In this document: positions 1 to 64,000 of the stretch, one piece after another
How positions within the stretch are numbered: the first letter of the stretch is position 1
Layout of the letters: every line of letters begins with the position of its first letter
Assembly (NCBI GenBank): GCA_015057705.1
Contig: SVDU01000009.1
Location: forward strand, 62,001 to 126,000
Length of the DNA: 64,000 bases
Reading direction: 5' to 3'
Origin: Paenibacillaceae bacterium
GTDB taxonomy: Bacteria > Bacillota > Clostridia > Lachnospirales > Lachnospiraceae
The notes under the pieces: model-generated
What the model was told of the DNA's origin: nothing
Database searches by the model: none
Seen by the model: only the letters and a program-made list of their open reading frames with translations
Position numbers and translations under genes: made by a program

Positions 1-350
1 GCTTCCAGGGTTTTCGCAGCTGCTTTCAACTCCCTGGCCAGAAGTACCGGGCTGATTCCAGATGCCGATTTTCTTTCACAATATGTCAAAAGCTCCGCCG
101 TCAGACGGGCTGACTCTCCGGTTCCGCAGCCTGCTGTCTGATTAATCTCACTAATGGCGGCTGCACAAAGGCGGATTCCCTGGTTGAAATATAGATCGGT
201 ACCCTCAAGTTTTCCTGCCACCTCCGCAGCAGAAAAGCTGAAAGTTCCATTTACCAGCACCTGTCCTTCCATGGAAAGAACGCGGCAGAGACTTAAAATT
301 CCTTCTGCCAGTTTTTTTCTGCCATCTTCAAATTTAATCTTCCGAATCAT
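1..350 (-). CDS. Divergent GroEL/Cpn60-like protein, partial (3' end outside window)
   Basis: Frame open from ATG at 350 to the window edge (116 residues seen), preceded by GGAGG eight bases upstream and overlapping the nifV-alpha stop by 17 nt, so it is translationally coupled to the nif operon. By eye it follows the N-terminal equatorial domain of GroEL: an opening like GroEL's VKFG-R segment (IKFEDGRKKL), then NQGIRL where GroEL has NMGAQM, then TAGCGTGESA where GroEL has the nucleotide-binding AGDGTTTATV, then GISPVLLARELKAA for GMNPMDLKRGIDKA. The Asp of GDGTTTA (Asp87 in E. coli GroEL) is Cys here, and the TLGPKGRNV segment is shortened and not recognisable. GroEL is known to assist nitrogenase maturation, so a client-specific paralogue is a reasonable inference; ATPase activity is doubtful. 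The C-terminal domains cannot be seen. Confidence 0.7.
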   Translation of the reverse strand, partial: MIRKIKFEDGRKKLAEGILSLCRVLSMEGQVLVNGTFSFSAAEVAGKLEGTDLYFNQGIRLCAAAISEINQTAGCGTGESARLTAELLTYCERKSASGISPVLLARELKAAAKTLE

Positions 351-1155
351 TTCTCTTTCCTCCATTCATTATGGATTTCAAAAGATTTTCCCCTTTTTTT
401 ATGTCCTGACTGCTGACACTTAAATCAAATTTACGGGCTGCACTATGGACAAATTCATATAGGTTGCAATTTCCCGCCCGTTCTCCAATTCCAAGCAGCG
501 TTCCATCTACCATATCTGCTCCTGATAGTGCCATAACCATGGAATTGGCCACTGCCATTCCAAAGTCATTATGTTCATGAACCTCAATCATAATTCCTGT
601 CTGCTTTATTTCCCGCACCAGCTCCCCTGCCCGCCTGGGAAACAACACACCAACCGTATCTGCAAGACGAATGGTCTCCACTCCCTGCTGTTTCATCAGA
701 CGGATTAAAGAGACTAAAAATGCCACATCTGCCCTTGAGGCATCTTCCAGACCTACAGTAATTGGAATGTTATAATTCCTGGCAACCTCAATACATTCCT
801 GCAGGGAATTTTCTATCCATTTTTTATTTTTTCCTAACTTATTATAAATCTGCGCGTAGGACACCGGAGTGCCGATATGAATTAAATCCGGTTTCTGCCT
901 GGCTGATTCTTCCACATTCCCAGGGTTTAATTTAGACCAGAGAGAGATTACGGCCTGCTTTTTCTTTTTCATGATTTCGCTGATATAATGAACGCCCTCT
1001 GTCCCCACGTCGTAGATCCCCGCTTCAATTTCAGAAACACCAATACGATCCAGAAACAAAGCCAGACGTACCTTGTCAGAAGGAGAGAATACGATACCCG
1101 GGCACTGTTCGCCATCCCGAAGAGTGGTATCAACTATTTTGATTCGCCTTTTCAT
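334..1155 (-). CDS. nifV: Homocitrate synthase, alpha subunit (NifV-alpha)
   Basis: 273 aa from the ATG at 1155 (MKRRIKIVDTTLRDGE); an upstream ATG at 1170 would lengthen the overlap with the preceding gene. It is the catalytic TIM-barrel half of homocitrate synthase, condensing acetyl-CoA and 2-oxoglutarate to homocitrate, the organic ligand of the iron-molybdenum cofactor. Visible hallmarks of the HMG-CoA lyase-like family are DTTLRDGEQ near the N-terminus and HEHNDFGMA (metal-binding His residues) near residue 190. In C. pasteurianum NifV is split into omega and alpha polypeptides, and the same arrangement is seen here, with the two genes overlapping by 26 nt. Last classical nif gene of the operon. 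Confidence 0.9.
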   Translation of the reverse strand: MKRRIKIVDTTLRDGEQCPGIVFSPSDKVRLALFLDRIGVSEIEAGIYDVGTEGVHYISEIMKKKKQAVISLWSKLNPGNVEESARQKPDLIHIGTPVSYAQIYNKLGKNKKWIENSLQECIEVARNYNIPITVGLEDASRADVAFLVSLIRLMKQQGVETIRLADTVGVLFPRRAGELVREIKQTGIMIEVHEHNDFGMAVANSMVMALSGADMVDGTLLGIGERAGNCNLYEFVHSAARKFDLSVSSQDIKKGENLLKSIMNGGKRNDSED

Positions 1156-2113
1156 ACTTATCACACTCACTCATAATTGTTAAAAACTCTTCATCAGTTA
1201 CTTCCCCGCCCTTTTTAATACTGAGCCGTTTTACCATTTCCAGCAGATGCTCCACCGGATAACAGTCTTCCATATGATACTGTTTCAGCTTATACCTTAT
1301 GGACGTACCACCGGAATGCTTTCCCAGGATCACCTTTCTAGATGCTCCCACAAGTTCCGGAGGAAAGGACTCGTAATTAGATGGTTTTTTCAAAACCCCA
1401 TCCACATGCAGCCCGGATTCTATATAAAAGATCTTTCTTCCGATAACAGGCGTATGACCTGGTATCTGGGTATTTGTCATGGTTTCAAAGAGACTGCGTA
1501 AGTCTGTCAGCTTCTCAAAGCTGTTGTTCGGTTTAAATCGCTCCACCACTCTCATGGCCAGAATAACCTGTTCCGTGGCAGCCTTGTTTCCAATCCCGGT
1601 AAAGGTGGTCATCACCGTTCCGTTATGGTGATTTTGTAAGTAATCTGCCGCAATGGCGGAAGCACAATAGCAGGAATTTTCCGGATACAGAATGGGGGAA
1701 GCCTGGATTAAAAGTTTCATTCCCCGTTCATAAATATCACGGCTTTCATAGATGAGTAAATCATCCAGTCCTGTAAGTCTTAAGCTGCTGTCTGTTCTGG
1801 CACCTTCCAGCCCTTTTAGCTCTGATACATCATTGACCTGTATATTGCGTATGTACTTTCCTGTACCATCGCAAAAAGAGGAGAGGAAAAAATGAATTCC
1901 TGGATATTTCCCGCTTTCCGATGGACTGGGAAGTTCCATATACCAGGTGAGTCCCTGGGGTAAGTCGCCCTGCATCAGCTGATAGACTCTTGGGGTCAGC
2001 ACAGCTCCCCATACGCAAAGACTCTCTAACGTCTTTGCAAACTCGTAAACCAGTTCCTTCTTTAACGGATATTCCTCCAGCATTGTCAGTGTGGCATCAA
2101 TGATTTTAATCAA
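1130..2113 (-). CDS. Homocitrate synthase, omega subunit (NifV-omega)
   Basis: 327 aa from a TTG start at 2113, eight bases after GGAGG; another TTG at 2119 sits too close to that site. The early residues IKIIDATLTML echo the DTTLRDG strand of the catalytic subunit in degenerate form. Residues around 210-260 (IESGLHVDGVLK and GKHSGGTSIRYKL) match the C-terminal communication-domain motifs of homocitrate/isopropylmalate synthases. Together with the overlapping downstream alpha gene it should form the two-subunit homocitrate synthase known from clostridia. Transcribed after the ferredoxin gene in the nif operon. Confidence 0.85.
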   Translation of the reverse strand: MIKIIDATLTMLEEYPLKKELVYEFAKTLESLCVWGAVLTPRVYQLMQGDLPQGLTWYMELPSPSESGKYPGIHFFLSSFCDGTGKYIRNIQVNDVSELKGLEGARTDSSLRLTGLDDLLIYESRDIYERGMKLLIQASPILYPENSCYCASAIAADYLQNHHNGTVMTTFTGIGNKAATEQVILAMRVVERFKPNNSFEKLTDLRSLFETMTNTQIPGHTPVIGRKIFYIESGLHVDGVLKKPSNYESFPPELVGASRKVILGKHSGGTSIRYKLKQYHMEDCYPVEHLLEMVKRLSIKKGGEVTDEEFLTIMSECDKYEKANQNS

Positions 2114-2161
2114 CAGCAAGCCCTCCTTTTTCCCGTGCTCCCTTCTGCGTCATTCCAGGTA

Positions 2162-2470
2162 CTAAATCATTAAATCACGTACAGGTTTTCCCCCCTCAAA
2201 ATGCTCATCAAAGATGCGTTCCACATCTTCTCCGGATACATTGCCGTACCAGACTCCTTCCGGATAAACAACCACAACAGGACCCTTGTCACAGATTCCA
2301 AAGCACCCGGTGTTGCTGATCACTACTTCTCCGGACATCTCTCTGTCTTCAATCTCCTGCATAAAGGTCTGGATTAAATCCACGGCTCCTTTTTGAAAAC
2401 ACATCCCTTTTTGTGTTCCGTTAATTCTGCAGCTTGTGCAGATAAATACATGAAATTTTGGCTGTACCAT
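2162..2470 (-). CDS. Thioredoxin-like [2Fe-2S] ferredoxin
   Basis: 102 aa from the ATG at 2470, which follows GAGGAGG; the open frame continues 17 codons upstream into nifB but without a ribosome site. It has the cluster-binding layout of the thioredoxin-like [2Fe-2S] ferredoxins: CTSCR plus a second Cys in GMCF at the N-terminal side, then NTGCFGICDKGP. Length and position match the C. pasteurianum 2Fe ferredoxin, which is encoded beside the nif genes and is known to bind the MoFe protein. A role in nitrogenase function or cofactor assembly is therefore likely. It starts 13 bp after the nifNB stop. Confidence 0.85.
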   Translation of the reverse strand: MVQPKFHVFICTSCRINGTQKGMCFQKGAVDLIQTFMQEIEDREMSGEVVISNTGCFGICDKGPVVVVYPEGVWYGNVSGEDVERIFDEHFEGGKPVRDLMI

Positions 2471-2483
2471 CTTTTTCCTCCTC

Positions 2484-5114
2484 TTACATGGCTTCCGCCG
2501 CTTTTTTAACCGCATCTTCAATCATGTCATAGGTGTTTACCGGCTTTATCCCCAGTTTTGCCAGCTTTTTGGTTGGCTCCATGCCGATGCGCATGGCAAT
2601 GACTCCGTTGCAGCCATTTAAAGCAGCTATAATCCGTTCTATTTTATCCTCTTTTCCCCCACATTCCTCTTCCCCCTGACAATACTGCTCCACACTTCGT
2701 TTCCCCGCAAACCGGACTTCCCCATTCCGGTAATCATATAAATAAAACTCCTTTGCGTGACCAAAGTGGGTATCCACTACCACCCCGCTCTTGGAAGCGA
2801 CTGCAAACCGGTAGCTTTTTGCTACAGGTACAAAGGTCTGCTTTTCCTCCCCTAAGAATCCCTTTAGCTGTATGGATTTATCATCCGTTAAGGTTCCAAC
2901 TGCATCGGCCCTGCAATGCTGGCAGTGATACATCTGGGGCATAATCTCTTCACATTGTTTCCGGATCTCATTTAACTGCTTATTTGAAACAGGTTCCACA
3001 TGCTCCAGCGCACTTCCCTTTACGGGAATCATCTGCATAATATTGGTGATAAAGCACCCCAGGTCTTTGACGGTCTTTACTACCTCCGGCACATGACTGT
3101 CATTGATTCCCTTCACTGTAACGATATTGACTTTTACCAGAACATGATTGGCAATTAAAAGCCTGATACCTGCAAGCTGGTTTGCTACCATGAGTGCTCC
3201 TGCTGCATCACCGGTGTATTCCCTGCCCATAAACCGGATATACTGATACATCTGTCCGCTGATATGGGGATCTACCGCGTTCATGGTGACTGTTACATGG
3301 GAAACTCCCAGTTCCTTTAGTTCCTGTGCATACATGGGAAGCTTTAAACCATTGGTGGAAAGGCAGAAGGTCACTTCCGGATCCCGCTTCCTTATGAGTT
3401 CAAAGACCTTTCTGACATTATCCCAGTTTTCCAGCGCTTCTCCCGGTCCAGCTATGCCCACTACGGTTAAATTTGGCATTTTTTCCTTCACTGATATATA
3501 CCGCTCCAATGCTTCCTCCGGCGATAAAATAGAAGAAGTAACTCCGGGACGGCTTTCGTTTGGACAGTCAAATTTTCTCACGCAGTAACCGCACTGTACG
3601 TTACAGACAGGGGCTACCGGTAGATGAATCCTGGCAAACTGATGAGCCTGACAATTATAGCAGGGATGCTCTTTTGTCTTGCGCTTCATGATCTCTTCCG
3701 GAGTTTCTGATACCTTTTTATGATCAATGGCTGTGTCTTTGTAATATGTGTCATATAAGGTCTCACGGAATGTGGTTTCAACGGTATCAATTAACTGATT
3801 TGCAATCTCATCCATATATTCCACGGAGCCCTCATAGCCCAGCATTTTTAACCGCTGGCCGCCCACATGGTCATGAATGGGAAACCCTCTGCGAACCAGG
3901 GGAAGATGTAAATCTTCTGCAATGCGTCTTCCATCTGAGCTGCCTGCAAGAATATTGGCCTTATAGGTGAGAATCATATCCTCAATGTCCTTAAAGTCTG
4001 CTTTATCTGCAATTTTATACTCATCCACCAGATACAGACCGGCGAGATTTTCAATCTCCGGTCTGATCAGTCCGTCAAGCTCCGGACTTGCTGATCCAGC
4101 CGCACAGACAACCGGCATGATTCCACATTCACACATCATGCGCACGGTGGAATATACCAGATCCGGCTCCCCAAATACAGCGGCTCTCCCTGAAGAATGA
4201 TATTTATGAGAGTCTATCATGGCATCTAAATAGCGTCCTCTTTCTTTTTTCAGCTCTTCTGGAATTTCATTACCGGAAATACGGGACAGTGCGTCTAAAA
4301 ATGCATCCGTATCTCTTAAGCCTGTTGGCAGGGACAGACGCTCATAAGGAACTCCATATGTTTCAGACAGATATTCTCCCACGGAATTCTTATGGTGAAA
4401 TGCAGTTAATTCCAGAGTAAATCTTGCTCCCCCCATCTTTTTTAACAGAGCCAGGTCCGTTCCCTCATGAGGAAGCCGGTTGTAATGGGGATCATGTGCC
4501 CCGTCTAAATTATCGGATAAGTCAGGAAGAAGAATGGCGTCAATCCCAAAGAGAGAGAGCATTCTCTTTAAATATCTGGTATCTGCCGGGCTTATGGGCG
4601 CTGTAATTATATTTACCAGATTGTTCTTTTCCCCCTCCATCTTAATAGAAGAAACAATGGCAAAAAGAGCTGCGAAATACCCCTCATACTGACTTCCGCC
4701 GTATCCGGGAGAGTGGCATGGGATCAGCGTAATATCTGCGTACCCCGGATTTTCTTCCAGAAAGGACTGAAGGATTCCCGGGACGTCCTCTCCGATGGTC
4801 TCCGCAAGACAGGTGGTCATGACACCAATAATTTCCGGATGGTAAAGCTCTATTAAATTTTTTAATCCCTTTTTCAGATTTTCACTGCCGCCGTAAACCG
4901 TTCCCTGTTCCGTCAGGGAGGAGGAAGCGATATCCACCGGTTCATTGTAGTGAGTTGCCATATGACGACGGATATAGGTCGCACACCCCTGAGAGCCATG
5001 AAGGATGGTCATACAGTTCTTCAGACCGTAAAAAGCAGTTGCGCTGCCCATTGGCATACACATTTTGCAGGGATTGATATTTAGATTCACCAGAGGTTTT
5101 ATTTCACTTTTCAT
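2484..5114 (-). CDS. nifB: NifN-NifB fusion: cofactor scaffold fused to radical-SAM NifB
   Basis: 876 aa. ATG 5114 (MKSEIKPLV) is preferred over the GTG at 5120 because GGAG lies five bases before it. Residues 1 to about 420 are NifN (NPCKMC, HGSQGC, TTCLAETIGEDV), partner of NifE in the scaffold on which the cofactor matures. Residues about 470-760 are the NifB radical-SAM domain with HPCYNCQAHQFARIHLPVAP and the cluster motif CNVQCGYC (Cx3Cx2C), building the iron-sulfur-carbide core NifB-co. The last ~110 residues are a NifX/NifB-C domain (FAVASKSGVVVDTHFGHAKE). Such nifN-B fusions are known from clostridia, so this is not an assembly artefact; separate nifN and nifX genes are absent. The gene starts 18 bp after the nifE stop. 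Confidence 0.93.
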   Translation of the reverse strand: MKSEIKPLVNLNINPCKMCMPMGSATAFYGLKNCMTILHGSQGCATYIRRHMATHYNEPVDIASSSLTEQGTVYGGSENLKKGLKNLIELYHPEIIGVMTTCLAETIGEDVPGILQSFLEENPGYADITLIPCHSPGYGGSQYEGYFAALFAIVSSIKMEGEKNNLVNIITAPISPADTRYLKRMLSLFGIDAILLPDLSDNLDGAHDPHYNRLPHEGTDLALLKKMGGARFTLELTAFHHKNSVGEYLSETYGVPYERLSLPTGLRDTDAFLDALSRISGNEIPEELKKERGRYLDAMIDSHKYHSSGRAAVFGEPDLVYSTVRMMCECGIMPVVCAAGSASPELDGLIRPEIENLAGLYLVDEYKIADKADFKDIEDMILTYKANILAGSSDGRRIAEDLHLPLVRRGFPIHDHVGGQRLKMLGYEGSVEYMDEIANQLIDTVETTFRETLYDTYYKDTAIDHKKVSETPEEIMKRKTKEHPCYNCQAHQFARIHLPVAPVCNVQCGYCVRKFDCPNESRPGVTSSILSPEEALERYISVKEKMPNLTVVGIAGPGEALENWDNVRKVFELIRKRDPEVTFCLSTNGLKLPMYAQELKELGVSHVTVTMNAVDPHISGQMYQYIRFMGREYTGDAAGALMVANQLAGIRLLIANHVLVKVNIVTVKGINDSHVPEVVKTVKDLGCFITNIMQMIPVKGSALEHVEPVSNKQLNEIRKQCEEIMPQMYHCQHCRADAVGTLTDDKSIQLKGFLGEEKQTFVPVAKSYRFAVASKSGVVVDTHFGHAKEFYLYDYRNGEVRFAGKRSVEQYCQGEEECGGKEDKIERIIAALNGCNGVIAMRIGMEPTKKLAKLGIKPVNTYDMIEDAVKKAAEAM

Positions 5115-5132
5115 CGTCACTCCGCCTTTCTG

Positions 5133-6488
5133 TCAGCTGATATAGCCCCATACCGGACTGTTTATGCTTTTATTGATTTCCATGGTGAAATTGACCACCC
5201 CTTCAAAACCAGCCAACGGAAACTTTCTTTCATGGTTGTGATCGCAAAACGCGATTCCCAGCTTATAGGCAAGAGGCCGTTCTTTTACACCTCCCACCAG
5301 AATATCCGCTCCCTTTTCTTTCATAAAAGTTTCTAACTCCGCCGGATTGGCATCATCAAGAATGATGGTATCGGATTTCACCAGACTCTCAATTACTTCA
5401 TAATCTTCCTTTTTCCCTGTCTGGGTTCCAACCACCACAGTCTCCATCCCCATAGCCTGAAACTGCCGAATGAGAGAGATTGCCTTAAATCCCCCGCCTA
5501 CGTAGATTGCCGCTTTTTTCCCTTCCAGATTTTTTCGGTACCGGCCCAGGAATTTCTCAAGCTCCTCCGCTTTCTTTTTGCAAAATTCCACCGCCTTTTT
5601 TCTTGCCAGTTCATTTCCAAGAGCCTCCGCCGTCCTGATTAAGGAAGTGGTGGTATCCTCGATTCCAAAGAAACTGACCTTTATAAATGGAATTCCAAAT
5701 TCCTCCTCCATCCGGTTTGCCAGATAGGTGCTGGAGCCTGCACACTGGACAATATTTAATGCAGCCTTCGGCGCTTCAATCATATCTTCATAGCAGGTAT
5801 CACCAGTAAAACCGGAGATTACATCAATTCCTATTTCCCTGAAATAATTTTTAATAATCCACATTTCTCCTGCCAGATTAAAATCACCTAACAGGTTAAT
5901 GGCATTTCTCTTTTCTTCACTTTTATGCGGCAGAAGTACGTTCATAATGGCATCACACGCCATCCGGTATCCGGTGGATTTATTGCCGGAGAAGCCTGGA
6001 GATTTTACAGGAATCACAGGAATGTGATACTGCTCTGATTTCATCTTACATAAGGCCTCCACATCGTCTCCGATTACGCCTACAATGCAGGTGGCATAGA
6101 TAAAAATCAGCTTTACGTTGTCTTCCTTTTCCATCAGCTCATCGACTGCTGCCTCAAGCTTTCGGATTCCGCCAAATATAATATCCGTTTCCTGTAAATC
6201 CGTAGAAAAGCTATTTCTGTATATATCCTCCCCGCTTGTTAAGGATCCTCTGATATCCCAGGTATAGCTGGAACATCCGATAGGACCGTGAACGATGTGA
6301 TAAGCATCGGTAATTGGATTTAAAACAACCCTGGCTCCGCAGTATACACAGGCCCGCTGAGACACAGAACCGGATACACTGTTGCTGTCACATGAAATTT
6401 TGCCCCCCTGGCCATTACATCCGTCTTTTACCACAATGGAACTTTTTCTGGCATCCAATACATTCCTGTTGCTGTTCTCCGTTTCCAT
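5133..6488 (-). CDS. nifE: Nitrogenase cofactor scaffold protein NifE
   Basis: 451 aa from ATG 6488, seven bases after AAAGGAG; ATG 6494 is too near that site. Belongs to the oxidoreductase/nitrogenase component 1 family: CVYCGARVVLNP, HGPIGCSSYTWD and YATCIVGVIGDDVEA supply the conserved cluster-coordinating cysteines. Partners the NifN half of the downstream fusion to form the NifEN-like scaffold where NifB-co receives molybdenum and homocitrate. Lies between nifK and nifNB, as in other clostridial operons. Confidence 0.92.
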   Translation of the reverse strand: METENSNRNVLDARKSSIVVKDGCNGQGGKISCDSNSVSGSVSQRACVYCGARVVLNPITDAYHIVHGPIGCSSYTWDIRGSLTSGEDIYRNSFSTDLQETDIIFGGIRKLEAAVDELMEKEDNVKLIFIYATCIVGVIGDDVEALCKMKSEQYHIPVIPVKSPGFSGNKSTGYRMACDAIMNVLLPHKSEEKRNAINLLGDFNLAGEMWIIKNYFREIGIDVISGFTGDTCYEDMIEAPKAALNIVQCAGSSTYLANRMEEEFGIPFIKVSFFGIEDTTTSLIRTAEALGNELARKKAVEFCKKKAEELEKFLGRYRKNLEGKKAAIYVGGGFKAISLIRQFQAMGMETVVVGTQTGKKEDYEVIESLVKSDTIILDDANPAELETFMKEKGADILVGGVKERPLAYKLGIAFCDHNHERKFPLAGFEGVVNFTMEINKSINSPVWGYIS

Positions 6489-6572
6489 GATCATACTCCT
6501 TTCAAAGACCCGCCATTTTAAACAGAAATAGGGAGGGGTCGGTTCCCTCCCTGGTTCCATTCACTTACTAAT

Positions 6573-7946
6573 TTACATAACTACATCAAAATCTTCATCG
6601 GCCGCATCCCGATCCTTCCGGTCCATCATGGCATCTACTATTTTTTCCGTATACCGGATTGCACCTGCATATCCCACCGTGGCCTGTATTGGGTTTCCAT
6701 AACGGTCCAGTACTGGAAATCCCATACGTACCAGCGGAATATCTTCTGCTTTTGCAATCTGTTTTCCATAGCTGGAACCCAGTAGAAGATCCACGGACTC
6801 ATTTTTAATCAGCTGATGAAGGTAAAACAAATCCGTGTCTGCCTTCACCACATATTCACTTTCATCCACCCCATACTGATCCATCAGCTCTTTGATTTCT
6901 TTCTCCCAGTGAGCTTTTGGGGTACCGGTTATAATATATTTAGGAGTCATTCCCAGTTCCAGACACAAGGCAGTGAAGCCGTATACAATGTCAGGATCTC
7001 CGTAAATAGCAGCTTTCTTCTTATATACATACTGATGAGAATCCAGCATTAAATCCACCAGTCTGCCCCGCTCATCTTCCAGCTCTTTTGGAACTTCTTT
7101 TTTTGTAAATTTCTGAAGCTCCAGTATATATTGATCTGTCAGCTTGACGCCGACAGGGACAGGAATATTGGAAAAAGGAACTTTGTATTCCTTCTTTAAA
7201 TGCTCTGACGGCTCCAGTGAACAGTAGATTCCCATGGAAATCAGCTTCTCACAATCTCCCAGCGCCACAATGTCTTTGGCTTTGGTTCCTGCATGATCAT
7301 GGAAATACTCATTCTTTCCATCCATAGGGTGATCTAACGTTCCGTCATGATCAGGAAAATAAATATATTCCGCACCCATCAGTCCTGCAATCCGTTTTAA
7401 TTCCCTGTCATCACCAGGATTCACCCAGCCGGGGAAAATGGCTACTTTTCCATTGGGTGTTCCGGTTTTCTTCGTCATATACTTCATGAATCCGATCATC
7501 ATGTTGGAGAATCCCTGGATATGGGAACCTTCATAGGAAGGTGTACTGGCATAAAGAACCGTTTTTCCCTCCGGAATTTCCATATCCATTATATAAGAAC
7601 CAACGTCATCACCAATGGTTTCGGAAAGACAGGTGGTGTGAATCGCCATAATATCCGGTTTATAGATATCAAAGACATTCTTTACCGCTGTTGTAATATT
7701 GCTGCGTCCTCCGAATACCGATGCGCCCTCTGTAAAGGAGCTTGACGAAGCAATGGCTGGCTCCTTGAAGTGCCGGCTTAACACCGTTCTGTGATAGGAG
7801 CAGCACCCCTGTGATCCATGGGAGTGAGGCATGCACTTTTCGGCGCCCAGAGCGCAGAACATTGCGCCTACCGGCTCACAGGTTTTGCAGGGATTGATGG
7901 TCATATGACGATTTTCCATAATTTCTTTTGGTGTTAATTCAAGCAT
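6573..7946 (-). CDS. nifK: Nitrogenase MoFe protein beta chain
   Basis: 457 aa. ATG 7946 overlaps the nifD stop as TGATG and is preceded by GGAGG; the frame extends 16 codons into nifD without support. P-cluster Cys motifs are visible in NPCKTCEPVGAMFCALG and HGSQGCCSYHR near the N-terminus, and TTCLSETIGDDV follows. The chain lacks the roughly 50-residue N-terminal extension of proteobacterial NifK, matching the short clostridial form. With NifD it forms the heterotetrameric dinitrogenase. The nifE gene follows. Confidence 0.95.
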   Translation of the reverse strand: MLELTPKEIMENRHMTINPCKTCEPVGAMFCALGAEKCMPHSHGSQGCCSYHRTVLSRHFKEPAIASSSSFTEGASVFGGRSNITTAVKNVFDIYKPDIMAIHTTCLSETIGDDVGSYIMDMEIPEGKTVLYASTPSYEGSHIQGFSNMMIGFMKYMTKKTGTPNGKVAIFPGWVNPGDDRELKRIAGLMGAEYIYFPDHDGTLDHPMDGKNEYFHDHAGTKAKDIVALGDCEKLISMGIYCSLEPSEHLKKEYKVPFSNIPVPVGVKLTDQYILELQKFTKKEVPKELEDERGRLVDLMLDSHQYVYKKKAAIYGDPDIVYGFTALCLELGMTPKYIITGTPKAHWEKEIKELMDQYGVDESEYVVKADTDLFYLHQLIKNESVDLLLGSSYGKQIAKAEDIPLVRMGFPVLDRYGNPIQATVGYAGAIRYTEKIVDAMMDRKDRDAADEDFDVVM

Positions 7947-9544
7947 CAGCCAGCACCTCCTAACGTTCCTTCTAACATTGGCATGGTTTTCCACGGTGGT
8001 TTCACCAGTGACCAGGCGTTGGTATAAAGGCTCATGGTCACATCTCTTCCAAAGTTTACTGCTCCCCGAAAGCCTGCATACGGTCCGGAGTAATCATAGG
8101 AATGCATCTGGCGGGATACCACTCCCCCATGCTGTATGGCATATTTATCCTTAATTCCGGAAAAGAAAATGTCTGGTTTATACTGTTCAATCAGTTGGTC
8201 CGTTTCGAACATATTATAGTCATCAACCACCATATAGCCTTTCTTCATATCTTTAATCATTCCGTCGTAAGTATCAAGCTCAACACCCTGGCTTCGCAGA
8301 CTTACCAATTCGTCCACAGAATACCGGTCATCATATCCCACTGCTCTCTCCACCGAAATCTCCTCGATGTTCTTTGAATCTGCATCTGCCTTAATCTGGG
8401 GAATGATTTCCCGCCCTTCATAATCATCCCGGTGGGCAAATTCATACCCTGCAATGGTGGTTTCCATACCAAAATCCCTTAAAAGCATCTGGTAATGATG
8501 GGAGCGGGAGCCTCCAACAAAGATTCCGGCTGTTTTCCCCTTTAATTTGGATTTGTAAAACTCCATATCCTCATTGATTTCCGCCAGTTCCTCAGCAATC
8601 ACTTCCTCCGTGCGTTTCGTAAGCTCCGGATCATTGAAATACTTTGCCATCATACGCAGTGATTTGGATGTTGCCCCTACACCGATGAAATTTACTTTCA
8701 GCCAGTCAACCCCATATTTTGTCTTCATCATCTCCGCTATGTAATTAATAGAACGATGGCACATAACTAGATTTAAATCTGCCAGGTGGGAATTTTTTAA
8801 GGTTTCGTAGGAACCGTCGCCGGTAAACACAGAAACCACTTCATAACCGATCTTTTTTAAGATCCGTTCCTGTTCCCAACCATCGCCTCCGATGTTGTAT
8901 TCGCCTAAGATATTTACACTGTATTTTCCTTTGGGCGCTTCTTCCCCTTTTCCGATTACATATCGCATCAGTCCGTTGTTTGCGATGTGATGACCGGATG
9001 ACTGGGAAACTCCCTTATAGCCTTCGCAGGAATATCCGATTGCAGTAATTCCGTATTTTTCTTCCACTCTTTTTGCCACAGCCTGCACATCGTCACCAAT
9101 CAGACCGATGGGGCAGGTGGAGCAGATGAAAATACACTTGGGATGGAAAAGCTGCATGATCTCATCAATTCCCTCCTCCAGCTTCTTCTCTCCTCCAAAT
9201 ACAATGTCCGATGCCCTCATATCGGTACAAAAGGAATAGGGAACAAAATTAGGTTCACCTTCATAGGAAGGCTTTGCTTTGTTCCTTCTGGTGCCCCAGG
9301 AATAGAAGGCGCAGCCAATGGGGCCGTGTGTAATAACGACAGAATCCTTAACCGGACCTACCACAACGCCCTTACAGCCTGCATAGCAGCATCCTCGTGC
9401 AGTGATTATTCCCGGTATTGCCCTGGTATTTGCTGTAATCTCATCCAGATTTTCTCCAAATTCCAGCTGAGTGATGTGACTTTTTCTATTTTTAAAGATT
9501 CTGGATGAATATTTATCCAGCAATAAATCTCGTTCCTTTGACAT
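7946..9544 (-). CDS. nifD: Nitrogenase MoFe protein alpha chain (clostridial long form)
   Basis: 532 aa from ATG 9544 (MSKERDLLL), eight bases after GGAGG; a GTG three codons earlier overlaps the ribosome site. P-cluster cysteines lie in ARGCCYAGCKG, HGPIGC and CSTCPIGLIGDD. The FeMo-cofactor ligands are present: Cys in NLVMCHRSINYI and His in RQMHSYDYSGPY. The length, and an extra charged segment around residues 385-430 (ADADSKNIEE through DGMIKDMKKG), agree with the ~50-residue insertion known for C. pasteurianum NifD. The intact cofactor ligands argue for a functional molybdenum nitrogenase. Confidence 0.96.
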   Translation of the reverse strand: MSKERDLLLDKYSSRIFKNRKSHITQLEFGENLDEITANTRAIPGIITARGCCYAGCKGVVVGPVKDSVVITHGPIGCAFYSWGTRRNKAKPSYEGEPNFVPYSFCTDMRASDIVFGGEKKLEEGIDEIMQLFHPKCIFICSTCPIGLIGDDVQAVAKRVEEKYGITAIGYSCEGYKGVSQSSGHHIANNGLMRYVIGKGEEAPKGKYSVNILGEYNIGGDGWEQERILKKIGYEVVSVFTGDGSYETLKNSHLADLNLVMCHRSINYIAEMMKTKYGVDWLKVNFIGVGATSKSLRMMAKYFNDPELTKRTEEVIAEELAEINEDMEFYKSKLKGKTAGIFVGGSRSHHYQMLLRDFGMETTIAGYEFAHRDDYEGREIIPQIKADADSKNIEEISVERAVGYDDRYSVDELVSLRSQGVELDTYDGMIKDMKKGYMVVDDYNMFETDQLIEQYKPDIFFSGIKDKYAIQHGGVVSRQMHSYDYSGPYAGFRGAVNFGRDVTMSLYTNAWSLVKPPWKTMPMLEGTLGGAG

Positions 9545-9559
9545 TTCCCTCACCTCCTG

Positions 9560-9943
9560 TCAATATGCCTCTTTTGTGCACTCACCGCTTCTGACGGTGT
9601 AAGCCTCATAGATTGGCAGCACAAATATTTTTCCATCGCCGGGATTTCCTGTCTGGTTGGTTTTGATCAGGATATCCACCACATCCTTCACCTGCTGATC
9701 TTCTACAATCAGGGTGACCAGTCGTTTTGGAATCCATCGGAAGGACTCTGTTAAATACTCCCCTTTGGGAGACATGGGAAGCTCTCCTGTTTCCAGAACC
9801 AGGGATAAAAGCTCCGGATCAATCCGTTTCTTTCCTCTTCCTAATACCGGTCTGCAGGTCAGTGCAGGAAATCCGCCTTCTGCCAGAGCTTTCTTCGTGG
9901 GGTTTATCTTATTCACCCGGATAAATGCCATTACTTCTTTCAT
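9560..9943 (-). CDS. nifI2: PII-family nitrogenase regulator NifI2
   Basis: 127 aa, preceded by AGGAGG. PII/GlnB-like fold with a C-terminal GDGKIFVLPI strand and a long T-loop region (about residues 36-72). In methanogens and some clostridia NifI1 and NifI2 form a complex that inhibits dinitrogenase directly when ammonium is available and is relieved by 2-oxoglutarate. Its place between nifI1 and nifD is diagnostic. No NifA or DraT/DraG gene is visible, so this pair is the only obvious nitrogen-status control encoded here. Confidence 0.9.
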   Translation of the reverse strand: MKEVMAFIRVNKINPTKKALAEGGFPALTCRPVLGRGKKRIDPELLSLVLETGELPMSPKGEYLTESFRWIPKRLVTLIVEDQQVKDVVDILIKTNQTGNPGDGKIFVLPIYEAYTVRSGECTKEAY

Positions 9944-9957
9944 AGCAATCGTTCCTC

Positions 9958-10281
9958 CTAAAGTCCCTGCTTTCCTGTACTGATGGTGTAGGCATCTTCT
10001 ACCGGAGATACAAAGATACGTCCGTCTCCGTAATTGCCCTCCCCTGTTCTTGCATTTCTCATAATCACCCTGACTAAATCATCCTTGTCTTCATCGCTGC
10101 AGAAAAATAACAGCATTTCTTTTGGAATCTCATCGTAGTGAACATCTCCTACTGTGATTCCTTTTTGTTTGCCCCGTCCATATACATCCATCTTGGTCAC
10201 AGCCTGAAATCCCGCTTCTGAGGCTTCCTTCATAACATAATCCGCTTTTTCCGGCCTGATAATCGCTCTCACCAGTAACAT
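9958..10281 (-). CDS. nifI1: PII-family nitrogenase regulator NifI1
   Basis: 107 aa with a strong GGAGAGGAG ribosome site. PII-like: MLLVRAIIRPEKAD opening, QAVTKMDVYGRGKQKGI at the base of the T-loop, and GDGRIFVSPVEDA as the C-terminal signature. Works with NifI2 to switch off dinitrogenase after ammonium addition, as established in methanogens. It starts 24 bp after the nifH stop and ends 14 bp before nifI2. Confidence 0.9.
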   Translation of the reverse strand: MLLVRAIIRPEKADYVMKEASEAGFQAVTKMDVYGRGKQKGITVGDVHYDEIPKEMLLFFCSDEDKDDLVRVIMRNARTGEGNYGDGRIFVSPVEDAYTISTGKQGL

Positions 10282-10305
10282 AATATTTTCTCCTCTCCTG
10301 ACCCC

Positions 10306-11310
<1,005 letters not shown>

Positions 11311-11396
11311 TTAATCTGTTATTTACAGTATTTTATACAAACTAATGCTTGTTATCTAAAAATTATTCCATCTAAAAAAATAACAGCATGCCAGTG

Positions 11397-11440
11397 CGCG
11401 CTGTAATTTTGAAAAGGAGCCGTAACCGGCCCCCTCCTTT
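11397..11440 (-). terminator. Terminator after mop
   Basis: Minus-strand hairpin AAAGGAG...CCG-GTTA-CGG-CTCCTTT (11438-11413), with an unpaired GGGG on one side, followed by TTTTCAAAATT. It ends the mop transcript upstream of the nif promoter. The rest of the ~320-bp gap before nifH holds the nif promoter and leader; nothing else was recognised. Confidence 0.6.
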
Positions 11441-11448
11441 ATGCTGTC

Positions 11449-11661
11449 CTATGAATCAATTCCTACCATAACAGAAGTGGCCTTGATAATGGCGTATGCA
11501 TCTGACCCAACTTCCAGTTTTAAATCATTGACTGATGCCATGGAGATCGTGGCGGATATAAAATTACCCCCTCCGATATCTATGGTCACAATTGCATTCA
11601 CTGCACCGGACTGAATTTCTACTACCTTTCCCTTTAACTGATTTCTGGCACTTATTTTCAT
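11449..11661 (-). CDS. mop: Molybdopterin/molybdate-binding protein (molbindin, Mop)
   Basis: 70 aa, a single TOBE/Mop domain: SARNQLKGKVVEI near the start, GAVNAIVTIDIGGG in the middle and GSDAYAIIKATSVMVG at the end, the classic pattern of Mop proteins from C. pasteurianum. These hexameric proteins bind molybdate and are thought to store or buffer it in the cytoplasm. The location between the nif operon and modABC fits a reserve for FeMo-cofactor synthesis. An upstream GGGGG-rich stretch serves as ribosome site. Confidence 0.88.
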   Translation of the reverse strand: MKISARNQLKGKVVEIQSGAVNAIVTIDIGGGNFISATISMASVNDLKLEVGSDAYAIIKATSVMVGIDS

Positions 11662-11750
11662 GTGACCAGCCCCCTCTCAATGGTATTATTTTTTTCATAA
11701 TAATTATCTTTCTCATATTTGTCAATCTATTTCATAAATACCTAATAAAG

Positions 11751-12803
11751 TTAAGACAAAAGCAAAAGATCTTCCTTGGGGAATTTTAAATATAATGGGA
11801 TTGTCTCCGTTTCTTCCGTTTCGTATTCTTTCTTTTCTCTGATCCACCAGATTTTTGAAGATGACAGCCTGGAAGCATTCTGAACTAAGTATTGCCGTTG
11901 AAAGGTGGTATGGGCACTTCCTGCCAGAGAAATTTTCATTGTATTCTCTTCCTCCGGATCACTGGCCGGAACCAGATTATGGCCTCTGATTCCGATATAG
12001 CGTATGGAGTCTCCAATTGGTTCGGTCGTCTTCAGTCTGATATCCCAATCCTGGGCGTAAAGTTCATATTTACTGATTCGTTCTATTGGCGAGATATTTT
12101 TACAGCCAGTCAGTCTGGCTGCCTCCACTTTTAATGGTTTTCGAAAGATATCCTTTGTAAGTCCTTTTACGACTGGTTCGCCATTGGACAACAAAATCAT
12201 ATGATCGCAGAACCGGTAAATCTCATCTCTGGAATGGGAAACAAACAAAACATCTCCATGAAACTCCTTTAACAGTTCCAGCATTTCCAGCTGAAGAGTA
12301 TCTTTTAAAAATCCATCCAGAGCGGAAAATGGCTCATCCAGCAAAATCATCTCCGGTTTACATAAAAGCATCCGTGCCAGCGCCACACGCTGCTGCTGAC
12401 CGCCTGACAACTGGGAGGGTAGCCGTTTTTCCAGACCTTTTAGCTGAAAACGTTCTATCTGTTCCAAAACCTGAATCTGTTTTTCCTTTTTACTGCCTGT
12501 CAGAGAAATTATTAAATTTTCCTCTACCGTCATGGTGGGAAACAGTGCATAGTTCTGAAACAGATAACCCACATGGCGTTCTCTTGCCGGCAGATTAATG
12601 CCTTTGTCTGAATCGTAAAGCACCCTGCCATTGTGAACAATCCTGCCGCTGTCTGGTTTTTCAATACCTGCCACACATTTTAGAGTCATGCTTTTTCCAC
12701 ATCCGGAAGCCCCTAATATTCCCATGCAGCTGCCATCTGTTTCAAATTCCACATCCAGATTGAAACCATGGAATTTTTTTACGATCTTTGCTTTTAATGC
12801 CAT
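11751..12803 (-). CDS. modC: Molybdate ABC transporter, ATP-binding protein
   Basis: 350 aa from ATG 12803, one base after the modB stop, with GGGTGGG upstream. Walker A GASGCGKS (about residue 31), signature LSGGQQQR, Walker B ILLDEP and the switch His in FVSHSRDEIYR are intact. The C-terminal ~120 residues after the ATPase core should be the regulatory region, but a clean TOBE/Mop repeat is not obvious by eye. Energises molybdate import through ModB. Confidence 0.9.
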   Translation of the reverse strand: MALKAKIVKKFHGFNLDVEFETDGSCMGILGASGCGKSMTLKCVAGIEKPDSGRIVHNGRVLYDSDKGINLPARERHVGYLFQNYALFPTMTVEENLIISLTGSKKEKQIQVLEQIERFQLKGLEKRLPSQLSGGQQQRVALARMLLCKPEMILLDEPFSALDGFLKDTLQLEMLELLKEFHGDVLFVSHSRDEIYRFCDHMILLSNGEPVVKGLTKDIFRKPLKVEAARLTGCKNISPIERISKYELYAQDWDIRLKTTEPIGDSIRYIGIRGHNLVPASDPEEENTMKISLAGSAHTTFQRQYLVQNASRLSSSKIWWIREKKEYETEETETIPLYLKFPKEDLLLLS

Positions 12804-12804
12804 A

Positions 12805-13503
12805 TCAGGCCCACCCGCTTCCATTATTAAAATTTTTCCCTGATATTATGTTCATAGCTGCTACAATGACGAAGGATAAAAGAACAATGACCAAGACCCA
12901 GAATCCTGCCGTATCCCAGTTTCCCGCAGTCACTTCCGTAGCAATGGCTACTGACACTGTTCTCGTCTTGCCCAGAACATTTCCCGCCAGCATGGTAGTA
13001 GCTCCGTACTCTCCTATGGCTCTTGCAAAGGATAACACAGTGCCCGATGCAAGCCCGGGTGAAGCGATTGGAACTACGATTTTCCAGAAAATTTTTCGTT
13101 CTGACAAGCCAAGGGTTCTTCCTGCCTGAATCATGGTTACATCCACCTGTTCAAAAGCCGCTCTGGCATTGCGGTACATAAGCGGGAAGGCTATGACAAA
13201 TGCCGCCATAACACATCCCGGCCAGGTCTGCACCAGCTTTAAATCAAAGTTTTCAAGAAGATATCTTCCAAATGGCCGGCGCAGGCTGAAGATTAGAAGG
13301 AGAAAAAAGCCCGCTACCGTTGGAGGCAGCACCAGGGGAAGTGTAAGGATTCCGTCCGCAATGGCTTTTGCCGTGTTATTTAATTTCATAATATGCCTGG
13401 CTGCACCGATTCCTAAAAAGAAGGTCAGTACAGTCGCTACAATTCCTGTTTTCAACGACAGGTAAAGAGGACTCCAGTCGATAGTCTTTAATAATTCCCC
13501 CAA
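12805..13503 (-). CDS. modB: Molybdate ABC transporter, permease
   Basis: 232 aa from a TTG at 13503, nine bases after GGAGG; the nearby ATG (13508) is out of frame. Five to six hydrophobic segments, with the EAA-like loop RTLGLSERKIFWKIVVPIA near residue 150 that contacts the ATPase, and FARAIGEYGATTMLAGN, strongly typical of ModB. Forms the membrane channel of the ModABC importer. It starts 28 bp after modA. Confidence 0.93.
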   Translation of the reverse strand: MGELLKTIDWSPLYLSLKTGIVATVLTFFLGIGAARHIMKLNNTAKAIADGILTLPLVLPPTVAGFFLLLIFSLRRPFGRYLLENFDLKLVQTWPGCVMAAFVIAFPLMYRNARAAFEQVDVTMIQAGRTLGLSERKIFWKIVVPIASPGLASGTVLSFARAIGEYGATTMLAGNVLGKTRTVSVAIATEVTAGNWDTAGFWVLVIVLLSFVIVAAMNIISGKNFNNGSGWA

Positions 13504-13531
13504 AGCATTTCACCTCCTTCTCACTGCTCTT

Positions 13532-14434
13532 TTATTTTGTATATTTAGTAAATCCGGCATCCGTAAAGAGCTTCATTACACTTTCATCACTGGTTAAATA
13601 ATCCTTAAACTCAGCTGCTGCTTTTTTTTGATCCTCACTGGCTTCTTTGTCTTTGATTAATCCTACCGGATAGACAGCCGGATCAATTTTTGTTTTATCT
13701 GCTTCCGCTATGATCTCCACTTTGTCCAGCATAGACGCTGCATCTGTGGCATAAACCACACCTACCTCGTTGCTGCCTTCTGCAACTGCGGTTAAAACTG
13801 CGGTAACATTGGCGCCTTCATTGATCTCCATCTTCATAACCTGATCCAGTATTCCCATATTGGTGAAAAGTTTTCTTGCATACTGTCCCACCGGTACATC
13901 TTCTCCTGCAAGCGCAAGACTGGAAGCCGCCGTGATATTCTCAAATCCGGTTACTGCTGTCTTTTCACCCTTAGGCTTAATAAGCACAACCTTATTTACA
14001 AGAAGATTTGTATCGGACCCCTCCTCTACCAATCCTCCATCCTTTAAAGCGTTCATCTGCTTGGGTGCTGCTGAAAAGAAAATATCGCACTGGGCGCCCT
14101 CCTCAATCTGTTTTTGAAGAGTTCCTGAACTGTCCGCATTGTAAATGATCGTTACTCCCGGGTGTGCACTTTCATAATTCTCCTTAATCTTTTCCATGGT
14201 GTTTTTCAGACTGGCTGCAATAAACACATACACATCAACTGGCTTTGCTACTTCTGCCTTTGCAGTCTGAACAGCGGTTCTTGTCTCCTGGGCAGATTCT
14301 GATGTCTCAGTTTGTGCTGACGCCGCCTGCGTGGCAGGAACCGCTTTTACCCCCGCCAGACCGCAGCCTGAAAGCAATCCGCCAATGAGTGATACCGCCA
14401 TCGCGATTTGCAGTAATCTTTTTCTTTTTTTCAT
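13532..14434 (-). CDS. modA: Molybdate-binding lipoprotein ModA
   Basis: 300 aa. Lipoprotein signal with basic start, hydrophobic core and lipobox LSGC (Cys near residue 24), then a Thr/Ser/Ala-rich linker to about residue 60. The mature domain has VYVFIAASLKNTMEKI and YNADSSGTLQKQIEEGAQCDIFFSA, the oxyanion-binding signatures of ModA. Captures molybdate outside the cell for ModBC. Ribosome site AGGAGG. The promoter and unusual repeats upstream are listed separately. Confidence 0.93.
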   Translation of the reverse strand: MKKRKRLLQIAMAVSLIGGLLSGCGLAGVKAVPATQAASAQTETSESAQETRTAVQTAKAEVAKPVDVYVFIAASLKNTMEKIKENYESAHPGVTIIYNADSSGTLQKQIEEGAQCDIFFSAAPKQMNALKDGGLVEEGSDTNLLVNKVVLIKPKGEKTAVTGFENITAASSLALAGEDVPVGQYARKLFTNMGILDQVMKMEINEGANVTAVLTAVAEGSNEVGVVYATDAASMLDKVEIIAEADKTKIDPAVYPVGLIKDKEASEDQKKAAAEFKDYLTSDESVMKLFTDAGFTKYTK

Positions 14435-14460
14435 CTTTTTTCCTCCTAATTTTTCATTAA

Positions 14461-14500
14461 TGCTCTGTTTTGTTCTGTTTTGTTACGTTTTGTAAGTATT
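14461..14500. repeat. Four 10-bp-phased imperfect repeats at the modA transcript start
   Basis: Plus-strand decamers TGCTCTGTTT, TGTTCTGTTT, TGTTACGTTT and TGTAAGTATT are strictly tandem with a 10-bp period, one helical turn, and TTAC-GTTTT-GTAA forms an inverted repeat across units 3-4. They cover roughly +1 to +40 of the modA transcript, a classic place for a roadblock operator. Confidence 0.65.
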
Positions 14501-14505
14501 CGTTT

Positions 14506-14534
14506 ATTTTAAATGATACACAATTAAAAGTCAA
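14506..14534 (-). promoter_or_regulatory. modABC promoter
   Basis: Minus-strand -35 TTGACT (14534-14529) and -10 TAAAAT (14511-14506), spacing 17 bp. The start would be near 14499, at the edge of the decamer repeats. Confidence 0.65.
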
Positions 14535-14615
14535 TATTCCTATATCTTCAGATTATTTCTTATTTTTCTGGATTAATTAATCAATTTATTTCAACATATC
14601 AGTTCTCACCTTTGA

Positions 14616-14642
14616 TTGACAAAAAATAAACCTTGTTATACC
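14616..14642 (+). promoter_or_regulatory. Promoter of the divergent HTH regulator
   Basis: Perfect -35 TTGACA (14616-14621); -10 either TATACC after 15 bp or TACCAT after 17 bp. About 80 bp separates it from the modA promoter, so one protein could control both directions. Confidence 0.45.
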
Positions 14643-14678
14643 ATAAATAATAATGAGACAGGGGAAAGAGGATATCAC

Positions 14679-15656
14679 ATGGAAAAAATTTACAGACCCC
14701 AGGAAGTGGCGGATCAGCTAAAAATCAAAAAAGCGACCGTATATGAATTAATTAAGCGTGGAGAATTAAAATCCGCAAAGGTGGGGAAGCAGATCCGCAT
14801 CAGCCAGGATCAGCTTGATGAGTATCTGACCAGAACAAATCAGAAAAAAGAGGCGGCCAGATTCACCAATGTTCTGCCTACCGTTATGGATATCCCCCGT
14901 TTTTCAGCCGATCAGGCCAGCAGACAGATGGACTATCTTCTTCATACAAACGGGCTTATTATTAACAGTCAGGAATCCAGGACGGTTGAACTGCTGCGCA
15001 GTCTGCTAAGTCAGAGAGACAACAGCCTGCCACTCCTTCATTCTTATATGAACGATTATAACAGCCTTTATTCTCTTTATTATGAGAAAACCCATATGGC
15101 ACTGACCTGTTTTTGCTTTGAACAGTTTGAAGAACGGATCAGCCAGATCAGCCATTTCCTTCCGGGAAAAGAAGCTGCGGTCATCCATATCTGCACATTA
15201 AAAACTGGCTTTTATGTAAAAGAAGGAAATCCAGATCATATTTTCAGCCCAAAGGATTTATGCAGACCTGAAATTAAATTTTTAAACCGGGAAAAGGGAA
15301 ATGGTCTGCGGATTTACTTAGACCGGATACTGACAGAGAAAAAAATAGACAAGTCCCTTATTAAGGGTTATGGAGATGAAAGCCTGTCTCACATGTCATC
15401 TGCCAATGGAGTTGCTTCCGGGCTTTCAGATGTCAGCATGGGAGATCTCTCCCATCTGGCTGCATACCCCCATATGGATTTTATCCCTTTAAAAGATGCA
15501 TCCATGGATCTGGTCATACTTAAATCTGCCATGGATCAGCCAGCCTTTACGGCTCTCCTTGAAACAATACGTTCCAGGGAATTTAAAGACAGTCTCCTGC
15601 ATTTTAACGGCTATGAAACCACAAACACAGGAGACGTCAGCTTTACCACACCTTAG
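14679..15656 (+). CDS. Excisionase-type HTH regulator with C-terminal substrate-binding domain
   Basis: 325 aa from ATG 14679 (MEKIYRPQEVADQL), preceded by GAGG; an upstream GTT-rich extension lacks a ribosome site and overlaps the -35. Residues 1-50 are a MerR/excisionase-like winged helix (EVADQLKIKKATVYELIKRG, then KVGKQIRIS). Residues from about 85 resemble the PBP-like domain found in molybdate-linked proteins, with the signature FLNREKGNGLRIYLDRIL. The same signature (RFVNRQRGAGTRVLFDYKL) occurs in the MoeA-fusion protein encoded at 58055-59977. Divergent to modABC, so a molybdate- or tungstate-responsive regulator of modABC is inferred, in place of ModE, which is absent here. Confidence 0.75.
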   Translation: MEKIYRPQEVADQLKIKKATVYELIKRGELKSAKVGKQIRISQDQLDEYLTRTNQKKEAARFTNVLPTVMDIPRFSADQASRQMDYLLHTNGLIINSQESRTVELLRSLLSQRDNSLPLLHSYMNDYNSLYSLYYEKTHMALTCFCFEQFEERISQISHFLPGKEAAVIHICTLKTGFYVKEGNPDHIFSPKDLCRPEIKFLNREKGNGLRIYLDRILTEKKIDKSLIKGYGDESLSHMSSANGVASGLSDVSMGDLSHLAAYPHMDFIPLKDASMDLVILKSAMDQPAFTALLETIRSREFKDSLLHFNGYETTNTGDVSFTTP

Positions 15657-15662
15657 TTATTT

Positions 15663-16811
15663 TTATTTCATTTTTAGGTGGGAAATCACAAAAAGTACGC
15701 CGCCCACAGTGCACAACAGGCTGCCCCAAAGCATGGCAAAGGTCAGGTCAGCGGCGGCAGCCTTCCCAAATATGAGATTGGTTCCCGTCCCGCATGCCTC
15801 CCCAATCACTGCATAGATACTAAGTACGGTAGCCCGGTCTGTGGAAGTAACCCGGCAGTTTTGCAGCCTGGCCTTTAATGGCCCGAACAGAGAGGACGCA
15901 AGCCTTAAAAAAATAATGCTAATAACGGAAAGCAGTCCACTTTTAGTCTGGAAAAGAACCAGGCAGGAGATACCCCCGCATAAAAACAGAGCAATGGTAA
16001 ATGGAAGAATCCCCATTTTTTTATTCAGCCGGTAGGACCACATACCACCTGCGATTCCTGACAATGTGACCATTATAAAAACATAGCCCATTGTCTTTGG
16101 CTCCATCCCGCATTTCACATACTGAAGCTGGTTTAAAAACACAGTGATCGTCTGATTTGTCTCCTCAAGCAGTGTAATTCCCACCATGCCAAGAAGAAAA
16201 TACCGGTCTTTGACCACGTCAAGAAAGGTGTGAAAAAAATGCATCATGCTTTTTTTCTCTTTCTCCGGCTCTTTTACTTCTTTTAATCCAAAGACAAGAA
16301 CGGCTGCCACTCCATAAGCAGCCATGGTTAAAAAACCTGCCAGCCTGTAATTTTCCCCAATAAAAACAGAATAAGATAGGGAGGCAAAAAGCAAACCCGC
16401 CATTCCTAATGACTGGTAAATACCAAATACCTGCTGGCTTTCTTCCTCCCTGCAGGAAAGATAGAGAATGCTTAAATCACAGCCTGACATTCCTGCCATC
16501 ACCACACTGAGCAGTAACCGTTCCAGTAAAAATCCATCAAACCCGTCTGCCTTCCAGAAAACCACCTTGGAAATAAAATAGATTCCGCAGGTGATAATCA
16601 TGGTCTTTCTATATCCGATCCGGTCTGCAACCATTCCCCATGGCATCTCAAGAGCAATACAAAGAGCCAGCGAAATGCTTTCGATTACAGTAATTTGAAA
16701 TACGCTGACACCTGCTGCCTGTCTGTATAGAGTGGCCACAGGTCCATAAAAAACCAGTCCCTGCAGAAAGGAAATGGCATAAAGCAAATATATATTTTTT
16801 TTATTTTTCAT
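15663..16811 (-). CDS. MFS transporter of unknown substrate
   Basis: 382 aa with about 11-12 hydrophobic segments. The first cytoplasmic loop has the MFS signature MVADRIGYRKTM near residue 60. A charged central loop EVKEPEKEKKS near residue 180 divides the two halves. Substrate cannot be told from sequence. Converges on the HTH regulator with a 6-bp gap and no visible terminator. Ribosome site is weak (GGAG five bases upstream). Confidence 0.75.
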   Translation of the reverse strand: MKNKKNIYLLYAISFLQGLVFYGPVATLYRQAAGVSVFQITVIESISLALCIALEMPWGMVADRIGYRKTMIITCGIYFISKVVFWKADGFDGFLLERLLLSVVMAGMSGCDLSILYLSCREEESQQVFGIYQSLGMAGLLFASLSYSVFIGENYRLAGFLTMAAYGVAAVLVFGLKEVKEPEKEKKSMMHFFHTFLDVVKDRYFLLGMVGITLLEETNQTITVFLNQLQYVKCGMEPKTMGYVFIMVTLSGIAGGMWSYRLNKKMGILPFTIALFLCGGISCLVLFQTKSGLLSVISIIFLRLASSLFGPLKARLQNCRVTSTDRATVLSIYAVIGEACGTGTNLIFGKAAAADLTFAMLWGSLLCTVGGVLFVISHLKMK

Positions 16812-16968
16812 ATTTTCTCCAATGATCCGTATTTTACAAAATAACAGGTACCAAAAATAAGCTCTGTTTTCACAGTGCTTTTTTTAATGCCAATCTTTAT
16901 GAATTTTTTCTACGTGGGATCATATGATGAGAAAATAGATAATGGCATAAATCTGCCCTCCGGATTTC

Positions 16969-16991
16969 ATAGTGAATTACTTTGTCACTAT
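16969..16991. repeat. Inverted repeat in the MFS-antiporter intergenic gap
   Basis: ATAGTGA (16969-16975) and TCACTAT (16985-16991), spacer 9 nt, perfect arms. It lies about 50 bp upstream of the antiporter -35 and could be an operator. The remainder of the ~300-bp gap is A/T-rich with no recognisable gene. Confidence 0.4.
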
Positions 16992-17039
16992 ATCATGAAA
17001 ACGGATGTATGTAAAGAAGAGACAAACTATTAGTAACAA

Positions 17040-17068
17040 TTGACAGTAAGTTCCAATAGGAGTAAGAT
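17040..17068 (+). promoter_or_regulatory. Antiporter promoter
   Basis: -35 TTGACA (17040-17045) and -10 TAAGAT (17063-17068) with 17-bp spacing, about 40 bp before the start codon. Confidence 0.65.
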
Positions 17069-17108
17069 AAATTTTGTTGATCTTATATAATTAAAAGGAG
17101 GGGTTTGT

Positions 17109-18350
17109 ATGGATTACAGCTTTTTGTTAAATCTCACAATTATTCTTTTAAGCACTAAGGTTTTAGGTCTTGTAACGCGGAAATTTCACATGCCGCAGGT
17201 AGTAGGAGCACTGTTAGCGGGGGTTATTCTTGGCCCTGCCATGCTTGGCACACTCCATGAAACCGAATTCCTTGACAAGCTGGCGGAAATCGGTGTAATT
17301 GTCCTCATGTTTTGCGCTGGTCTGGAGACAGATACCGCAGAATTAAAAAAGAGTGGTAAATCAGCATTTATCATTGCGCTGATCGGTGTCATCGTGCCTT
17401 TATTCGGCGGCTTCGCTGTTGCTTCTTTCTTTAACCGTCCTGGCGTGATTTCTTCCGATGCCACCTGCTCTTTATTTCTTCAGAATATGTTTATCGGAGT
17501 CATTCTCACCGCAACCTCTGTAAGCATTACAGCTGAAACCTTAAAAGAAATCGGTAAGATAAAGACCCATTCTGGCAACGCTATCCTGGGAGCCGCCATT
17601 ATTGATGATGTACTGGGAATTATCGCACTTACCATCATTACCAGCACCACCGATCCCAATGTCAATCTGTTTGCTGTCTTATTAAAAATTGCCGCGTTCT
17701 TTGTCTTTTCTGGCATTGGCGGTGTTTTAATCTATAAAGCATATTCCCGTTGGAGCAACGACGCGGAACGTGGCTTACAACGCCATGCCATCGCTGCTTT
17801 TTGTCTCTGTCTTCTCATGTCTTACATCGCAGAACATTTTTTCGGCGTGGCCGATATTACAGGAGCCTACATAGCCGGAGTCATAATATCCAATACTCAG
17901 AAATCCCAGTTCCTGACCTCTAAATTTGACACCCTGTCCTATCTTCTGCTCTCACCGGTATTTTTTGCAAGCATAGGACTTAAGGTGGAACTCCCATCCA
18001 TGACACCAGCAATTATTCTTTTTGCATTTCTTTTAACCCTTACTGCCATACTAACAAAAGTAATTGGCTGTGGAATCGGAGCCAAGATCTGCGGTTATAA
18101 GAATTATCAAAGCATCCGGATCGGGGTTGGTATGATTTCCAGAGGCGAAGTCGCTCTGATTGTTGCAGGAAAAGGACAACAGCTTGGACTTCTTAGCGGT
18201 GATTTTCTGGGGCCGGTGGTTCTTGTTGTCATTATTACCACCATAATCACACCAATCGTGTTAAAACCGGTCTTTCGCATTGGTCCTTCTGTGCCCTTTA
18301 CGGAAACCAGACTGGGAGAAAATTATGAAGAAGTTTCCAAATACAGGTAA
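17109..18350 (+). CDS. CPA2-family cation:proton antiporter
   Basis: 413 aa, about 12 membrane segments, ribosome site AAAGGAGG. Features of the CPA2/Kef-type exchangers: VVGALLAGVILGPAMLG near residue 30, AEIGVIVLMFCAGLETD near 60, and the buried acidic pair in GAAIIDDVLGIIAL near residue 160, which carries the transported ion. It lacks a C-terminal RCK/TrkA-N domain, so it is not a ligand-gated Kef channel. Na+ or K+ against H+ is likely; the ion cannot be told from sequence. Ends before a terminator and the DUF1538 gene. Confidence 0.85.
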   Translation: MDYSFLLNLTIILLSTKVLGLVTRKFHMPQVVGALLAGVILGPAMLGTLHETEFLDKLAEIGVIVLMFCAGLETDTAELKKSGKSAFIIALIGVIVPLFGGFAVASFFNRPGVISSDATCSLFLQNMFIGVILTATSVSITAETLKEIGKIKTHSGNAILGAAIIDDVLGIIALTIITSTTDPNVNLFAVLLKIAAFFVFSGIGGVLIYKAYSRWSNDAERGLQRHAIAAFCLCLLMSYIAEHFFGVADITGAYIAGVIISNTQKSQFLTSKFDTLSYLLLSPVFFASIGLKVELPSMTPAIILFAFLLTLTAILTKVIGCGIGAKICGYKNYQSIRIGVGMISRGEVALIVAGKGQQLGLLSGDFLGPVVLVVIITTIITPIVLKPVFRIGPSVPFTETRLGENYEEVSKYR

Positions 18351-18375
18351 TTATTAACAAAGCTCTAACAAAATT

Positions 18376-18400
18376 ATAGTTGCAATCGCAACTATTTTCG
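18376..18400 (+). terminator. Terminator after the antiporter gene
   Basis: ATAGTTGC-AATC-GCAACTAT, an 8-bp perfect stem followed by TTTTCGTG. Confidence 0.65.
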
Positions 18401-18412
18401 TGTTACACTTAA

Positions 18413-18492
18413 TATAATCGAATAGAGTCAGAGTTGCGAAGGCATGATTTTTGCTTCTTCTGGGCCTTTGCACCACTGACTCAAAAAAAAAC
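18413..18492 (+). ncRNA. Structured leader RNA (riboswitch candidate) before the DUF1538 gene
   Basis: A consensus -10 TATAAT (18413-18418; poor -35) places transcription start near 18425, exactly where a closed structure begins. GAGTCAG (18425-18431) pairs with CTGACTC (18476-18482); inside, after a 4x4 internal loop, GCGAAGGC (18436-18443) pairs with GCCTTTGC (18464-18471) through one G-U. An A9 run follows, then the ribosome site. An alternative pairing, GAAG-CA with TGCTTC, competes with the inner helix. The class was not recognised; ion-responsive leaders (for example the Na+ or Li+ riboswitches) would suit the neighbours. Confidence 0.5.
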
Positions 18493-18512
18493 GGACAACA
18501 GGAGGTATTCGC

Positions 18513-20054
18513 TTGAATCAAAAACTAAAGGAAAAAATTATTGAATCCCTTTCATCTGTACTGCCCGTTACATGCATTGTGCTGATTTTGTGTATAACCA
18601 TTACACCTATGCCGCTTGATCCGCTGATGCTGTTTCTGGTAGGTGCAACCTTACTCATTGTGGGAATGGGATTTTTTACACTTGGTGTAGACATGTCCAT
18701 GATGATCATCGGGGAAAAAGTTGGAAACCATCTGGTAAAATCAAAAAAATTACCTATTATTATTTTTGCCTGCTTCATCATTGGTTTTATCATTACCATT
18801 GCTGAACCAGATCTTCAGGTTCTGGCTGGTCAGACCCCTGCAGTGCCTGATATGGTGCTGATTCTTTCAGTGGCAGCCGGTGTGGGAATCTTCCTCGCCC
18901 TTGCCTTTTTAAGAACTCTGCTTGGTTGGAATTTATCAAAGCTTCTTCTGATCTTCTATGGAGTACTCTTTGTTACCGCAATTTTTGTTCCAAAAGATTT
19001 TCTGGCTGTGGCTTTTGACTCCGGAGGTGTAACAACCGGACCCATTACCGTTCCATTCATTATGGCTCTCGGCGTAGGTCTTTCCTCTGTTGGAAGAAGT
19101 AAAAATTCAGGCAGCGACAGCTTTGGTCTTGTGGCCCTCTGCTCTGTAGGACCGATTCTCTCAGTCATGATTCTAGGGTTACTCTATGGCTCCTCTTCCA
19201 GCAGCTATGAACCCACGGTAATTCCTGCCTTCACCAATTCACAGGATCTGTGGCTGGCCTTTCAGCATGAATTTCCGGTTTATGCAAAGGAAGTTTTTCT
19301 GGCTTTGTTTCCTATTCTTTTATTTTTTGTGATTTTCCAGATATTTTTCTTAAAACTAAGACAAAGACAGATCATTAAAATACTGATGGGAATACTGTAC
19401 TCTTACATTGGACTCACACTATTTTTAACCGGTGTCAATGTTGGATTTATGCCTGCCGGCAATTATATTGGGAAACAGCTGGCATCTCTTTCCTATAACT
19501 GGATTATGATTCCCATTGCCATGCTCATCGGTTATTATATTGTAAAAGCAGAGCCTGCTGTTTTAGTATTAAATAAACAGGTGGAGGATATAACTGGAGG
19601 TGCCATCTCAGAAAAAACCATGATGGCAGGATTATCGGTAGGTATGTCAGTTTCTCTGGGATTATCTGTCATAAGGATTTTATCGGGTCTCCCCCTTCTT
19701 GCACTTTTAATTCCCGGATATGCGCTGGCACTGGGTCTATCCTTTGTTGTACCTCCCATCTTTACATCAATCGCATTTGACTCCGGCGGTGTGGCTTCCG
19801 GTCCCATGACTGCAACTTTCCTGCTTCCGTTTGCCATGGGCGCATGTGAAGCAGTGGGCGGTAACATTGTGACCGATGCCTTTGGAATTGTTGCCATGGT
19901 GGCTATGACACCCTTAATCACCATTCAGCTGATCGGTGTGATTTACCATTTTAAAACGAAGAAATCCAGTTCTTTTGCAGGGGTTGCCTCAATTGATATG
20001 GAACTGGAATTTATTGAATTAGGAAAGGATGAAGCAGATGACTTCCAATCATAA
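18513..20054 (+). CDS. DUF1538 integral membrane protein
   Basis: 513 aa from a TTG start seven bases after GGAGG. Two homologous halves are visible: each has a VAFDSGGV-TGP motif (about residues 168-177 and 423-432) followed by an S/GD-FG segment, in an otherwise highly hydrophobic protein of about 12 segments. This internal duplication with paired DSGG motifs is the mark of the DUF1538 family, whose transport role is not established. Its gene overlaps the following PII-like gene by 17 nt, and an antiporter precedes it, so ion or solute transport controlled by the PII-like partner is inferred. Confidence 0.75.
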   Translation: MNQKLKEKIIESLSSVLPVTCIVLILCITITPMPLDPLMLFLVGATLLIVGMGFFTLGVDMSMMIIGEKVGNHLVKSKKLPIIIFACFIIGFIITIAEPDLQVLAGQTPAVPDMVLILSVAAGVGIFLALAFLRTLLGWNLSKLLLIFYGVLFVTAIFVPKDFLAVAFDSGGVTTGPITVPFIMALGVGLSSVGRSKNSGSDSFGLVALCSVGPILSVMILGLLYGSSSSSYEPTVIPAFTNSQDLWLAFQHEFPVYAKEVFLALFPILLFFVIFQIFFLKLRQRQIIKILMGILYSYIGLTLFLTGVNVGFMPAGNYIGKQLASLSYNWIMIPIAMLIGYYIVKAEPAVLVLNKQVEDITGGAISEKTMMAGLSVGMSVSLGLSVIRILSGLPLLALLIPGYALALGLSFVVPPIFTSIAFDSGGVASGPMTATFLLPFAMGACEAVGGNIVTDAFGIVAMVAMTPLITIQLIGVIYHFKTKKSSSFAGVASIDMELEFIELGKDEADDFQS

Positions 20055-20748
20055 AGTTTACTGGATTACGGTTATTGTAGACCGTGGAAAAGGCGAAAAA
20101 GCTGCTTCCGTTTTCAAAGAATACAATCAGGAACTGCTGCTTAATGTCCGTGGTCATGGAACAGCCAGTTCAGCAATTAAAGATTGCCTTGGGCTTGATG
20201 AGCCGGAAAAGGACCTGGTAATCGGAGTGGTTGATCAGTCAGCCTCCCAAAGCCTGATATCCACACTTCATAAAAAACTGGAGCTGAATAAACCTGGATA
20301 CGGTATCGTATTCACAATTTCTCTGTCAGGAATCAGTGCCGCGGCTTCAAACCTTCTAAACTCCGGCATTGCAGGCAATGAGAACCATTTATCTACAGAT
20401 TATCACAAGGAGGATCATCCCATGTCAGATACAAACGCGTATGAATTAATTGCATCCGTCATAAATACAGACCTTTCAAACCCGATTATGGAATCCGCAC
20501 GAAATGCAGGCTGTAAAGGCGGCACACTAATAAAAGCAAGAGAACTGGGCGGAGATTCTACCAGTAAACTGTTTGGGATGACCGTCTCAAATGAAAAAGA
20601 AATTCTTCTGATGCTGGTGCCGAAATCAGATAAACAGGCAATATTAAAATCCATTTGTGAAACCGTATTAAAAGAAACAGGTGAACATGCCATTGCATTC
20701 TCTATTCCAGTGAATGATGTGGCTGGTTTAAGCACACTTATGAAATAA
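20038..20748 (+). CDS. Tandem PII-like regulatory protein
   Basis: 236 aa from ATG 20038, eight bases after AAAGGA; ATG 20029 abuts the ribosome site. Two domains appear to repeat: residues 1-105 (VYWITVIVDRGKGEKAAS, HGTASSAIKDCLG, LVIGVVDQ) and residues about 130-236 (YELIASVINTDLSNP, AGCKGGTLIKARE, EILLMLVPKSDK). Both follow the beta-alpha-beta order of PII/GlnB-like proteins with a glycine-rich turn after strand 2. A KP(G)YG segment near residue 90 in domain 1 resembles the PII C-terminus. Coupled by overlap to DUF1538, it probably senses a metabolite or nucleotide and gates that transporter; the ligand is unknown. Confidence 0.65.
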   Translation: MTSNHKVYWITVIVDRGKGEKAASVFKEYNQELLLNVRGHGTASSAIKDCLGLDEPEKDLVIGVVDQSASQSLISTLHKKLELNKPGYGIVFTISLSGISAAASNLLNSGIAGNENHLSTDYHKEDHPMSDTNAYELIASVINTDLSNPIMESARNAGCKGGTLIKARELGGDSTSKLFGMTVSNEKEILLMLVPKSDKQAILKSICETVLKETGEHAIAFSIPVNDVAGLSTLMK

Positions 20749-20763
20749 TCAGCCTCTGCTTTC

Positions 20764-20792
20764 TTGACACTGTGGCTCTAAACTCTTATAAT
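20764..20792 (+). promoter_or_regulatory. blaI-blaR1 promoter
   Basis: -35 TTGACA (20764-20769) and -10 TATAAT (20787-20792), both perfect consensus, 17 bp apart. Such a strong promoter fits an operon held off by a repressor. Confidence 0.8.
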
Positions 20793-20800
20793 ATATGTAT

Positions 20801-20810
20801 TACAGTTGTA
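20801..20810 (+). promoter_or_regulatory. BlaI/MecI-type operator
   Basis: TACAGTTGTA: the TACA-NN-TGTA core known for BlaI/MecI operators, eight bases downstream of the -10 and over the transcript start. Confidence 0.75.
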
Positions 20811-20827
20811 AGAACAGGAGAATGAGT

Positions 20828-21211
20828 ATGAGCCACCTTCCGCAAATTTCTGAAGCAGAATATGAAGTGATGAAGGTACTTTGGAGGTATGCTCCAATTA
20901 ACACCAACGAGGTAACTGAAAAACTAATCCAGACAACCGACTGGAATCCCAAGACGATTCACACCCTGTTAAAGAGACTGGTTCAAAAGGGGGCTGCTAC
21001 CTACACCAAGGAAAGCCGTGTATTTATTTATACTCCTCTTATTAATGAGGACGACTATCTGAAGAAGGAAAACAGCCACTTTTTAAACCGGTTCTATAAC
21101 GGCAGCATATCCGGTATGGTAACAAGCTACATGAACAGCAATCATATATCCAACGAGGACTTAAACGAGCTGAAAAAGCTTCTTTTTAAGGAACATGAGG
21201 AGGAAACATAA
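20828..21211 (+). CDS. blaI: BlaI/MecI-family transcriptional repressor
   Basis: 127 aa from ATG 20828, seven bases after GGAG. Winged-helix repressor: ISEAEYEVMKVLWRYAPINTNEVTEKL and TDWNPKTIHTLLKRLVQKG are the canonical helices and wing of the family; the C-terminal half mediates dimerisation and carries the cleavage region in characterised members. Represses its own promoter and the target resistance genes until BlaR1 signals. The blaR1 gene follows after 1 bp. Confidence 0.9.
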   Translation: MSHLPQISEAEYEVMKVLWRYAPINTNEVTEKLIQTTDWNPKTIHTLLKRLVQKGAATYTKESRVFIYTPLINEDDYLKKENSHFLNRFYNGSISGMVTSYMNSNHISNEDLNELKKLLFKEHEEET

Positions 21212-21212
21212 T

Positions 21213-22991
21213 ATGCTTCTTTCCCTTATGATCCGTCTAATGTTAAACAGCGTTGTGATAATTCTGTCATACGGAATAATCCTGCTGATAAAAGAACGAT
21301 TTAAAAATCATCTTACATGGAAAGCCCAATACAGAATCTGGTATTACCTGTTACTTGTACTGATCTTTCCTTTTCTCCCCTCCTCCATGATTCATGCAGG
21401 GTTTCGTTTATTAAGCCTTTCTGGAGGCAGTGTCTCACCTGTCAACGTAACCACTCCCACTTTTCCCAACGATGCTGGTATTTCCAGCTTTATACAAGAT
21501 TTCTCCATATCCGTCAGCCGCAGCCGTATCTTTCATCTCCCTGCTTTTCTGCCTTATATATGGGGACTGGGAATTAGTATTGTGTCAATCCTTAATCTTA
21601 TTTCCGACATTAAAATCAGACGAATCAGACAGGCCAGCCTTCCTCTCCAAAACAGGCAGATCAGAGAATTGTTTGACTGCTGCCTGAGTGAAATGAATAT
21701 AAAAAAGAAAATTTCCCTTTACAGCAGCGCATATTTAAGTTCTCCCATGGCTGCCGGTTTAGTAAAACCGATAATTATACTTCCCATCCATATACTTTCA
21801 GAATTTACAAAAGAAGAGATTCGCTTTATTCTCCTTCACGAACTGACCCATATTAAGCACAGAGACCTTTTTCTTAACCGTTTCCTGGCTCTTATGCAGG
21901 CACTGTACTGGTATCATCCAGTCGTCTGGATTGGGCTAAGAGAGATGAGGAAGGACCAGGAAGTTGGTTGTGATCTGTCCGTTTTATCCATATTAGAAGA
22001 AAACAGCTATGTGGATTATGGAAAAACCCTGATTCGTTTTGCAGAAAATATAGTAAGACGGCTTTCTTTTGTTTCCCAGATCGCAGGCTCTGAAAAAGAG
22101 ATCAGGATGAGAATCCGCTGCATTGCTTCTTACCGCAAAGAATCCACATGGAAACAATGGAAAAGCCGGTTTTTACTCACTGTAACCAGTCTGGTGCTGC
22201 TGGCTTTTATACCTGTCATGTCGATCAATGCAGCCAGTGGTTCTTATTACCCTTTTTATCCTGAACATATGAAACAGCTGGATTTAGACTCCTGTTTTTA
22301 CGGTTATGAAGGTAGTTTTGTACTTTACGGAGTCAATTCCCATCAATATTATATTTATAATCAGAAAGCAGGCACAACCAGGATCTCCCCAGACTCCACC
22401 TACAAGATATACAGCGCTCTGTGTGCACTGGAACAGGGGGTGATTACTCCTGACTCCTCTTATATGAAATGGGACGGATCAGCCTTCCCATTTGAAGCCT
22501 GGAATCAGGATCAGAACCTGAATACTGCCATGAGCCGTTCTGTTAACTGGTATTTTAAAACTTTGGATGAAAAAAGCGGTATATCCGCATTAAAAAGCTG
22601 CATTGGGCGACTGGAATATGGAAATCAGGATTTATCTGGAGGAATCGGCAGCTACTGGCTGGAGTCTTCCTTGAAAATCTCTCCTGTGGAACAGGTGGTG
22701 CTCTTAAGCAGGCTTTGTCAGGGAACTCTCCCGTTTCAACCGGATCATATTAAAGCGGTAAAAGATTCCCTTTATATTTCTGCCAGCCAGGGTGTTTCAT
22801 TATACGGAAAAACAGGTACCGGCAATATAAACGGCAAAGATGTCAACGGCTGGTTTATCGGTTTTGTGCAGTCTAAGGATGATACTTATGTGTTCTCCAC
22901 CAACATTCAAAGTGACCATTCCGCCAACGGACGCACTGCCGCAGCGATTACACTGGACATTTTAGAGAATCAGAATATCTACAGACAGTAA
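21213..22991 (+). CDS. blaR1: BlaR1/MecR1-type beta-lactam sensor-transducer
   Basis: 592 aa from ATG 21213, nine bases after GAGGAGG. N-terminal membrane region with an M56 zinc-protease domain: HELTHIKHRD (HExxH) near residue 208 and the downstream EVGCD glutamate. A further membrane segment near residue 325 leads to an extracellular sensor of class-D beta-lactamase type: acylated Ser in STYK near residue 394, SVN near 443, and KTGTG near 531. In the known pathway, acylation by a beta-lactam triggers cytoplasmic proteolysis and loss of BlaI repression. All catalytic signatures are intact. Confidence 0.93.
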   Translation: MLLSLMIRLMLNSVVIILSYGIILLIKERFKNHLTWKAQYRIWYYLLLVLIFPFLPSSMIHAGFRLLSLSGGSVSPVNVTTPTFPNDAGISSFIQDFSISVSRSRIFHLPAFLPYIWGLGISIVSILNLISDIKIRRIRQASLPLQNRQIRELFDCCLSEMNIKKKISLYSSAYLSSPMAAGLVKPIIILPIHILSEFTKEEIRFILLHELTHIKHRDLFLNRFLALMQALYWYHPVVWIGLREMRKDQEVGCDLSVLSILEENSYVDYGKTLIRFAENIVRRLSFVSQIAGSEKEIRMRIRCIASYRKESTWKQWKSRFLLTVTSLVLLAFIPVMSINAASGSYYPFYPEHMKQLDLDSCFYGYEGSFVLYGVNSHQYYIYNQKAGTTRISPDSTYKIYSALCALEQGVITPDSSYMKWDGSAFPFEAWNQDQNLNTAMSRSVNWYFKTLDEKSGISALKSCIGRLEYGNQDLSGGIGSYWLESSLKISPVEQVVLLSRLCQGTLPFQPDHIKAVKDSLYISASQGVSLYGKTGTGNINGKDVNGWFIGFVQSKDDTYVFSTNIQSDHSANGRTAAAITLDILENQNIYRQ

Positions 22992-22994
22992 AAG

Positions 22995-23040
22995 AGAGCC
23001 TGAGACAGGAGAATCTCTCCAGCCTCAGGCTCTGTCATTT
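22995..23040. terminator. Bidirectional terminator between convergent blaR1 and the PBP gene
   Basis: AGAGCCTGAG (22995-23004) pairs with CTCAGGCTCT (23024-23033), with an inner GGAGA/TCTCC; T-rich on the plus side (TCATTTTCATTT), A-containing on the other. Confidence 0.7.
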
Positions 23041-23044
23041 TCAT

Positions 23045-25168
23045 TTATTGTACCGGAATATAGGAATCAAGAATCAGTTTATCTTTTCTTACCACATACC
23101 CGCTCCCGCCCCGGTTCTTCACATCTTCTACCATACTGACAAGAAGCAGTGGTGCCTTTGTATCAGGATCTGCAGTAAATACCGAAAACCATCCAAGCTC
23201 CGTTCCGGTGGTATCCCCTTTGGAAGCTTTGATCTCAGCAGTTCCTGTCTTTCCTCCAAGGGTCAGGTCAGATCTCATAATGGCATGACCGGTTCCATGC
23301 TCTGAGCTGACAACCTTGATCAGATCCTCACGGACCAGATTGGCATTGTCTGGAGAGCAGGCTCCCTGAAGCCATACTTTTGGTGCAGCATTTTGTTCTG
23401 CTCTTAGAACAGGCTGTATGACATTGCCCTCGTTGGTAAACATGGTGTAAAGAGCTGCCAGATGGATCGGATTCACAAGCATCTGTCCCTGTCCATAACC
23501 GCTGTCAGCCAGCTGTACTTCCGTTTCGATCTTATCTGAATTAGAGTACTGGGACTGGGCAACGGAAATTTCAAAAGGAAGGGCCTGGTTAAATCCCAGT
23601 TTGTTAAGCCCTGCCATAAAATCATCATAGCCAATCTTTAATGCAGCTTTGGCAAAATAAATATTGTTCGAGTAGATAAAAGCATTCTCCAGATTAAGGG
23701 GATTACTGTCATGAAGGGTGGTTATGTAATAATTTCCCCAACTCTCATCTTTTCTCCAGCTTAATCCGGTGCTTCCAAAATCCTCATTGGGATCAATGGC
23801 CCCAGTTCCAAGTCCAACCACAGCTGTAATGGGCTTAAATGAAGAGCCTGGAGCGAACTTCTGACGGAAGCGGTTATAAAGAGGCTTTCGCTCATCATTA
23901 TTTAAGGAATCCCATTTTTCTGACGGCATTCCCAGAATGAAATCATTGTCATCATAGGAAGGGGTGCTCACAAGAGCCAGGATCTCTCCTGTATGGGGAT
24001 TCATGGCTACGCTGCAGCTTTTGTCTTCCGAAAATGCATCATAGATCGCACTCTGAAGCGTACTGTCAATGGTAAGTGAGATATCTGCACCATCTGTTCT
24101 TGGCCTTACTGCCAGCTTTTTCTTGCTGTTTCCCGTTGCATCTGTGATGGAAATAGTATGGCCGTTTGTTCCCTTTAATCCCTTTTCATATAATCCTTCC
24201 ATACCGCTTTTTCCAATTACGCTGTCTGTTAAATAATCTTCTCCCTTATGTTTTTCCAAGTCCTCACTGGTCACATTCTGAACGTATCCAATGAGATGGG
24301 CGCCCTTTACCCCCAGGGGATAGGAACGCACGGAAGTGTCTGTAATTAACACTCCGGGAATTGTAAGAAGCTGATCCTGAAGCTCTTTGTTTTTCTGATC
24401 TTCTTCACTGACCTGATCTGAGTGGAGCTGAAAATCATCTACCTTTTTCAAGGTTTTTAAGGGAACAAAGGAATCTTCCTTTACCCAGCCTGCAGAAAGC
24501 TTTTTTTGTATACTCTCAGGAGACATGGATAGAAGTTCTCCCAGTTTTTCCACATCCGGGCCGGAATTCTCACTCATTTTTCCCGGAACAAGACCCACAG
24601 AGGAGGCAGTTCCCTTTCCTGCCAGCATAAGACCGTTCCTGTCAAAAATAGACCCTCTTTGCGCCTGATCTGTTGAAACTCTGACTTTATCGTTTTTGTT
24701 AAGCTCTGGAAAAATCATACTGTCATTCCATTCCAGTTTATAGCCGGTTTTCTTTTCTTTTTTAAATACTGCCTGATTGGAAAAACTGATCTCTCCTGCC
24801 AGACTGGTTAAACTCATCTGATAAGTGACTACTGCTTCCTCATCTTTTAAGTCAACGCCGGTTATATCCGCTTTTATATTCTCCGCTTCAATTCCTTCAT
24901 AAATTTTCTTATTTCTGGCAATAAAATCTTCCTGGCTGATATTTAACTGGCTCTGCCCATCAAGCATGCCATACATGGATTCATAATCCGCTTTTTGTAA
25001 GTTTGACACATAGTCAGAAAAAAGCACATCCGGCTTTTTTGACTGGTTTTTCTTACTTTCAAGCCGGAGAAATAAAATTCCTCCGGCCAGACCAATCATC
25101 AGTATTAATAACGTGCAAACAGCAGAAAACACAAATCGTCTCAATCCCCGTTTCGTTCCCCGTCTCAT
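23045..25168 (-). CDS. MecA-like class B penicillin-binding protein
   Basis: 707 aa. One N-terminal membrane anchor (about residues 10-32), then a MecA_N/NTF2-like domain (about 45-150: FSDYVSNLQKADYESMY), then the PBP dimerisation domain starting at QRGSIFDRNG, then a transpeptidase with SSFK near residue 441, SNN near 499 and KTGTA near 639. This domain order is that of PBP2a/MecA and PBP3-type enterococcal proteins of low beta-lactam affinity. It follows the very long PBP2 gene by 12 bp and shares its operator-controlled promoter, so it is probably a beta-lactam-inducible bypass transpeptidase; affinity itself cannot be read from sequence. Confidence 0.85.
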   Translation of the reverse strand: MRRGTKRGLRRFVFSAVCTLLILMIGLAGGILFLRLESKKNQSKKPDVLFSDYVSNLQKADYESMYGMLDGQSQLNISQEDFIARNKKIYEGIEAENIKADITGVDLKDEEAVVTYQMSLTSLAGEISFSNQAVFKKEKKTGYKLEWNDSMIFPELNKNDKVRVSTDQAQRGSIFDRNGLMLAGKGTASSVGLVPGKMSENSGPDVEKLGELLSMSPESIQKKLSAGWVKEDSFVPLKTLKKVDDFQLHSDQVSEEDQKNKELQDQLLTIPGVLITDTSVRSYPLGVKGAHLIGYVQNVTSEDLEKHKGEDYLTDSVIGKSGMEGLYEKGLKGTNGHTISITDATGNSKKKLAVRPRTDGADISLTIDSTLQSAIYDAFSEDKSCSVAMNPHTGEILALVSTPSYDDNDFILGMPSEKWDSLNNDERKPLYNRFRQKFAPGSSFKPITAVVGLGTGAIDPNEDFGSTGLSWRKDESWGNYYITTLHDSNPLNLENAFIYSNNIYFAKAALKIGYDDFMAGLNKLGFNQALPFEISVAQSQYSNSDKIETEVQLADSGYGQGQMLVNPIHLAALYTMFTNEGNVIQPVLRAEQNAAPKVWLQGACSPDNANLVREDLIKVVSSEHGTGHAIMRSDLTLGGKTGTAEIKASKGDTTGTELGWFSVFTADPDTKAPLLLVSMVEDVKNRGGSGYVVRKDKLILDSYIPVQ

Positions 25169-25180
25169 TCCATTTCTCCT

Positions 25181-28039
25181 TTAATCCGTACGAAGGTTAT
25201 TGGATACACCAGAAGCGGTACCAGTTAAAATCTTTTCGGTATCTTCCAGTTGGAAATAATAATTAAATATATTTTTTCCTACACCTACCACATTACCGGA
25301 GCTGTATCCGTTTGCAATCCTGACCGTTATGGCAATCTGCGGATTGACAAGGGGTGCATATCCAATAAAGAGACCATGGTTTGGTTTGGTTTTTGATTCC
25401 TCTGCCGTACCGGTTTTTCCTGCTGCATCAATTTTTAAATCTTTCAAGTTTGCATTGGATTTTACCAGTTCGTTCATACCTTTTGCCACATCATTCCATA
25501 CAAATTCCGGTAAGTTTACTGTACTGTTTAAGGCAGGAGTGAAGGATTTTACCACTGTGCCGTCTCCATCTGTAATCTTGCCAATCATAGACAACTGATA
25601 ACTTTGACCATGGTTCGCCAGCGTAGCTGTATAACGGGCTATCTGGGATGTGGTGTAGTTATGAGTTCCCTGACCGATGGAGGATGGAATGGCATACTGA
25701 TCTGTTACATGAGGTTTTGCCTCTCCGATCTCAATTCCTGTGTTCTTATCCAGATCCAGAAGCTGGGCATATTTAACTAAGGTCCCAAGCCCCTTATCCT
25801 CTGAAAAGCTTCCATCTGTTCCTGTACCCAGCCTGTAAGTGATTTCTGACAGATATACGTTACAGGAGTTTTTAAGTGCATCGGCACTGGAAGAGATCAC
25901 ACCGTGGCCGGAACGTTTCCAGCATCGCAGAGGCGGCTCTACCTTGTCAAATGCACCAGTACACAAAACACTGGTATCCGTCTGAATCACACCTTCCGTT
26001 AACCCGGCAATGACCGTAACCGGTTTAAAGGTAGATCCGGGTGCCGTTAACTGGCTGGTGGCACGGTTGAACAGAGGCAGAGATAAATCCTGTTCCAGCT
26101 GCTGGTAATAAGAGGTATCCATCTGGTTCGCCAGCCGGTTATTGTCATAACCCGGATAGCTGACACAGGCTATTACCTCACCGTTCTGGGGATTGACCAC
26201 AACAGCGGATCCGGAACAGGGATTTAACGCCAGCTGAGCTGGTGTAATCTCCAGATTGGTGATTTTCTTACGGATAAACTGATAGGGACTTAACTGACCA
26301 TTCATAAGAAGAGGGTAGTCCGGATCATCTTTTGACAGAACTCCCTGTTCATACAGAAGCTGCTCTGTCTCCCTGCCGCTAAGGGATCCTTCCCCAATCA
26401 TCGCCTGATAAATCTTCTGTTCAAAATCACGGTTTTCGGTGATATCCTGTAACATCTTTTCTTCCGCAAGGCGCTCTGCATCCTGGATCTCCGTATACTT
26501 TTCATTGTTTTCCAGGCGGCTTAAATCCATATGACCTGCAGCAATGGATTCGGTCAGATATTGCCTTAAGCTCTTTTCTTTCCAGTCCCATGTGCCGCTT
26601 CCATTTAGCAGGAACTGATCTTTACGGGCCTGGCTAACCAGAAAATCTAAGTATCCCTGCATCTGGGGACCAAGTGCCTGGTAAGTGGCACCTGATGCGT
26701 CGAAGGCGGCTGAAAGCTGACCAATCACCGCTTCTTTTTTCTGTTTGAAATCTCCGTAAACCTTTTTTTCCAGATCCGAGGCATTCTCACCCTTTAACCG
26801 CTCCGTATCGATGACGTGATTCTGTATCAACGCATAGTAGACTTCGTCAGAGGCAATCCGGATCTGGGAAGCATCGGCTGCTTTTGGCATTTCTGCCCTT
26901 CTGGTTTCCACCATATTGGCCAGAAGAATTCCGGCTATCTGCTGTTTCAGCATCTGATATACCGCATCCTGCAGGCCTTTATCCACCGTTAAATAAACAT
27001 CCTTGCCCGTTCCGGGGCTGTTGGTAATAACTGGTTCCGTCTTTGGATTTCCCACAACGTCGGTATAAAATTCCTGAGTTCCATCCTGTCCTCTCAGCCA
27101 TTCTTCCATGGATTTTTCAATTCCGCTTTTACCAATCACGGACTGATTAGAATAAATACCGTTATTATCCCCAACAGCAGCCAGCTCATCGGCTGATATG
27201 CCACCTGTATATCCTAAAATAGAGGACATGCTTTCTCCGCCATAGTACACCCGGATGCTGCTGTTTTCCACATCAGCTCCCTGTAGATCGTGCTTTTGCT
27301 CCATCACACCCACCATGGCTTTGTCAGATACATCGGAGGCAACCAGATACGGCAGGTATTTCCGGTATGAATTTAAGGACAGTCCATAACGAATGTTGGC
27401 AATCTGTAAGATCTCTTTGGGCGTTAAGGACGCAGGAAGCCTGTACAATTTCTGCTCCTCTTCCGTATAAGAAGAATCAATCATAAACTTCTTCTTTCCG
27501 CAAAGATCCTGCATCAGTTCATCGGCGGTCTTTTGTGACTGCTCTTCTGTCAGATCCGTAACCTGGCTCTTTCCATAAAAGTCAGCCTTAAAGCGGCTCA
27601 GCTTCCAGCCGTCCACCGAATATTGATAATTTCCTTCTTGGTTTACCATAATGGGAAGGCTGACATTTAACTTATCCTCATCTCCTACAAGACCAATCAG
27701 CTGATAGGCGATTCCGTTTAATGTTTTCTGTTTCTCCTTCTGATTCTTATAATTTCCCGAATCTTCCAAAGTGATGTTATAGGAAAGACGGTTTGATGCC
27801 AAAAGCGTTCCGTTCCTGTCATAGATGTTCCCTCTGTTCCCGGGAAGCCTCTGGGTTTTCATAATGGAGGAGATGAATTCCTCCTGGCTGGCAGCCCCCT
27901 CCATGATCTGCAGATGGTATAGCCTTACCAGCAGTGATGATAATAAAAATCCAAAAAATAATCCCAATATCAGCAATCTGGGAATCTGAAATGTAATATC
28001 AGGTAAGCTTTTATTCTTAAATAGATGATTGCGGCGCAT
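25181..28039 (-). CDS. Very long penicillin-binding protein 2 (class B transpeptidase)
   Basis: 952 aa from ATG 28039, behind AAGGAG; 48 further upstream codons run through the promoter region and are unlikely. One membrane segment (about 18-40), dimerisation domain opening with NRGNIYDRNGTLLASNR, and a transpeptidase with STFK near residue 670, SCN near 724 and KTGTA near 875. Between the dimerisation and catalytic domains lies an insertion of about 200 residues (roughly 395-600), mainly charged helix, which explains the size; PBP2 proteins close to 1000 residues are known in clostridia. Elongation-type peptidoglycan cross-linking is the likely role. Confidence 0.85.
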   Translation of the reverse strand: MRRNHLFKNKSLPDITFQIPRLLILGLFFGFLLSSLLVRLYHLQIMEGAASQEEFISSIMKTQRLPGNRGNIYDRNGTLLASNRLSYNITLEDSGNYKNQKEKQKTLNGIAYQLIGLVGDEDKLNVSLPIMVNQEGNYQYSVDGWKLSRFKADFYGKSQVTDLTEEQSQKTADELMQDLCGKKKFMIDSSYTEEEQKLYRLPASLTPKEILQIANIRYGLSLNSYRKYLPYLVASDVSDKAMVGVMEQKHDLQGADVENSSIRVYYGGESMSSILGYTGGISADELAAVGDNNGIYSNQSVIGKSGIEKSMEEWLRGQDGTQEFYTDVVGNPKTEPVITNSPGTGKDVYLTVDKGLQDAVYQMLKQQIAGILLANMVETRRAEMPKAADASQIRIASDEVYYALIQNHVIDTERLKGENASDLEKKVYGDFKQKKEAVIGQLSAAFDASGATYQALGPQMQGYLDFLVSQARKDQFLLNGSGTWDWKEKSLRQYLTESIAAGHMDLSRLENNEKYTEIQDAERLAEEKMLQDITENRDFEQKIYQAMIGEGSLSGRETEQLLYEQGVLSKDDPDYPLLMNGQLSPYQFIRKKITNLEITPAQLALNPCSGSAVVVNPQNGEVIACVSYPGYDNNRLANQMDTSYYQQLEQDLSLPLFNRATSQLTAPGSTFKPVTVIAGLTEGVIQTDTSVLCTGAFDKVEPPLRCWKRSGHGVISSSADALKNSCNVYLSEITYRLGTGTDGSFSEDKGLGTLVKYAQLLDLDKNTGIEIGEAKPHVTDQYAIPSSIGQGTHNYTTSQIARYTATLANHGQSYQLSMIGKITDGDGTVVKSFTPALNSTVNLPEFVWNDVAKGMNELVKSNANLKDLKIDAAGKTGTAEESKTKPNHGLFIGYAPLVNPQIAITVRIANGYSSGNVVGVGKNIFNYYFQLEDTEKILTGTASGVSNNLRTD

Positions 28040-28106
28040 AATTCTCCTTATTCTTACGCTTGTAATATTTATAATATGAAAGGAACAGGGACACTTTATA
28101 CCCTCC

Positions 28107-28116
28107 CTGTATACAG
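28107..28116. repeat. 10-bp palindrome downstream of the PBP-operon operator
   Basis: CTGTATACAG, perfectly palindromic, contains the BlaI half-sites TGTA and TACA in inverted order. Possibly a secondary site. Confidence 0.35.
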
Positions 28117-28125
28117 ATAAATTAC

Positions 28126-28135
28126 TACGTATGTA
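28126..28135 (-). promoter_or_regulatory. BlaI-type operator of the PBP operon
   Basis: On the minus strand TACATACGTA, one base off the TACA-NN-TGTA core, seven bases after the -10, the same geometry as in front of blaI. Confidence 0.6.
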
Positions 28136-28142
28136 AGATTTG

Positions 28143-28171
28143 ATTATACACCGGATCGATTCAGATGTAAA
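28143..28171 (-). promoter_or_regulatory. Promoter of the PBP2 / MecA-like operon
   Basis: Minus-strand -35 TTTACA (28171-28166) and -10 TATAAT (28148-28143), spacing 17 bp. It lies immediately downstream of the ABC exporter gene. Confidence 0.65.
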
Positions 28172-28179
28172 CCGTTTTT

Positions 28180-29967
28180 TCACCGCAATGCCATCTGAAG
28201 CCGCTCCATTTCATAGAATTCTCCTTTTAACTCCATTAACGACTGGTAGCTTCCTTCTTCCCTTATTTTCCCCTGGTCTAAAACCACGATCCGGTCTGCT
28301 CCTCTTACTGTGGAAAGCCTGTGTGCAACAATAAATGTCGTTCTTCCTTTAATCAGCTCATTGAGGGCATCCTGAATCTCCTTTTCTGATATGGTATCAA
28401 GAGCTGAGGTCGCTTCATCCAGTATAATTACCCGGGGATCTCTGATAATCGCCCTGGCTATGGAAATTCTCTGTCTCTGACCTCCGCTTAAATTGGCTCC
28501 ATGTTCTCCTATCATGGTATTAAGGCCATTGGGCAGCTTCGCAATTACTGTTTTTAGATTTGCAGCTTCCACTGCATGATTCACCTCTTCGTCAGATACA
28601 TTGGTAAGGCCATAAGTGATATTTTCCCTTACCGTACCTGTAAAGAGAATAGGGGTCTGTGGTACCACTGAGATAAATCTCCGGTAGCTTCTTAAATTAA
28701 TTTCACTGATATCCGTTCCATCAATGGAAAGCCTGCCGCCGCCTGGTGTTATAAAACCGATTATCAGATTTAGTATGGTGGTCTTTCCAGAACCGGACTC
28801 TCCCACCAAAGCAATGGTCTCCCCTTCCTTCACCTCCAGATCAATTCCGGACAAAACCGGTTCATTGGAGTCTTTGTAGGAAAATGTAACATTCTGAAAG
28901 GTAAATCTGCCCTTTAACTGGTTTAGTTCCCTTTTTCCCTCATTATGCTCCACATCATCGGAAATTAATACCTCGCCGATGGAAGAAACGGATTCCAATC
29001 CCTTGGTCAGTATGGGAAGCAGATTAATCAGCCCGGTAAACTGGTTGACTACCGTAGTAAAGCTTGCCTGATAAAAGGTTACATCGCCGATCTTTATAGA
29101 GCCTTTCCATGCCATATACCCGGAGAACCCCAGACACAGTGCCTGAAATACCTGAAATACACACCAGCTCACAGCCCCGAAATGTGCCTGCACCATATCC
29201 AGCCGGTATCCCTTGTCTGCCGTTTCTTCCAGCTGTTCTTTGATCTTATCCACCTCTTGTTTTTCAAGGGCATGGGCTCTTGTAACAGGAACCAGTTCCA
29301 CCATCTCCATCACACGGGCACTGGTTTCCTCCATCTCACGTCGAAACGCCCGGTTCTCACTGTGTATCCGTTTGCGAAATGCAACAACTGTCACAGCGGT
29401 CACTGGAGCCACCAAAAGAAAGAACAGGAGCACTGATCTGTTTTTTACGGCTGTAATTCCAAGAGTGATCACAAGATTCATCAGAATATTCATGAGATTA
29501 ACAAAAAGCTGGGAGGATAATGTCTCCACTGCCTCCACGTCACGTATGATCTTGGACTGAAGTCTGCCTGATTGTATCTGCGTGTGGTATGGAATGGACA
29601 ATTCCTGGAGTTTGCGGACCAGTGCGCCTCTTAAACCAGCCTCAGTTTTTCGTATAACCTGATTTTTGTACTTGTTGTGAAGCCAGTTTGCAGGAAGATG
29701 CACTGCTAAAAGTCCAATCCAGACTGTAACATTTAAGATGATCTGACGCTTTCCCTCTTCTCCTCCTGCAATGGCTCCGTTAATTACATTGGCAGTCAGA
29801 AGGGCAGCAAAGAGACTGGGCGCATGTTTGATTACAAAAAAGAAAGTGGACAGAAGAAACTTATGGTACTGCCCTTTATAAAATCCAAGCAGCACCATAA
29901 CCGAATGATTCCTGTACTTCCTATAGCAGTCAATAAACCGGTGTTCCATTTTCTCATATTGATCCAT
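28180..29967 (-). CDS. ABC exporter, fused membrane and ATPase domains
   Basis: 595 aa from ATG 29967, six bases after GGGAG. The N-terminal half has six membrane segments of the ABC type-1 exporter fold; the C-terminal half has Walker A GESGSGKTT near residue 395, signature LSGGQRQR, Walker B VIILDEATSALD and the switch His in VAHRLSTV. It should work as a homodimer or with a partner. Substrate is unknown. The start is 10 bp after the esterase stop, so it is the last gene of the glycosidase operon; it also directly precedes the PBP promoter. Confidence 0.85.
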   Translation of the reverse strand: MDQYEKMEHRFIDCYRKYRNHSVMVLLGFYKGQYHKFLLSTFFFVIKHAPSLFAALLTANVINGAIAGGEEGKRQIILNVTVWIGLLAVHLPANWLHNKYKNQVIRKTEAGLRGALVRKLQELSIPYHTQIQSGRLQSKIIRDVEAVETLSSQLFVNLMNILMNLVITLGITAVKNRSVLLFFLLVAPVTAVTVVAFRKRIHSENRAFRREMEETSARVMEMVELVPVTRAHALEKQEVDKIKEQLEETADKGYRLDMVQAHFGAVSWCVFQVFQALCLGFSGYMAWKGSIKIGDVTFYQASFTTVVNQFTGLINLLPILTKGLESVSSIGEVLISDDVEHNEGKRELNQLKGRFTFQNVTFSYKDSNEPVLSGIDLEVKEGETIALVGESGSGKTTILNLIIGFITPGGGRLSIDGTDISEINLRSYRRFISVVPQTPILFTGTVRENITYGLTNVSDEEVNHAVEAANLKTVIAKLPNGLNTMIGEHGANLSGGQRQRISIARAIIRDPRVIILDEATSALDTISEKEIQDALNELIKGRTTFIVAHRLSTVRGADRIVVLDQGKIREEGSYQSLMELKGEFYEMERLQMALR

Positions 29968-29977
29968 CGTCTTCTCC

Positions 29978-30658
29978 CTAGGATACATCAAGCCCCTGAT
30001 TCTCTATTACCACGTTTTTGCTGTCTAACAGATCTGCATAAGGTGCCCCAAGCTTTCTAAGTTCTTCGGAAAGAAACCCTGCCATTATGACAGCCCCCTC
30101 TGGTTTTAAATGGGTATTATCCCCAGGCCACATGAAATATGCTTTAGAGGCTAAATCTCCCACTGCGTTAAGATAAGCCTCTGTTATAGCGGTTAAGTCA
30201 ATAACCGGAACGCAGGCTTCTTCTCCTGTCTGCCTCACCGCCTCCGGATAGGCTCCGTGGCTACCGGGAAGAAATTTTCCCTGGTCATTAAAATGCCTTC
30301 TGGCGATGGGAGTAATGAGCACTGGATAAGCTCCATTTTCTCTGGCCGCCTGAATAAACTTCATCAGATTTTCTCTAAATGTGGTATCCGGGTCAGTATG
30401 GCGGGCCGGATCATCCTTTTCATCGTTGTGACCAAACTGTATAAAGAGATAGTCTCCCTCTTTCATTTCTTTTTCCATCAGAGCCAGCAGGCCTTCATCC
30501 AGAAATGATTTGGTACTTCTCCCATTTTGTGCATAGCTTTTCATCTCCACACCATCTGCCAGATAAAGAAGCATTGCCTGGGATATCCCGGTCTGGGGAT
30601 ATGTGGAAGCTTTATTAAATTTCACTGTGCTGTCTCCAGCATAAAAGATTGCTGCCAT
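29978..30658 (-). CDS. SGNH-family acetylesterase (rhamnogalacturonan acetylesterase-like)
   Basis: 226 aa, no signal peptide. Block I GDST (nucleophile Ser near residue 10), block III GHND near residue 75, and block V DNTHL near residue 184 supply Ser, oxyanion Asn and Asp/His of the SGNH triad. The order matches CE12-type esterases that remove acetyl groups from pectic or xylan oligosaccharides. The cytoplasmic location implies action on imported oligomers. Start chosen at ATG 30658, nine bases after GGAG; it overlaps the GH43 gene by 44 nt, so the two are coupled. Confidence 0.82.
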   Translation of the reverse strand: MAAIFYAGDSTVKFNKASTYPQTGISQAMLLYLADGVEMKSYAQNGRSTKSFLDEGLLALMEKEMKEGDYLFIQFGHNDEKDDPARHTDPDTTFRENLMKFIQAARENGAYPVLITPIARRHFNDQGKFLPGSHGAYPEAVRQTGEEACVPVIDLTAITEAYLNAVGDLASKAYFMWPGDNTHLKPEGAVIMAGFLSEELRKLGAPYADLLDSKNVVIENQGLDVS

Positions 30659-32390
30659 TTACGTACACTCCATAAGTTGCTCCTGTAAAACGTTTTCCTT
30701 TTGTCAGACCTTCCGAACAGATAGAAGTCACATCAGTCCACCGCCACAGGATTTTATTATTTAATAGAAACGTTCTGTTAAGACCTTCTGTCTCAACGCG
30801 GAATAAAACACGCCCTTCAAAAGAATAATCGTTCTTTTCTGTCCTGATATAAGCGTTATCCACATATTCCGTTACAAATATCTGATTCTTTGTTACACCA
30901 AATTTTATGTAGGTGTTTTCATCATAGTACAAGGTCACGCCTGCATCAGAGGTAAATTCCTCCTGCTCCTCCTCTGGTATCCACATCTCAAACTCTGCTG
31001 CAAAGCTAAAATCCGGTTGAAATTTAAGAAGCATGCTGTTGCATCTTCTGCTGCATAAATCAAATCCGTCTCCTCTGATCCACAGCGTTCCATCTACCCC
31101 AGTCCGGACACGTTTTCTGTCTCTTGTCCTTGGGGATAGCCAGACTTCCTTCGTATTGACTGCCGCTGTCTTTTCGTACATCTTGGGAAAGGGAGCCCGT
31201 TCCATATAGGAAGGACCTTTTCTTTTATTTACCACGGGCCACCCATCTGCTGTCCAGGTGATTTCGTCAAGGCAGGTTTCTCTGCCCAGCATTCCCCATG
31301 TCCCATTGATGAAACGAGAAGATAAATATACCATAAACCATCTGCCGTCTGGTGTCTCAACCGGCTTTCCATGGCCGCAGCACTGAAGGGCACCCATTTC
31401 ATCCCACTGATGCATGATTGGATTGTAAGGACAGTTTTCATAGGGCCCATATAATCGTCTGGATCTTGCAACGGTAATCATATGTCCTTTTCCTGTTCCG
31501 CCTTCTGCCAGAAAACAATAATAATACCCATCCTTTTTTATCAGATGAGGCCCCTCCGGCGCATGACCGGAATGCCCGTACCAGATCAGTTCCGGTTGGG
31601 ATAGCAGTTGTTTTCCATCCTGGGAAATCTCCACCATTCTTGCTCCCCGGTTAATCAGCATATACCGTTTTCCATCCTCATCAGTAAAAAGTGAGGGATC
31701 AATCCCCAGGAGATTATGAATGAACGGAGTCTCATAAGGACCTTCGGGATGAATGGAACTGGTGATCATCTGTGTCTGAATATAAGGCGCATCGTCATTA
31801 TTACGCAGAGTTGCGCAGATATAAAATCTTCCATTGGAAAAGCTGATATCAGGCGCCCAGAATCCCCTTCCTCCTTCCAGATCTCCCAGATATTCTTTTG
31901 CCCATATTTCATCTGTAACCGCGTAACCAATTGTTTTCCATTGAATCAGATCCCTGGAATGAGAAATGGGAATGCATGGGAAAAACAGGAAACTGGAATG
32001 TACCATATAATAATCTTCTCCCACACGTACAATACTGGGATCCGGGTGCATTCCCCTTAAAACCGGATTGCGGTAAGATTCCCCTAAGGAAAAACCGCAT
32101 CTACTTTTAAAATACTCTTCCATGGGCGACCCTGCCGCCAGATCATAAGGCGTACACATGGACCGATTTGCCCATGTGGGATCCATGTTACAGCGCTCCA
32201 CCAGATACTTCACCAGTTTTTGGTTTTTCCCTTTTACTGCATAGTGGAGAAGGCTGTTCCCATTCTCATCACAATCCTCTGTATTGAAACTGTGATCAAT
32301 CAGGTAGACAACCGCCTCATACTCTCCCCGTTCTGCTGCTTCAAATGCCCTTTTTGCTGCCGCTTCCGTCTTTGATGTGTATAAATTCAT
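30615..32390 (-). CDS. Ankyrin repeat-GH43 glycosidase fusion
   Basis: 591 aa from ATG 32390, ten bases after AGAAGGG; ATG 32399 abuts that site. Residues about 8-100 are ankyrin repeats (AFEAAERGEYEAVVYLIDH, NGNSLLHYAVKGKNQKLVKYL, then a CTPYDLAAG cap). From about residue 108 comes a GH43 five-bladed propeller with the catalytic Asp in HPDPS, the modulating Asp in GIDPSLF and the general acid Glu in PEGPHL, followed by a C-terminal beta-sandwich of about 180 residues. No signal peptide. Likely a beta-xylosidase or alpha-arabinofuranosidase acting inside the cell. It overlaps the upstream GH43 gene by 50 nt. The ankyrin part is unusual; see findings. Confidence 0.85.
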   Translation of the reverse strand: MNLYTSKTEAAAKRAFEAAERGEYEAVVYLIDHSFNTEDCDENGNSLLHYAVKGKNQKLVKYLVERCNMDPTWANRSMCTPYDLAAGSPMEEYFKSRCGFSLGESYRNPVLRGMHPDPSIVRVGEDYYMVHSSFLFFPCIPISHSRDLIQWKTIGYAVTDEIWAKEYLGDLEGGRGFWAPDISFSNGRFYICATLRNNDDAPYIQTQMITSSIHPEGPYETPFIHNLLGIDPSLFTDEDGKRYMLINRGARMVEISQDGKQLLSQPELIWYGHSGHAPEGPHLIKKDGYYYCFLAEGGTGKGHMITVARSRRLYGPYENCPYNPIMHQWDEMGALQCCGHGKPVETPDGRWFMVYLSSRFINGTWGMLGRETCLDEITWTADGWPVVNKRKGPSYMERAPFPKMYEKTAAVNTKEVWLSPRTRDRKRVRTGVDGTLWIRGDGFDLCSRRCNSMLLKFQPDFSFAAEFEMWIPEEEQEEFTSDAGVTLYYDENTYIKFGVTKNQIFVTEYVDNAYIRTEKNDYSFEGRVLFRVETEGLNRTFLLNNKILWRWTDVTSICSEGLTKGKRFTGATYGVYVNGSNLLCWRQHSEI

Positions 32391-33879
32391 ATTCCCCATA
32401 CCCTTCTGATCTTACGTTGTTTTTGTTGGCACTCCACAAACAGAGTTTCGCACCTGTCCAGGTCGCCCGGCATAATGGCTGTGAATCGCCGATGGAGGTA
32501 TAGCTGGCTCCATCCGGTGACCAGGAAAAACGGTATGTTTTATCAGCAAGCAACTCCAGACGCAGATACACCGTATCATTCTCATAAGGACAGGAAGATT
32601 CAAGAATTTCCCAGACTTCTCCAAGCAGTTCCTTTTTTGTTACGGTTCCTTTGTACAGCATAAGGCTGTTGCCATCAATGGTCCGCTGCAGAGCCAGATA
32701 GGCATAGGAATGTCCAATCATTCCTATGGATGCCATATCCCCCTCTTCTTCCCAGTTAAGGCGTACCTTTGTGACAGCGGTGAACGTCCTTTGCTGGGGG
32801 ATCTGAGTCATGGCATTTGGTGCGTACCAGAGGAAGTTTTCTCTGGTATTGTTCTTCATACAAAACAGACGGATACCATTATGCCCTGCCAGAGAATAGT
32901 AAGATTCTTTTGGGTTTGCCTGCCACTGCCACTGAAGGCCAATGCTTTCCCTTTTAAACTCGTCCGACTGGGCAATCCTGTATTCTGGCTGCCCTTCTTT
33001 TGGAACCTTCCACTCCTTAACCGGTTCTCCGATTCCGTCACCATTTTGATCCGTTCCAATAAAAGGCCAGCCATTATGAAAGCACATAGGCTGCAGATGG
33101 ACAATTCTTCCAAGCTCATTGACATCCTGGAAATGAAGAAACCAGTGCCTGCCGTCAGGTGCTATGACCCAGCCGCCCTGATGAGGCCCGTTTACGGATG
33201 TGTTTCCCTGATGCATCACAATCTTATATTCATACGGGCCCTTTACAGATCTCGCTCTTAATACAGACTGCCAGCCAGTTGAAACGCCTCCTGAGGGCAT
33301 GAGAATATAATAGTATCCCTGGTCATAATACATCTTCGGACCTTCTGTAGTAGGAGCAATCTGTTCCCCGTCAAATATGGTAACCGGCTCTCCAATAATA
33401 TTTCTGCATAGAGGGTCGATTTCTACCAGATCCAGTCTGTGTTTGATCCCGCATCGGCTGTTGGCATAGGCAAATACCATGTACGCCTTTCCATCCATAT
33501 CCCAGAAAGGACAGGGATCAATGAAGCCTTTCGCCTCATGAAGGCAGTGAAGTTTAAATTCTCCATATGGATCCTTTGATGTGGCTACAAAAATCCCTTC
33601 ATCAGGAAGGGGAATGAATACGTAAAAGGTATCCTCATGAAAACGGATGGAGGGCGCCCAGGTTCCTGAGCCGTGAGACGGCAGATCATATTTTTCAAAG
33701 GGCAGTGAATCCACACAGTGATTGATGATTTCCCAGTGAACCAGATCTCTGGAATGAAGAAGAGGTACACCTGGAAGATATGTAAAAGAAGAAGCTACCA
33801 TATAATAATCTTCTCCCACCCGGATTACATCGGGATCTGAATAATCGGCATACAAAACCGGATTCTGATATATGGACAT
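32341..33879 (-). CDS. GH43 family beta-xylosidase / alpha-L-arabinofuranosidase
   Basis: 512 aa, no signal peptide, ribosome site GGGAGG. The catalytic Asp lies in DYSDPDVIRV near residue 14, the pKa-modulating Asp in GFIDPCPFWD near 146, and the acid Glu in TTEGPKMY near 205. The C-terminal ~190 residues (from about 315) form the beta-sandwich typical of GH43 subfamilies such as 12. Cytosolic removal of xylose or arabinose from imported oligosaccharides is the likely role; the exact sugar is uncertain. Follows the permease genes by 72 bp. Confidence 0.87.
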   Translation of the reverse strand: MSIYQNPVLYADYSDPDVIRVGEDYYMVASSFTYLPGVPLLHSRDLVHWEIINHCVDSLPFEKYDLPSHGSGTWAPSIRFHEDTFYVFIPLPDEGIFVATSKDPYGEFKLHCLHEAKGFIDPCPFWDMDGKAYMVFAYANSRCGIKHRLDLVEIDPLCRNIIGEPVTIFDGEQIAPTTEGPKMYYDQGYYYILMPSGGVSTGWQSVLRARSVKGPYEYKIVMHQGNTSVNGPHQGGWVIAPDGRHWFLHFQDVNELGRIVHLQPMCFHNGWPFIGTDQNGDGIGEPVKEWKVPKEGQPEYRIAQSDEFKRESIGLQWQWQANPKESYYSLAGHNGIRLFCMKNNTRENFLWYAPNAMTQIPQQRTFTAVTKVRLNWEEEGDMASIGMIGHSYAYLALQRTIDGNSLMLYKGTVTKKELLGEVWEILESSCPYENDTVYLRLELLADKTYRFSWSPDGASYTSIGDSQPLCRATWTGAKLCLWSANKNNVRSEGYGEYEFIHIKDGSGSKKGI

Positions 33880-33951
33880 CGTAATTGCCTCCCATAATAT
33901 AGTTCATTTGAAAAAAGGAGCAGAAATTCTGCCCCTCTTTCTGCCTGATCG

Positions 33952-34788
33952 TTACTCCTTTACGGCACCAATATTAACACCCTGAATAAAATACTTCTGG
34001 CAGAATGGATATATGATCATGAAGGGGAGGATTGCCACAATAACAGCTGCGTTCTTAACTGTGTTCTCAGTAGCACCGCCGATTGCCTGGGGCAAATCAC
34101 TTCCCATTATAACAGATCTTAACTTCATTTGAAAATTATATAAATTATCATTTGTGATATAAAGTTTATAATGTGTATAGTCGTTCCAGTAAGAAACTGC
34201 GTACATCAGACCAATGGCTGTCAGCGCCGCCTTTGATAATGGGAGAACGATTTTAAGAAATACTCCCATTGGAGAGCAGCCGTCAATTTCTGCTGATTCA
34301 AATAAGCTGGAAGGAATCCCTTCAAAAAAGTTTCTCATCAATACGATATTATAAACATTAATAGCCGGCATAAGAATAACCACCAGCAATGTATTGGTTA
34401 TATGAATTGCCTTCATAACCAGATACGTGGGAATCATACCACCGCTGAAAATCATGGTAAACAGTAGAATATTTGCAAAAAATGTCCGGCCCGGCATTTT
34501 CCATTGAATCAGAACATATGCTCCAAGTGTTGCAATTGTAAGGCCTGTAAAAGTTCCTACAATTGTAGTAAAGCAGGACACCAGAAACGGTCTGTACAGA
34601 GTTGGATTGGTAAATACGGATATATATCCGGCAAAACCGAACTGTTCCGGAAATAATTTCATACCATACGCTGTTTTTAAATCAAGCGAATCAATTAATA
34701 CTTTATAAATAGGGATAATCATGATCAGGCTTATTAGCACAAATATTATCATTAGCCCATAATCAAATGCTGTTGCTTTCTTTTTCAT
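33952..34788 (-). CDS. Carbohydrate ABC transporter permease (LplC/MalG-like)
   Basis: 278 aa from ATG 34788, five bases after GGAGGG; a TTG six codons earlier overlaps the ribosome site. Six membrane segments; the EAA loop is visible as ESAEIDGCSPMGVFLKIVLPLSKAAL near residue 180, split here by the conserved DG. It belongs to the subfamily of oligosaccharide permeases seen with large LplA-type binding proteins. Encoded 10 bp after the partner permease. No cognate ATPase is encoded nearby, so a shared MsmK-type ATPase elsewhere is likely. Confidence 0.88.
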   Translation of the reverse strand: MKKKATAFDYGLMIIFVLISLIMIIPIYKVLIDSLDLKTAYGMKLFPEQFGFAGYISVFTNPTLYRPFLVSCFTTIVGTFTGLTIATLGAYVLIQWKMPGRTFFANILLFTMIFSGGMIPTYLVMKAIHITNTLLVVILMPAINVYNIVLMRNFFEGIPSSLFESAEIDGCSPMGVFLKIVLPLSKAALTAIGLMYAVSYWNDYTHYKLYITNDNLYNFQMKLRSVIMGSDLPQAIGGATENTVKNAAVIVAILPFMIIYPFCQKYFIQGVNIGAVKE

Positions 34789-34798
34789 GTTGTCCCTC

Positions 34799-35758
34799 CT
34801 ACACAATTCCTCTTCCTCTTACTTTGTGGCTGGCCTTGTTGCAGACCATCACAAATACGCAGCCTACAAGTGAAGCAGTCAGCCCTACAGCGGTGGTATA
34901 TCCATAATCTGGAAGTGCACCGGAATTGAATGTCTGCGTATAAATGTATGTATGCAGTACATCTGATACCTGGATTACGGCGTCGTTTTGCATAACGAAT
35001 ACAGACTCAAATAAGTTCATGACCTTTGCCAGATTTAAAATGAGCACTGTAATAATGGTATTGTTAAGAGCTGGCATTGTAATAAAACGCAATTTATTCC
35101 ACCGGCCTGCCCCATCCATGGCTGCAGCTTCATAAAGTTCCGGATTAATTCCGGACAGGGTTGCAATAAAAATAATCGTTCCCCAGCCTGTATCCTTCCA
35201 GACGTTGATGCCATAAAACATTGTACGCCACCATGATTTATCTGCCAGGAAATAAATTCCCTCTTTTAAAATCCCCAGTTTTATCAGTATGGAGTTTACC
35301 AGGCCTGCACTGGTAGGAGAAAGTATTAATGTAAAGACGGAAGCTGTAACCACCCATGACATAAAATGGGGAAGATACACAATCGTCTGAGTTATCTTCT
35401 TAAAAGTTGCGCTTTTCATCTCATTGAGCATAAGAGAAAGTGCAACAGCCGTAAATGTATTTAAAAGAAGCTTAACAACACTTAATGTTATGGTATTGCC
35501 AAAGGCATTCCAGAATCCTGACATCTTCATCATCTTCTCAAAATGGGCAAGTCCTACGAATACAGGCTCCTTGATTCCCTTATAAGAATAAAAGGCATAT
35601 CTGATACCAAACATAGGAAGATAGTTAAACACGATCGCAAAAGCCAGTACTGGCAGAAACATCAGATAAAAGCCTTTGTAATACCGAAGCGAAACCAGCA
35701 GCGGCCGCTTATTGCTGCCTGCAGCTTTCGCTGCAGGCCCTTTCTTTTTTGTATTCAT
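34799..35758 (-). CDS. Carbohydrate ABC transporter permease (LplB/MalF-like)
   Basis: 319 aa with six membrane segments and ribosome site AGGAAGG. Typical start KGFYLMFLPVLAFAIVFNYLPM and EAA-loop ELYEAAAMDGAGRWNKLRFI near residue 215. Forms a heterodimer with the next permease. It begins 18 bp after the binding-protein gene, so the three genes form an import unit. Confidence 0.88.
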   Translation of the reverse strand: MNTKKKGPAAKAAGSNKRPLLVSLRYYKGFYLMFLPVLAFAIVFNYLPMFGIRYAFYSYKGIKEPVFVGLAHFEKMMKMSGFWNAFGNTITLSVVKLLLNTFTAVALSLMLNEMKSATFKKITQTIVYLPHFMSWVVTASVFTLILSPTSAGLVNSILIKLGILKEGIYFLADKSWWRTMFYGINVWKDTGWGTIIFIATLSGINPELYEAAAMDGAGRWNKLRFITMPALNNTIITVLILNLAKVMNLFESVFVMQNDAVIQVSDVLHTYIYTQTFNSGALPDYGYTTAVGLTASLVGCVFVMVCNKASHKVRGRGIV

Positions 35759-35776
35759 ATGTTAACCTTCCTAAAC

Positions 35777-37375
35777 CTATTTTGAGGATCCCAATTCATT
35801 TAAAGAATCTACGATCAATTTAGACCACTCAGCTCCACCCTCTTTTTCAAATCTTTCATATGCAGCATCAATAGAAAGTCCCTGTACTACAACATCTGCT
35901 ACGATAGAGTTTTTTAATGTAGTCAAATCACCATTATAAGTTGCCATTACTTCGGTTGAAGGAATAATGATTGCCTGATGGCAATTTTCATTAAATATCT
36001 TTTGAGATACTTTTGTTTCTTCCTTAACGGTATCTTTTCCAGGATCATTTTCCCAGGTAGCAATGGCCAATGTGGGATCCAGATGCTGCTTTGTATACTG
36101 TGTTCCCGGCTGTTCCAGGCTTTCCCGTGTATGGAATTCTCCAGCCGCATAGGTCTTATCAAGGACTGTTTCAGCTTTTGTAGACCAGTGAACGTCTTCT
36201 ACGCCGTAGCTCCAAAGCATCTGCATATCACCGCCATCAAGGATAGACTCTATAAAATATTTAAAGACCCCTTCTGGATTCTCACAGGCAGAAGTAATTG
36301 CCCATACAGGAGCCGTTCCTTCTTCGTAAGTACCAACCTCTTTAATCGGTTTTAAAGGAATCAACTCTCCGTCTTTTCCATTTGCCTCCAGATTGTTTTT
36401 TAAGTTGGAAGCCCAGGTACCTGCCCAATAAGTAAATACACCAAACTTATCTTCGTAGAATTTATTACGGCAGTCTTTTGTTCCATTGGTTAAAGATTCC
36501 TTATCAATATATCCTTTTGAATAAGCATCTCTCAGACGCTCCAATGCGCCTTTGAAGTTTTCTTTTGTAAAGCCATCATACCAGATGCCATCCTCACCTT
36601 TTACAAAGTTTGGCTGTGCATCCTGATAAAACTCAGGAAGATAATTGGAAGAAGGATCTCCTCCTTTTGCTCCCATCAGTCCAGAAGCAGAAACACCGTA
36701 TGTATCCCCATTGATTCCATTCCCATCCGGGTCACCTTCCGTAAATGCTTTTAACATATTTAAATATTCTTCATAAGTAGTGGGCGCCTCTAATCCACAG
36801 TTATCAAGCCATTTTTTCTTTACGTAAGTAAGGCAGCCGCCTCTTCTTGCATCAGGAAATCCATAAAGTTTACCATCAATCTTGGTTGCTTCGATAACAT
36901 CTTCCCCTGTTACGCGTCCAGAAGCCTTCAGCTCTGAATTCTCCCATGCTTCTGTCATATCCCACAGAGCACCTTCCTCTGCATAACCGGTGTAATAACT
37001 TCCATTTAGAATAATGACGTCAGGCCAGTTTTCCGGACCGGAAGCAAAGCTTTGTCCTAAAACATCAAAATAAGCATCATGATCAGGCTGAATAATTTCC
37101 AGATCAATTCCGGTAAGCTCTTCCCACCTTTTTTCAAAGGCATCTCTGTTATTTGCTTTTGTTGTTACAGTTGAATTTACCATAATGGTGATTTTATCTG
37201 GCTTCTTTATCTCATCACCAGCTTTGCTCTCCCCTGTTGAAGAGCCACTTTCCGTATTTGCACCTGCACTTGTTGCATCCGCCCCAGTTTTGGCAGAAGA
37301 AGAACAACCACTTAAAGCCACAGAAGCAGCCATGGTAACCGCCATACCAGCTGCAAGCATTTTTTTAACTCTCAT
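35777..37375 (-). CDS. Oligosaccharide-binding lipoprotein (LplA-type)
   Basis: 532 aa, family 1 extracellular solute-binding protein. The signal peptide ends with lipobox LSGC near residue 23, followed by a Ser/Gly/Thr linker. The EWDD-like region GDPDGNGINGDTYGV near residue 215 resembles the calcium-binding/insertion loop of the large LplA-like binding proteins. Captures plant oligosaccharides for the two permeases encoded next. Ribosome site GGGAGG; promoter listed separately. Confidence 0.87.
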   Translation of the reverse strand: MRVKKMLAAGMAVTMAASVALSGCSSSAKTGADATSAGANTESGSSTGESKAGDEIKKPDKITIMVNSTVTTKANNRDAFEKRWEELTGIDLEIIQPDHDAYFDVLGQSFASGPENWPDVIILNGSYYTGYAEEGALWDMTEAWENSELKASGRVTGEDVIEATKIDGKLYGFPDARRGGCLTYVKKKWLDNCGLEAPTTYEEYLNMLKAFTEGDPDGNGINGDTYGVSASGLMGAKGGDPSSNYLPEFYQDAQPNFVKGEDGIWYDGFTKENFKGALERLRDAYSKGYIDKESLTNGTKDCRNKFYEDKFGVFTYWAGTWASNLKNNLEANGKDGELIPLKPIKEVGTYEEGTAPVWAITSACENPEGVFKYFIESILDGGDMQMLWSYGVEDVHWSTKAETVLDKTYAAGEFHTRESLEQPGTQYTKQHLDPTLAIATWENDPGKDTVKEETKVSQKIFNENCHQAIIIPSTEVMATYNGDLTTLKNSIVADVVVQGLSIDAAYERFEKEGGAEWSKLIVDSLNELGSSK

Positions 37376-37411
37376 TTAGAACCTCCCAATATTATTGATT
37401 TTGTCATTGGT

Positions 37412-37421
37412 GGTGCGCACC
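37412..37421. repeat. Perfect 10-bp palindrome in the binding-protein leader
   Basis: GGTGCGCACC, GC-rich in an AT-rich gap, just after the predicted transcript start of the transporter operon. Operator candidate. Confidence 0.4.
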
Positions 37422-37435
37422 TTTTTTGCATTGCC

Positions 37436-37464
37436 ATCATAGCATCCCGTACACACAATATCAA
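37436..37464 (-). promoter_or_regulatory. Promoter of the oligosaccharide-uptake operon
   Basis: Minus-strand -35 TTGATA (37464-37459) and -10 TATGAT (37441-37436), 17-bp spacing. Confidence 0.6.
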
Positions 37465-37605
37465 CGCGCATTATTTACTATCGTTGTTCATTTTTAGCTA
37501 AATGCTCTGATTTCACAATCATTTATTATGCATATTTTATATTTACTGTATCCTTTGATTCCAATTCCACATCATTATATAGGAAGCGACGGGAATCAAT
37601 TTTGA

Positions 37606-37629
37606 GTACATATTTTACGTTCTATGTAC
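37606..37629. promoter_or_regulatory. Inverted repeat upstream of the AraC-type regulator gene
   Basis: GTACATA (37606-37612) and TATGTAC (37623-37629), perfect 7-bp arms, 10-nt spacer. Lies in the 337-bp gap between the divergent operon and regulator genes and may be the binding site of that regulator. Confidence 0.45.
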
Positions 37630-37656
37630 AGTTCTTAATGTAAGGGAGGGATCTGA

Positions 37657-37685
37657 TTGATTTTAGTACCGTTTCATACTATAAT
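37657..37685 (+). promoter_or_regulatory. Promoter of the AraC-type regulator gene
   Basis: -35 TTGATT (37657-37662), -10 TATAAT (37680-37685), spacing 17 bp; start near 37692. Confidence 0.6.
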
Positions 37686-37712
37686 TTCCATATGAAAAAA
37701 GGAACGGTGCAT

Positions 37713-39977
37713 ATGAAAAATCGCAAACTTACATTAAAACAAAATAAAAATATGTCCTATAAAAATCAGCTGATGCTTTCCTACACTTTAATTCTGGCAA
37801 TCATCCTAATGATTGGAGTGATTCTTTATTCGCTATCCTATCGCCAGGTTAAGAACGGCATTTACCAGCAGAACCGGCTTAGTTTGACCGCATCCGTTAA
37901 CCAGATTGACAATACGCTGGAGCTAATGAATGCATCGGTGAAACAAATTACTGCCAACAGCCTTTTTAATAATCTTATCAATCAGAAAGACAGAGAGGAC
38001 TCATCTTTTTATTATCTTGGTTATAAGACCCAGCAAAGCCTTAAATCTATTACACCTGTGGAGCTGCTGCTGCCAATCAGCAACTCTTTTATTTATATTG
38101 AGAAATCCAGCTATGCAATCTCTCCGATCCTGTTTTCGGATTTTGATTTTTTTATCTGGCATAATACAAAGTACCCGATTGATCCCGCACATTTTTCAAA
38201 AATACTTGTGAATCCTGTTTACTGGAACAAATTTATTCCTTTTGAACAGCTTGGCACCTCGTCAGAAAACTTTTTATACCTATATCCTCTGACCTCCTCC
38301 TCTCAGATCGCCAATCACAGCAGTTCGGTGATCTGCTACCAGTTTGACCACGAAAAAATCATCAAATATTTTTCTAACATTAATTTTTATAATAACGGAT
38401 ATCTGGTTGCATACGATAAAAACGGCAATCAGACGTTTCTTCTTTCCGAAGGAGGTCCTGTTATCGAATACGATATCTTGAAAAATATGGACTTTGAACA
38501 TAACATCGCACATTTTACCCAGGGCAGTAACAGGGAGGAAATGCTGATCACTACTGTATCTTCTTCCTATAATAACTGGAATTACTACCTGATTCAGCCG
38601 GAAGAGAAAGCTTACTACTCCATCACCCCCTATCAGCGTTTTTTTACAACTGTAACTCTGGCAGCAATCATTCTTGGCGGAATCCTTGCGGTGATCTTTT
38701 CATCCTTTGGAAATCAAAAGATTTTAAAGCTGTCCAATGAACTGAACATAAAGGAATCCCTGGCAAGCTCCTTAAACCTCCTTGTGGAAAAGCAAAAACC
38801 GGTTGTGGCCGAGTCCTATATGCGGCGAATCATGGAAGGCAGCATTACCAATAACGTAGAGATGCAGTATATCATAGATGAACTTGGTCTGGAACGCCCT
38901 GACACTAAATTCCACGTTTTATATACAGAAGTCTCCCCAGCTGAGGAATCTGATATCTGCACCAAGGATTTGGAATTGTGCTTTGAAAATTACGATATGC
39001 TGGTGAGAGAAGCCCTCCGCCGATATTACCCGGATACGGGATATATCTACAAGCCTTCAGACCGGGCTTTTGCCATATTGATTGCGTCTGGTGAATCTTT
39101 ACATTTTGAACAGGTTTTAGAACAGAGCAGAAATACCTTTATTTCTATGCATAATGAACTTCTGCAAAAATATGGAATCTGGATCCGCGGTGGGCTGGGC
39201 GCACGTAACGGGCTGATTTCCTATACCTGGAAATCCTATCAGCAGGCAAAGGAAGCCAAATCCATCACAACTACGGAAAAATATATTTTAAGCCGCTATG
39301 ATTTTACAAAATCCAATGATGTTTATTATTATCCGGAAAGTCTGTCCATTCAGCTGAGCGGTTTTATTTCCACTGGTAACAAAGAACAGGTAAAGGAGCT
39401 TTTTAAGCTGATACGGGATGAGAATACATCAAGACGCAGCCTTTCCTTTACCCAGCAAAAATGGCTTTTATCTGATATTCGTTCCACTGTGTTTAAAAAG
39501 AGACATAGCATTACAGAAGAAGGTCTTTTAGAATACAGGCTGAAACTGCTTGATATGATTGATAAACAGTTTGAAGGAGAAATCAGTATTGACAGCTTAA
39601 AAACCATTGCATTAGAGCTTTGTGATGTCTGCGGAACAGAAACAGAAAGCAACGAGCTGATTATTAAAATACAGGATTATATCGTCAATAATTACCATGA
39701 TCCGGATTTATGCCTGACAAAAATATCAGATGAATTTGGTATTTCGGAAAATTATTTCAGCTATCTCTTTAAAAGAGAGGTGTCCGAGAATTTTTCCACT
39801 TACTTAGAACGACTTAGAATGGCAAAGGCAAAGGAGATCATTTCAACAACTGATACCAGTCTTTCCACGCTTTATGAATATCTTGGTTATAACAATGCCG
39901 CCTCTTTCAGGAGGGCATTTAAAAAGAATTTTGGTGTATCACCGAAGGAAATGAGAGATAAAATAAATGCAAAATAA
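37713..39977 (+). CDS. Membrane-bound AraC-family regulator (YesN/Cache-like type)
   Basis: 754 aa from ATG 37713, nine bases after AAGGA; the ATG at 37692 coincides with the predicted transcript start. Two membrane segments (about residues 20-42 and 315-335) flank an extracellular sensor domain of about 270 residues; then a cytoplasmic linker and a C-terminal AraC double HTH (CLTKISDEFGISENYFSYLFK and LYEYLGYNNAASFRRAFKKNFG, about 675-750). Such receptors in Firmicutes sense extracellular sugars and activate neighbouring uptake operons. Divergent to the binding-protein operon, so it is the likely activator. Confidence 0.87.
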   Translation: MKNRKLTLKQNKNMSYKNQLMLSYTLILAIILMIGVILYSLSYRQVKNGIYQQNRLSLTASVNQIDNTLELMNASVKQITANSLFNNLINQKDREDSSFYYLGYKTQQSLKSITPVELLLPISNSFIYIEKSSYAISPILFSDFDFFIWHNTKYPIDPAHFSKILVNPVYWNKFIPFEQLGTSSENFLYLYPLTSSSQIANHSSSVICYQFDHEKIIKYFSNINFYNNGYLVAYDKNGNQTFLLSEGGPVIEYDILKNMDFEHNIAHFTQGSNREEMLITTVSSSYNNWNYYLIQPEEKAYYSITPYQRFFTTVTLAAIILGGILAVIFSSFGNQKILKLSNELNIKESLASSLNLLVEKQKPVVAESYMRRIMEGSITNNVEMQYIIDELGLERPDTKFHVLYTEVSPAEESDICTKDLELCFENYDMLVREALRRYYPDTGYIYKPSDRAFAILIASGESLHFEQVLEQSRNTFISMHNELLQKYGIWIRGGLGARNGLISYTWKSYQQAKEAKSITTTEKYILSRYDFTKSNDVYYYPESLSIQLSGFISTGNKEQVKELFKLIRDENTSRRSLSFTQQKWLLSDIRSTVFKKRHSITEEGLLEYRLKLLDMIDKQFEGEISIDSLKTIALELCDVCGTETESNELIIKIQDYIVNNYHDPDLCLTKISDEFGISENYFSYLFKREVSENFSTYLERLRMAKAKEIISTTDTSLSTLYEYLGYNNAASFRRAFKKNFGVSPKEMRDKINAK

Positions 39978-41301
39978 TCAGATACAATCAAACAAGGCGG
40001 CAGTAGAAAAGCTGTGGTTCCGAATGAAAGAAAGCGGGCTTCCCATTCATAGTTTTCTGGCTGAACAGGGCGGAACTCTTCTTACGGAAAACTATCAGGC
40101 ACCTTATACGAAACAGGACCTTCACCGCATGTTCTCCATCACAAAGAGCTTCTGCGCCCTGGCAGTGGGATATCTCCTTGAGGACGGTCTGATTTCCCTT
40201 TCAGATCCCATAACCGGCTACTTCCCGGAATACTCAGATGCTGAAACGAAAAGTCCATGGCTCATGAATATGACCATACAGCAAATGCTGATGATGCAGA
40301 CATGCCACTCCTCAACCACCTATAAGATTGACAGGCAGAAAAACTGGGTGGAAAGCTTCTTTTTGGTTCCGCCTACCCATAAAAGCGGGGAAACCTTTCT
40401 CTATGATACTTCCGCTGCCCATACGCTGGCAGCACTTGTAAAAAAGCTGACTGGAAAAGGAGTTCTTGATTATTTAAGAGAGAAATGTCTGGATAAACTT
40501 GATTTTTCCAAAGATGCGTATATCATAAAAGATCCCTTTGGAAGTGAAATGGGGGGCTCCGGCCTGATGGCCTATTCCCTTGATTTATTAAAGACTGGCA
40601 GATTCTGTATGAATACAGTGAACTATGGGACGGGGGTTTTTGCAGATTATTTAAGAGATGCCGTTTCCTTTCAGGTTCCCACCGTTCATTTCGGACAGAC
40701 AACAGATGAGAAGCAGGGATACGGCTACCAGATCTGGCAGATCCGGAATGGCTTTGCCATGTATGGTATGGGAAGTCAGTATGTGCTTTTTTATCCGGAA
40801 CTGGATATGGTTATAGTCATTACGGCAAATACTCAGAATATCAGAGGGGGACAACAAAAAATACTGGATCTGGTTCGGGAGGGACTAAAGGAATTTTTAA
40901 GTCCGGTTCCCAGCCTTCCTGTCTTTTCCGGTCCCTCTCATTTAAACGCCGTTTACCGCCTTTTGCCCGGCCGGCAGAGATTTACAAGGCTTGCCCTTTC
41001 CCTTGACTCCAAAGAAGGCAGCCTTACCCTGTCCGGACCGGATAAGACATACACATTCTCTTTTTCCTTTACAGAACCTGCTGTCAGCATCTTAAATGGC
41101 TACAAACAGAGAATTGCAGTCAAAGCTTTGTGGGCAGATTCCAGAACACTTTATCTCCCTGTTTCCGTTGTGGGCGAATACGTGGGTTCCATCCATATCC
41201 TTTTAACTCTGTCAGAAGACGGTATTACCGTATGGATGAAAAAGATAGAAGAAACTCTTTTCCATGAATTCAGCGGATTTTTAACCGGCTTCAAAGAGTA
41301 G
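39967..41301 (+). CDS. Serine hydrolase of the beta-lactamase/class C PBP family
   Basis: 444 aa, no signal peptide. Catalytic Ser and Lys in SITK (about residue 58) and the Tyr motif YDTSAAH near residue 147. The C-terminal ~130 residues form an extra domain typical of the EstB/6-aminohexanoate-hydrolase branch. Its gene overlaps the regulator gene by 11 nt, so an esterase or amidase for sugar decorations is more likely than antibiotic resistance; the substrate is unknown. Ribosome site weak, consistent with translational coupling. Confidence 0.75.
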   Translation: MQNNQIQSNKAAVEKLWFRMKESGLPIHSFLAEQGGTLLTENYQAPYTKQDLHRMFSITKSFCALAVGYLLEDGLISLSDPITGYFPEYSDAETKSPWLMNMTIQQMLMMQTCHSSTTYKIDRQKNWVESFFLVPPTHKSGETFLYDTSAAHTLAALVKKLTGKGVLDYLREKCLDKLDFSKDAYIIKDPFGSEMGGSGLMAYSLDLLKTGRFCMNTVNYGTGVFADYLRDAVSFQVPTVHFGQTTDEKQGYGYQIWQIRNGFAMYGMGSQYVLFYPELDMVIVITANTQNIRGGQQKILDLVREGLKEFLSPVPSLPVFSGPSHLNAVYRLLPGRQRFTRLALSLDSKEGSLTLSGPDKTYTFSFSFTEPAVSILNGYKQRIAVKALWADSRTLYLPVSVVGEYVGSIHILLTLSEDGITVWMKKIEETLFHEFSGFLTGFKE

Positions 41302-41302
41302 A

Positions 41303-42667
41303 TTATTTCATGATATCTTCTCCCCTGGCAGCTCTGGCTACGATACCAGAGGAAGCCAGAAGAGCAATCAGGTTTGGAAATACCATAAGTGCGTTAAATA
41401 AATCGGATAAATTCCAGACCAGCTGAACCTTTAAAAATGATCCAAGCACCAGGAACAATACAACGATCAATGCATATACCTTGGTTGCTTTGGGTCCAAA
41501 AAGTGCTTTCACATTTACCTCACCGAAAAAGTACCATCCGATGATTGTTGAAAATGCGAAAAACAGAAGACAGATTGCTACAAACGTATTTCCAAAAGAG
41601 CCGAATGCCTCACTGAATGCTGCCTGGGCAAGAGCTGTTCCCTGAGGAGCTCCTTCCACACCTGGAGCCAGTCTTCCTGAGGTGAGGATCACCAAAGCAG
41701 TTAGATTAAGAACCACAAAGGTATCAATAAATACAGCCATGATCGCCATAACGCCCTGATCCTGGGGTTTTTCTACCTTAGCAATGGCATGGGCGTGAGG
41801 AGTAGATCCCATACCTGCCTCATTGGAAAATAATCCTCTGGCAACACCATAACGCATGGCTTTCTGAACTCCGATTCCAGCAGCGCCGCCAAGCAGTGCC
41901 TGGGGACGGAATGCACCAACCACAATGGACCTAAGTGCAGGCAAAAGAGCGCTGTGATTGATAACCAAAACGATGAGACATCCGATTATATAAAATCCGG
42001 CCATCACCGGTACAAGTTTTTCTGTAAGGGAAGCAATTCGCTTCACACCTCCCATAAAGGTAAATGCAGCAACTGCCGCAATCACGATTCCAACAATCAG
42101 GGGATCCACACCAAAGGCAGTGTGAAAAGCCAGACCGATGGAATTAGCCTGAACCATATTTCCGGTAAATCCTAAAGCAAAAATTATTGCCATTGAGAAG
42201 AATACTGCCATAACCTTACCTGCAGTTCCTTTAAAACGGGCTTTAATATAATATATGGGACCACCCGTTACTTCTCCCTGTGAATTAACAGTTTTATATT
42301 TTTGGGCTAGAACAGCTTCTCCATAGTTGGTCGCCATTCCAAAAAAGGCACTGAGCCACATCCAGAATATTGCTCCAGGTCCTCCGGAATAAAGTGCTGT
42401 CGCACAGCCTGCAATATTACCCGTACCTACCTGGGCTGCAATTGCCGTAGTTAATGCCTGAAAGGAGGACATTCCGTCTTTGCCCGCATTTTCGCCATTC
42501 AGCTTAAAACTGCCGAACATCCGCTTAAATCCTTCTCCAAATTTTCTGACCTGTACAAACCGGGTGCGGACAGTAAATAAAATTCCTGTTCCAACCAGCA
42601 GATACAGTAAAATGCTGTTCCAGACAATGCTGCTGACTTTATCAACCAGCTGTGTAAATTGTTCCAT
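41303..42667 (-). CDS. Alanine/glycine:sodium symporter (AGCS family)
   Basis: 454 aa from ATG 42667, eight bases after GAGAGGG; the frame is open 56 codons further, through the riboswitch, which is not coding. About ten to eleven membrane segments with the AGCS signatures ALTTAIAAQVGTGNIAG near residue 80 and GLFSNEAGMGSTPHAHA near 285. Imports alanine or glycine with Na+. The glycine riboswitch in the leader indicates glycine as the physiological substrate or signal. Converges on the serine-hydrolase gene with 1 bp between stops. Confidence 0.93.
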   Translation of the reverse strand: MEQFTQLVDKVSSIVWNSILLYLLVGTGILFTVRTRFVQVRKFGEGFKRMFGSFKLNGENAGKDGMSSFQALTTAIAAQVGTGNIAGCATALYSGGPGAIFWMWLSAFFGMATNYGEAVLAQKYKTVNSQGEVTGGPIYYIKARFKGTAGKVMAVFFSMAIIFALGFTGNMVQANSIGLAFHTAFGVDPLIVGIVIAAVAAFTFMGGVKRIASLTEKLVPVMAGFYIIGCLIVLVINHSALLPALRSIVVGAFRPQALLGGAAGIGVQKAMRYGVARGLFSNEAGMGSTPHAHAIAKVEKPQDQGVMAIMAVFIDTFVVLNLTALVILTSGRLAPGVEGAPQGTALAQAAFSEAFGSFGNTFVAICLLFFAFSTIIGWYFFGEVNVKALFGPKATKVYALIVVLFLVLGSFLKVQLVWNLSDLFNALMVFPNLIALLASSGIVARAARGEDIMK

Positions 42668-42692
42668 GTGATAGACCCTCTCTTTTTGTTTA

Positions 42693-42726
42693 ATAAAAAA
42701 AGCCAAACCATACGGGATGATTTGGC
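42693..42726 (-). terminator. Expression-platform terminator of the glycine riboswitch
   Basis: Minus-strand AGCCAAA (42726-42720) and TTTGGCT (42707-42701) stem followed by T7-8. It sits between the aptamer and the symporter start, as expected for transcriptional control. Confidence 0.75.
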
Positions 42727-42774
42727 TCTGAAAGCAAACAAATAAGGGCATCACTGCCGCTAAACGTTTGAACT

Positions 42775-42950
42775 TAAACTCTGTCCTTTTGCCTGAGAGA
42801 TTAACGCGGTTTCCCGCGCCTTGCACCTTCGGCACTCATTCATGAGATTCTCCAGAGCCACATCCATTCATAGTCCTTATCCGGTACTCCGGATGCCTGA
42901 GAGTGTTACTCCTTCGGCAGACAAATCGTCATTTTCCTACGAACTTCGCT
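42775..42950 (-). ncRNA. Tandem glycine riboswitch
   Basis: Reading the minus strand, two glycine-aptamer cores follow one another: CTGCCGAAGGAG...CTCTCAGGCA...AAGGAC (42920-42866) and GAGTGCCGAAGGTGCAA...CTCTCAGGCAAAAGGACAG (42838-42782). The conserved GCCGAAGG, CUCUCAGGC and AAGGAC elements occur in both. Glycine-responsive control of catabolism and Na+/amino-acid symporters is well established for this class. Confidence 0.9.
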
Positions 42951-42978
42951 TGTTGGTTTATTACTTTTTCACTTTATC

Positions 42979-43007
42979 ACATTAACATAGGCTCTTAAGA
43001 ATGTCAA
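42979..43007 (-). promoter_or_regulatory. Promoter of the glycine riboswitch-symporter transcript
   Basis: Minus-strand -35 TTGACA (43007-43002), -10 TAATGT (42984-42979), spacing 17 bp. Confidence 0.6.
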
Positions 43008-43039
43008 GTCTATGCTTAACTTTCTTTCCTCTATATACT

Positions 43040-43192
43040 TCACTTTCTTTTCTTTCTGTAAGCAAAAATGCCACCGAAGCCAATAATGGCACAAACCGAT
43101 GCAAGTACTGCCAGAATACCAGCCGGACTATTTTGAGACGTTTCTTCCTGGTTACCTGCCTGGCTTTCCGCTTCAGACTGGCTTTCCGCTGA
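43040..43192 (-). pseudogene. 3' remnant of a membrane-anchored surface protein gene
   Basis: On the minus strand about 50 codons end in TGA at 43040. They read as a Ser/Glu/Gln-rich linker (AESQSEAESQAGNQEETS), a hydrophobic helix (PAGILAVLASVCAIIGFGG) and a basic tail YRKKRK. That is the usual C-terminal anchor of secreted clostridial proteins. There is no start codon or ribosome site; homologous reading stops near 43192 where the hydrolase remnant on the other strand begins. Not reported as a gene but as a decayed fragment. Confidence 0.6.
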
Positions 43193-43675
43193 TCTCTTTC
43201 GCCTGAAGCGGCCAGCCCGGAAGATATTCGGCCCAATGCTCTGATTCTTGCTTATGGTCTGTTGGATTATAAGGTGATGAAGGAGAAATCAGCCGAAGTG
43301 GCACAAGATGAGTCGAAAAAACAGATGTTTGATTTTATGGACCGGGCAAATGTGGCTCTGACCGGAGAGAAAGAGATCACAGAGAGTGTGATCCAGACCT
43401 TCAGTCCCTCCCGCTTTGTCTCTTCCAATACTCCGCCCGCTTTTTTGTGGCATACTTCAGAGGATGGACTGGTTTACTCCGGAAACTCTCTGGTATTTGC
43501 CCTTGAGATGGCCAGGCACCATGTCCCTTACGAACTCCATATCTTCCAGGAAGGAGAGCATGGACTGGCTCTGGCAAATCAGGTAACAGCCAACACTCCA
43601 AACCAGATATCTCCAGAAGTTGAGACCTGGTTCCAACTTGCTGGTGCATGGCTGAAAAAACAGCTCCCATTCTGA
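43193..43675 (+). pseudogene. 5'-truncated alpha/beta hydrolase (acetyl-esterase-like)
   Basis: About 160 codons open from the TGA at 43190 to TGA 43675. ASPEDIRPNALILAYGLLD, then TPPAFLWHTSEDGLVYSGNS (Asp of the triad) and EGEHGLALAN (catalytic His) match the C-terminal half of acetyl-esterase/BD-FAE-like hydrolases. The nucleophile GxSxG half is missing, and no ribosome site precedes any start. Ending inside a terminator hairpin for the opposite-strand gene, it is likely a non-functional remnant. Confidence 0.7.
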
Positions 43676-43694
43676 CAAACTGTGGGGAGCTGTT
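43655..43694 (-). terminator. Terminator of the sulfite-reductase transcript
   Basis: Minus-strand AACAGCTCCC (43694-43685) pairs with GGGAGCTGTT (43668-43659), a 10-bp perfect stem followed by T6. It lies within the 3' end of the hydrolase remnant. Confidence 0.75.
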
Positions 43695-43729
43695 AAAATT
43701 GCAAATCAGAATGGAAGGAAACTGGATGC

Positions 43730-44680
43730 CTAGCAGGTTGCCCCGCCCACCAGATGCAGCTTTGCATCCAGTATTTCCTGCTTTCTGCTTAAAATATCAT
43801 CAGTAAGAAGCTGTGCCTCAACGTTTTCAAACCCAATCCGTTCAATGGTATCCGCTAACCGCTCTCCAGTCTGTCCCTGCTCCCGGAACAGGAGAATGGT
43901 TTTTTCAACGACTGACAGAACTTCTTCTTCGCTCTTAAAGATCCTGCCAAGAGCTTTTCCATGGGTGATTTTCTTTCCCCATCTGCCACCTATGTACACA
44001 AGAAATCCAGGGGTGCCCTCTTCGATGACATCAAATGGGCATTTTCCTATACATCGTCCGCAGTTGTTGCAGATTTCCTTATCGATCTCTATCAGGCCGT
44101 CGGAAAGCTTTGCTGCTTTCATGGGACATGCTGTTTCAACCTGACATTTCCTGCAGCCGTTACACATATCTTCGTCAACGCAGGGTATCATCTGACCTAC
44201 AATGCCCAGATCATTTAAATTAGGCTTTACGCAGTTATTGGGGCATCCACCTGTGGCAATCTTAAATTTGTGAGGCAGTTTAACCGTGTGATAGCCCTTG
44301 TAGAACCGCTCATGAATCTTTTCTGAGAGATCAAAAGTATCGTACAGCCCATACTGGCAGGTGGTTCCCTTACAGGATACAACCGGCCGCACCAGCGATC
44401 CCGTTCCTCCGGTCTCCAGCCCCGCTTCTGCGAGGCAGTTTTGAAATGCCTCAATGTCATTATAATGAATGCCTCTTACTTCCACTGTTAAGCGGGCTGT
44501 AAATTCCACATCTCCGTTTCCAAACTTTCTTGCTGCCTTAGCAATGGCAGCGGTCTGATCTGCTGTAATCTTACCGTTTACAGTAATTACCCGCCCGTTA
44601 AATAAATCCGTTCCCTTATTATTTAAAAACCCCAGAGCTTTAACCCTCTTGATCTCATCTGGCTTTAATGTGCATGTCAT
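43730..44680 (-). CDS. Siroheme sulfite/nitrite reductase-like protein with ferredoxin insert
   Basis: 316 aa, ribosome site AGGAG. N-terminal half carries the NiR/SiR ferredoxin-like and siroheme domains (ARKFGNGDVEFTARLTVEVRG near 60; cluster/siroheme Cys in CKGTTCQYG near 105 and GGCPNNC near 145). Inserted after this is a two-cluster ferredoxin domain: CNGCRKCQVETACPM and CNNCGRCIGKCPF (about 172-220). The layout is that of AsrC/Fsr-like anaerobic sulfite reductases. It reduces sulfite (or nitrite) to sulfide (or ammonia) with ferredoxin electrons. Precise substrate uncertain. AsrA/AsrB are not encoded here, so it may take electrons from a ferredoxin. Confidence 0.8.
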   Translation of the reverse strand: MTCTLKPDEIKRVKALGFLNNKGTDLFNGRVITVNGKITADQTAAIAKAARKFGNGDVEFTARLTVEVRGIHYNDIEAFQNCLAEAGLETGGTGSLVRPVVSCKGTTCQYGLYDTFDLSEKIHERFYKGYHTVKLPHKFKIATGGCPNNCVKPNLNDLGIVGQMIPCVDEDMCNGCRKCQVETACPMKAAKLSDGLIEIDKEICNNCGRCIGKCPFDVIEEGTPGFLVYIGGRWGKKITHGKALGRIFKSEEEVLSVVEKTILLFREQGQTGERLADTIERIGFENVEAQLLTDDILSRKQEILDAKLHLVGGATC

Positions 44681-44704
44681 AATTTTACCACTCCTGTTTT
44701 TTTA

Positions 44705-46330
44705 TTATGAACCTTCTACCTCTGTAAAAGTAATTCCGCCTTCCAGCACCTTTGTATATTTATATCCGTAGTAATCCAGCCGGTTCTGAAGCAGATAGGC
44801 CCGCTTTCCCCTGTTACATACCAGAAGTATATGATCCTCTTTATCAAGCCCTTTAACCGGTCCGTCTACCTCCGTTAATTCCACATGCATGGCACCTGGC
44901 ACGGAAGGAACCTGACCTGCATCCACCAGCTTATAACCTTCTGCCATTCCATTACCATATTCCGCAGGAGTCATGGATTTTAAATTGCCGTTTAATTTAT
45001 TAAGTAAAATATTTAAGGTATGTACAAATGGATGGATTGCGGTAGAAAATGGAGGTGCATAAGCAAGATCCATATCAGCAAGATCGTTTAAATCTGCCTT
45101 ACACATAATTGCAGTTACTGTCATATCCACAATTTTATCAACGGCACCGCTGCCAACGGCCTGTACTCCAAGAAGGCGAAGGGTTTTCTTATCCGCAATC
45201 ATTTTAATAATAAAATAAGATGCACCCTGCATATAATGTGCTTTATCATCCACCACCGCGATTACGCTGGCTGCATCAAATCCTTCCTCTATGGCCTGGG
45301 TCTCTGTCAGTCCAGTTCTTCCGGCATTCAGCCCTGGAAGCTTACACACTGCAGTTCCCAGAACGCCACGGTAGGAACGCTCATCTCCAGCAATATTCTG
45401 TGCAATGAGCCTACCGCTGGTATTGGCCGTTGATCCCATAGGTGACCATGCTGGTTTTCCTGTGATGGCATTTTTCACCATGGCACAGTCTCCTGCTCCA
45501 TATATATCCTTATCATTGGTTCTTCCCTGGGAATCAGTAATGATTGTTCCCTTGAACATTTCAATTCCGGTGCCCTCTAAGAATTCTGTATTCGGCTTAA
45601 TTCCTGCGCAGAAGACAACCATATCTGCTTTATAGGCGCGTTTATCCGTTACTACCTTCTCGACTTTTCCATCGCCTTCAATAGCGGTTACCTTCACCCC
45701 TGTTACAACAGGGATTCCGGCATCGGCAATCTTTCGTTCCAGATAGTCAGAAACCTCCGGATCAAAACCAGGAAGAATCTGAGGCGCCATATCCACCACA
45801 AATGTCTTAATTCCTTCCGCTGCCAGATTCTCAGCAAGTTCAAGACCGATATATCCTGCACCCACCACAACTGCCTTCTTGATTCCTCCATTTACTGCAA
45901 GCTCCCTGATCTCTATGGCATCTTCAGGCGTTCTCATGGTAAATACATTCTTTCGTTCTCTTCCCTCAACAGGCGGAATAACCGGGCTTGCTCCTGTTGC
46001 AATTACCAGCTTATCATAATGGTATAACTTTTCTTCTCCAGTTCCCAGATCAACTGCTGTCACAGTTTTGCCTTTACGATCTACCTTTATTGCCTCTGTT
46101 CGGACCAATACCTTTGCTCCTGTGAGTTTCTCAAATTTCTGAGGAGTGTTGACGATCAGCTGCTCCTTTTCAGGAATTACATTTCCTACGAAATACGGCA
46201 GTCCACAACCTGCATAAGAAATATTTTCTCCTTTATTCAGAATGATCACTTCATTTTCTCTGTCTTCCCGCATAAGCTTTGCAGCTGTTTTAGTTCCTGC
46301 AGCCACACCGCCAAGTACAATCACCTTCAT
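44705..46330 (-). CDS. CoA-disulfide reductase-like flavoprotein with C-terminal rhodanese domain
   Basis: 541 aa from ATG 46330 behind AAGGAG. FAD site GGVAAGTKTA near residue 8, redox Cys in SYAGCGLPYF near 42, NAD(P) site VVGAGYIGLELAE near 155, and FAD-binding IYGAGDCA near 275. After the dimerisation domain comes a rhodanese domain (about 445-541) with its active Cys in LVCNRGKRAY. Homologues reduce CoA disulfides/persulfides or polysulfide. Paired with the sulfite-reductase-like gene 25 bp downstream, it points to a sulfur-redox operon, perhaps NADH-dependent reduction of sulfane sulfur. Confidence 0.88.
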   Translation of the reverse strand: MKVIVLGGVAAGTKTAAKLMREDRENEVIILNKGENISYAGCGLPYFVGNVIPEKEQLIVNTPQKFEKLTGAKVLVRTEAIKVDRKGKTVTAVDLGTGEEKLYHYDKLVIATGASPVIPPVEGRERKNVFTMRTPEDAIEIRELAVNGGIKKAVVVGAGYIGLELAENLAAEGIKTFVVDMAPQILPGFDPEVSDYLERKIADAGIPVVTGVKVTAIEGDGKVEKVVTDKRAYKADMVVFCAGIKPNTEFLEGTGIEMFKGTIITDSQGRTNDKDIYGAGDCAMVKNAITGKPAWSPMGSTANTSGRLIAQNIAGDERSYRGVLGTAVCKLPGLNAGRTGLTETQAIEEGFDAASVIAVVDDKAHYMQGASYFIIKMIADKKTLRLLGVQAVGSGAVDKIVDMTVTAIMCKADLNDLADMDLAYAPPFSTAIHPFVHTLNILLNKLNGNLKSMTPAEYGNGMAEGYKLVDAGQVPSVPGAMHVELTEVDGPVKGLDKEDHILLVCNRGKRAYLLQNRLDYYGYKYTKVLEGGITFTEVEGS

Positions 46331-46351
46331 TGTTTTCTCCTTTTGATTAAT

Positions 46352-46365
46352 ATCAAAACTTTGAT
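46352..46365. promoter_or_regulatory. Inverted repeat, likely LysR-type binding site
   Basis: ATCAAA-AC-TTTGAT, perfect 6-bp arms, between the divergent sulfur-redox and LysR genes; matches the T-N11-A form of LysR boxes. Confidence 0.5.
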
Positions 46366-46379
46366 TACTTTTTATCAAT

Positions 46380-46408
46380 ATCATAGCACTTGTTTTTTGT
46401 ACCGTAAA
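46380..46408 (-). promoter_or_regulatory. Promoter of the sulfur-redox operon
   Basis: Minus-strand -35 TTTACG (46408-46403), -10 TATGAT (46385-46380), 17 bp. It overlaps the divergent LysR promoter. Confidence 0.5.
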
Positions 46409-46418
46409 ATAGTATTAT
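46390..46418 (+). promoter_or_regulatory. Promoter of the LysR gene
   Basis: -35 TTGTTT (46390-46395), -10 TATTAT (46413-46418), 17 bp; shares most of its DNA with the opposite promoter. Confidence 0.5.
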
Positions 46419-46468
46419 CTAAAGCATGATATTGGTTTTATCTATACCAGATGAAGGGAGATAGTAAG

Positions 46469-47347
46469 ATGGCAACCTTAAAGCAGTTAAAGACCTATAT
46501 AGCAGTGGCAGAGACATTAAAGATGAGTGAGGCAGCCAAACGGCTCTATCTGTCCCAGCCTACCGTAAGTCAGATTATTGCAGATCTGGAAAAAGAATAT
46601 GAAACCACATTTTTTAAACGATATCCCAAGCGACTGGAGCTGACACCTATGGGGAAGCTTTTCTGGGACAGGGCTTTAAATGTATTAAACAGTTACGAAA
46701 CATTAAACCAATCCATGAAAAACTCTGCCGTACTCCGCCCTCTGCGGGTAGGTGTTACCTTAACCATCGGAGATACCATGATTAGTGATATGATACAGAT
46801 ACTGCAAAAGAGCCATCCGGACATCTCATGCTCTGTATATATAGAAAATACAAAGATACTGGAACACCGCCTGATTCACAATGAACTGGATATCGCACTA
46901 GTGGAAGGCGTGATATTAAATGAGAAAATTCATACAGAACCAATTATGGAAGATGAGCTGCAGTTGATTTACAGCATAGACCATCCTTTTTCCAGAAGAG
47001 ATGTGATCAGAGCTGAGGATTTATACAACTGTGAATTTATACTGCGGGAAGTTGGTAGCGGAACACGTTCTATCTTTGAAAACCTCATGCAGACCCGGCA
47101 TATTCCTTATAGCGTTAAATGGGAATCCTACAGCGGATCTGCCATACTGGACGGAGTTGCCCGCAACCTTGGCATCGGAGTCATTTCCACCCGCTATGTG
47201 AAGGGATCTTCCCGGTCTGAAGTGATCCATGCCCGTCCCATAAAGGACATGCCCATGAACCGCTACTTTTATCTTTGCTATAATGAATGCCACGCCTTTA
47301 ACTCCCAGATGGCTGATTTCAAGGACGCCGCAAAGTCCATGAAATAG
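46469..47347 (+). CDS. LysR-family transcriptional regulator
   Basis: 292 aa from ATG 46469, eight bases after AAGGGAG; the ATG six codons earlier lacks a site. N-terminal winged HTH (AVAETLKMSEAAKRLYLSQP, TVSQIIADLEKE) and a C-terminal inducer-binding domain (FILREVGSGTRSIFENLM near 195, typical of the CysB/CysL branch). Divergent to the sulfite-reductase/CoA-disulfide-reductase operon with overlapping promoters, so control of that operon is inferred. Confidence 0.88.
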   Translation: MATLKQLKTYIAVAETLKMSEAAKRLYLSQPTVSQIIADLEKEYETTFFKRYPKRLELTPMGKLFWDRALNVLNSYETLNQSMKNSAVLRPLRVGVTLTIGDTMISDMIQILQKSHPDISCSVYIENTKILEHRLIHNELDIALVEGVILNEKIHTEPIMEDELQLIYSIDHPFSRRDVIRAEDLYNCEFILREVGSGTRSIFENLMQTRHIPYSVKWESYSGSAILDGVARNLGIGVISTRYVKGSSRSEVIHARPIKDMPMNRYFYLCYNECHAFNSQMADFKDAAKSMK

Positions 47348-47377
47348 AAAGCCTGTGGGAGTTTCCTGCTTTTCAGC

Positions 47378-48226
47378 CTATGGGAATTCTATTTTCATTC
47401 CATCATAGGCAAATTCAATTCCCTCATACTGTCTTTGCAGTCTAAAGTAATCGTCATAGGACTTTCCCCAGTCCTCTTCTAAATGGGTAATGATTACCTT
47501 TCCTATCTGATAATTCTTTTTTAATGCAACAATCTCATCCATAACAAATAATTCTTTCCGTAGAATATTTGTTTCATCAAGAACAAACCCAGCCTTTAAC
47601 TGATCCCCCACAATGGTATTGCCAATAATTAAGACATCGGCTTTATAAAATAGCAGGTGATCTGGTAATGGTTTTACATCACAGGGCGCATAAATCACTT
47701 TCCGTTCTTTATCCTTTATCACAAAAACGGTTACAATCCCACTTTCATCAACCGGGACAAATTCGATTTGAATTCCGTTTTGTTCCAGATGATTCATGTT
47801 TTTGACTTTTGCCAGCTCCATCTCTTCATAATATTCCAGCATGGAACCATATTTACTGCACTGACTCCTCAGTTCCTTTATAATCTCAGGCATCGCCCCT
47901 ACGGTCAAAGGCTGGCTGCAGGTTATCCCTACAGACTGGGCAAGCCAGTCCATCTTTAACTGTTCAATCACCCTGATTCCCATGGTATGATCCGGGTCTG
48001 CGTGGCTGAACAATATGGTATCAATTGCTTTCACATCAGCATGGTTTAGTGCTGCATTAATGTCTTCCGGTGTATCAATTAATAAGTTTAAATCTTCTAA
48101 ATACAGACTGCATCCACATCTTGCGTATGGAACTCCTTTTGTTCTGGCCTCCTTGCAGATTCTGCATTGGCATAATGGTCTAGGTATGCTGACGCAGCCG
48201 CCTGAACCGATTATTTTGATCTTCAT
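47378..48226 (-). CDS. Metallo-beta-lactamase-fold phosphodiesterase-like protein (PhnP-like)
   Basis: 282 aa, ribosome site GGAGG. The metal motif SHADPDHTMG (HxDxDH form) lies near residue 75 and a downstream metal ligand region ITHLEEDWGKS near 250. The N-terminal CQCRIC-x11-RCGCS cluster of Cys resembles the structural zinc site of PhnP and related cyclic phosphodiesterases. It probably hydrolyses a phosphodiester or similar small ester; the substrate is unknown. Converges on the LysR gene. Confidence 0.75.
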   Translation of the reverse strand: MKIKIIGSGGCVSIPRPLCQCRICKEARTKGVPYARCGCSLYLEDLNLLIDTPEDINAALNHADVKAIDTILFSHADPDHTMGIRVIEQLKMDWLAQSVGITCSQPLTVGAMPEIIKELRSQCSKYGSMLEYYEEMELAKVKNMNHLEQNGIQIEFVPVDESGIVTVFVIKDKERKVIYAPCDVKPLPDHLLFYKADVLIIGNTIVGDQLKAGFVLDETNILRKELFVMDEIVALKKNYQIGKVIITHLEEDWGKSYDDYFRLQRQYEGIEFAYDGMKIEFP

Positions 48227-48347
48227 GTTGTCACCTCCTGTTATTGAAAAATTTTCTCTTTTCGTGTGACGTTGTTACAGACATAATGCTTTCATTTTTT
48301 TATAATCAGGAATATAAACAACCCACCTATGGAAAGAAGGTTAAACA

Positions 48348-48539
48348 ATGAATGCACAAACCCTCGTTGTTATAAAAGAGAACTGCCCCCAAAATCACCC
48401 CTGCCCCTCTGTCCGTATCTGTCCGGTAGGAGCCTTAAAACAAAACGGCTTCCAGGCTCCTACGGTTGATATGGAAGCCTGCATACGCTGTGGCAAATGT
48501 ACCAGATTTTGCCCAATGAACGCGCTGCGGCTAGCCTGA
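48348..48539 (+). CDS. Small 4Fe-4S ferredoxin
   Basis: 63 aa, ribosome site AGAAGG. The C-terminal motif CIRCGKCTRFCP (CxxCxxCxxxCP) binds one [4Fe-4S] cluster. The N-terminal half is irregular: C-x5-C-x5-CP (residues 13-26), only three Cys before the shared Pro, so a second cluster would need the last Cys or be [3Fe-4S]. An electron carrier; partner unknown. Divergent from the MBL gene across 121 bp. Confidence 0.8.
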   Translation: MNAQTLVVIKENCPQNHPCPSVRICPVGALKQNGFQAPTVDMEACIRCGKCTRFCPMNALRLA

Positions 48540-48560
48540 TTTTCTTATTTTATAATCATT

Positions 48561-48648
48561 AGGACTTAAGAGTAAATTCATTTAAAAGAAACTTTCCCCC
48601 GCATTAGAAGATGCGAGTTTCATCTTTAAGAGTTTGCACTTAAGTCCT
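48561..48648. repeat. 88-bp imperfect palindrome
   Basis: Ends AGGACTTAAG (48561-48570) and CTTAAGTCCT (48639-48648) are perfect 10-bp inverted repeats. Roughly 24 of the outer 33 positions pair and the centre forms GAAACT / AGTTTC and CGCAT-TAGAAG-ATGCG. It lies between convergent genes, so it could be a bidirectional terminator or a MITE-like element. Confidence 0.6.
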
Positions 48649-48655
48649 TCTGATA

Positions 48656-49639
48656 TCAATTTTTTTTCAATGCCCCGGCAATTCCCAGAACAGCTCCATA
48701 CAAAACCGCTGCACATGGCCAGATAATCCAGGTCTTACCCCAGCCTTCGGTTAAAAAGCTGATCCCCAGATAAACTGCAGTCACGATACACCAGTAAATA
48801 GCTGGAACACTTTCTTTTTTTCTCTTTTCCACTTTTTTGTCTTCTGAATAATCCCCCTCCTGCAGAAGAATATGAAAACAGGCCTTCTTCTCACCTGCCA
48901 CAATAATCAGAAAAACACCTGCGGCCACTATAGCAAACAATAGTAACAGACAAATCGTCTGTATATATTCAGAAACACCTAAAGAAGAGGCGATCAGTAA
49001 CGGACATACGGAAATGATGCATAAAAACACACCTGTGACCGTATAGAAACGATTAATCCCTTCATATTGTGCCATTTTTTTTCGTACTACTGCTTCTACT
49101 CCATATTCCAGCTGAAATGTTTCCTTTTCCAGATGCTCAAATGCTTCCATCTTCATCCCGTTTAATATGAAAAATACCGTAGAAAGTCCCACAATCAGAA
49201 GCAGAACAATGACACCGACACCCCCTGCCATCCCTTCGCTGATTACATTTTCTTTAAACACTGCCAGTGCCCCAAGATAAATAAGAACAACCGGAGACAA
49301 GATACAGGCTGAAACAGCTCCGGCTATCTTCTTTGATGCTTTGATCTTATTATCCATAAATTCACTTGCAGCTTCCATGGTAATACGTCTTTTCCCATTT
49401 TCACCATCAGAAGCTTCCGGCGATGCTGCCGGTAAGTCTTCCAGCTCCTCCTTCAGCAGATAATCCGTAGATACACCAAACAGCTGACTGAGTTTTAAAA
49501 TCCGTTCCAGATCCGGAATGGAAGCCCCTGATTCCCACTTTGAGACTGACTGCCTGGAAACATCCATCTGGAAAGCCAGTTCCTCCTGAGACCACCCATT
49601 TTTCTTTCTGAGTTCCATAATTTTTTCTGATAAAATCAC
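48656..49639 (-). CDS. XRE-family HTH protein with C-terminal membrane domain
   Basis: 327 aa from GTG 49639, nine bases after AGAGGA; an ATG six codons earlier has no ribosome site. Cro/C1-type HTH in residues 1-60 ([31 protein letters not shown]). A linker of ~35 residues leads to five or six hydrophobic segments (about 105-325). This design (cytoplasmic XRE head on a membrane body) is common in Firmicutes but has no settled function. Upstream DNA (49764-49796) has inverted GTTGTCA / TGACAAC sites, which may be its own operator. The ~275-bp gap up to yaaA holds no other gene. Confidence 0.78.
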
Positions 49640-49763
49640 AATGATCCATCCTCTCATTTTTTATTTTTGTCAGCCTGCCCATCTTTTGCTTTCTGTTCTG
49701 TTATAGTCTTGAAGAAAGCGAATGATGTCTGCTGACTGCCTCTATTATAAGATTTTCACCGGT

Positions 49764-49796
49764 TGTCAACTACCAAGTGCACTGTATGATCTGACA
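49764..49796. promoter_or_regulatory. Inverted repeat upstream of the XRE gene, putative operator
   Basis: GTTGTCA and TGACAAC in inverted orientation separated by about 20 bp; TTGACA and TATAAT on the minus strand lie here at a short 14-bp spacing. Putative promoter-operator of the XRE gene. Confidence 0.35.
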
Positions 49797-49915
49797 ACCA
49801 GCAGTTGCAATTTGCAAAAACAGAGGTAAAACGGATGGCTCAGACTCAGATTATCAGAAAACAGGAACATAATATGGTAAAGGGTTCCGCTGTAAGAACC
49901 AGTCACCGCAGAGAA

Positions 49916-50662
49916 TTATCCACCAATAACAAAAGTCATTTCTGTCTCAGTGGATAACTCCTCTATGTACCGGTACCCCAATGCATTAAATTTCTTTAAC
50001 TGTCTGACCTCTGTCACATGGTTCTCTGCCATAAACCGAACCATCTCTCCCCTTGCCATCTTGGCGAGAGTCCCCTTCTGCTTTATCTTACCCTGATCCA
50101 GTTCTCCAAATATACAGGTGACAAATGTATCAGCAGATGACAAATATGGCTTCACCGCCTGAGAGTACTCCTTTGAGGCGAGATTTATTACGGTATGGTT
50201 TTCCCCTGCCAGTTCTTTATAAATTTTGTTGTTCCAGAAGCCATATAAATCCCTGCTGCCTGCAACAGCCATACGCGCCTGCATTTCAAGACGGTATGGC
50301 ACTACTCCGTCAAAGGGAGATAAGATTCCATAAAACCCGGAGAGGATCCTTAGATGGTCTCCGAGATAATCAAGTGCCTGCCTGGTCATAATCAGAGGCG
50401 CCATATGCTGGTATTGAAGTCCCTCATAGGCCAGTACTGCAGGAGTTATGTTTTTTTCCAGGTCCATTTCAGCAAACCGCCTGTAGTTTAATTCCCCAAG
50501 CTTATCGTTGCAGCCCCATAACTTCTTCGCCTCATCATAGGACAACTTTTTAATTTCTTTCCAAAGTACTCTGGTCTGATCTAATAAGACAGGCAGCCCT
50601 GCCGTTGACATGGAATCGGTATCCACATTCATCTTTTTCGCTGGTGAGATTATGATCTTCAT
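49916..50662 (-). CDS. yaaA: YaaA-family peroxide stress protein (DUF328)
   Basis: 248 aa. Start MKIIISPAKKMNV and the internal PLIMTRQALDYLGDHLRILSGFYG and VTCIFGELDQGKIKQKGTLAKMARGEM segments are the signatures of YaaA. In E. coli YaaA lowers free intracellular iron during peroxide stress. It starts directly at the bcp stop, so the two form a peroxide-defence unit, consistent with protecting oxygen-sensitive enzymes. Confidence 0.9.
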   Translation of the reverse strand: MKIIISPAKKMNVDTDSMSTAGLPVLLDQTRVLWKEIKKLSYDEAKKLWGCNDKLGELNYRRFAEMDLEKNITPAVLAYEGLQYQHMAPLIMTRQALDYLGDHLRILSGFYGILSPFDGVVPYRLEMQARMAVAGSRDLYGFWNNKIYKELAGENHTVINLASKEYSQAVKPYLSSADTFVTCIFGELDQGKIKQKGTLAKMARGEMVRFMAENHVTEVRQLKKFNALGYRYIEELSTETEMTFVIGG

Positions 50663-51115
50663 TTAGATTTCCTTTAACATCTGCGCAGGATTTTCAGCCG
50701 CCTTTACTTTTCCCAATGCCTTTATAATTACTCCCTGTTCATCAATCAGATATGTGGTTCGAACCACGCCCATGGTCTTTTTTCCATACATATTCTTTTC
50801 CTGCCACACATCATAAGCCTGAATCGCAGTCAGCTCGGGATCAGAAAGCAGAGTAAACGTCAAACCATTCTTCTCCTCAAATTTCTTATGAGAAGCAACG
50901 CTGTCTTTGCTGATGCCGATCACGACAGCATCCTTTTCAAGAAACTGGGGATAAAGCTGCGCAAAACCACAGGCCTGACTGGTACAGCCCGGTGTCTGGT
51001 CTTTTGGATAAAAATAAAGAATCACTTTCTTTCCCCTGTATTCATCTAATGTATGGATTACTCCATTCTGGTCCGGTAATTCAAATGATGGTGCTTTTAT
51101 TCCTGTTTCTAACAT
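50663..51115 (-). CDS. bcp: Thioredoxin-dependent thiol peroxidase (Bcp-type peroxiredoxin)
   Basis: 150 aa from ATG 51115 behind AAAGGGG; 19 upstream codons lack a site. Peroxidatic Cys in FYPKDQTPGCTSQACGF near residue 45, with the resolving Cys five residues later, the classic Bcp arrangement. Reduces hydrogen and organic peroxides at the expense of thioredoxin. Followed without gap by yaaA. Confidence 0.93.
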   Translation of the reverse strand: MLETGIKAPSFELPDQNGVIHTLDEYRGKKVILYFYPKDQTPGCTSQACGFAQLYPQFLEKDAVVIGISKDSVASHKKFEEKNGLTFTLLSDPELTAIQAYDVWQEKNMYGKKTMGVVRTTYLIDEQGVIIKALGKVKAAENPAQMLKEI

Positions 51116-51218
51116 CTTTATTCCCCTTTCCGTCTGTCTGCTCTTATTATTTCCAACAGTATGACATTCCATTTATATACTTATATTATCATGAACAGGG
51201 GATTTTTTAAAACCATTT

Positions 51219-52121
51219 CTATTTATTCTGGTGTCTGACCGGCAATTTTATTTCTGAAATAAATAGTCCTGCAAGTGTAAGCAGGATACCAAGCACGGCG
51301 GTACCTGTAATTGTCTCGTGAAGGATCAGTACCGATGTGATAACAGTAATAACCGGAACCATATAGATATAGACACTGGTTTTTACAGCCCCCAGTATTT
51401 TCAGAGCATAATTCCAGGTTACGAAGCAAATGGCTGATGCTCCAAATCCAAGAAATATGATGTTAAACAAATTTATCGGTTTTATAATCTGACCAATGTC
51501 CGGCTCAAACTTAAATAAAAATAAAACAGGCATCATAAACAGTAAGCCGTAAAAGAAAATTCTTCGTGTCACTGAAATGGTGTGATAATGATACCCACTG
51601 ATTTTCTTAGTAAGTACGGAATAAATGGCCCATACGACAGCCGCCAGAACCGCCAGTATATCTCCCATTGGATTTAATTTCAATTGACTGCTTCCGTTAA
51701 AGCTGATGAGAAATATCCCTCCCACTGCCACTGCAAACCCGATAAAAAACTGGGCTCTCATTTTTTCCCCAGCCAAAAGCAAATGGGCAAAAATCGCAGT
51801 AAAAAACGGAGCAATGGAGATGATAACGCCAACATTCGAAGCCAATGTATAAGTCAACGCTATATTTTCCAGCAGAAAATAAAGTGTAATACCACATAAT
51901 CCTGCTCCTGCAAAATACAGCTCCTGTTTTCTTTCCTTTACCTCCAGGCGGTGGGGATATAACGCAAGTAAAGCGAAATAACCAATTACAAATCTTATAA
52001 ATAATATTTCTATGGGAGTAAATGCCTTTAATAGTATTTTAGTCGATATGAATGTGGTCCCCCAGATAAAAATTGTAAATAATGAAAACAAATGTCCCTG
52101 AATCTCTTTCTTTCTGTCCAT
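51219..52121 (-). CDS. EamA/DMT-family transporter
   Basis: 300 aa with ten hydrophobic segments in two EamA repeats (FTIFIWGTTFISTKILL near residue 15 and AAVVWAIYSVLTKKI near 160). Members export amino acids or metabolites; substrate unknown. The AraC-type regulator gene lies 29 bp upstream on the same strand and may control it. Ribosome site AAAGAAAGG. Confidence 0.85.
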   Translation of the reverse strand: MDRKKEIQGHLFSLFTIFIWGTTFISTKILLKAFTPIEILFIRFVIGYFALLALYPHRLEVKERKQELYFAGAGLCGITLYFLLENIALTYTLASNVGVIISIAPFFTAIFAHLLLAGEKMRAQFFIGFAVAVGGIFLISFNGSSQLKLNPMGDILAVLAAVVWAIYSVLTKKISGYHYHTISVTRRIFFYGLLFMMPVLFLFKFEPDIGQIIKPINLFNIIFLGFGASAICFVTWNYALKILGAVKTSVYIYMVPVITVITSVLILHETITGTAVLGILLTLAGLFISEIKLPVRHQNK

Positions 52122-52149
52122 GAAAACCCTTTCTTTTTATCAGTCAACA

Positions 52150-52968
52150 TCAAGTATCTTTAAATATTTTACTATACTGCTTAGGTGTAAGTCCAATGTA
52201 GCGTTTAAAAAAGTTGGAAAAATGGCTTTGATCACTGAATCCGGTCTGTATCGCTGCATCCACAGGCATGACCCCATGCTCCAGCAGCTTCTTTGCCCTG
52301 TCAATCCGTATGGTTTCCAGATAGCTGTAAGGCGAGATCCCCTTCTCCCTGGTAAATGACCGAAGCAGGTAGTATTTACTCAGCCCTGTCATATTACATA
52401 GATCATTGAGAGAAATGTTTTCCATATAATGAGACTCCAGGAATTCGCAGACCGCCGTTGCCTCCGTGCTTTGCACCATTTGTTCTTTTGGCAGATGCTG
52501 TTTTGTGTATTCTTCAATCAGCTGCCCCAGAAGGAAAAAGAATATCTCCTCTTTTTTAAAATCCGTTTCTTCCTCCATAATCATCTGATGAAGCTCCTTT
52601 AGTATCACAACCAGCTCACTGCGGAAAATTACCTGAGACATAAAATAAGGCAGATACTCTTTCCCAGTTATTTCTAACATTGCCTTTTTCATAATTTCAG
52701 GCTGGATATTAATACACCGATAATCAAACGATTTTCCGTCGATCTGTTCGCAGGCATGATTATCCCCGGGATTAAACAGCAATAAATCTCCTGGTTCTAT
52801 GGTGTAATCCCTGTTTTTACAGTGAAGATACCGCTGGCCAGCGTCAATGAATCCAATTACGTAATAATCATGAAAGTGTTTGGGAAACTTTTGCATAATA
52901 CCCTGAAAATGATAGGCCTCAACATTTAATTCCCCATCATATTTCACAGTCCGTATTTCCTGCTTCAT
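52150..52968 (-). CDS. AraC-family regulator with cupin sensor domain
   Basis: 272 aa from ATG 52968 behind GGAGG. Residues 1-150 form a cupin-like sensor (FPKHFHDYYVIGFIDAG, LLLFNPGDNHACEQI). Residues 170-272 are the double HTH (NISLNDLCNMTGLSKYYLLRSF, PVDAAIQTGFSDQSHFSNFFKRYIG). Similar proteins control amino-acid or drug exporters; with the EamA gene in tandem, control of that exporter is the simplest inference. Confidence 0.85.
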   Translation of the reverse strand: MKQEIRTVKYDGELNVEAYHFQGIMQKFPKHFHDYYVIGFIDAGQRYLHCKNRDYTIEPGDLLLFNPGDNHACEQIDGKSFDYRCINIQPEIMKKAMLEITGKEYLPYFMSQVIFRSELVVILKELHQMIMEEETDFKKEEIFFFLLGQLIEEYTKQHLPKEQMVQSTEATAVCEFLESHYMENISLNDLCNMTGLSKYYLLRSFTREKGISPYSYLETIRIDRAKKLLEHGVMPVDAAIQTGFSDQSHFSNFFKRYIGLTPKQYSKIFKDT

Positions 52969-53104
52969 AAACGGGCCCCTCCTTTCTCTCCTGTCTGATG
53001 CATAGTATAACATAGATGGTATCTACTTTCTTGTATGATATTGCCTTTCACTGTATAAAAATACACCTCTTACTGCCAATAACCCACCACTTGCCTGAAA
53101 CATA

Positions 53105-53133
53105 TTTACATAGCTGTTATTTTCAGATAAAAT
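53105..53133 (+). promoter_or_regulatory. Promoter of the LytTR operon
   Basis: -35 TTTACA (53105-53110), -10 TAAAAT (53128-53133), spacing 17 bp. Confidence 0.55.
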
Positions 53134-53199
53134 TAGCACATATTAAAACAGGCGCCGGCAGCTGACCAGAACGAACAGGAGGATGGATATCACTTTATT

Positions 53200-53661
53200 A
53201 TGAAAATTCAAATAGAAATTGATACAGCTTTACAGGAAAGTGAATTGCGTATCTGCTGTCCAGAAATCAATGAGGAGATTAACATGATTCAAAAAATGAT
53301 TTCGGAACTGGATAACAGCCAGACACAAATGATTTTCTATCAAAATGATACGGAATTCTATTTTCATGTAAGCAGAGTCCTGTTTTTTGAGACTGCAGAC
53401 AAGGGCATCTTTGCCCATACAACCGATGATGAATTTCTGGTAGAATATAAGCTTTATGAACTGGAAGAGCTTCTCCCCCCTTATTTCATGAGAATCTCAA
53501 AATCCACCATATTAAACACCACAAAGGTTTACAGTATCACACGCAGTCCAACTGCCTCCAGCAGAGTGGAATTTCAAAACTCCTATAAAAAGGTCTATGT
53601 ATCAAGAAACTACTATAAGCTTTTAAAATGGAAGCTGGATCACCAGCACATGGAACGATAA
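53200..53661 (+). CDS. LytTR-domain DNA-binding protein
   Basis: 153 aa. The C-terminal ~100 residues are a LytTR domain (YFHVSRVLFFETADKGIFAHT, YELEELLPPYFMRISKSTILNT, RNYYKLLKWKL). It lacks a receiver domain; the N-terminal ~45 residues may be a small regulatory segment. Such stand-alone LytTR proteins paired with membrane proteins are common in Firmicutes. The GGAGG site is 17 bases upstream of ATG and directly precedes a six-codon ORF (53182-53202) whose stop overlaps this start. Followed by the LiaF-like gene after 19 bp. Confidence 0.85.
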   Translation: MKIQIEIDTALQESELRICCPEINEEINMIQKMISELDNSQTQMIFYQNDTEFYFHVSRVLFFETADKGIFAHTTDDEFLVEYKLYELEELLPPYFMRISKSTILNTTKVYSITRSPTASSRVEFQNSYKKVYVSRNYYKLLKWKLDHQHMER

Positions 53662-53680
53662 AAAGAGAGGTAAAATTATT

Positions 53681-54397
53681 ATGCAAAAAAACAGAATATT
53701 TTGGGGAATTATGTTTCTCCTGGCAGCCGCATTTGTAATAATCGGAAAACTGGGCTATCTTGGCAGCTTCAGCCCATTTTCCTTAGTTTTCACTGTATTT
53801 ATGCTGGCCATCATCGCAAAGAGTATTCCGCGTTTCAATTTTTCAGGAATCTTATTTCCAATTGCATTCCTGTGCATCACCTATGACAAGGTTCTGGGGA
53901 TAGAGAGTCTGACCCCCTGGACTGTCCTTGCAGTAGCACTCCTTGGAAGCATCGGCTTGTCGTTACTGTTTCACAAGAAAAGCCATTATTGGTATAACCA
54001 TCATCATAAATACAACAGCTTTAATCAGGACCCACAGGTGGAAGTGATCGATGTAGAAGACAATGACCATGTAAAACAAAGCACTACGTTTGGATCCAGC
54101 ACAAAATATATAAACTCAGATAATTTTAAACAGGCGGATTTAGACTGCAGTTTTGGATCCATACAGGTTTATTTTAATAAAGCACACGTGGAAACAGAGG
54201 CCATTGTACGAATCAGCGGTAACTTCTGCGGAATCGAACTTTATGTTCCGAAAGAGTGGCGGGTGGAAAATGAGATTGAATCCGTGGTCGGTGGAGTCAG
54301 TGAGAAAGGTAGAGGATTTGTCACCAGTAATACTGCTCCGGTTTTAAAACTGGTAGGCGAACTTAATTTCGCAGGAGTGGAAATTATATATATCTGA
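53681..54397 (+). CDS. LiaF-like membrane protein (cell-wall stress type)
   Basis: 238 aa, ribosome site GAGAGG. About four hydrophobic segments in residues 5-105, then a cytoplasmic linker and a C-terminal LiaF/cell-wall-active-antibiotic-response domain (STTFGSSTKYINSDNFKQAD, VYFNKAHVETEAIVRISGNF, GVEIIYI). LiaF-family proteins modulate envelope-stress signalling. In tandem with the LytTR regulator, it probably forms a membrane-sensor/regulator pair. Confidence 0.75.
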   Translation: MQKNRIFWGIMFLLAAAFVIIGKLGYLGSFSPFSLVFTVFMLAIIAKSIPRFNFSGILFPIAFLCITYDKVLGIESLTPWTVLAVALLGSIGLSLLFHKKSHYWYNHHHKYNSFNQDPQVEVIDVEDNDHVKQSTTFGSSTKYINSDNFKQADLDCSFGSIQVYFNKAHVETEAIVRISGNFCGIELYVPKEWRVENEIESVVGGVSEKGRGFVTSNTAPVLKLVGELNFAGVEIIYI

Positions 54398-54407
54398 TAA
54401 CAAAAAC

Positions 54408-54442
54408 GGGCTTCAGTCAGTTATGACTGGAGCCCATATAAT
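54408..54442. terminator. Terminator between the LiaF-like gene and moeB
   Basis: GGGCT-T-CAGTCA-GTTA-TGACTG-G-AGCCC (54408-54435), a strong stem between convergent genes, with A5 on its left and T-rich sequence on its right; probably bidirectional. Confidence 0.7.
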
Positions 54443-54450
54443 TATTATCA

Positions 54451-55167
54451 TTAATCTTTCAGCAATCCATGAACTTCGCACAGATCATTCTTCTGCAGTT
54501 CAACCAAATCAAAGCTTACAGAAAGACCATCATAATTTAACATCTTTCCATAAAGAACTTCATCCAACCCAAGCAATATTTTAATGCATTCTACTGCCTG
54601 TAAGGAACCGATCACACCAACCACTGCTCCCAGTACCGGACCTGGCCGTTTCAGCTTTGTATTACCATAGCCAATGCATTCCAGACATGGAAAATCCTTT
54701 TTTATTGACATAACAAAGCCATAAAAACCGTATACCCCGCCTTCAACCAAAGGAATATCCTGTTTTATACATTCCCTGTTTACAATTAATCTTGTTTCTA
54801 CATTATCAACACAATCAATTACTACATCTGCACCATTGATTATTTTCCCAATATTCTCTTCGTCTATCCTTTCAGAAACAGGATTGATTGTGATTTGAGA
54901 GTTTAAGCTGTTTAAGACCTCTCCAGCCAGCTCTGCTTTATTCATTCCCATATCTTTTTCATGGTAAAGGAATTGCCTGTTTAAGTTGGAATCTGATACT
55001 GTATCATAATCAATCAGCGTTATTGTTCCCACTCCTGCACATGCCAGATAAGTCAGAACTGGTGACGCAAGACCTCCTGCACCAATCACTGTGACTTTTG
55101 ATTTTTTTAATGTGTTCTGTCCCTCTTCACCAATTTCCTTCATTAAAATCTGACGTTCATATCTCAT
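54451..55167 (-). CDS. moeB: MoeB/ThiF-family adenylyltransferase
   Basis: 238 aa, ribosome site GGAGGAGG. E1-like: nucleotide loop GAGGLASPVLTYLACAGVG near residue 30, DYDTVSDSNLNRQFLY (Arg/Gln/Asn motif) near 55, catalytic-side segment KRPGPVLGAVVGVIGSLQA near 175. Only one CxxC (CLEC near 158) plus a C-terminal CEVH remain of the usual two-pair zinc site. Adenylates the C-terminal Gly-Gly of MoaD before sulfur transfer. It starts 2 bp after moaD. Confidence 0.88.
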   Translation of the reverse strand: MRYERQILMKEIGEEGQNTLKKSKVTVIGAGGLASPVLTYLACAGVGTITLIDYDTVSDSNLNRQFLYHEKDMGMNKAELAGEVLNSLNSQITINPVSERIDEENIGKIINGADVVIDCVDNVETRLIVNRECIKQDIPLVEGGVYGFYGFVMSIKKDFPCLECIGYGNTKLKRPGPVLGAVVGVIGSLQAVECIKILLGLDEVLYGKMLNYDGLSVSFDLVELQKNDLCEVHGLLKD

Positions 55168-55169
55168 AA

Positions 55170-55391
55170 TCAGCCTCCTCCTACCGGTGGAAACAGAGCC
55201 AGAACATCCTCATCTTTCACAGAAGCATCTAACTTAGAATGCCTTCCATTAATTAAGCAGATTGCCACCTCTTCATGAGGTATGTGAAAATAATCGATTA
55301 CCTGAGCAGCTGTCTGAAACTGACCTGCCTCCAGGAAGGTAATCTTTTGCCTGCCTTCACGGAATGTAGCAAATAATCTTACTTCTATCAT
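55170..55391 (-). CDS. moaD: MoaD/ThiS-family sulfur-carrier protein
   Basis: 73 aa from ATG 55391, five bases after GGAGG. Ubiquitin-like fold ending in LFPPVGGG, the Gly-Gly tail that becomes a thiocarboxylate. Delivers sulfur to molybdopterin dithiolene synthesis. In this operon it probably serves the tungstopterin of the aldehyde oxidoreductase encoded upstream. The GGAGGAGG coding for its last glycines doubles as the moeB ribosome site. Confidence 0.87.
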   Translation of the reverse strand: MIEVRLFATFREGRQKITFLEAGQFQTAAQVIDYFHIPHEEVAICLINGRHSKLDASVKDEDVLALFPPVGGG

Positions 55392-55452
55392 CATAACCTC
55401 CATTGTTTATTTACAGTGTTTTATACTGTCGTATTCTTTATTATATAAATAT

Positions 55453-55500
55453 AGGAAGGATTTTATAAATGAAGCATCGCTTTCACTTAAAATCCTTCCT
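55453..55500. terminator. Hairpin between the AOR and moaD genes
   Basis: AGGAAGGATTTT (55453-55464) and AAAATCCTTCCT (55489-55500) form a 12-bp perfect stem with a 24-nt loop that contains GAAGC/GCTTT. There is no clean T-tract, so partial termination or RNA processing that lowers moaD/moeB relative to AOR is possible. Confidence 0.5.
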
Positions 55501-55554
55501 GTATATAATAGTGGCACGACTGACTTTATTACTTTTTTGTTACCGGTATGGAGA

Positions 55555-57348
55555 CTATAAGCCCAGACGTGCTAATGTTTCCTCAGTAGGAAATGCATTT
55601 TCCCAACCGCGTACTTTGTAATATTCCGGTAATGTAATATTAATCTGGCTTACCTGTCCTTTGGATGGACCATCCGGTATCGGCTGCTCTGTCAGACGTT
55701 TTGGAAGTCTGTCATCTTCCGGCTTCATACCCGCAGCTTTGTTAAACAACCGTTCAATGTTATAGATCCGCTCCCCTACTTCTAAAAGTTCCTCAGCTGT
55801 ATAGCTGGTTCCTGTACCTGCATTTAACATGGCAGCATATTCAGGTGCTCCCAAAGCAAACGAGGTGAACAGACAAAGTCCCATAGAATCAATCACTGCA
55901 GTCAGGTCCTGGAATATCTTCGTCCACAGTGCCTTTCCTTCGGTTTCGGTACGGTCTAACTGCTGGGGTAACCCAAGAATCTCAGGTGAGATTAAATAAC
56001 CTCTTACGTGACAGCCACCCCGGTTACTTGTTGCATAGGTGATACCAATTCCCTGAATTGCACGGGCATCGTATGCGGGCATCTCCTGTTTCTTAACACT
56101 CATGGAAATTTCAGGGTGTCCATAGTATTCACATAAACGGTAAGAACCCTGGGCCATCAGCCTGGCTAACGGAATCTCTGACTCACCCATACGCTTGGTC
56201 CACTCTATGATTGCCTCTGCATTGCCCCACTGTAACGGCACGCCTTCACATTCTTCTTCCTTAATCAAACCCTTTTCATACAATTCCATGGCTGCTGCAA
56301 TGGTACAGGGAGTAGAGATCGCATCTAATCCATATTCATTGCACCAGTAGTTGGCTGTATTAATTGCATTTAAATCATTAATTCCACAGTTACCACCAAA
56401 TGCCCATAATGGTTCATATTCCGGTCCGCCTGCAACCTTACCCTCAACATTGATAACACGGCCGCAGCCAATGGGACATCTGTGGCAGAAGCTCTGTTTT
56501 ACAAGATACTGGTCTTTTAAGCTTTCGCCGGACGTATCATCCGCTTCCTCATAATAGGACTCCTGCCAGTTTCTGGTAGGAAATGCACCGGTATTATTAA
56601 TAATGTTAACAAGTACTGCCGTTCCGTATGTAGGTAAACCGCCTCCGGTTACCCCATTCTCTTTTATCGCCTTCAGACATCCTTTTGTCACTTCCTGCAA
56701 AGCTTCCGGATCATATGATTCAATGGAGGATTTTGTTGCTGTAGCCGTAATCGCTTTTAAATTCTTTGACCCCATAACTGCGCCGACACCGCTTCTGCCT
56801 GCTGCACGGTCTTTATCATTCATAATTGCGGCTAATAAGGATAATTTTTCGCCTGCTGGTCCGATATTTAAAACGGAACACTTCTCATGTACTTTTTTTA
56901 ACTCCTCATCAATTTCTTCACTCATCATGCCAACATATTCATCTGCCGGCAGAATCTCTATCTTATCATCCACTACATTGATATAAACTGGTGTCTTTGC
57001 CTTTCCTTCCACTATAATGGCATCCCACCCTGCATATTTGAGCTTTGCGCCCCATACACCACCGGAATTAGAACTTGCAATCATACCGGTTAACGGTGAC
57101 TTGGTTACAACCATATAACGGCCGGAAGTCGGTGTCTTGGTTCCGGTCATGGCACCGGTTATATAAATTAACTTGTTGTCTTCCGATAAAGGATCAACGG
57201 CTGCAATACCTTCATCATATAACATCTTGGTACCGAGACCGCGGCCTCCGATAAACTTTCTGGCCAGATCCATATTAAGTTCTTCTACCCTGATCTCTCC
57301 AGTTGATAAATTAATTCGGGCTATCTTTCCATTGTACGCTGTCTGCAT
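55555..57348 (-). CDS. aor: Aldehyde:ferredoxin oxidoreductase (tungsten enzyme)
   Basis: 597 aa from ATG 57348, behind AAAGGG; an upstream ATG (57369) has no site. N-terminal GGRGLGTKMLYDEG and TGTKTPTSGRYMVVTKSPLTG are AOR-family tungstopterin-binding segments. The [4Fe-4S] ligands appear as CHRCPIGC (CxxCxxxC, near residue 290) and a later Cys in DSMGLCLF near 490. Oxidises aldehydes to acids (or the reverse) with ferredoxin. Together with the TupABC importer the cofactor metal is probably tungsten. Encoded first in an operon with moaD and moeB behind a Moco/Tuco-type RNA leader. Confidence 0.93.
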   Translation of the reverse strand: MQTAYNGKIARINLSTGEIRVEELNMDLARKFIGGRGLGTKMLYDEGIAAVDPLSEDNKLIYITGAMTGTKTPTSGRYMVVTKSPLTGMIASSNSGGVWGAKLKYAGWDAIIVEGKAKTPVYINVVDDKIEILPADEYVGMMSEEIDEELKKVHEKCSVLNIGPAGEKLSLLAAIMNDKDRAAGRSGVGAVMGSKNLKAITATATKSSIESYDPEALQEVTKGCLKAIKENGVTGGGLPTYGTAVLVNIINNTGAFPTRNWQESYYEEADDTSGESLKDQYLVKQSFCHRCPIGCGRVINVEGKVAGGPEYEPLWAFGGNCGINDLNAINTANYWCNEYGLDAISTPCTIAAAMELYEKGLIKEEECEGVPLQWGNAEAIIEWTKRMGESEIPLARLMAQGSYRLCEYYGHPEISMSVKKQEMPAYDARAIQGIGITYATSNRGGCHVRGYLISPEILGLPQQLDRTETEGKALWTKIFQDLTAVIDSMGLCLFTSFALGAPEYAAMLNAGTGTSYTAEELLEVGERIYNIERLFNKAAGMKPEDDRLPKRLTEQPIPDGPSKGQVSQINITLPEYYKVRGWENAFPTEETLARLGL

Positions 57349-57399
57349 AATAACACCCTTTCCTTTCATTGTTTAAAAGTAAACTGTAACGAAATAGAA

Positions 57400-57485
57400 A
57401 AGGAGTCCTTTCCAAACGCGGGAGGCACTAATTCTTAGGTTAGTACCCATAGGTTTTATCTACTCAAGATAAAACTCGGATCCTT
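57400..57485 (-). ncRNA. Moco/Tuco-type riboswitch (molybdenum/tungsten cofactor RNA)
   Basis: Minus strand: P1 AAGGATCC (57485-57478) pairs with GGACTCCTT (57408-57400, one bulged C). Inside are a hairpin TTTTATC...GATAAAA and an arm GGTACTAA...TTAGTGCC, then CTCCCGCGTTTGGAAAGGA, reminiscent of the conserved GCCUCCC and GGAAAGG of the Moco RNA motif. The missing extra stem would suit the tungsten (Tuco) variant. Its 3' P1 strand UCCUUUUC could alternatively pair with the AOR ribosome site. Confidence 0.65.
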
Positions 57486-57491
57486 GAATTT

Positions 57492-57520
57492 ATTGTACAT
57501 TATTCGACAAAAAAATGCAA
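57492..57520 (-). promoter_or_regulatory. Promoter of the AOR operon
   Basis: Minus-strand -35 TTGCAT (57520-57515) and -10 TACAAT (57497-57492), 17 bp apart; start near 57485, at the first base of the riboswitch. The remaining ~80 bp to the MOSC stop is AT-rich with nothing recognised. Confidence 0.6.
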
Positions 57521-57601
57521 TTAGTTTTTAATTTGTTGATTTTTTAACAAATATTTCTATTTATAAACAATATTTTTTGTACACTTTTTAATTTCATTTT
57601 T

Positions 57602-58042
57602 TTAATCTGTCTGACTGATTTGTTCGCCGATTTGTATTTTTCCTGACTTTTTAACTTTTCCGAAGCTTATTCCCGTGGTTAATACACATGGGCGATCCGT
57701 CTGTTTCAGTATACATTCAGGAAAGCAGCGTTTTGTATATGACCCTATTTCTATGGCTGCATGATCAATAATTAGAATATCGCCTTCATTCAGCCGGGTA
57801 TAGTCGATCCCCTTGGTCACAATATTTTCCTGAAATTTCTGGAAACACAAACCTTCTTTTTCCTGTTTTCTAATCCACTGTTTTGATTTGTCCGAAATAA
57901 GAGCTATCTGCCTGTCTCCTCCTAAAGCATGGCAATCCCCAACAATTCCTTTACCCGCTTCAAGCTCTACGAATGTTACACTTTCAAATGGCTGACCTTT
58001 TTTTCTTTGTATCTGAAGTGATTCTACATATCCTGACTGCAA
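57602..58042 (-). CDS. MOSC-domain protein
   Basis: 146 aa from a TTG start behind GGGG. The MOSC pattern is clear: GKGIVGDCHALGGDRQIALIS near residue 30, FQENIVTKGIDYTRLNEGD near 75 and the conserved Cys region KRCFPECI near 107. MOSC proteins bind molybdenum cofactor and move or use its sulfur. Located after the two moeA genes, it probably delivers or sulfurates the W/Mo-pterin. Confidence 0.83.
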   Translation of the reverse strand: MQSGYVESLQIQRKKGQPFESVTFVELEAGKGIVGDCHALGGDRQIALISDKSKQWIRKQEKEGLCFQKFQENIVTKGIDYTRLNEGDILIIDHAAIEIGSYTKRCFPECILKQTDRPCVLTTGISFGKVKKSGKIQIGEQISQTD

Positions 58043-58054
58043 TTTTATACCCCG

Positions 58055-59977
58055 TTATTCTTGAAATTTTTCATCTAAATAGTATATGTTTCCCGCCTCA
58101 TCATACTGGTAACCTCCGGCATTTGCCAAGCGTGTATGAAGCTCACTACTCTTTAATACTTCAATAAATGCTTTGATTTCAGGAAACTTCAGATATTTTA
58201 CCGGAACAGCGAAATCATATTCCTCCTGCCCGACTTCTATGAAATCCAGCTGCATAGCCTTTGCTGCCGCGAATATCCCCATGGCTGCATCTGCACTGTT
58301 CCCCGCAACAAGAGCCGCCACAGCCATATGGGTGGCTGCCTCTCTGTCGTAGCCAGTAATCTCAGAGGCGTCCATGCCAGCCTGCTTCAGTTTATAATCA
58401 AACAATACTCTTGTTCCTGCACCTCTCTGCCGGTTCACAAACCTGCATTGTTTTAAGTCTGCTATTCCTTTCAAGTTCAATGGATTTCCTTTTTGCACAA
58501 TGAGTCCCTGAATGCGTTTAACCCCTTTAATCAACGCCATGGGTTCTTCAAACATTCTTTTTATATAAGGTATATTATATTTACCAGAGGCTTCATCCAG
58601 AAGATGGACAGGTACGATATGCGCTTCTCCTCTTTTTAGTGCCATTAATCCCCCCATACTTCCAATATGAGTACTGGACAGATATACACCCGGATAATGT
58701 AATGCCATAAGATCAGCAGCCAGGTCAAGAAGCAGGTCATGGCTGCCAATGCAGACAACCGTATGTCTTATTTCCTGCAGGCTTCTGTACAATTCAACTC
58801 TGACCGTTTCTCCGGCTTCGATTCCTTCACAATTCTGTTCAATCACGCAGAAACCGTCGGCACGCACAAGGCTCATGGCTGCGCCTGCCCCTCTGGCAAG
58901 GGGGGAAGCTACCAGTTTATCACCTACCTGTCCCACTTTTACCCTTACGTATTCTTTATGCTTTAGAGAAGATATCATTCTCTTTGACAGCACTGCCTCT
59001 TCCACATTATTATCACAGTAGGTTTCTCCTGTTAACAATGCCAGTACCGGCTTAACAAAATTTTCAAAATCAATATAAGCAGAAACCGGATAACCGGGAA
59101 GACCGATCACCGGTTTTCCTTTTACGACAGCCAGTATTACCGGTTTTCCGGGCTTAATTGCAACCCCATGCACCAACACTTCCCCCAGTTCCCTTAAAAT
59201 ATGCACGGTATAATCTTCTGTCCCCGCACTGGAACCAGCATTGATTATTACCATATCGTAGCTGTCCAGTGCTTTTGAAACCGCCGCTTTTATTTTATTG
59301 TAGTCATCCGGGGTAGGCGGAAAACGGTCTGCTAATCCTCCATACGAGGTTACCATTGCCTCAAACATTCTGGAATTTGATTCAATAATTTCTCCTGCTT
59401 CCGGCGTTTTGGTTGGTTCTATAATTTCAGTTCCGGTAGGAAAGATTGCTGCTTTTGGCTGCTTCACCACCATGATTTTAATAATTCCGCCGGAAAATAA
59501 TACGCCTATGTCAATCGGTCGTATTTTGTGCATGCTGGGCAGCAGCATCTCTCCGGATACGATATCTTCGCCAATGGGTCTGATATGCTGCCAGGCTGTT
59601 GCTGACTCCAGAATTTTAACAGTTCTTTCGTCAATTTCAATTACGTCCTCTGCCATGATTACTGCGTCATAAGGAAAATTAACAGGATCTCCGGTATCAA
59701 CCACAACGAAATCCTTATTCTTTTCTAAAATAAGAGGCGTCCTTTCCGAGGCGCCCTTTGTTTTTTCTGTTATTACCGCTATCCCATCCATGGCTGCAGC
59801 ATTAAAAAGAGGTGACGAGCACCTTGCATAAACAGCCTCTTTTGTTATCCGGCCCAGACTTTTTTCTACCGGAATTTCCTCATATTGCATTTTTACTATA
59901 TCTTTCAGCGCTTTTTTATAAATGTCCAGCGCTTCATTTACAGGTGTATTATTTAAATATAGATTTCTGTTTGCCAT
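58055..59977 (-). CDS. MoeA-type molybdopterin molybdenumtransferase with PBP-like domain
   Basis: 640 aa from ATG 59977 (MANRNLYLNN), ten bases after AAAGG; ATG 60022 has no site. Residues 1-410 are MoeA: PLFNAAAMDGIAV near 62, IIESNSRMFEAMV near 205, INAGSSAGTEDY near 245 and GLPGYPVSAYIDF near 302. Residues about 435-635 carry a PBP-like domain with RFVNRQRGAGTRVLFDYKL and AATHMAVAALVAGNSADAAMG. Inserts Mo or W into the adenylated pterin; the extra domain may bind the oxyanion or discriminate metals. It shares its motif with the regulator next to modA. Confidence 0.87.
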   Translation of the reverse strand: MANRNLYLNNTPVNEALDIYKKALKDIVKMQYEEIPVEKSLGRITKEAVYARCSSPLFNAAAMDGIAVITEKTKGASERTPLILEKNKDFVVVDTGDPVNFPYDAVIMAEDVIEIDERTVKILESATAWQHIRPIGEDIVSGEMLLPSMHKIRPIDIGVLFSGGIIKIMVVKQPKAAIFPTGTEIIEPTKTPEAGEIIESNSRMFEAMVTSYGGLADRFPPTPDDYNKIKAAVSKALDSYDMVIINAGSSAGTEDYTVHILRELGEVLVHGVAIKPGKPVILAVVKGKPVIGLPGYPVSAYIDFENFVKPVLALLTGETYCDNNVEEAVLSKRMISSLKHKEYVRVKVGQVGDKLVASPLARGAGAAMSLVRADGFCVIEQNCEGIEAGETVRVELYRSLQEIRHTVVCIGSHDLLLDLAADLMALHYPGVYLSSTHIGSMGGLMALKRGEAHIVPVHLLDEASGKYNIPYIKRMFEEPMALIKGVKRIQGLIVQKGNPLNLKGIADLKQCRFVNRQRGAGTRVLFDYKLKQAGMDASEITGYDREAATHMAVAALVAGNSADAAMGIFAAAKAMQLDFIEVGQEEYDFAVPVKYLKFPEIKAFIEVLKSSELHTRLANAGGYQYDEAGNIYYLDEKFQE

Positions 59978-60028
59978 AGCTTCTATGCCTTTCTGCTTTA
60001 TCCCGGAAATCCTGACTATCATGTGATT

Positions 60029-61258
60029 TTATATATAAAACACTTCAACAATTTCGTCTTTTTTAAGTCCTTCTTTATTCTCCTCAATTAAAATATAGCC
60101 ATCAGCTCTTGTCATGGTCGTAATAAGGCCCGACTTTCCGAAAACCGGTTCTGCATGTATTTCATTTTCCTGCCTGATCAGTTTAACAAGCTGGCAGGTC
60201 ATTTTTCCAGGGGCTCCTGCCAGATTTGACGTGATGCGGGCAAATAAAGAACTGTCTGCAGGTTGATCTGTCAAATACTTCCAAACCCATATAACCAACA
60301 GTTCAAAAACCAGCATGGCTGCTACCGGATGACCAGGAAGTCCTGCCAAAAGTGTACGGCTGTTTTCATCATATCCTACAATCGTTGGCTTTCCCGGTTT
60401 TAATGCTAATCCATGAATGAATGAACCTTCACTTGCCACTTCGTCAATGATATCATTGGTTGCATCCTTTTTTCCCTGGGAACTGCCACCTGATATGACA
60501 ACCACATCACTCACCTGTATTGCCTGCATCACGGCTTCTTTTAACTTCTGTTCGTCATCCTTTTGTACCACTGTATTCAGCACTGTAAGGCCGTGTTTTT
60601 GTGCCTGGGCACAAAGTGAATAGGAATTAATATCTCTTATTTCCCCCGGAGACGGTGTGTTATGAGGGGGAACCAGTTCATCCCCTGTGGATATAATGGT
60701 AATCTCCCATGGTTTAAAAACCACAACCTCTGTAATACCCAGGCTTGCCATAGCTCCAATTTCCTGGGGACGGATCCTGGTTCCTTTCTTTATCACTATT
60801 TCTCCCTGCTCTATGTCTTCACCTGCTAAAACCACATTTTTCCCATAGGAAACCGGACTGTAAACGGCAATATGACTGCTGTCAAAGGCTTCACAGTATT
60901 CAACCATTACCACTGCATCTGCTCCAGGAGGAATCATTCCGCCGGTTGGCACATAAGCACATTCCCCGGCATGTATCTCTTTCAGGGCTGGAGAACCCAT
61001 GTTAATTTCATCCACACATTCCAAAAAAACCGGCAGATTCTCTGATGATCCGGCGGTATCACCGGATATAACAGCATATCCGTCTACTACAGACCGGTGA
61101 AAGGCCGGTACCGGTTCCCTGGAAATAATGTCACTGGCTAATATATATCCCTGGGATTCAAGTAATTTTCTGCGTTCTGTCTTAATCAGCTTATTCTGCA
61201 TGATGCTTACTGTCTTATCCCTTGCTGAAGCTATGGTATCTACCTTTAATAATTTCAT
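60029..61258 (-). CDS. moeA: Molybdopterin molybdenumtransferase (MoeA)
   Basis: 409 aa from ATG 61258; the frame runs 42 codons into the preceding gene without support. MoeA signatures: PAFHRSVVDGYAV near residue 54, PTGGMIPPGADAVVMVE near 104, ISGGSSQGKKD near 250 and GLPGHPVAAMLVFELL near 305. Inserts molybdenum or tungsten. Two MoeA paralogues in a row are known in organisms that use both metals; which is which cannot be read from sequence. Starts 22 bp after tupC. Confidence 0.9.
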   Translation of the reverse strand: MKLLKVDTIASARDKTVSIMQNKLIKTERRKLLESQGYILASDIISREPVPAFHRSVVDGYAVISGDTAGSSENLPVFLECVDEINMGSPALKEIHAGECAYVPTGGMIPPGADAVVMVEYCEAFDSSHIAVYSPVSYGKNVVLAGEDIEQGEIVIKKGTRIRPQEIGAMASLGITEVVVFKPWEITIISTGDELVPPHNTPSPGEIRDINSYSLCAQAQKHGLTVLNTVVQKDDEQKLKEAVMQAIQVSDVVVISGGSSQGKKDATNDIIDEVASEGSFIHGLALKPGKPTIVGYDENSRTLLAGLPGHPVAAMLVFELLVIWVWKYLTDQPADSSLFARITSNLAGAPGKMTCQLVKLIRQENEIHAEPVFGKSGLITTMTRADGYILIEENKEGLKKDEIVEVFYI

Positions 61259-61280
61259 TCTTATTATTGCCTTTCCTGAT

Positions 61281-61967
61281 TCAGTTTCCAATCGTGTATT
61301 TTGACAAATATTGTCTGATAACAGGATTATCAGTATTAAGTAAGATCTCATCCGGAGTTCCTGATGAGAGAATACTTCCTGCATCCATAAAGTGAATGCA
61401 TTGACACAGCTTATAAATATGTGTCAGCTGATGGCTTACAATGATCCATGTAGCCGGTTTTTTTGACTGAATTTCAAAAATTATCTGCTCAAACAGTACG
61501 ACACTGTCCGGATCCATATTGGCCATGGTTTCATCAATAAAAATCACTTCTGGCTCAAAGATCAATGCTCTTGCTAATGAAAGCTTCTGGCGTTCTCCGC
61601 TTGAGAGGCTTGGCGCATATTGTTTCTCTTTGCCAGAAAGCCCGCACCTGTCTATCCATTCCATGATTATTTCTTTCTTAATAACCTGCTTCCTTATCTT
61701 TAATGGATAAGTCAGATTATTATATACCGTATCATGAAGCATATAGGGTCTTGGCGCTGTAATCACAATATCCCGCTTCGTTAATGTACCAAAATCCATA
61801 ACACCCGCATCGGGCTTTAACAACCCCGTCATCAGTTTAATCAGTGTAGACTTGCCGCTTCCATTATTTCCTATAATACCATGTATTTTTTTCTCTTCCA
61901 GACATAAATCTTTAACACTTAACTGAAAGTCACCTATTTTTTTTTCCAGCTTAATTATTTTCAACAT
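61281..61967 (-). CDS. tupC: Tungstate ABC transporter, ATP-binding protein
   Basis: 228 aa. Walker A GNNGSGKST near residue 34, signature LSSGERQK near 125, Walker B VIFIDETMAN near 147, switch His in IVSHQLTHIY. Overlaps tupB by 17 nt. Energises tungstate import for the AOR cofactor. Confidence 0.88.
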   Translation of the reverse strand: MLKIIKLEKKIGDFQLSVKDLCLEEKKIHGIIGNNGSGKSTLIKLMTGLLKPDAGVMDFGTLTKRDIVITAPRPYMLHDTVYNNLTYPLKIRKQVIKKEIIMEWIDRCGLSGKEKQYAPSLSSGERQKLSLARALIFEPEVIFIDETMANMDPDSVVLFEQIIFEIQSKKPATWIIVSHQLTHIYKLCQCIHFMDAGSILSSGTPDEILLNTDNPVIRQYLSKYTIGN

Positions 61968-62637
61968 TCTCTTCGTACCTTCTGAGAAAATCTACAAAAC
62001 ATTGGATTGTAAAAGAAATTATAAGCAGAACAAAACCCAAAGTAATTGCTTCACCAAAATCGCCTTTATTTCTCATTAATGATATTGCAGTTGTCATAGT
62101 CCTTGTCTTATACTTTATATTACCGCCTACAATCATTACAGCACCTACCTCGCTGATGGAACGTCCAAAACCGGTTATAAGGATGAAATAAATGTCATTT
62201 TTTATTTCCTTTATCACAAGCAGAAATGTCTGCCACCGGTCAGCACCCATGCTTATTGCGAAGTTTCTTATCTGAGGCGCCATATTTTTACAGGACGTGT
62301 AAACCATCCCGCTGATTATTGGGGCAATGATTAATGTCTGTACAATGACCATCGCCGGGAAAGTGAATAATAACTCCCATCTGCCCAAGGGCCCTCTTCT
62401 CATTAAAAGCAGATAAACTGCTAAACCTGCGACCACGGGCGGAAATCCCATTAAAGTCCGGTTTATTCTGATAATCACCTTTTTACCGAAGAAGTCAACC
62501 CGTTCCAAGAACATACCAAACGGGACACCAAGTAAGGCAGAGATAAATGTAGAGACAATCCCCAGTTTCATTGTCAGTAGGATAATATCTATGATTTCCT
62601 GATTTATTTCAATGCCCATACTTGTCCAAAACTGCAT
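61951..62637 (-). CDS. tupB: Tungstate ABC transporter, permease
   Basis: 228 aa with five to six membrane segments. The EAA loop is AISMGADRWQTFLLVIKEIKND near residue 130, followed by GFGRSISEVGAVMIVGGN, typical of TupB/WtpB/ModB permeases. It starts 16 bp after tupA. Confidence 0.89.
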   Translation of the reverse strand: MQFWTSMGIEINQEIIDIILLTMKLGIVSTFISALLGVPFGMFLERVDFFGKKVIIRINRTLMGFPPVVAGLAVYLLLMRRGPLGRWELLFTFPAMVIVQTLIIAPIISGMVYTSCKNMAPQIRNFAISMGADRWQTFLLVIKEIKNDIYFILITGFGRSISEVGAVMIVGGNIKYKTRTMTTAISLMRNKGDFGEAITLGFVLLIISFTIQCFVDFLRRYEENVENN

Positions 62638-62653
62638 TCATGCAGACTCCTCT

Positions 62654-63550
62654 TTATTTATTTGCTGCCGCGTCAGGAGTAAATAAAGATTCTCCATACT
62701 CTTTTACACCAAAATCTCCGATGAGCTTCTGGGTATCATCTGAAAGTATCCAGTTAATGAAATCCTGTGCGCCTTCTGCATTGATTTTTGAACTCTTTTC
62801 CGGATTTACCCCGATTACACCGTAATAATTGAGAAGCTGTTTATCCTTTTCACATACAATATCCATAGCTGTCTTTGATTTAGTGGCTAACCAGGTCGCC
62901 CTGTCTGAAAGCGTATAGGCATTTTTTTCTTCTGCCATCAGCAGGGTAGCCCCCATTCCCTGACCTGCACTGATATAATTAGGATTATCCGCAGGTGTTA
63001 TATTCAGATTTTTCCAGATAGAAAGTTCCTTTGTATGGGTACCGGAGTCATCTCCGCGGGATACGAAGGCCTCCTTATTATCAAATATAGTACGAAAGGT
63101 CTCTTCTGCATTATTATTTTTTTCTATTTCACCCTTCGGTCCCACAACCACAAAATCATTATACATGACATCAAAACGTTTTAAACCATGTCCAGCCTGT
63201 ATGAATGCTTCTTCCTTTGCTTTTGCATGCACAAGCAGTACATCCGCTTCTCCGTTCTCTCCCATCTTTAAGGCTTCTCCTGTACCGACGGCTATGGTAT
63301 CCACTTCCCATCCTGTTTTTTGGGTAAAATCAGGCAGTAATTCATCCAGAAGCCCTGAATCCTGTGTACTGGTAGTTGTTGCCAAAATTATCTTACCCTT
63401 TTTGGATGTTACAGAAGCTGTTGTTTCAGCAGAATTGTTTTTTGTTGTACTCTCTGCAACAGTGTTTTCCTGTTTTACAGAATTACTGCATGCTGATAAT
63501 ACAGTGCCTAATAAGATGCAGGAAAAAATTAAATTAATTTTCTTTTTCAT
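62654..63550 (-). CDS. tupA: Tungstate-binding lipoprotein TupA
   Basis: 298 aa. Signal peptide with lipobox LSAC near residue 21. The oxyanion-binding motif TTTSTQDSGLL near residue 56, then VGTGEALKMGENGEADVLLVHA, and VSRGDDSGTHTKE near 160, are the defining TupA segments (TTTS binds the tungstate). This distinguishes it from ModA and indicates a high-affinity tungstate system. Confidence 0.92.
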   Translation of the reverse strand: MKKKINLIFSCILLGTVLSACSNSVKQENTVAESTTKNNSAETTASVTSKKGKIILATTTSTQDSGLLDELLPDFTQKTGWEVDTIAVGTGEALKMGENGEADVLLVHAKAKEEAFIQAGHGLKRFDVMYNDFVVVGPKGEIEKNNNAEETFRTIFDNKEAFVSRGDDSGTHTKELSIWKNLNITPADNPNYISAGQGMGATLLMAEEKNAYTLSDRATWLATKSKTAMDIVCEKDKQLLNYYGVIGVNPEKSSKINAEGAQDFINWILSDDTQKLIGDFGVKEYGESLFTPDAAANK

Positions 63551-63591
63551 CCATTTAATCCCCTTTTTTGCTTATATATGGGCTACTGTTC

Positions 63592-64000
63592 TTATCTTGC
63601 ACAATTGTTAGCAGTTCCAATCAGGATCTTCAGACCGTGGTCAAGTTCAGTAATAACATAGGTAAGGCATTCTTCCACCGCTTTCGGACTTCCTGGCAGA
63701 TTGAGTATTAATGTGGATTTTCGGATACCGCAGGCTGCTCTTGATAACATAGACCGCTTTGTCATCTGCAGGCTGTAGGCACGCATAGCCTCCGGTATTC
63801 CGGGAACCATACGTTCAACGACTTTTTGAGTTGCCTCCGGCATACAGTCTCTTTGAGAGAAACCGGTTCCACCGGTGGTTAATATAAGATCTGCTGTATG
63901 ATTGTCACAGATATATTTCATCTCGTCGCATAACATGGTCATATCATCTGGAAGAATGGTCTGGTGAACAACTTCATATCCATATTCTTTCACAATTCTG
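63592..64000 (-). CDS. Molybdopterin adenylyltransferase (MogA/MoaB family), N-terminus outside window
   Basis: C-terminal ~135 residues of the MogA/MoaB fold; the frame is open to the window edge and GTG 63993 is internal. LILTTGGTGFSQRDCMPEAT (Mg-pterin-AMP site) and LILNLPGSPKAVEECL are diagnostic. Adenylates molybdopterin before MoeA inserts the metal, so with the downstream tupABC-moeA genes it completes the final steps of cofactor synthesis. Confidence 0.88.
   Translation of the reverse strand, partial: RIVKEYGYEVVHQTILPDDMTMLCDEMKYICDNHTADLILTTGGTGFSQRDCMPEATQKVVERMVPGIPEAMRAYSLQMTKRSMLSRAACGIRKSTLILNLPGSPKAVEECLTYVITELDHGLKILIGTANNCAR

Follow-up and report, generated by a model that had tools for sequence, protein, structure and literature searches.

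The locus described here, in a window of 64,000 nucleotides (the whole stretch of DNA that was analysed), raises the question of whether a non-staphylococcal anaerobe carries a beta-lactam switch of the staphylococcal kind that is wired to penicillin-binding proteins (PBPs), and what such a switch would do for the cell. The first-pass annotation had placed a BlaI repressor, a BlaR1 sensor, a MecA-like PBP and a 952-aa PBP2 side by side, and this was borne out by profile matches, all four genes being intact. The host draft genome has 4.53 Mb in 36 contigs and is 98% complete, and the organism was taken as Lacrimispora, an anaerobe of gut type, because the 707-aa PBP is 96 to 98% identical to its counterparts in Lacrimispora xylanisolvens, L. 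defluvii and MAGs that bear the label Paenibacillaceae or Hungatella. The features of the locus are the following:

20764..20792, plus strand: blaIR promoter, TTGACA-17-TATAAT (12/12 consensus matches; present in related loci)
20801..20810, plus strand: predicted blaI operator TACAGTTGTA, 8 nt past the -10 (flank pattern and cross-species conservation)
20828..21211, plus strand: blaI, repressor, 127 aa (PF03965, 113.6 bits; 98 bits to the penicillinase repressor 1p6r)
21213..22991, plus strand: blaR1, sensor/metalloprotease, 592 aa, class-D-type sensor domain (NF000326, 672.8 bits; 8exs match; motifs)
22988..23048, no strand assigned: hairpin between the convergent operons, terminator-like on both strands (MFE -25.8 and -30.0 kcal/mol; z -4.8 and -6.3)
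23045..25168, minus strand: MecA_N-type class B PBP, 707 aa, SSFK / SNN / KTG (domain and model searches, PDB matches)
25181..28039, minus strand: PBP2 (MrdA-type) paralogue, 952 aa, STFK / SCN / KTG (PBP_dimer and Transpeptidase domains; comparison with the core PBP2)
28055..28064, minus strand: predicted proximal PBP operator TACAAGCGTA, adjoining the ribosome-binding site (conservation, flank pattern)
28126..28135, minus strand: predicted distal PBP operator TACATACGTA, 7 nt past the -10, about the expected transcription start (conservation, flank pattern, OP1 likeness)
28143..28171, minus strand: promoter of the PBP operon, TTTACA-17-TATAAT (11/12 consensus matches; related loci)

The score of BlaI under Penicillinase_R (PF03965) compares with a cut-off of 22.6 bits. 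The NCBIfam exception models for BlaI/MecI, which name particular known proteins, gave scores below their cut-offs (119.6 of 180 for BlaI_of_BCL and 62 to 80 of 250 for the staphylococcal models), and the best PDB match was 1p6r, whose source species we take to be Bacillus licheniformis. BlaR1 exceeds the cut-off of 400 bits of the NF000326 equivalog, matches the solved BlaR1 8exs over residues 8-588 and carries HELTH (209-213), QEVGCD (249-254), STYK (395-398), SVN (443-445) and KTG (533-535), as well as YGN. Among 32 rows of orthologues, STYK or STFK was present in all 32, SVN in 30 and KTG in 29, the other three rows ending earlier. The claim that all motifs of BlaR1 are intact thus holds for HELTH, STYK, SVN, YGN and KTG, with a reservation at the cleavage sites. 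The scissile place of the window BlaI reads S-Y, with Tyr at P1', and the autocleavage P1' of BlaR1 aligns to Ala, next to Ile, in RRLSFVSQIAGS (read off the alignment), in a loop that is variable among orthologues. According to an excerpt of PMC9834060, Phe is near-invariant at the BlaI P1', staphylococcal BlaI being cut at N-F, and the BlaR1 autocleavage site has a bulky hydrophobic P1'. In relatives (34 rows, three of them duplicated) the BlaI place is N-Y or S-Y in many rows and S-F or S-L in others, and the Tyr, which is usual in the clade, may be a tuned variant.

The 707-aa PBP showed the domains MecA_N (PF05223, 72.1 bits), PBP_dimer (PF03717, 115.7 bits) and Transpeptidase (PF00905, 194.8 bits). 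Its score was 418.9 bits under the PBP2a model NF000237 in comparison to a cut-off of 750, the best NCBIfam score being 589.3 bits under the enterococcal PBP4(5) model NF051842 (cut-off 700). The PDB matches, which span about residues 51-697, were headed by PBP3 (7bn9, 448 bits), followed by PBP4 (394 bits), PBP5 (372 to 386 bits) and PBP2a (up to 371 bits). The protein carries KTG; PBP2a has KSG in its place. By domain plan and matches, it belongs to the MecA_N group of class B PBPs, which holds PBP2a, PBP4/5 and PBP3, and this wording should replace 'MecA-like'. For the 952-aa protein, the ATG at 28039 behind AAGGAG was chosen as the start, in agreement with the first-pass annotation, the longest frame having a GTG start and 1000 aa. 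The core PBP2 of the host (962 aa), with what we take to be MreC- and MreD-like genes before it and MinC- and MinD-like genes after it, lies on a separate contig and is 36% identical to the 952-aa paralogue, which is closer to paralogues in other genera (43 to 55%). This comparison sets the 952-aa protein, a paralogue of the PBP2 (MrdA) type, apart from the housekeeping PBP2.

The genes blaI and blaR1 belong to a single operon, BlaI ending at 21211 and the ATG of BlaR1 lying at 21213, and in the PBP operon, which is transcribed towards blaIR, the 952-aa paralogue ends 12 nt ahead of the MecA_N PBP. The hairpin between the operons is absent from the list of the terminator scan, the rule of which demands a different loop and tail. 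Directly upstream of blaI, 18513-20748 encodes a DUF1538 (UmpAB-like) protein and a P-II-like protein, and the P-II-like gene adjoins blaI in 10 of 15 Lacrimispora-type loci (L038-L051, L069).

Operators 8 nt past the -10 of blaI and 7 nt past that of the PBP operon, both promoters having 17-nt spacing, had been claimed earlier and were found as described, while the proximal operator at 28055-28064 on the minus strand, between the PBP promoter and the ATG, had been overlooked. The two PBP operators, TACAAGCGTA and TACATACGTA, are 71 nt apart. A BlaI dimer on the blaI operator or on the distal PBP operator would block RNA polymerase. The blaIR and PBP promoters were the best two of 13 promoter-like sites scanned in 20600-28400, a total that is no excess over shuffles (15.8). 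The window's double PBP operator may be the outcome of operator duplication, because in the related loci L045 and L046 the promoter, a single operator and the ribosome-binding site are contiguous. The PBP -35 lies 8 nt beyond the end of an ABC gene, and the terminator scan listed no terminator-like site between the two, so that read-through could give BlaI-independent expression of the PBP operon.

A genome scan for TACA-NN-TGTA sites, as had been suggested in the first-pass annotation, was unrewarding for the bare motif and selective once flanks were added. The bare 10-mer TACANNTGTA had 78 genome matches in comparison to 69 for the reversed control and is not enriched; with at most one mismatch it was found 33 times in the window in comparison to 20.7 expected, a count that 3 of 100 shuffles reached. 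TATAAT followed after 3-14 nt by TACANNYGTA occurred at 7 genome places in comparison to 1 for the control, two of the seven being the promoters described here. The flanked pattern TTACANNYGTARKAWY occurred at 5 genome places in comparison to 2, three of them being these operators and the remaining two falling within ORFs, and the flanked pattern WWRTMTTACANNYGTA occurred at 3 places in 4.53 Mb in comparison to 0, all three at the locus. Both flanked patterns were derived from the three sites of the locus itself, and their evidence is therefore limited to scarcity, that is, to few or no further sites; against the own genome, neither gave a further site outside ORFs. By the flank patterns used, the regulon in the host genome would comprise two promoters. 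The same genome encodes two class A beta-lactamase-like proteins (L142 and L143, 277 and 281 aa), for which a signal peptide was not discerned and the exact operator was not found.

We regard conservation across species as the main proof for the predicted operators. The flanked operator recurs at equivalent places in other Lacrimispora, Hungatella, Anaerocolumna and Blautia. The comparison covered the window and 42 related loci, with 42 rows of usable upstream DNA; L078, whose PBP gene is truncated where the contig begins, was omitted from this count, and for L068 the DNA upstream of PBPmec was taken in place of that upstream of PBP952 (partial gene, wrong offset). Gene starts in the related loci were tblastn estimates, and the 300-base upstream windows are possibly shifted; the null for the operator score was first-order resampling, not an exact shuffle. 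Upstream of the PBP, the extended operator scored at least 23 in 29 of the 30 loci, window included, that have a BlaI of this kind in the locus or genome, and at most 21 in all 12 loci without one (Fisher p 1.2e-9, with a cut-off of 23 chosen after the scores were seen and with rows that are not independent, 16 of the 30 BlaI-bearing rows being the window and its near kin L038-L051 and L069). The exception is L055, where blaIR lies elsewhere in the genome and the PBP is without an operator; in L066 the regulator is absent, yet the best score of 21 exceeds all 300 resamples. L046 and L057 have the operator and no blaIR within 10 kb; elsewhere in their genomes, a full BlaR1 (719 and 457 bits) is encoded, as is BlaI.

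The gene order took three forms: convergent in the window, Hungatella and Anaerocolumna; PBP-blaI-blaR1 on one strand in the Blautia-type loci L061, L062, L064, L067 and L078; and divergent in L068 and L074. Operators also lie ahead of blaI unless the PBP gene comes first on the same strand, as in L061, L062 and L064, where blaI is without its own operator. At L050:13156-13597 and L069:7494-7951, BlaI and the operators are retained and BlaR1 is missing from the locus, in sequence without N, and no full BlaR1 match was found in these two genomes (L069 being a MAG).

We consider it probable that the locus is a beta-lactam-inducible BlaI/BlaR1 regulon with added transpeptidases in Lacrimispora. 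By analogy with known systems, BlaI dimers would sit, when the drug is absent, on the one operator of the blaIR promoter and on the two that follow the PBP promoter, and both operons would be low; a beta-lactam would then acylate the class-D-type sensor domain of BlaR1, the zinc protease domain of BlaR1 would remove BlaI, blaIR and the convergent PBP operon would rise together, and a second PBP2-type transpeptidase and one of the PBP2a/PBP4-5/PBP3 type would join the housekeeping set. The proposal of an inducible target bypass in a non-staphylococcal anaerobe has two halves. Its wiring, a two-PBP operon under predicted control of BlaI, is well supported, the comparison of loci speaking strongly for the link of BlaR1/BlaI and operator; the bypass itself, in which the two PBPs would have low beta-lactam affinity and replace inhibited PBPs, is uncertain.

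The same regulon might alternatively hold PBPs of ordinary affinity, with induction adding transpeptidase for dose compensation, tolerance or wall repair and giving little or no clinical resistance. This seems to us somewhat improbable, and it overlaps the explanation that we prefer, denying the bypass step alone. Strains of L. sanguinis, L. celerecrescens and L. sphenoides, for which carriage of the locus is not established, are susceptible to penicillin, ampicillin, piperacillin-tazobactam and carbapenems according to an excerpt of PMC12578346, and a different L. celerecrescens strain (152B, L046) has an operator-linked PBP pair; breakpoint susceptibility is, however, compatible with a raised MIC. 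The retention of STFK/SCN/KTG by the PBP2 paralogue also fits compensation, as do two other genomes in which the operator-linked target is a PBP2 paralogue without a MecA_N PBP. The MecA_N PBP of the window points in the other direction, as it resembles PBP4, PBP5 and PBP2a over nearly its whole length, and these have low beta-lactam affinity. A Blautia with blaI/blaR1 is reported in PMC8146736 not to be ampicillin-resistant, and with the susceptible Lacrimispora relatives this ampicillin-susceptible Blautia speaks for modest tolerance or compensation.

It is very improbable that the PBP operon is a housekeeping one, with operators that arose by chance or belong to another BlaI/CopY-type repressor. 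Such a view could draw on the 78 occurrences of the 10-mer in the genome, on an excerpt of PMC7253601 by which the 10-mer alone is insufficient for CopY binding, and on two further BlaI-like proteins of the genome (36% and 30% identical), but no such site lies within about 1.5 kb of the genes of these two, the window BlaI is without the C-terminal CxC, and all three operators have T where the CopY consensus, as excerpted, wants a purine. Moreover, both the place and the flanks of the operator are conserved across genera, the operator co-varies with the regulator, and the housekeeping PBP2 is located elsewhere.

The inducible regulon that we favour shares with the staphylococcal mec system (mecA-mecR1-mecI) and bla divergon a BlaR1/MecR1-type sensor, a BlaI/MecI-type repressor, TACA/TGTA operators and a MecA_N PBP as target. 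It differs from them in its convergent operons, mecA and mecR1-mecI being divergent, in the PBP2 paralogue that heads the target operon, in a PBP that scores below the PBP2a cut-off, and in a neighbourhood that is common to close Lacrimispora genomes. The low-affinity class B PBPs PBP4 and PBP5 of enterococci have the same domain plan as the 707-aa PBP, which differs in falling under their model cut-off of 700 and in lying under predicted operators of the BlaI type; to our knowledge, PBP4 and PBP5 are not BlaI-controlled. In the blaP-blaI-blaR1 system of Bacillus licheniformis the target is a beta-lactamase and three operators lie in one divergent region, whereas here the targets are PBPs and the three operators are spread over two promoters; the distal operator shares AAATCTTACATAYGTA with the OP1 oligo given in an excerpt of PMC3305447, to which the distal, blaI and proximal sites are identical at 21/28, 16/28 and 17/28 positions. 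The BlaI_0696 and BlaI_1845 regulons of Clostridium thermocellum, as far as an excerpt of PMC8457756 describes them, are likewise small, autoregulated, clostridial and equipped with paired binding sites, with the motif GTCTAT/GACTAT in place of TACA/TGTA and with hypothetical or peptidoglycan genes as targets.

A survey of 150 genomes of the family, one per genus, with the PBP sought at E <=1e-100 and BlaR1 at E <=1e-60, showed the PBP in 27 genomes, BlaR1 in 25 and both in 16 (odds ratio 18, p 9e-9), the two lying within 12 kb of each other in 9 of these 16. The 25 BlaR1 genomes include five (G018, G068, G102, G121 and G153) with pieces or stop-bearing copies only. BlaR1 was absent at the cut-off used from 11 of the 27 PBP genomes, so the PBP also exists unregulated. 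One stretch was inspected in each of the nine genomes with BlaR1 and without a MecA_N PBP: in G020 and G149 the operators stand ahead of a PBP2 paralogue, in G116 and G033 ahead of a CDD-like class D enzyme (below the cut-off of that model in both), and in G074 and G141 ahead of DUF6070 genes. In the inspected stretch of G048, G130 and G018 they were found only ahead of blaI, though in G130 and G018 DUF6070 adjoins BlaR1 or a fragment of BlaR1.

The DUF6070 family (PF19546) was found in 22 of the 150 genomes, 17 of which have BlaR1 in comparison to 8 of the other 128 (p 2e-12), and lies within 12 kb of BlaR1 in 9 genomes. The operator search covered 1500 bases upstream at 30 of 35 match places; in 12 of the 22 genomes it placed sites scoring at least 23 no more than about 500 bases ahead of a DUF6070 gene, a count for which no null was run. 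The operator-bearing genes include one far from blaIR (G063) and three on other contigs (G032, G150 and G158), and G160 has DUF6070 with an upstream site in a genome without BlaR1 at the cut-off. DUF6070 genes follow the MecA_N PBP gene at L066:11560-12792, L068:12025-14474 and L074:12109-13317; the window's own genome had no DUF6070 match. Further DUF6070 genes were noted in L164, L166, L167, L168, L170, L172, L175, L176, L179, L182, L184, L185 and L189, and several of the DUF6070 genes have a lipoprotein-like start. A protein of about 500 aa with weak BNR/sortilin-like matches follows DUF6070 genes at L151:6241-7743 and L154:2968-4479, and a relative of it is present in L068.

From their upstream sites, DUF6070 genes look like candidate further members of the BlaI regulon in other Lachnospiraceae. 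With a little less than even confidence, we suggest that BlaI/BlaR1 of the Lachnospiraceae may be a modular response to beta-lactams or wall damage that draws on a common pool of effectors (MecA_N PBP, PBP2 paralogue, CDD-like class D enzyme and DUF6070), in which DUF6070 would be a new kind of beta-lactam-response effector and some members would run BlaI in the absence of BlaR1, with a wall fragment as a possible gate, as an excerpt of PMC3305447 proposes for B. licheniformis. The regulon link offers a testable function for DUF6070. In general, a switch of the staphylococcal kind with PBPs as its targets turns up in several anaerobic genera from the gut and the environment, which bears on the origin of the pairings of MecA_N PBP and BlaIR; in these anaerobes it may be a reason for tolerance or for beta-lactam MICs that vary.
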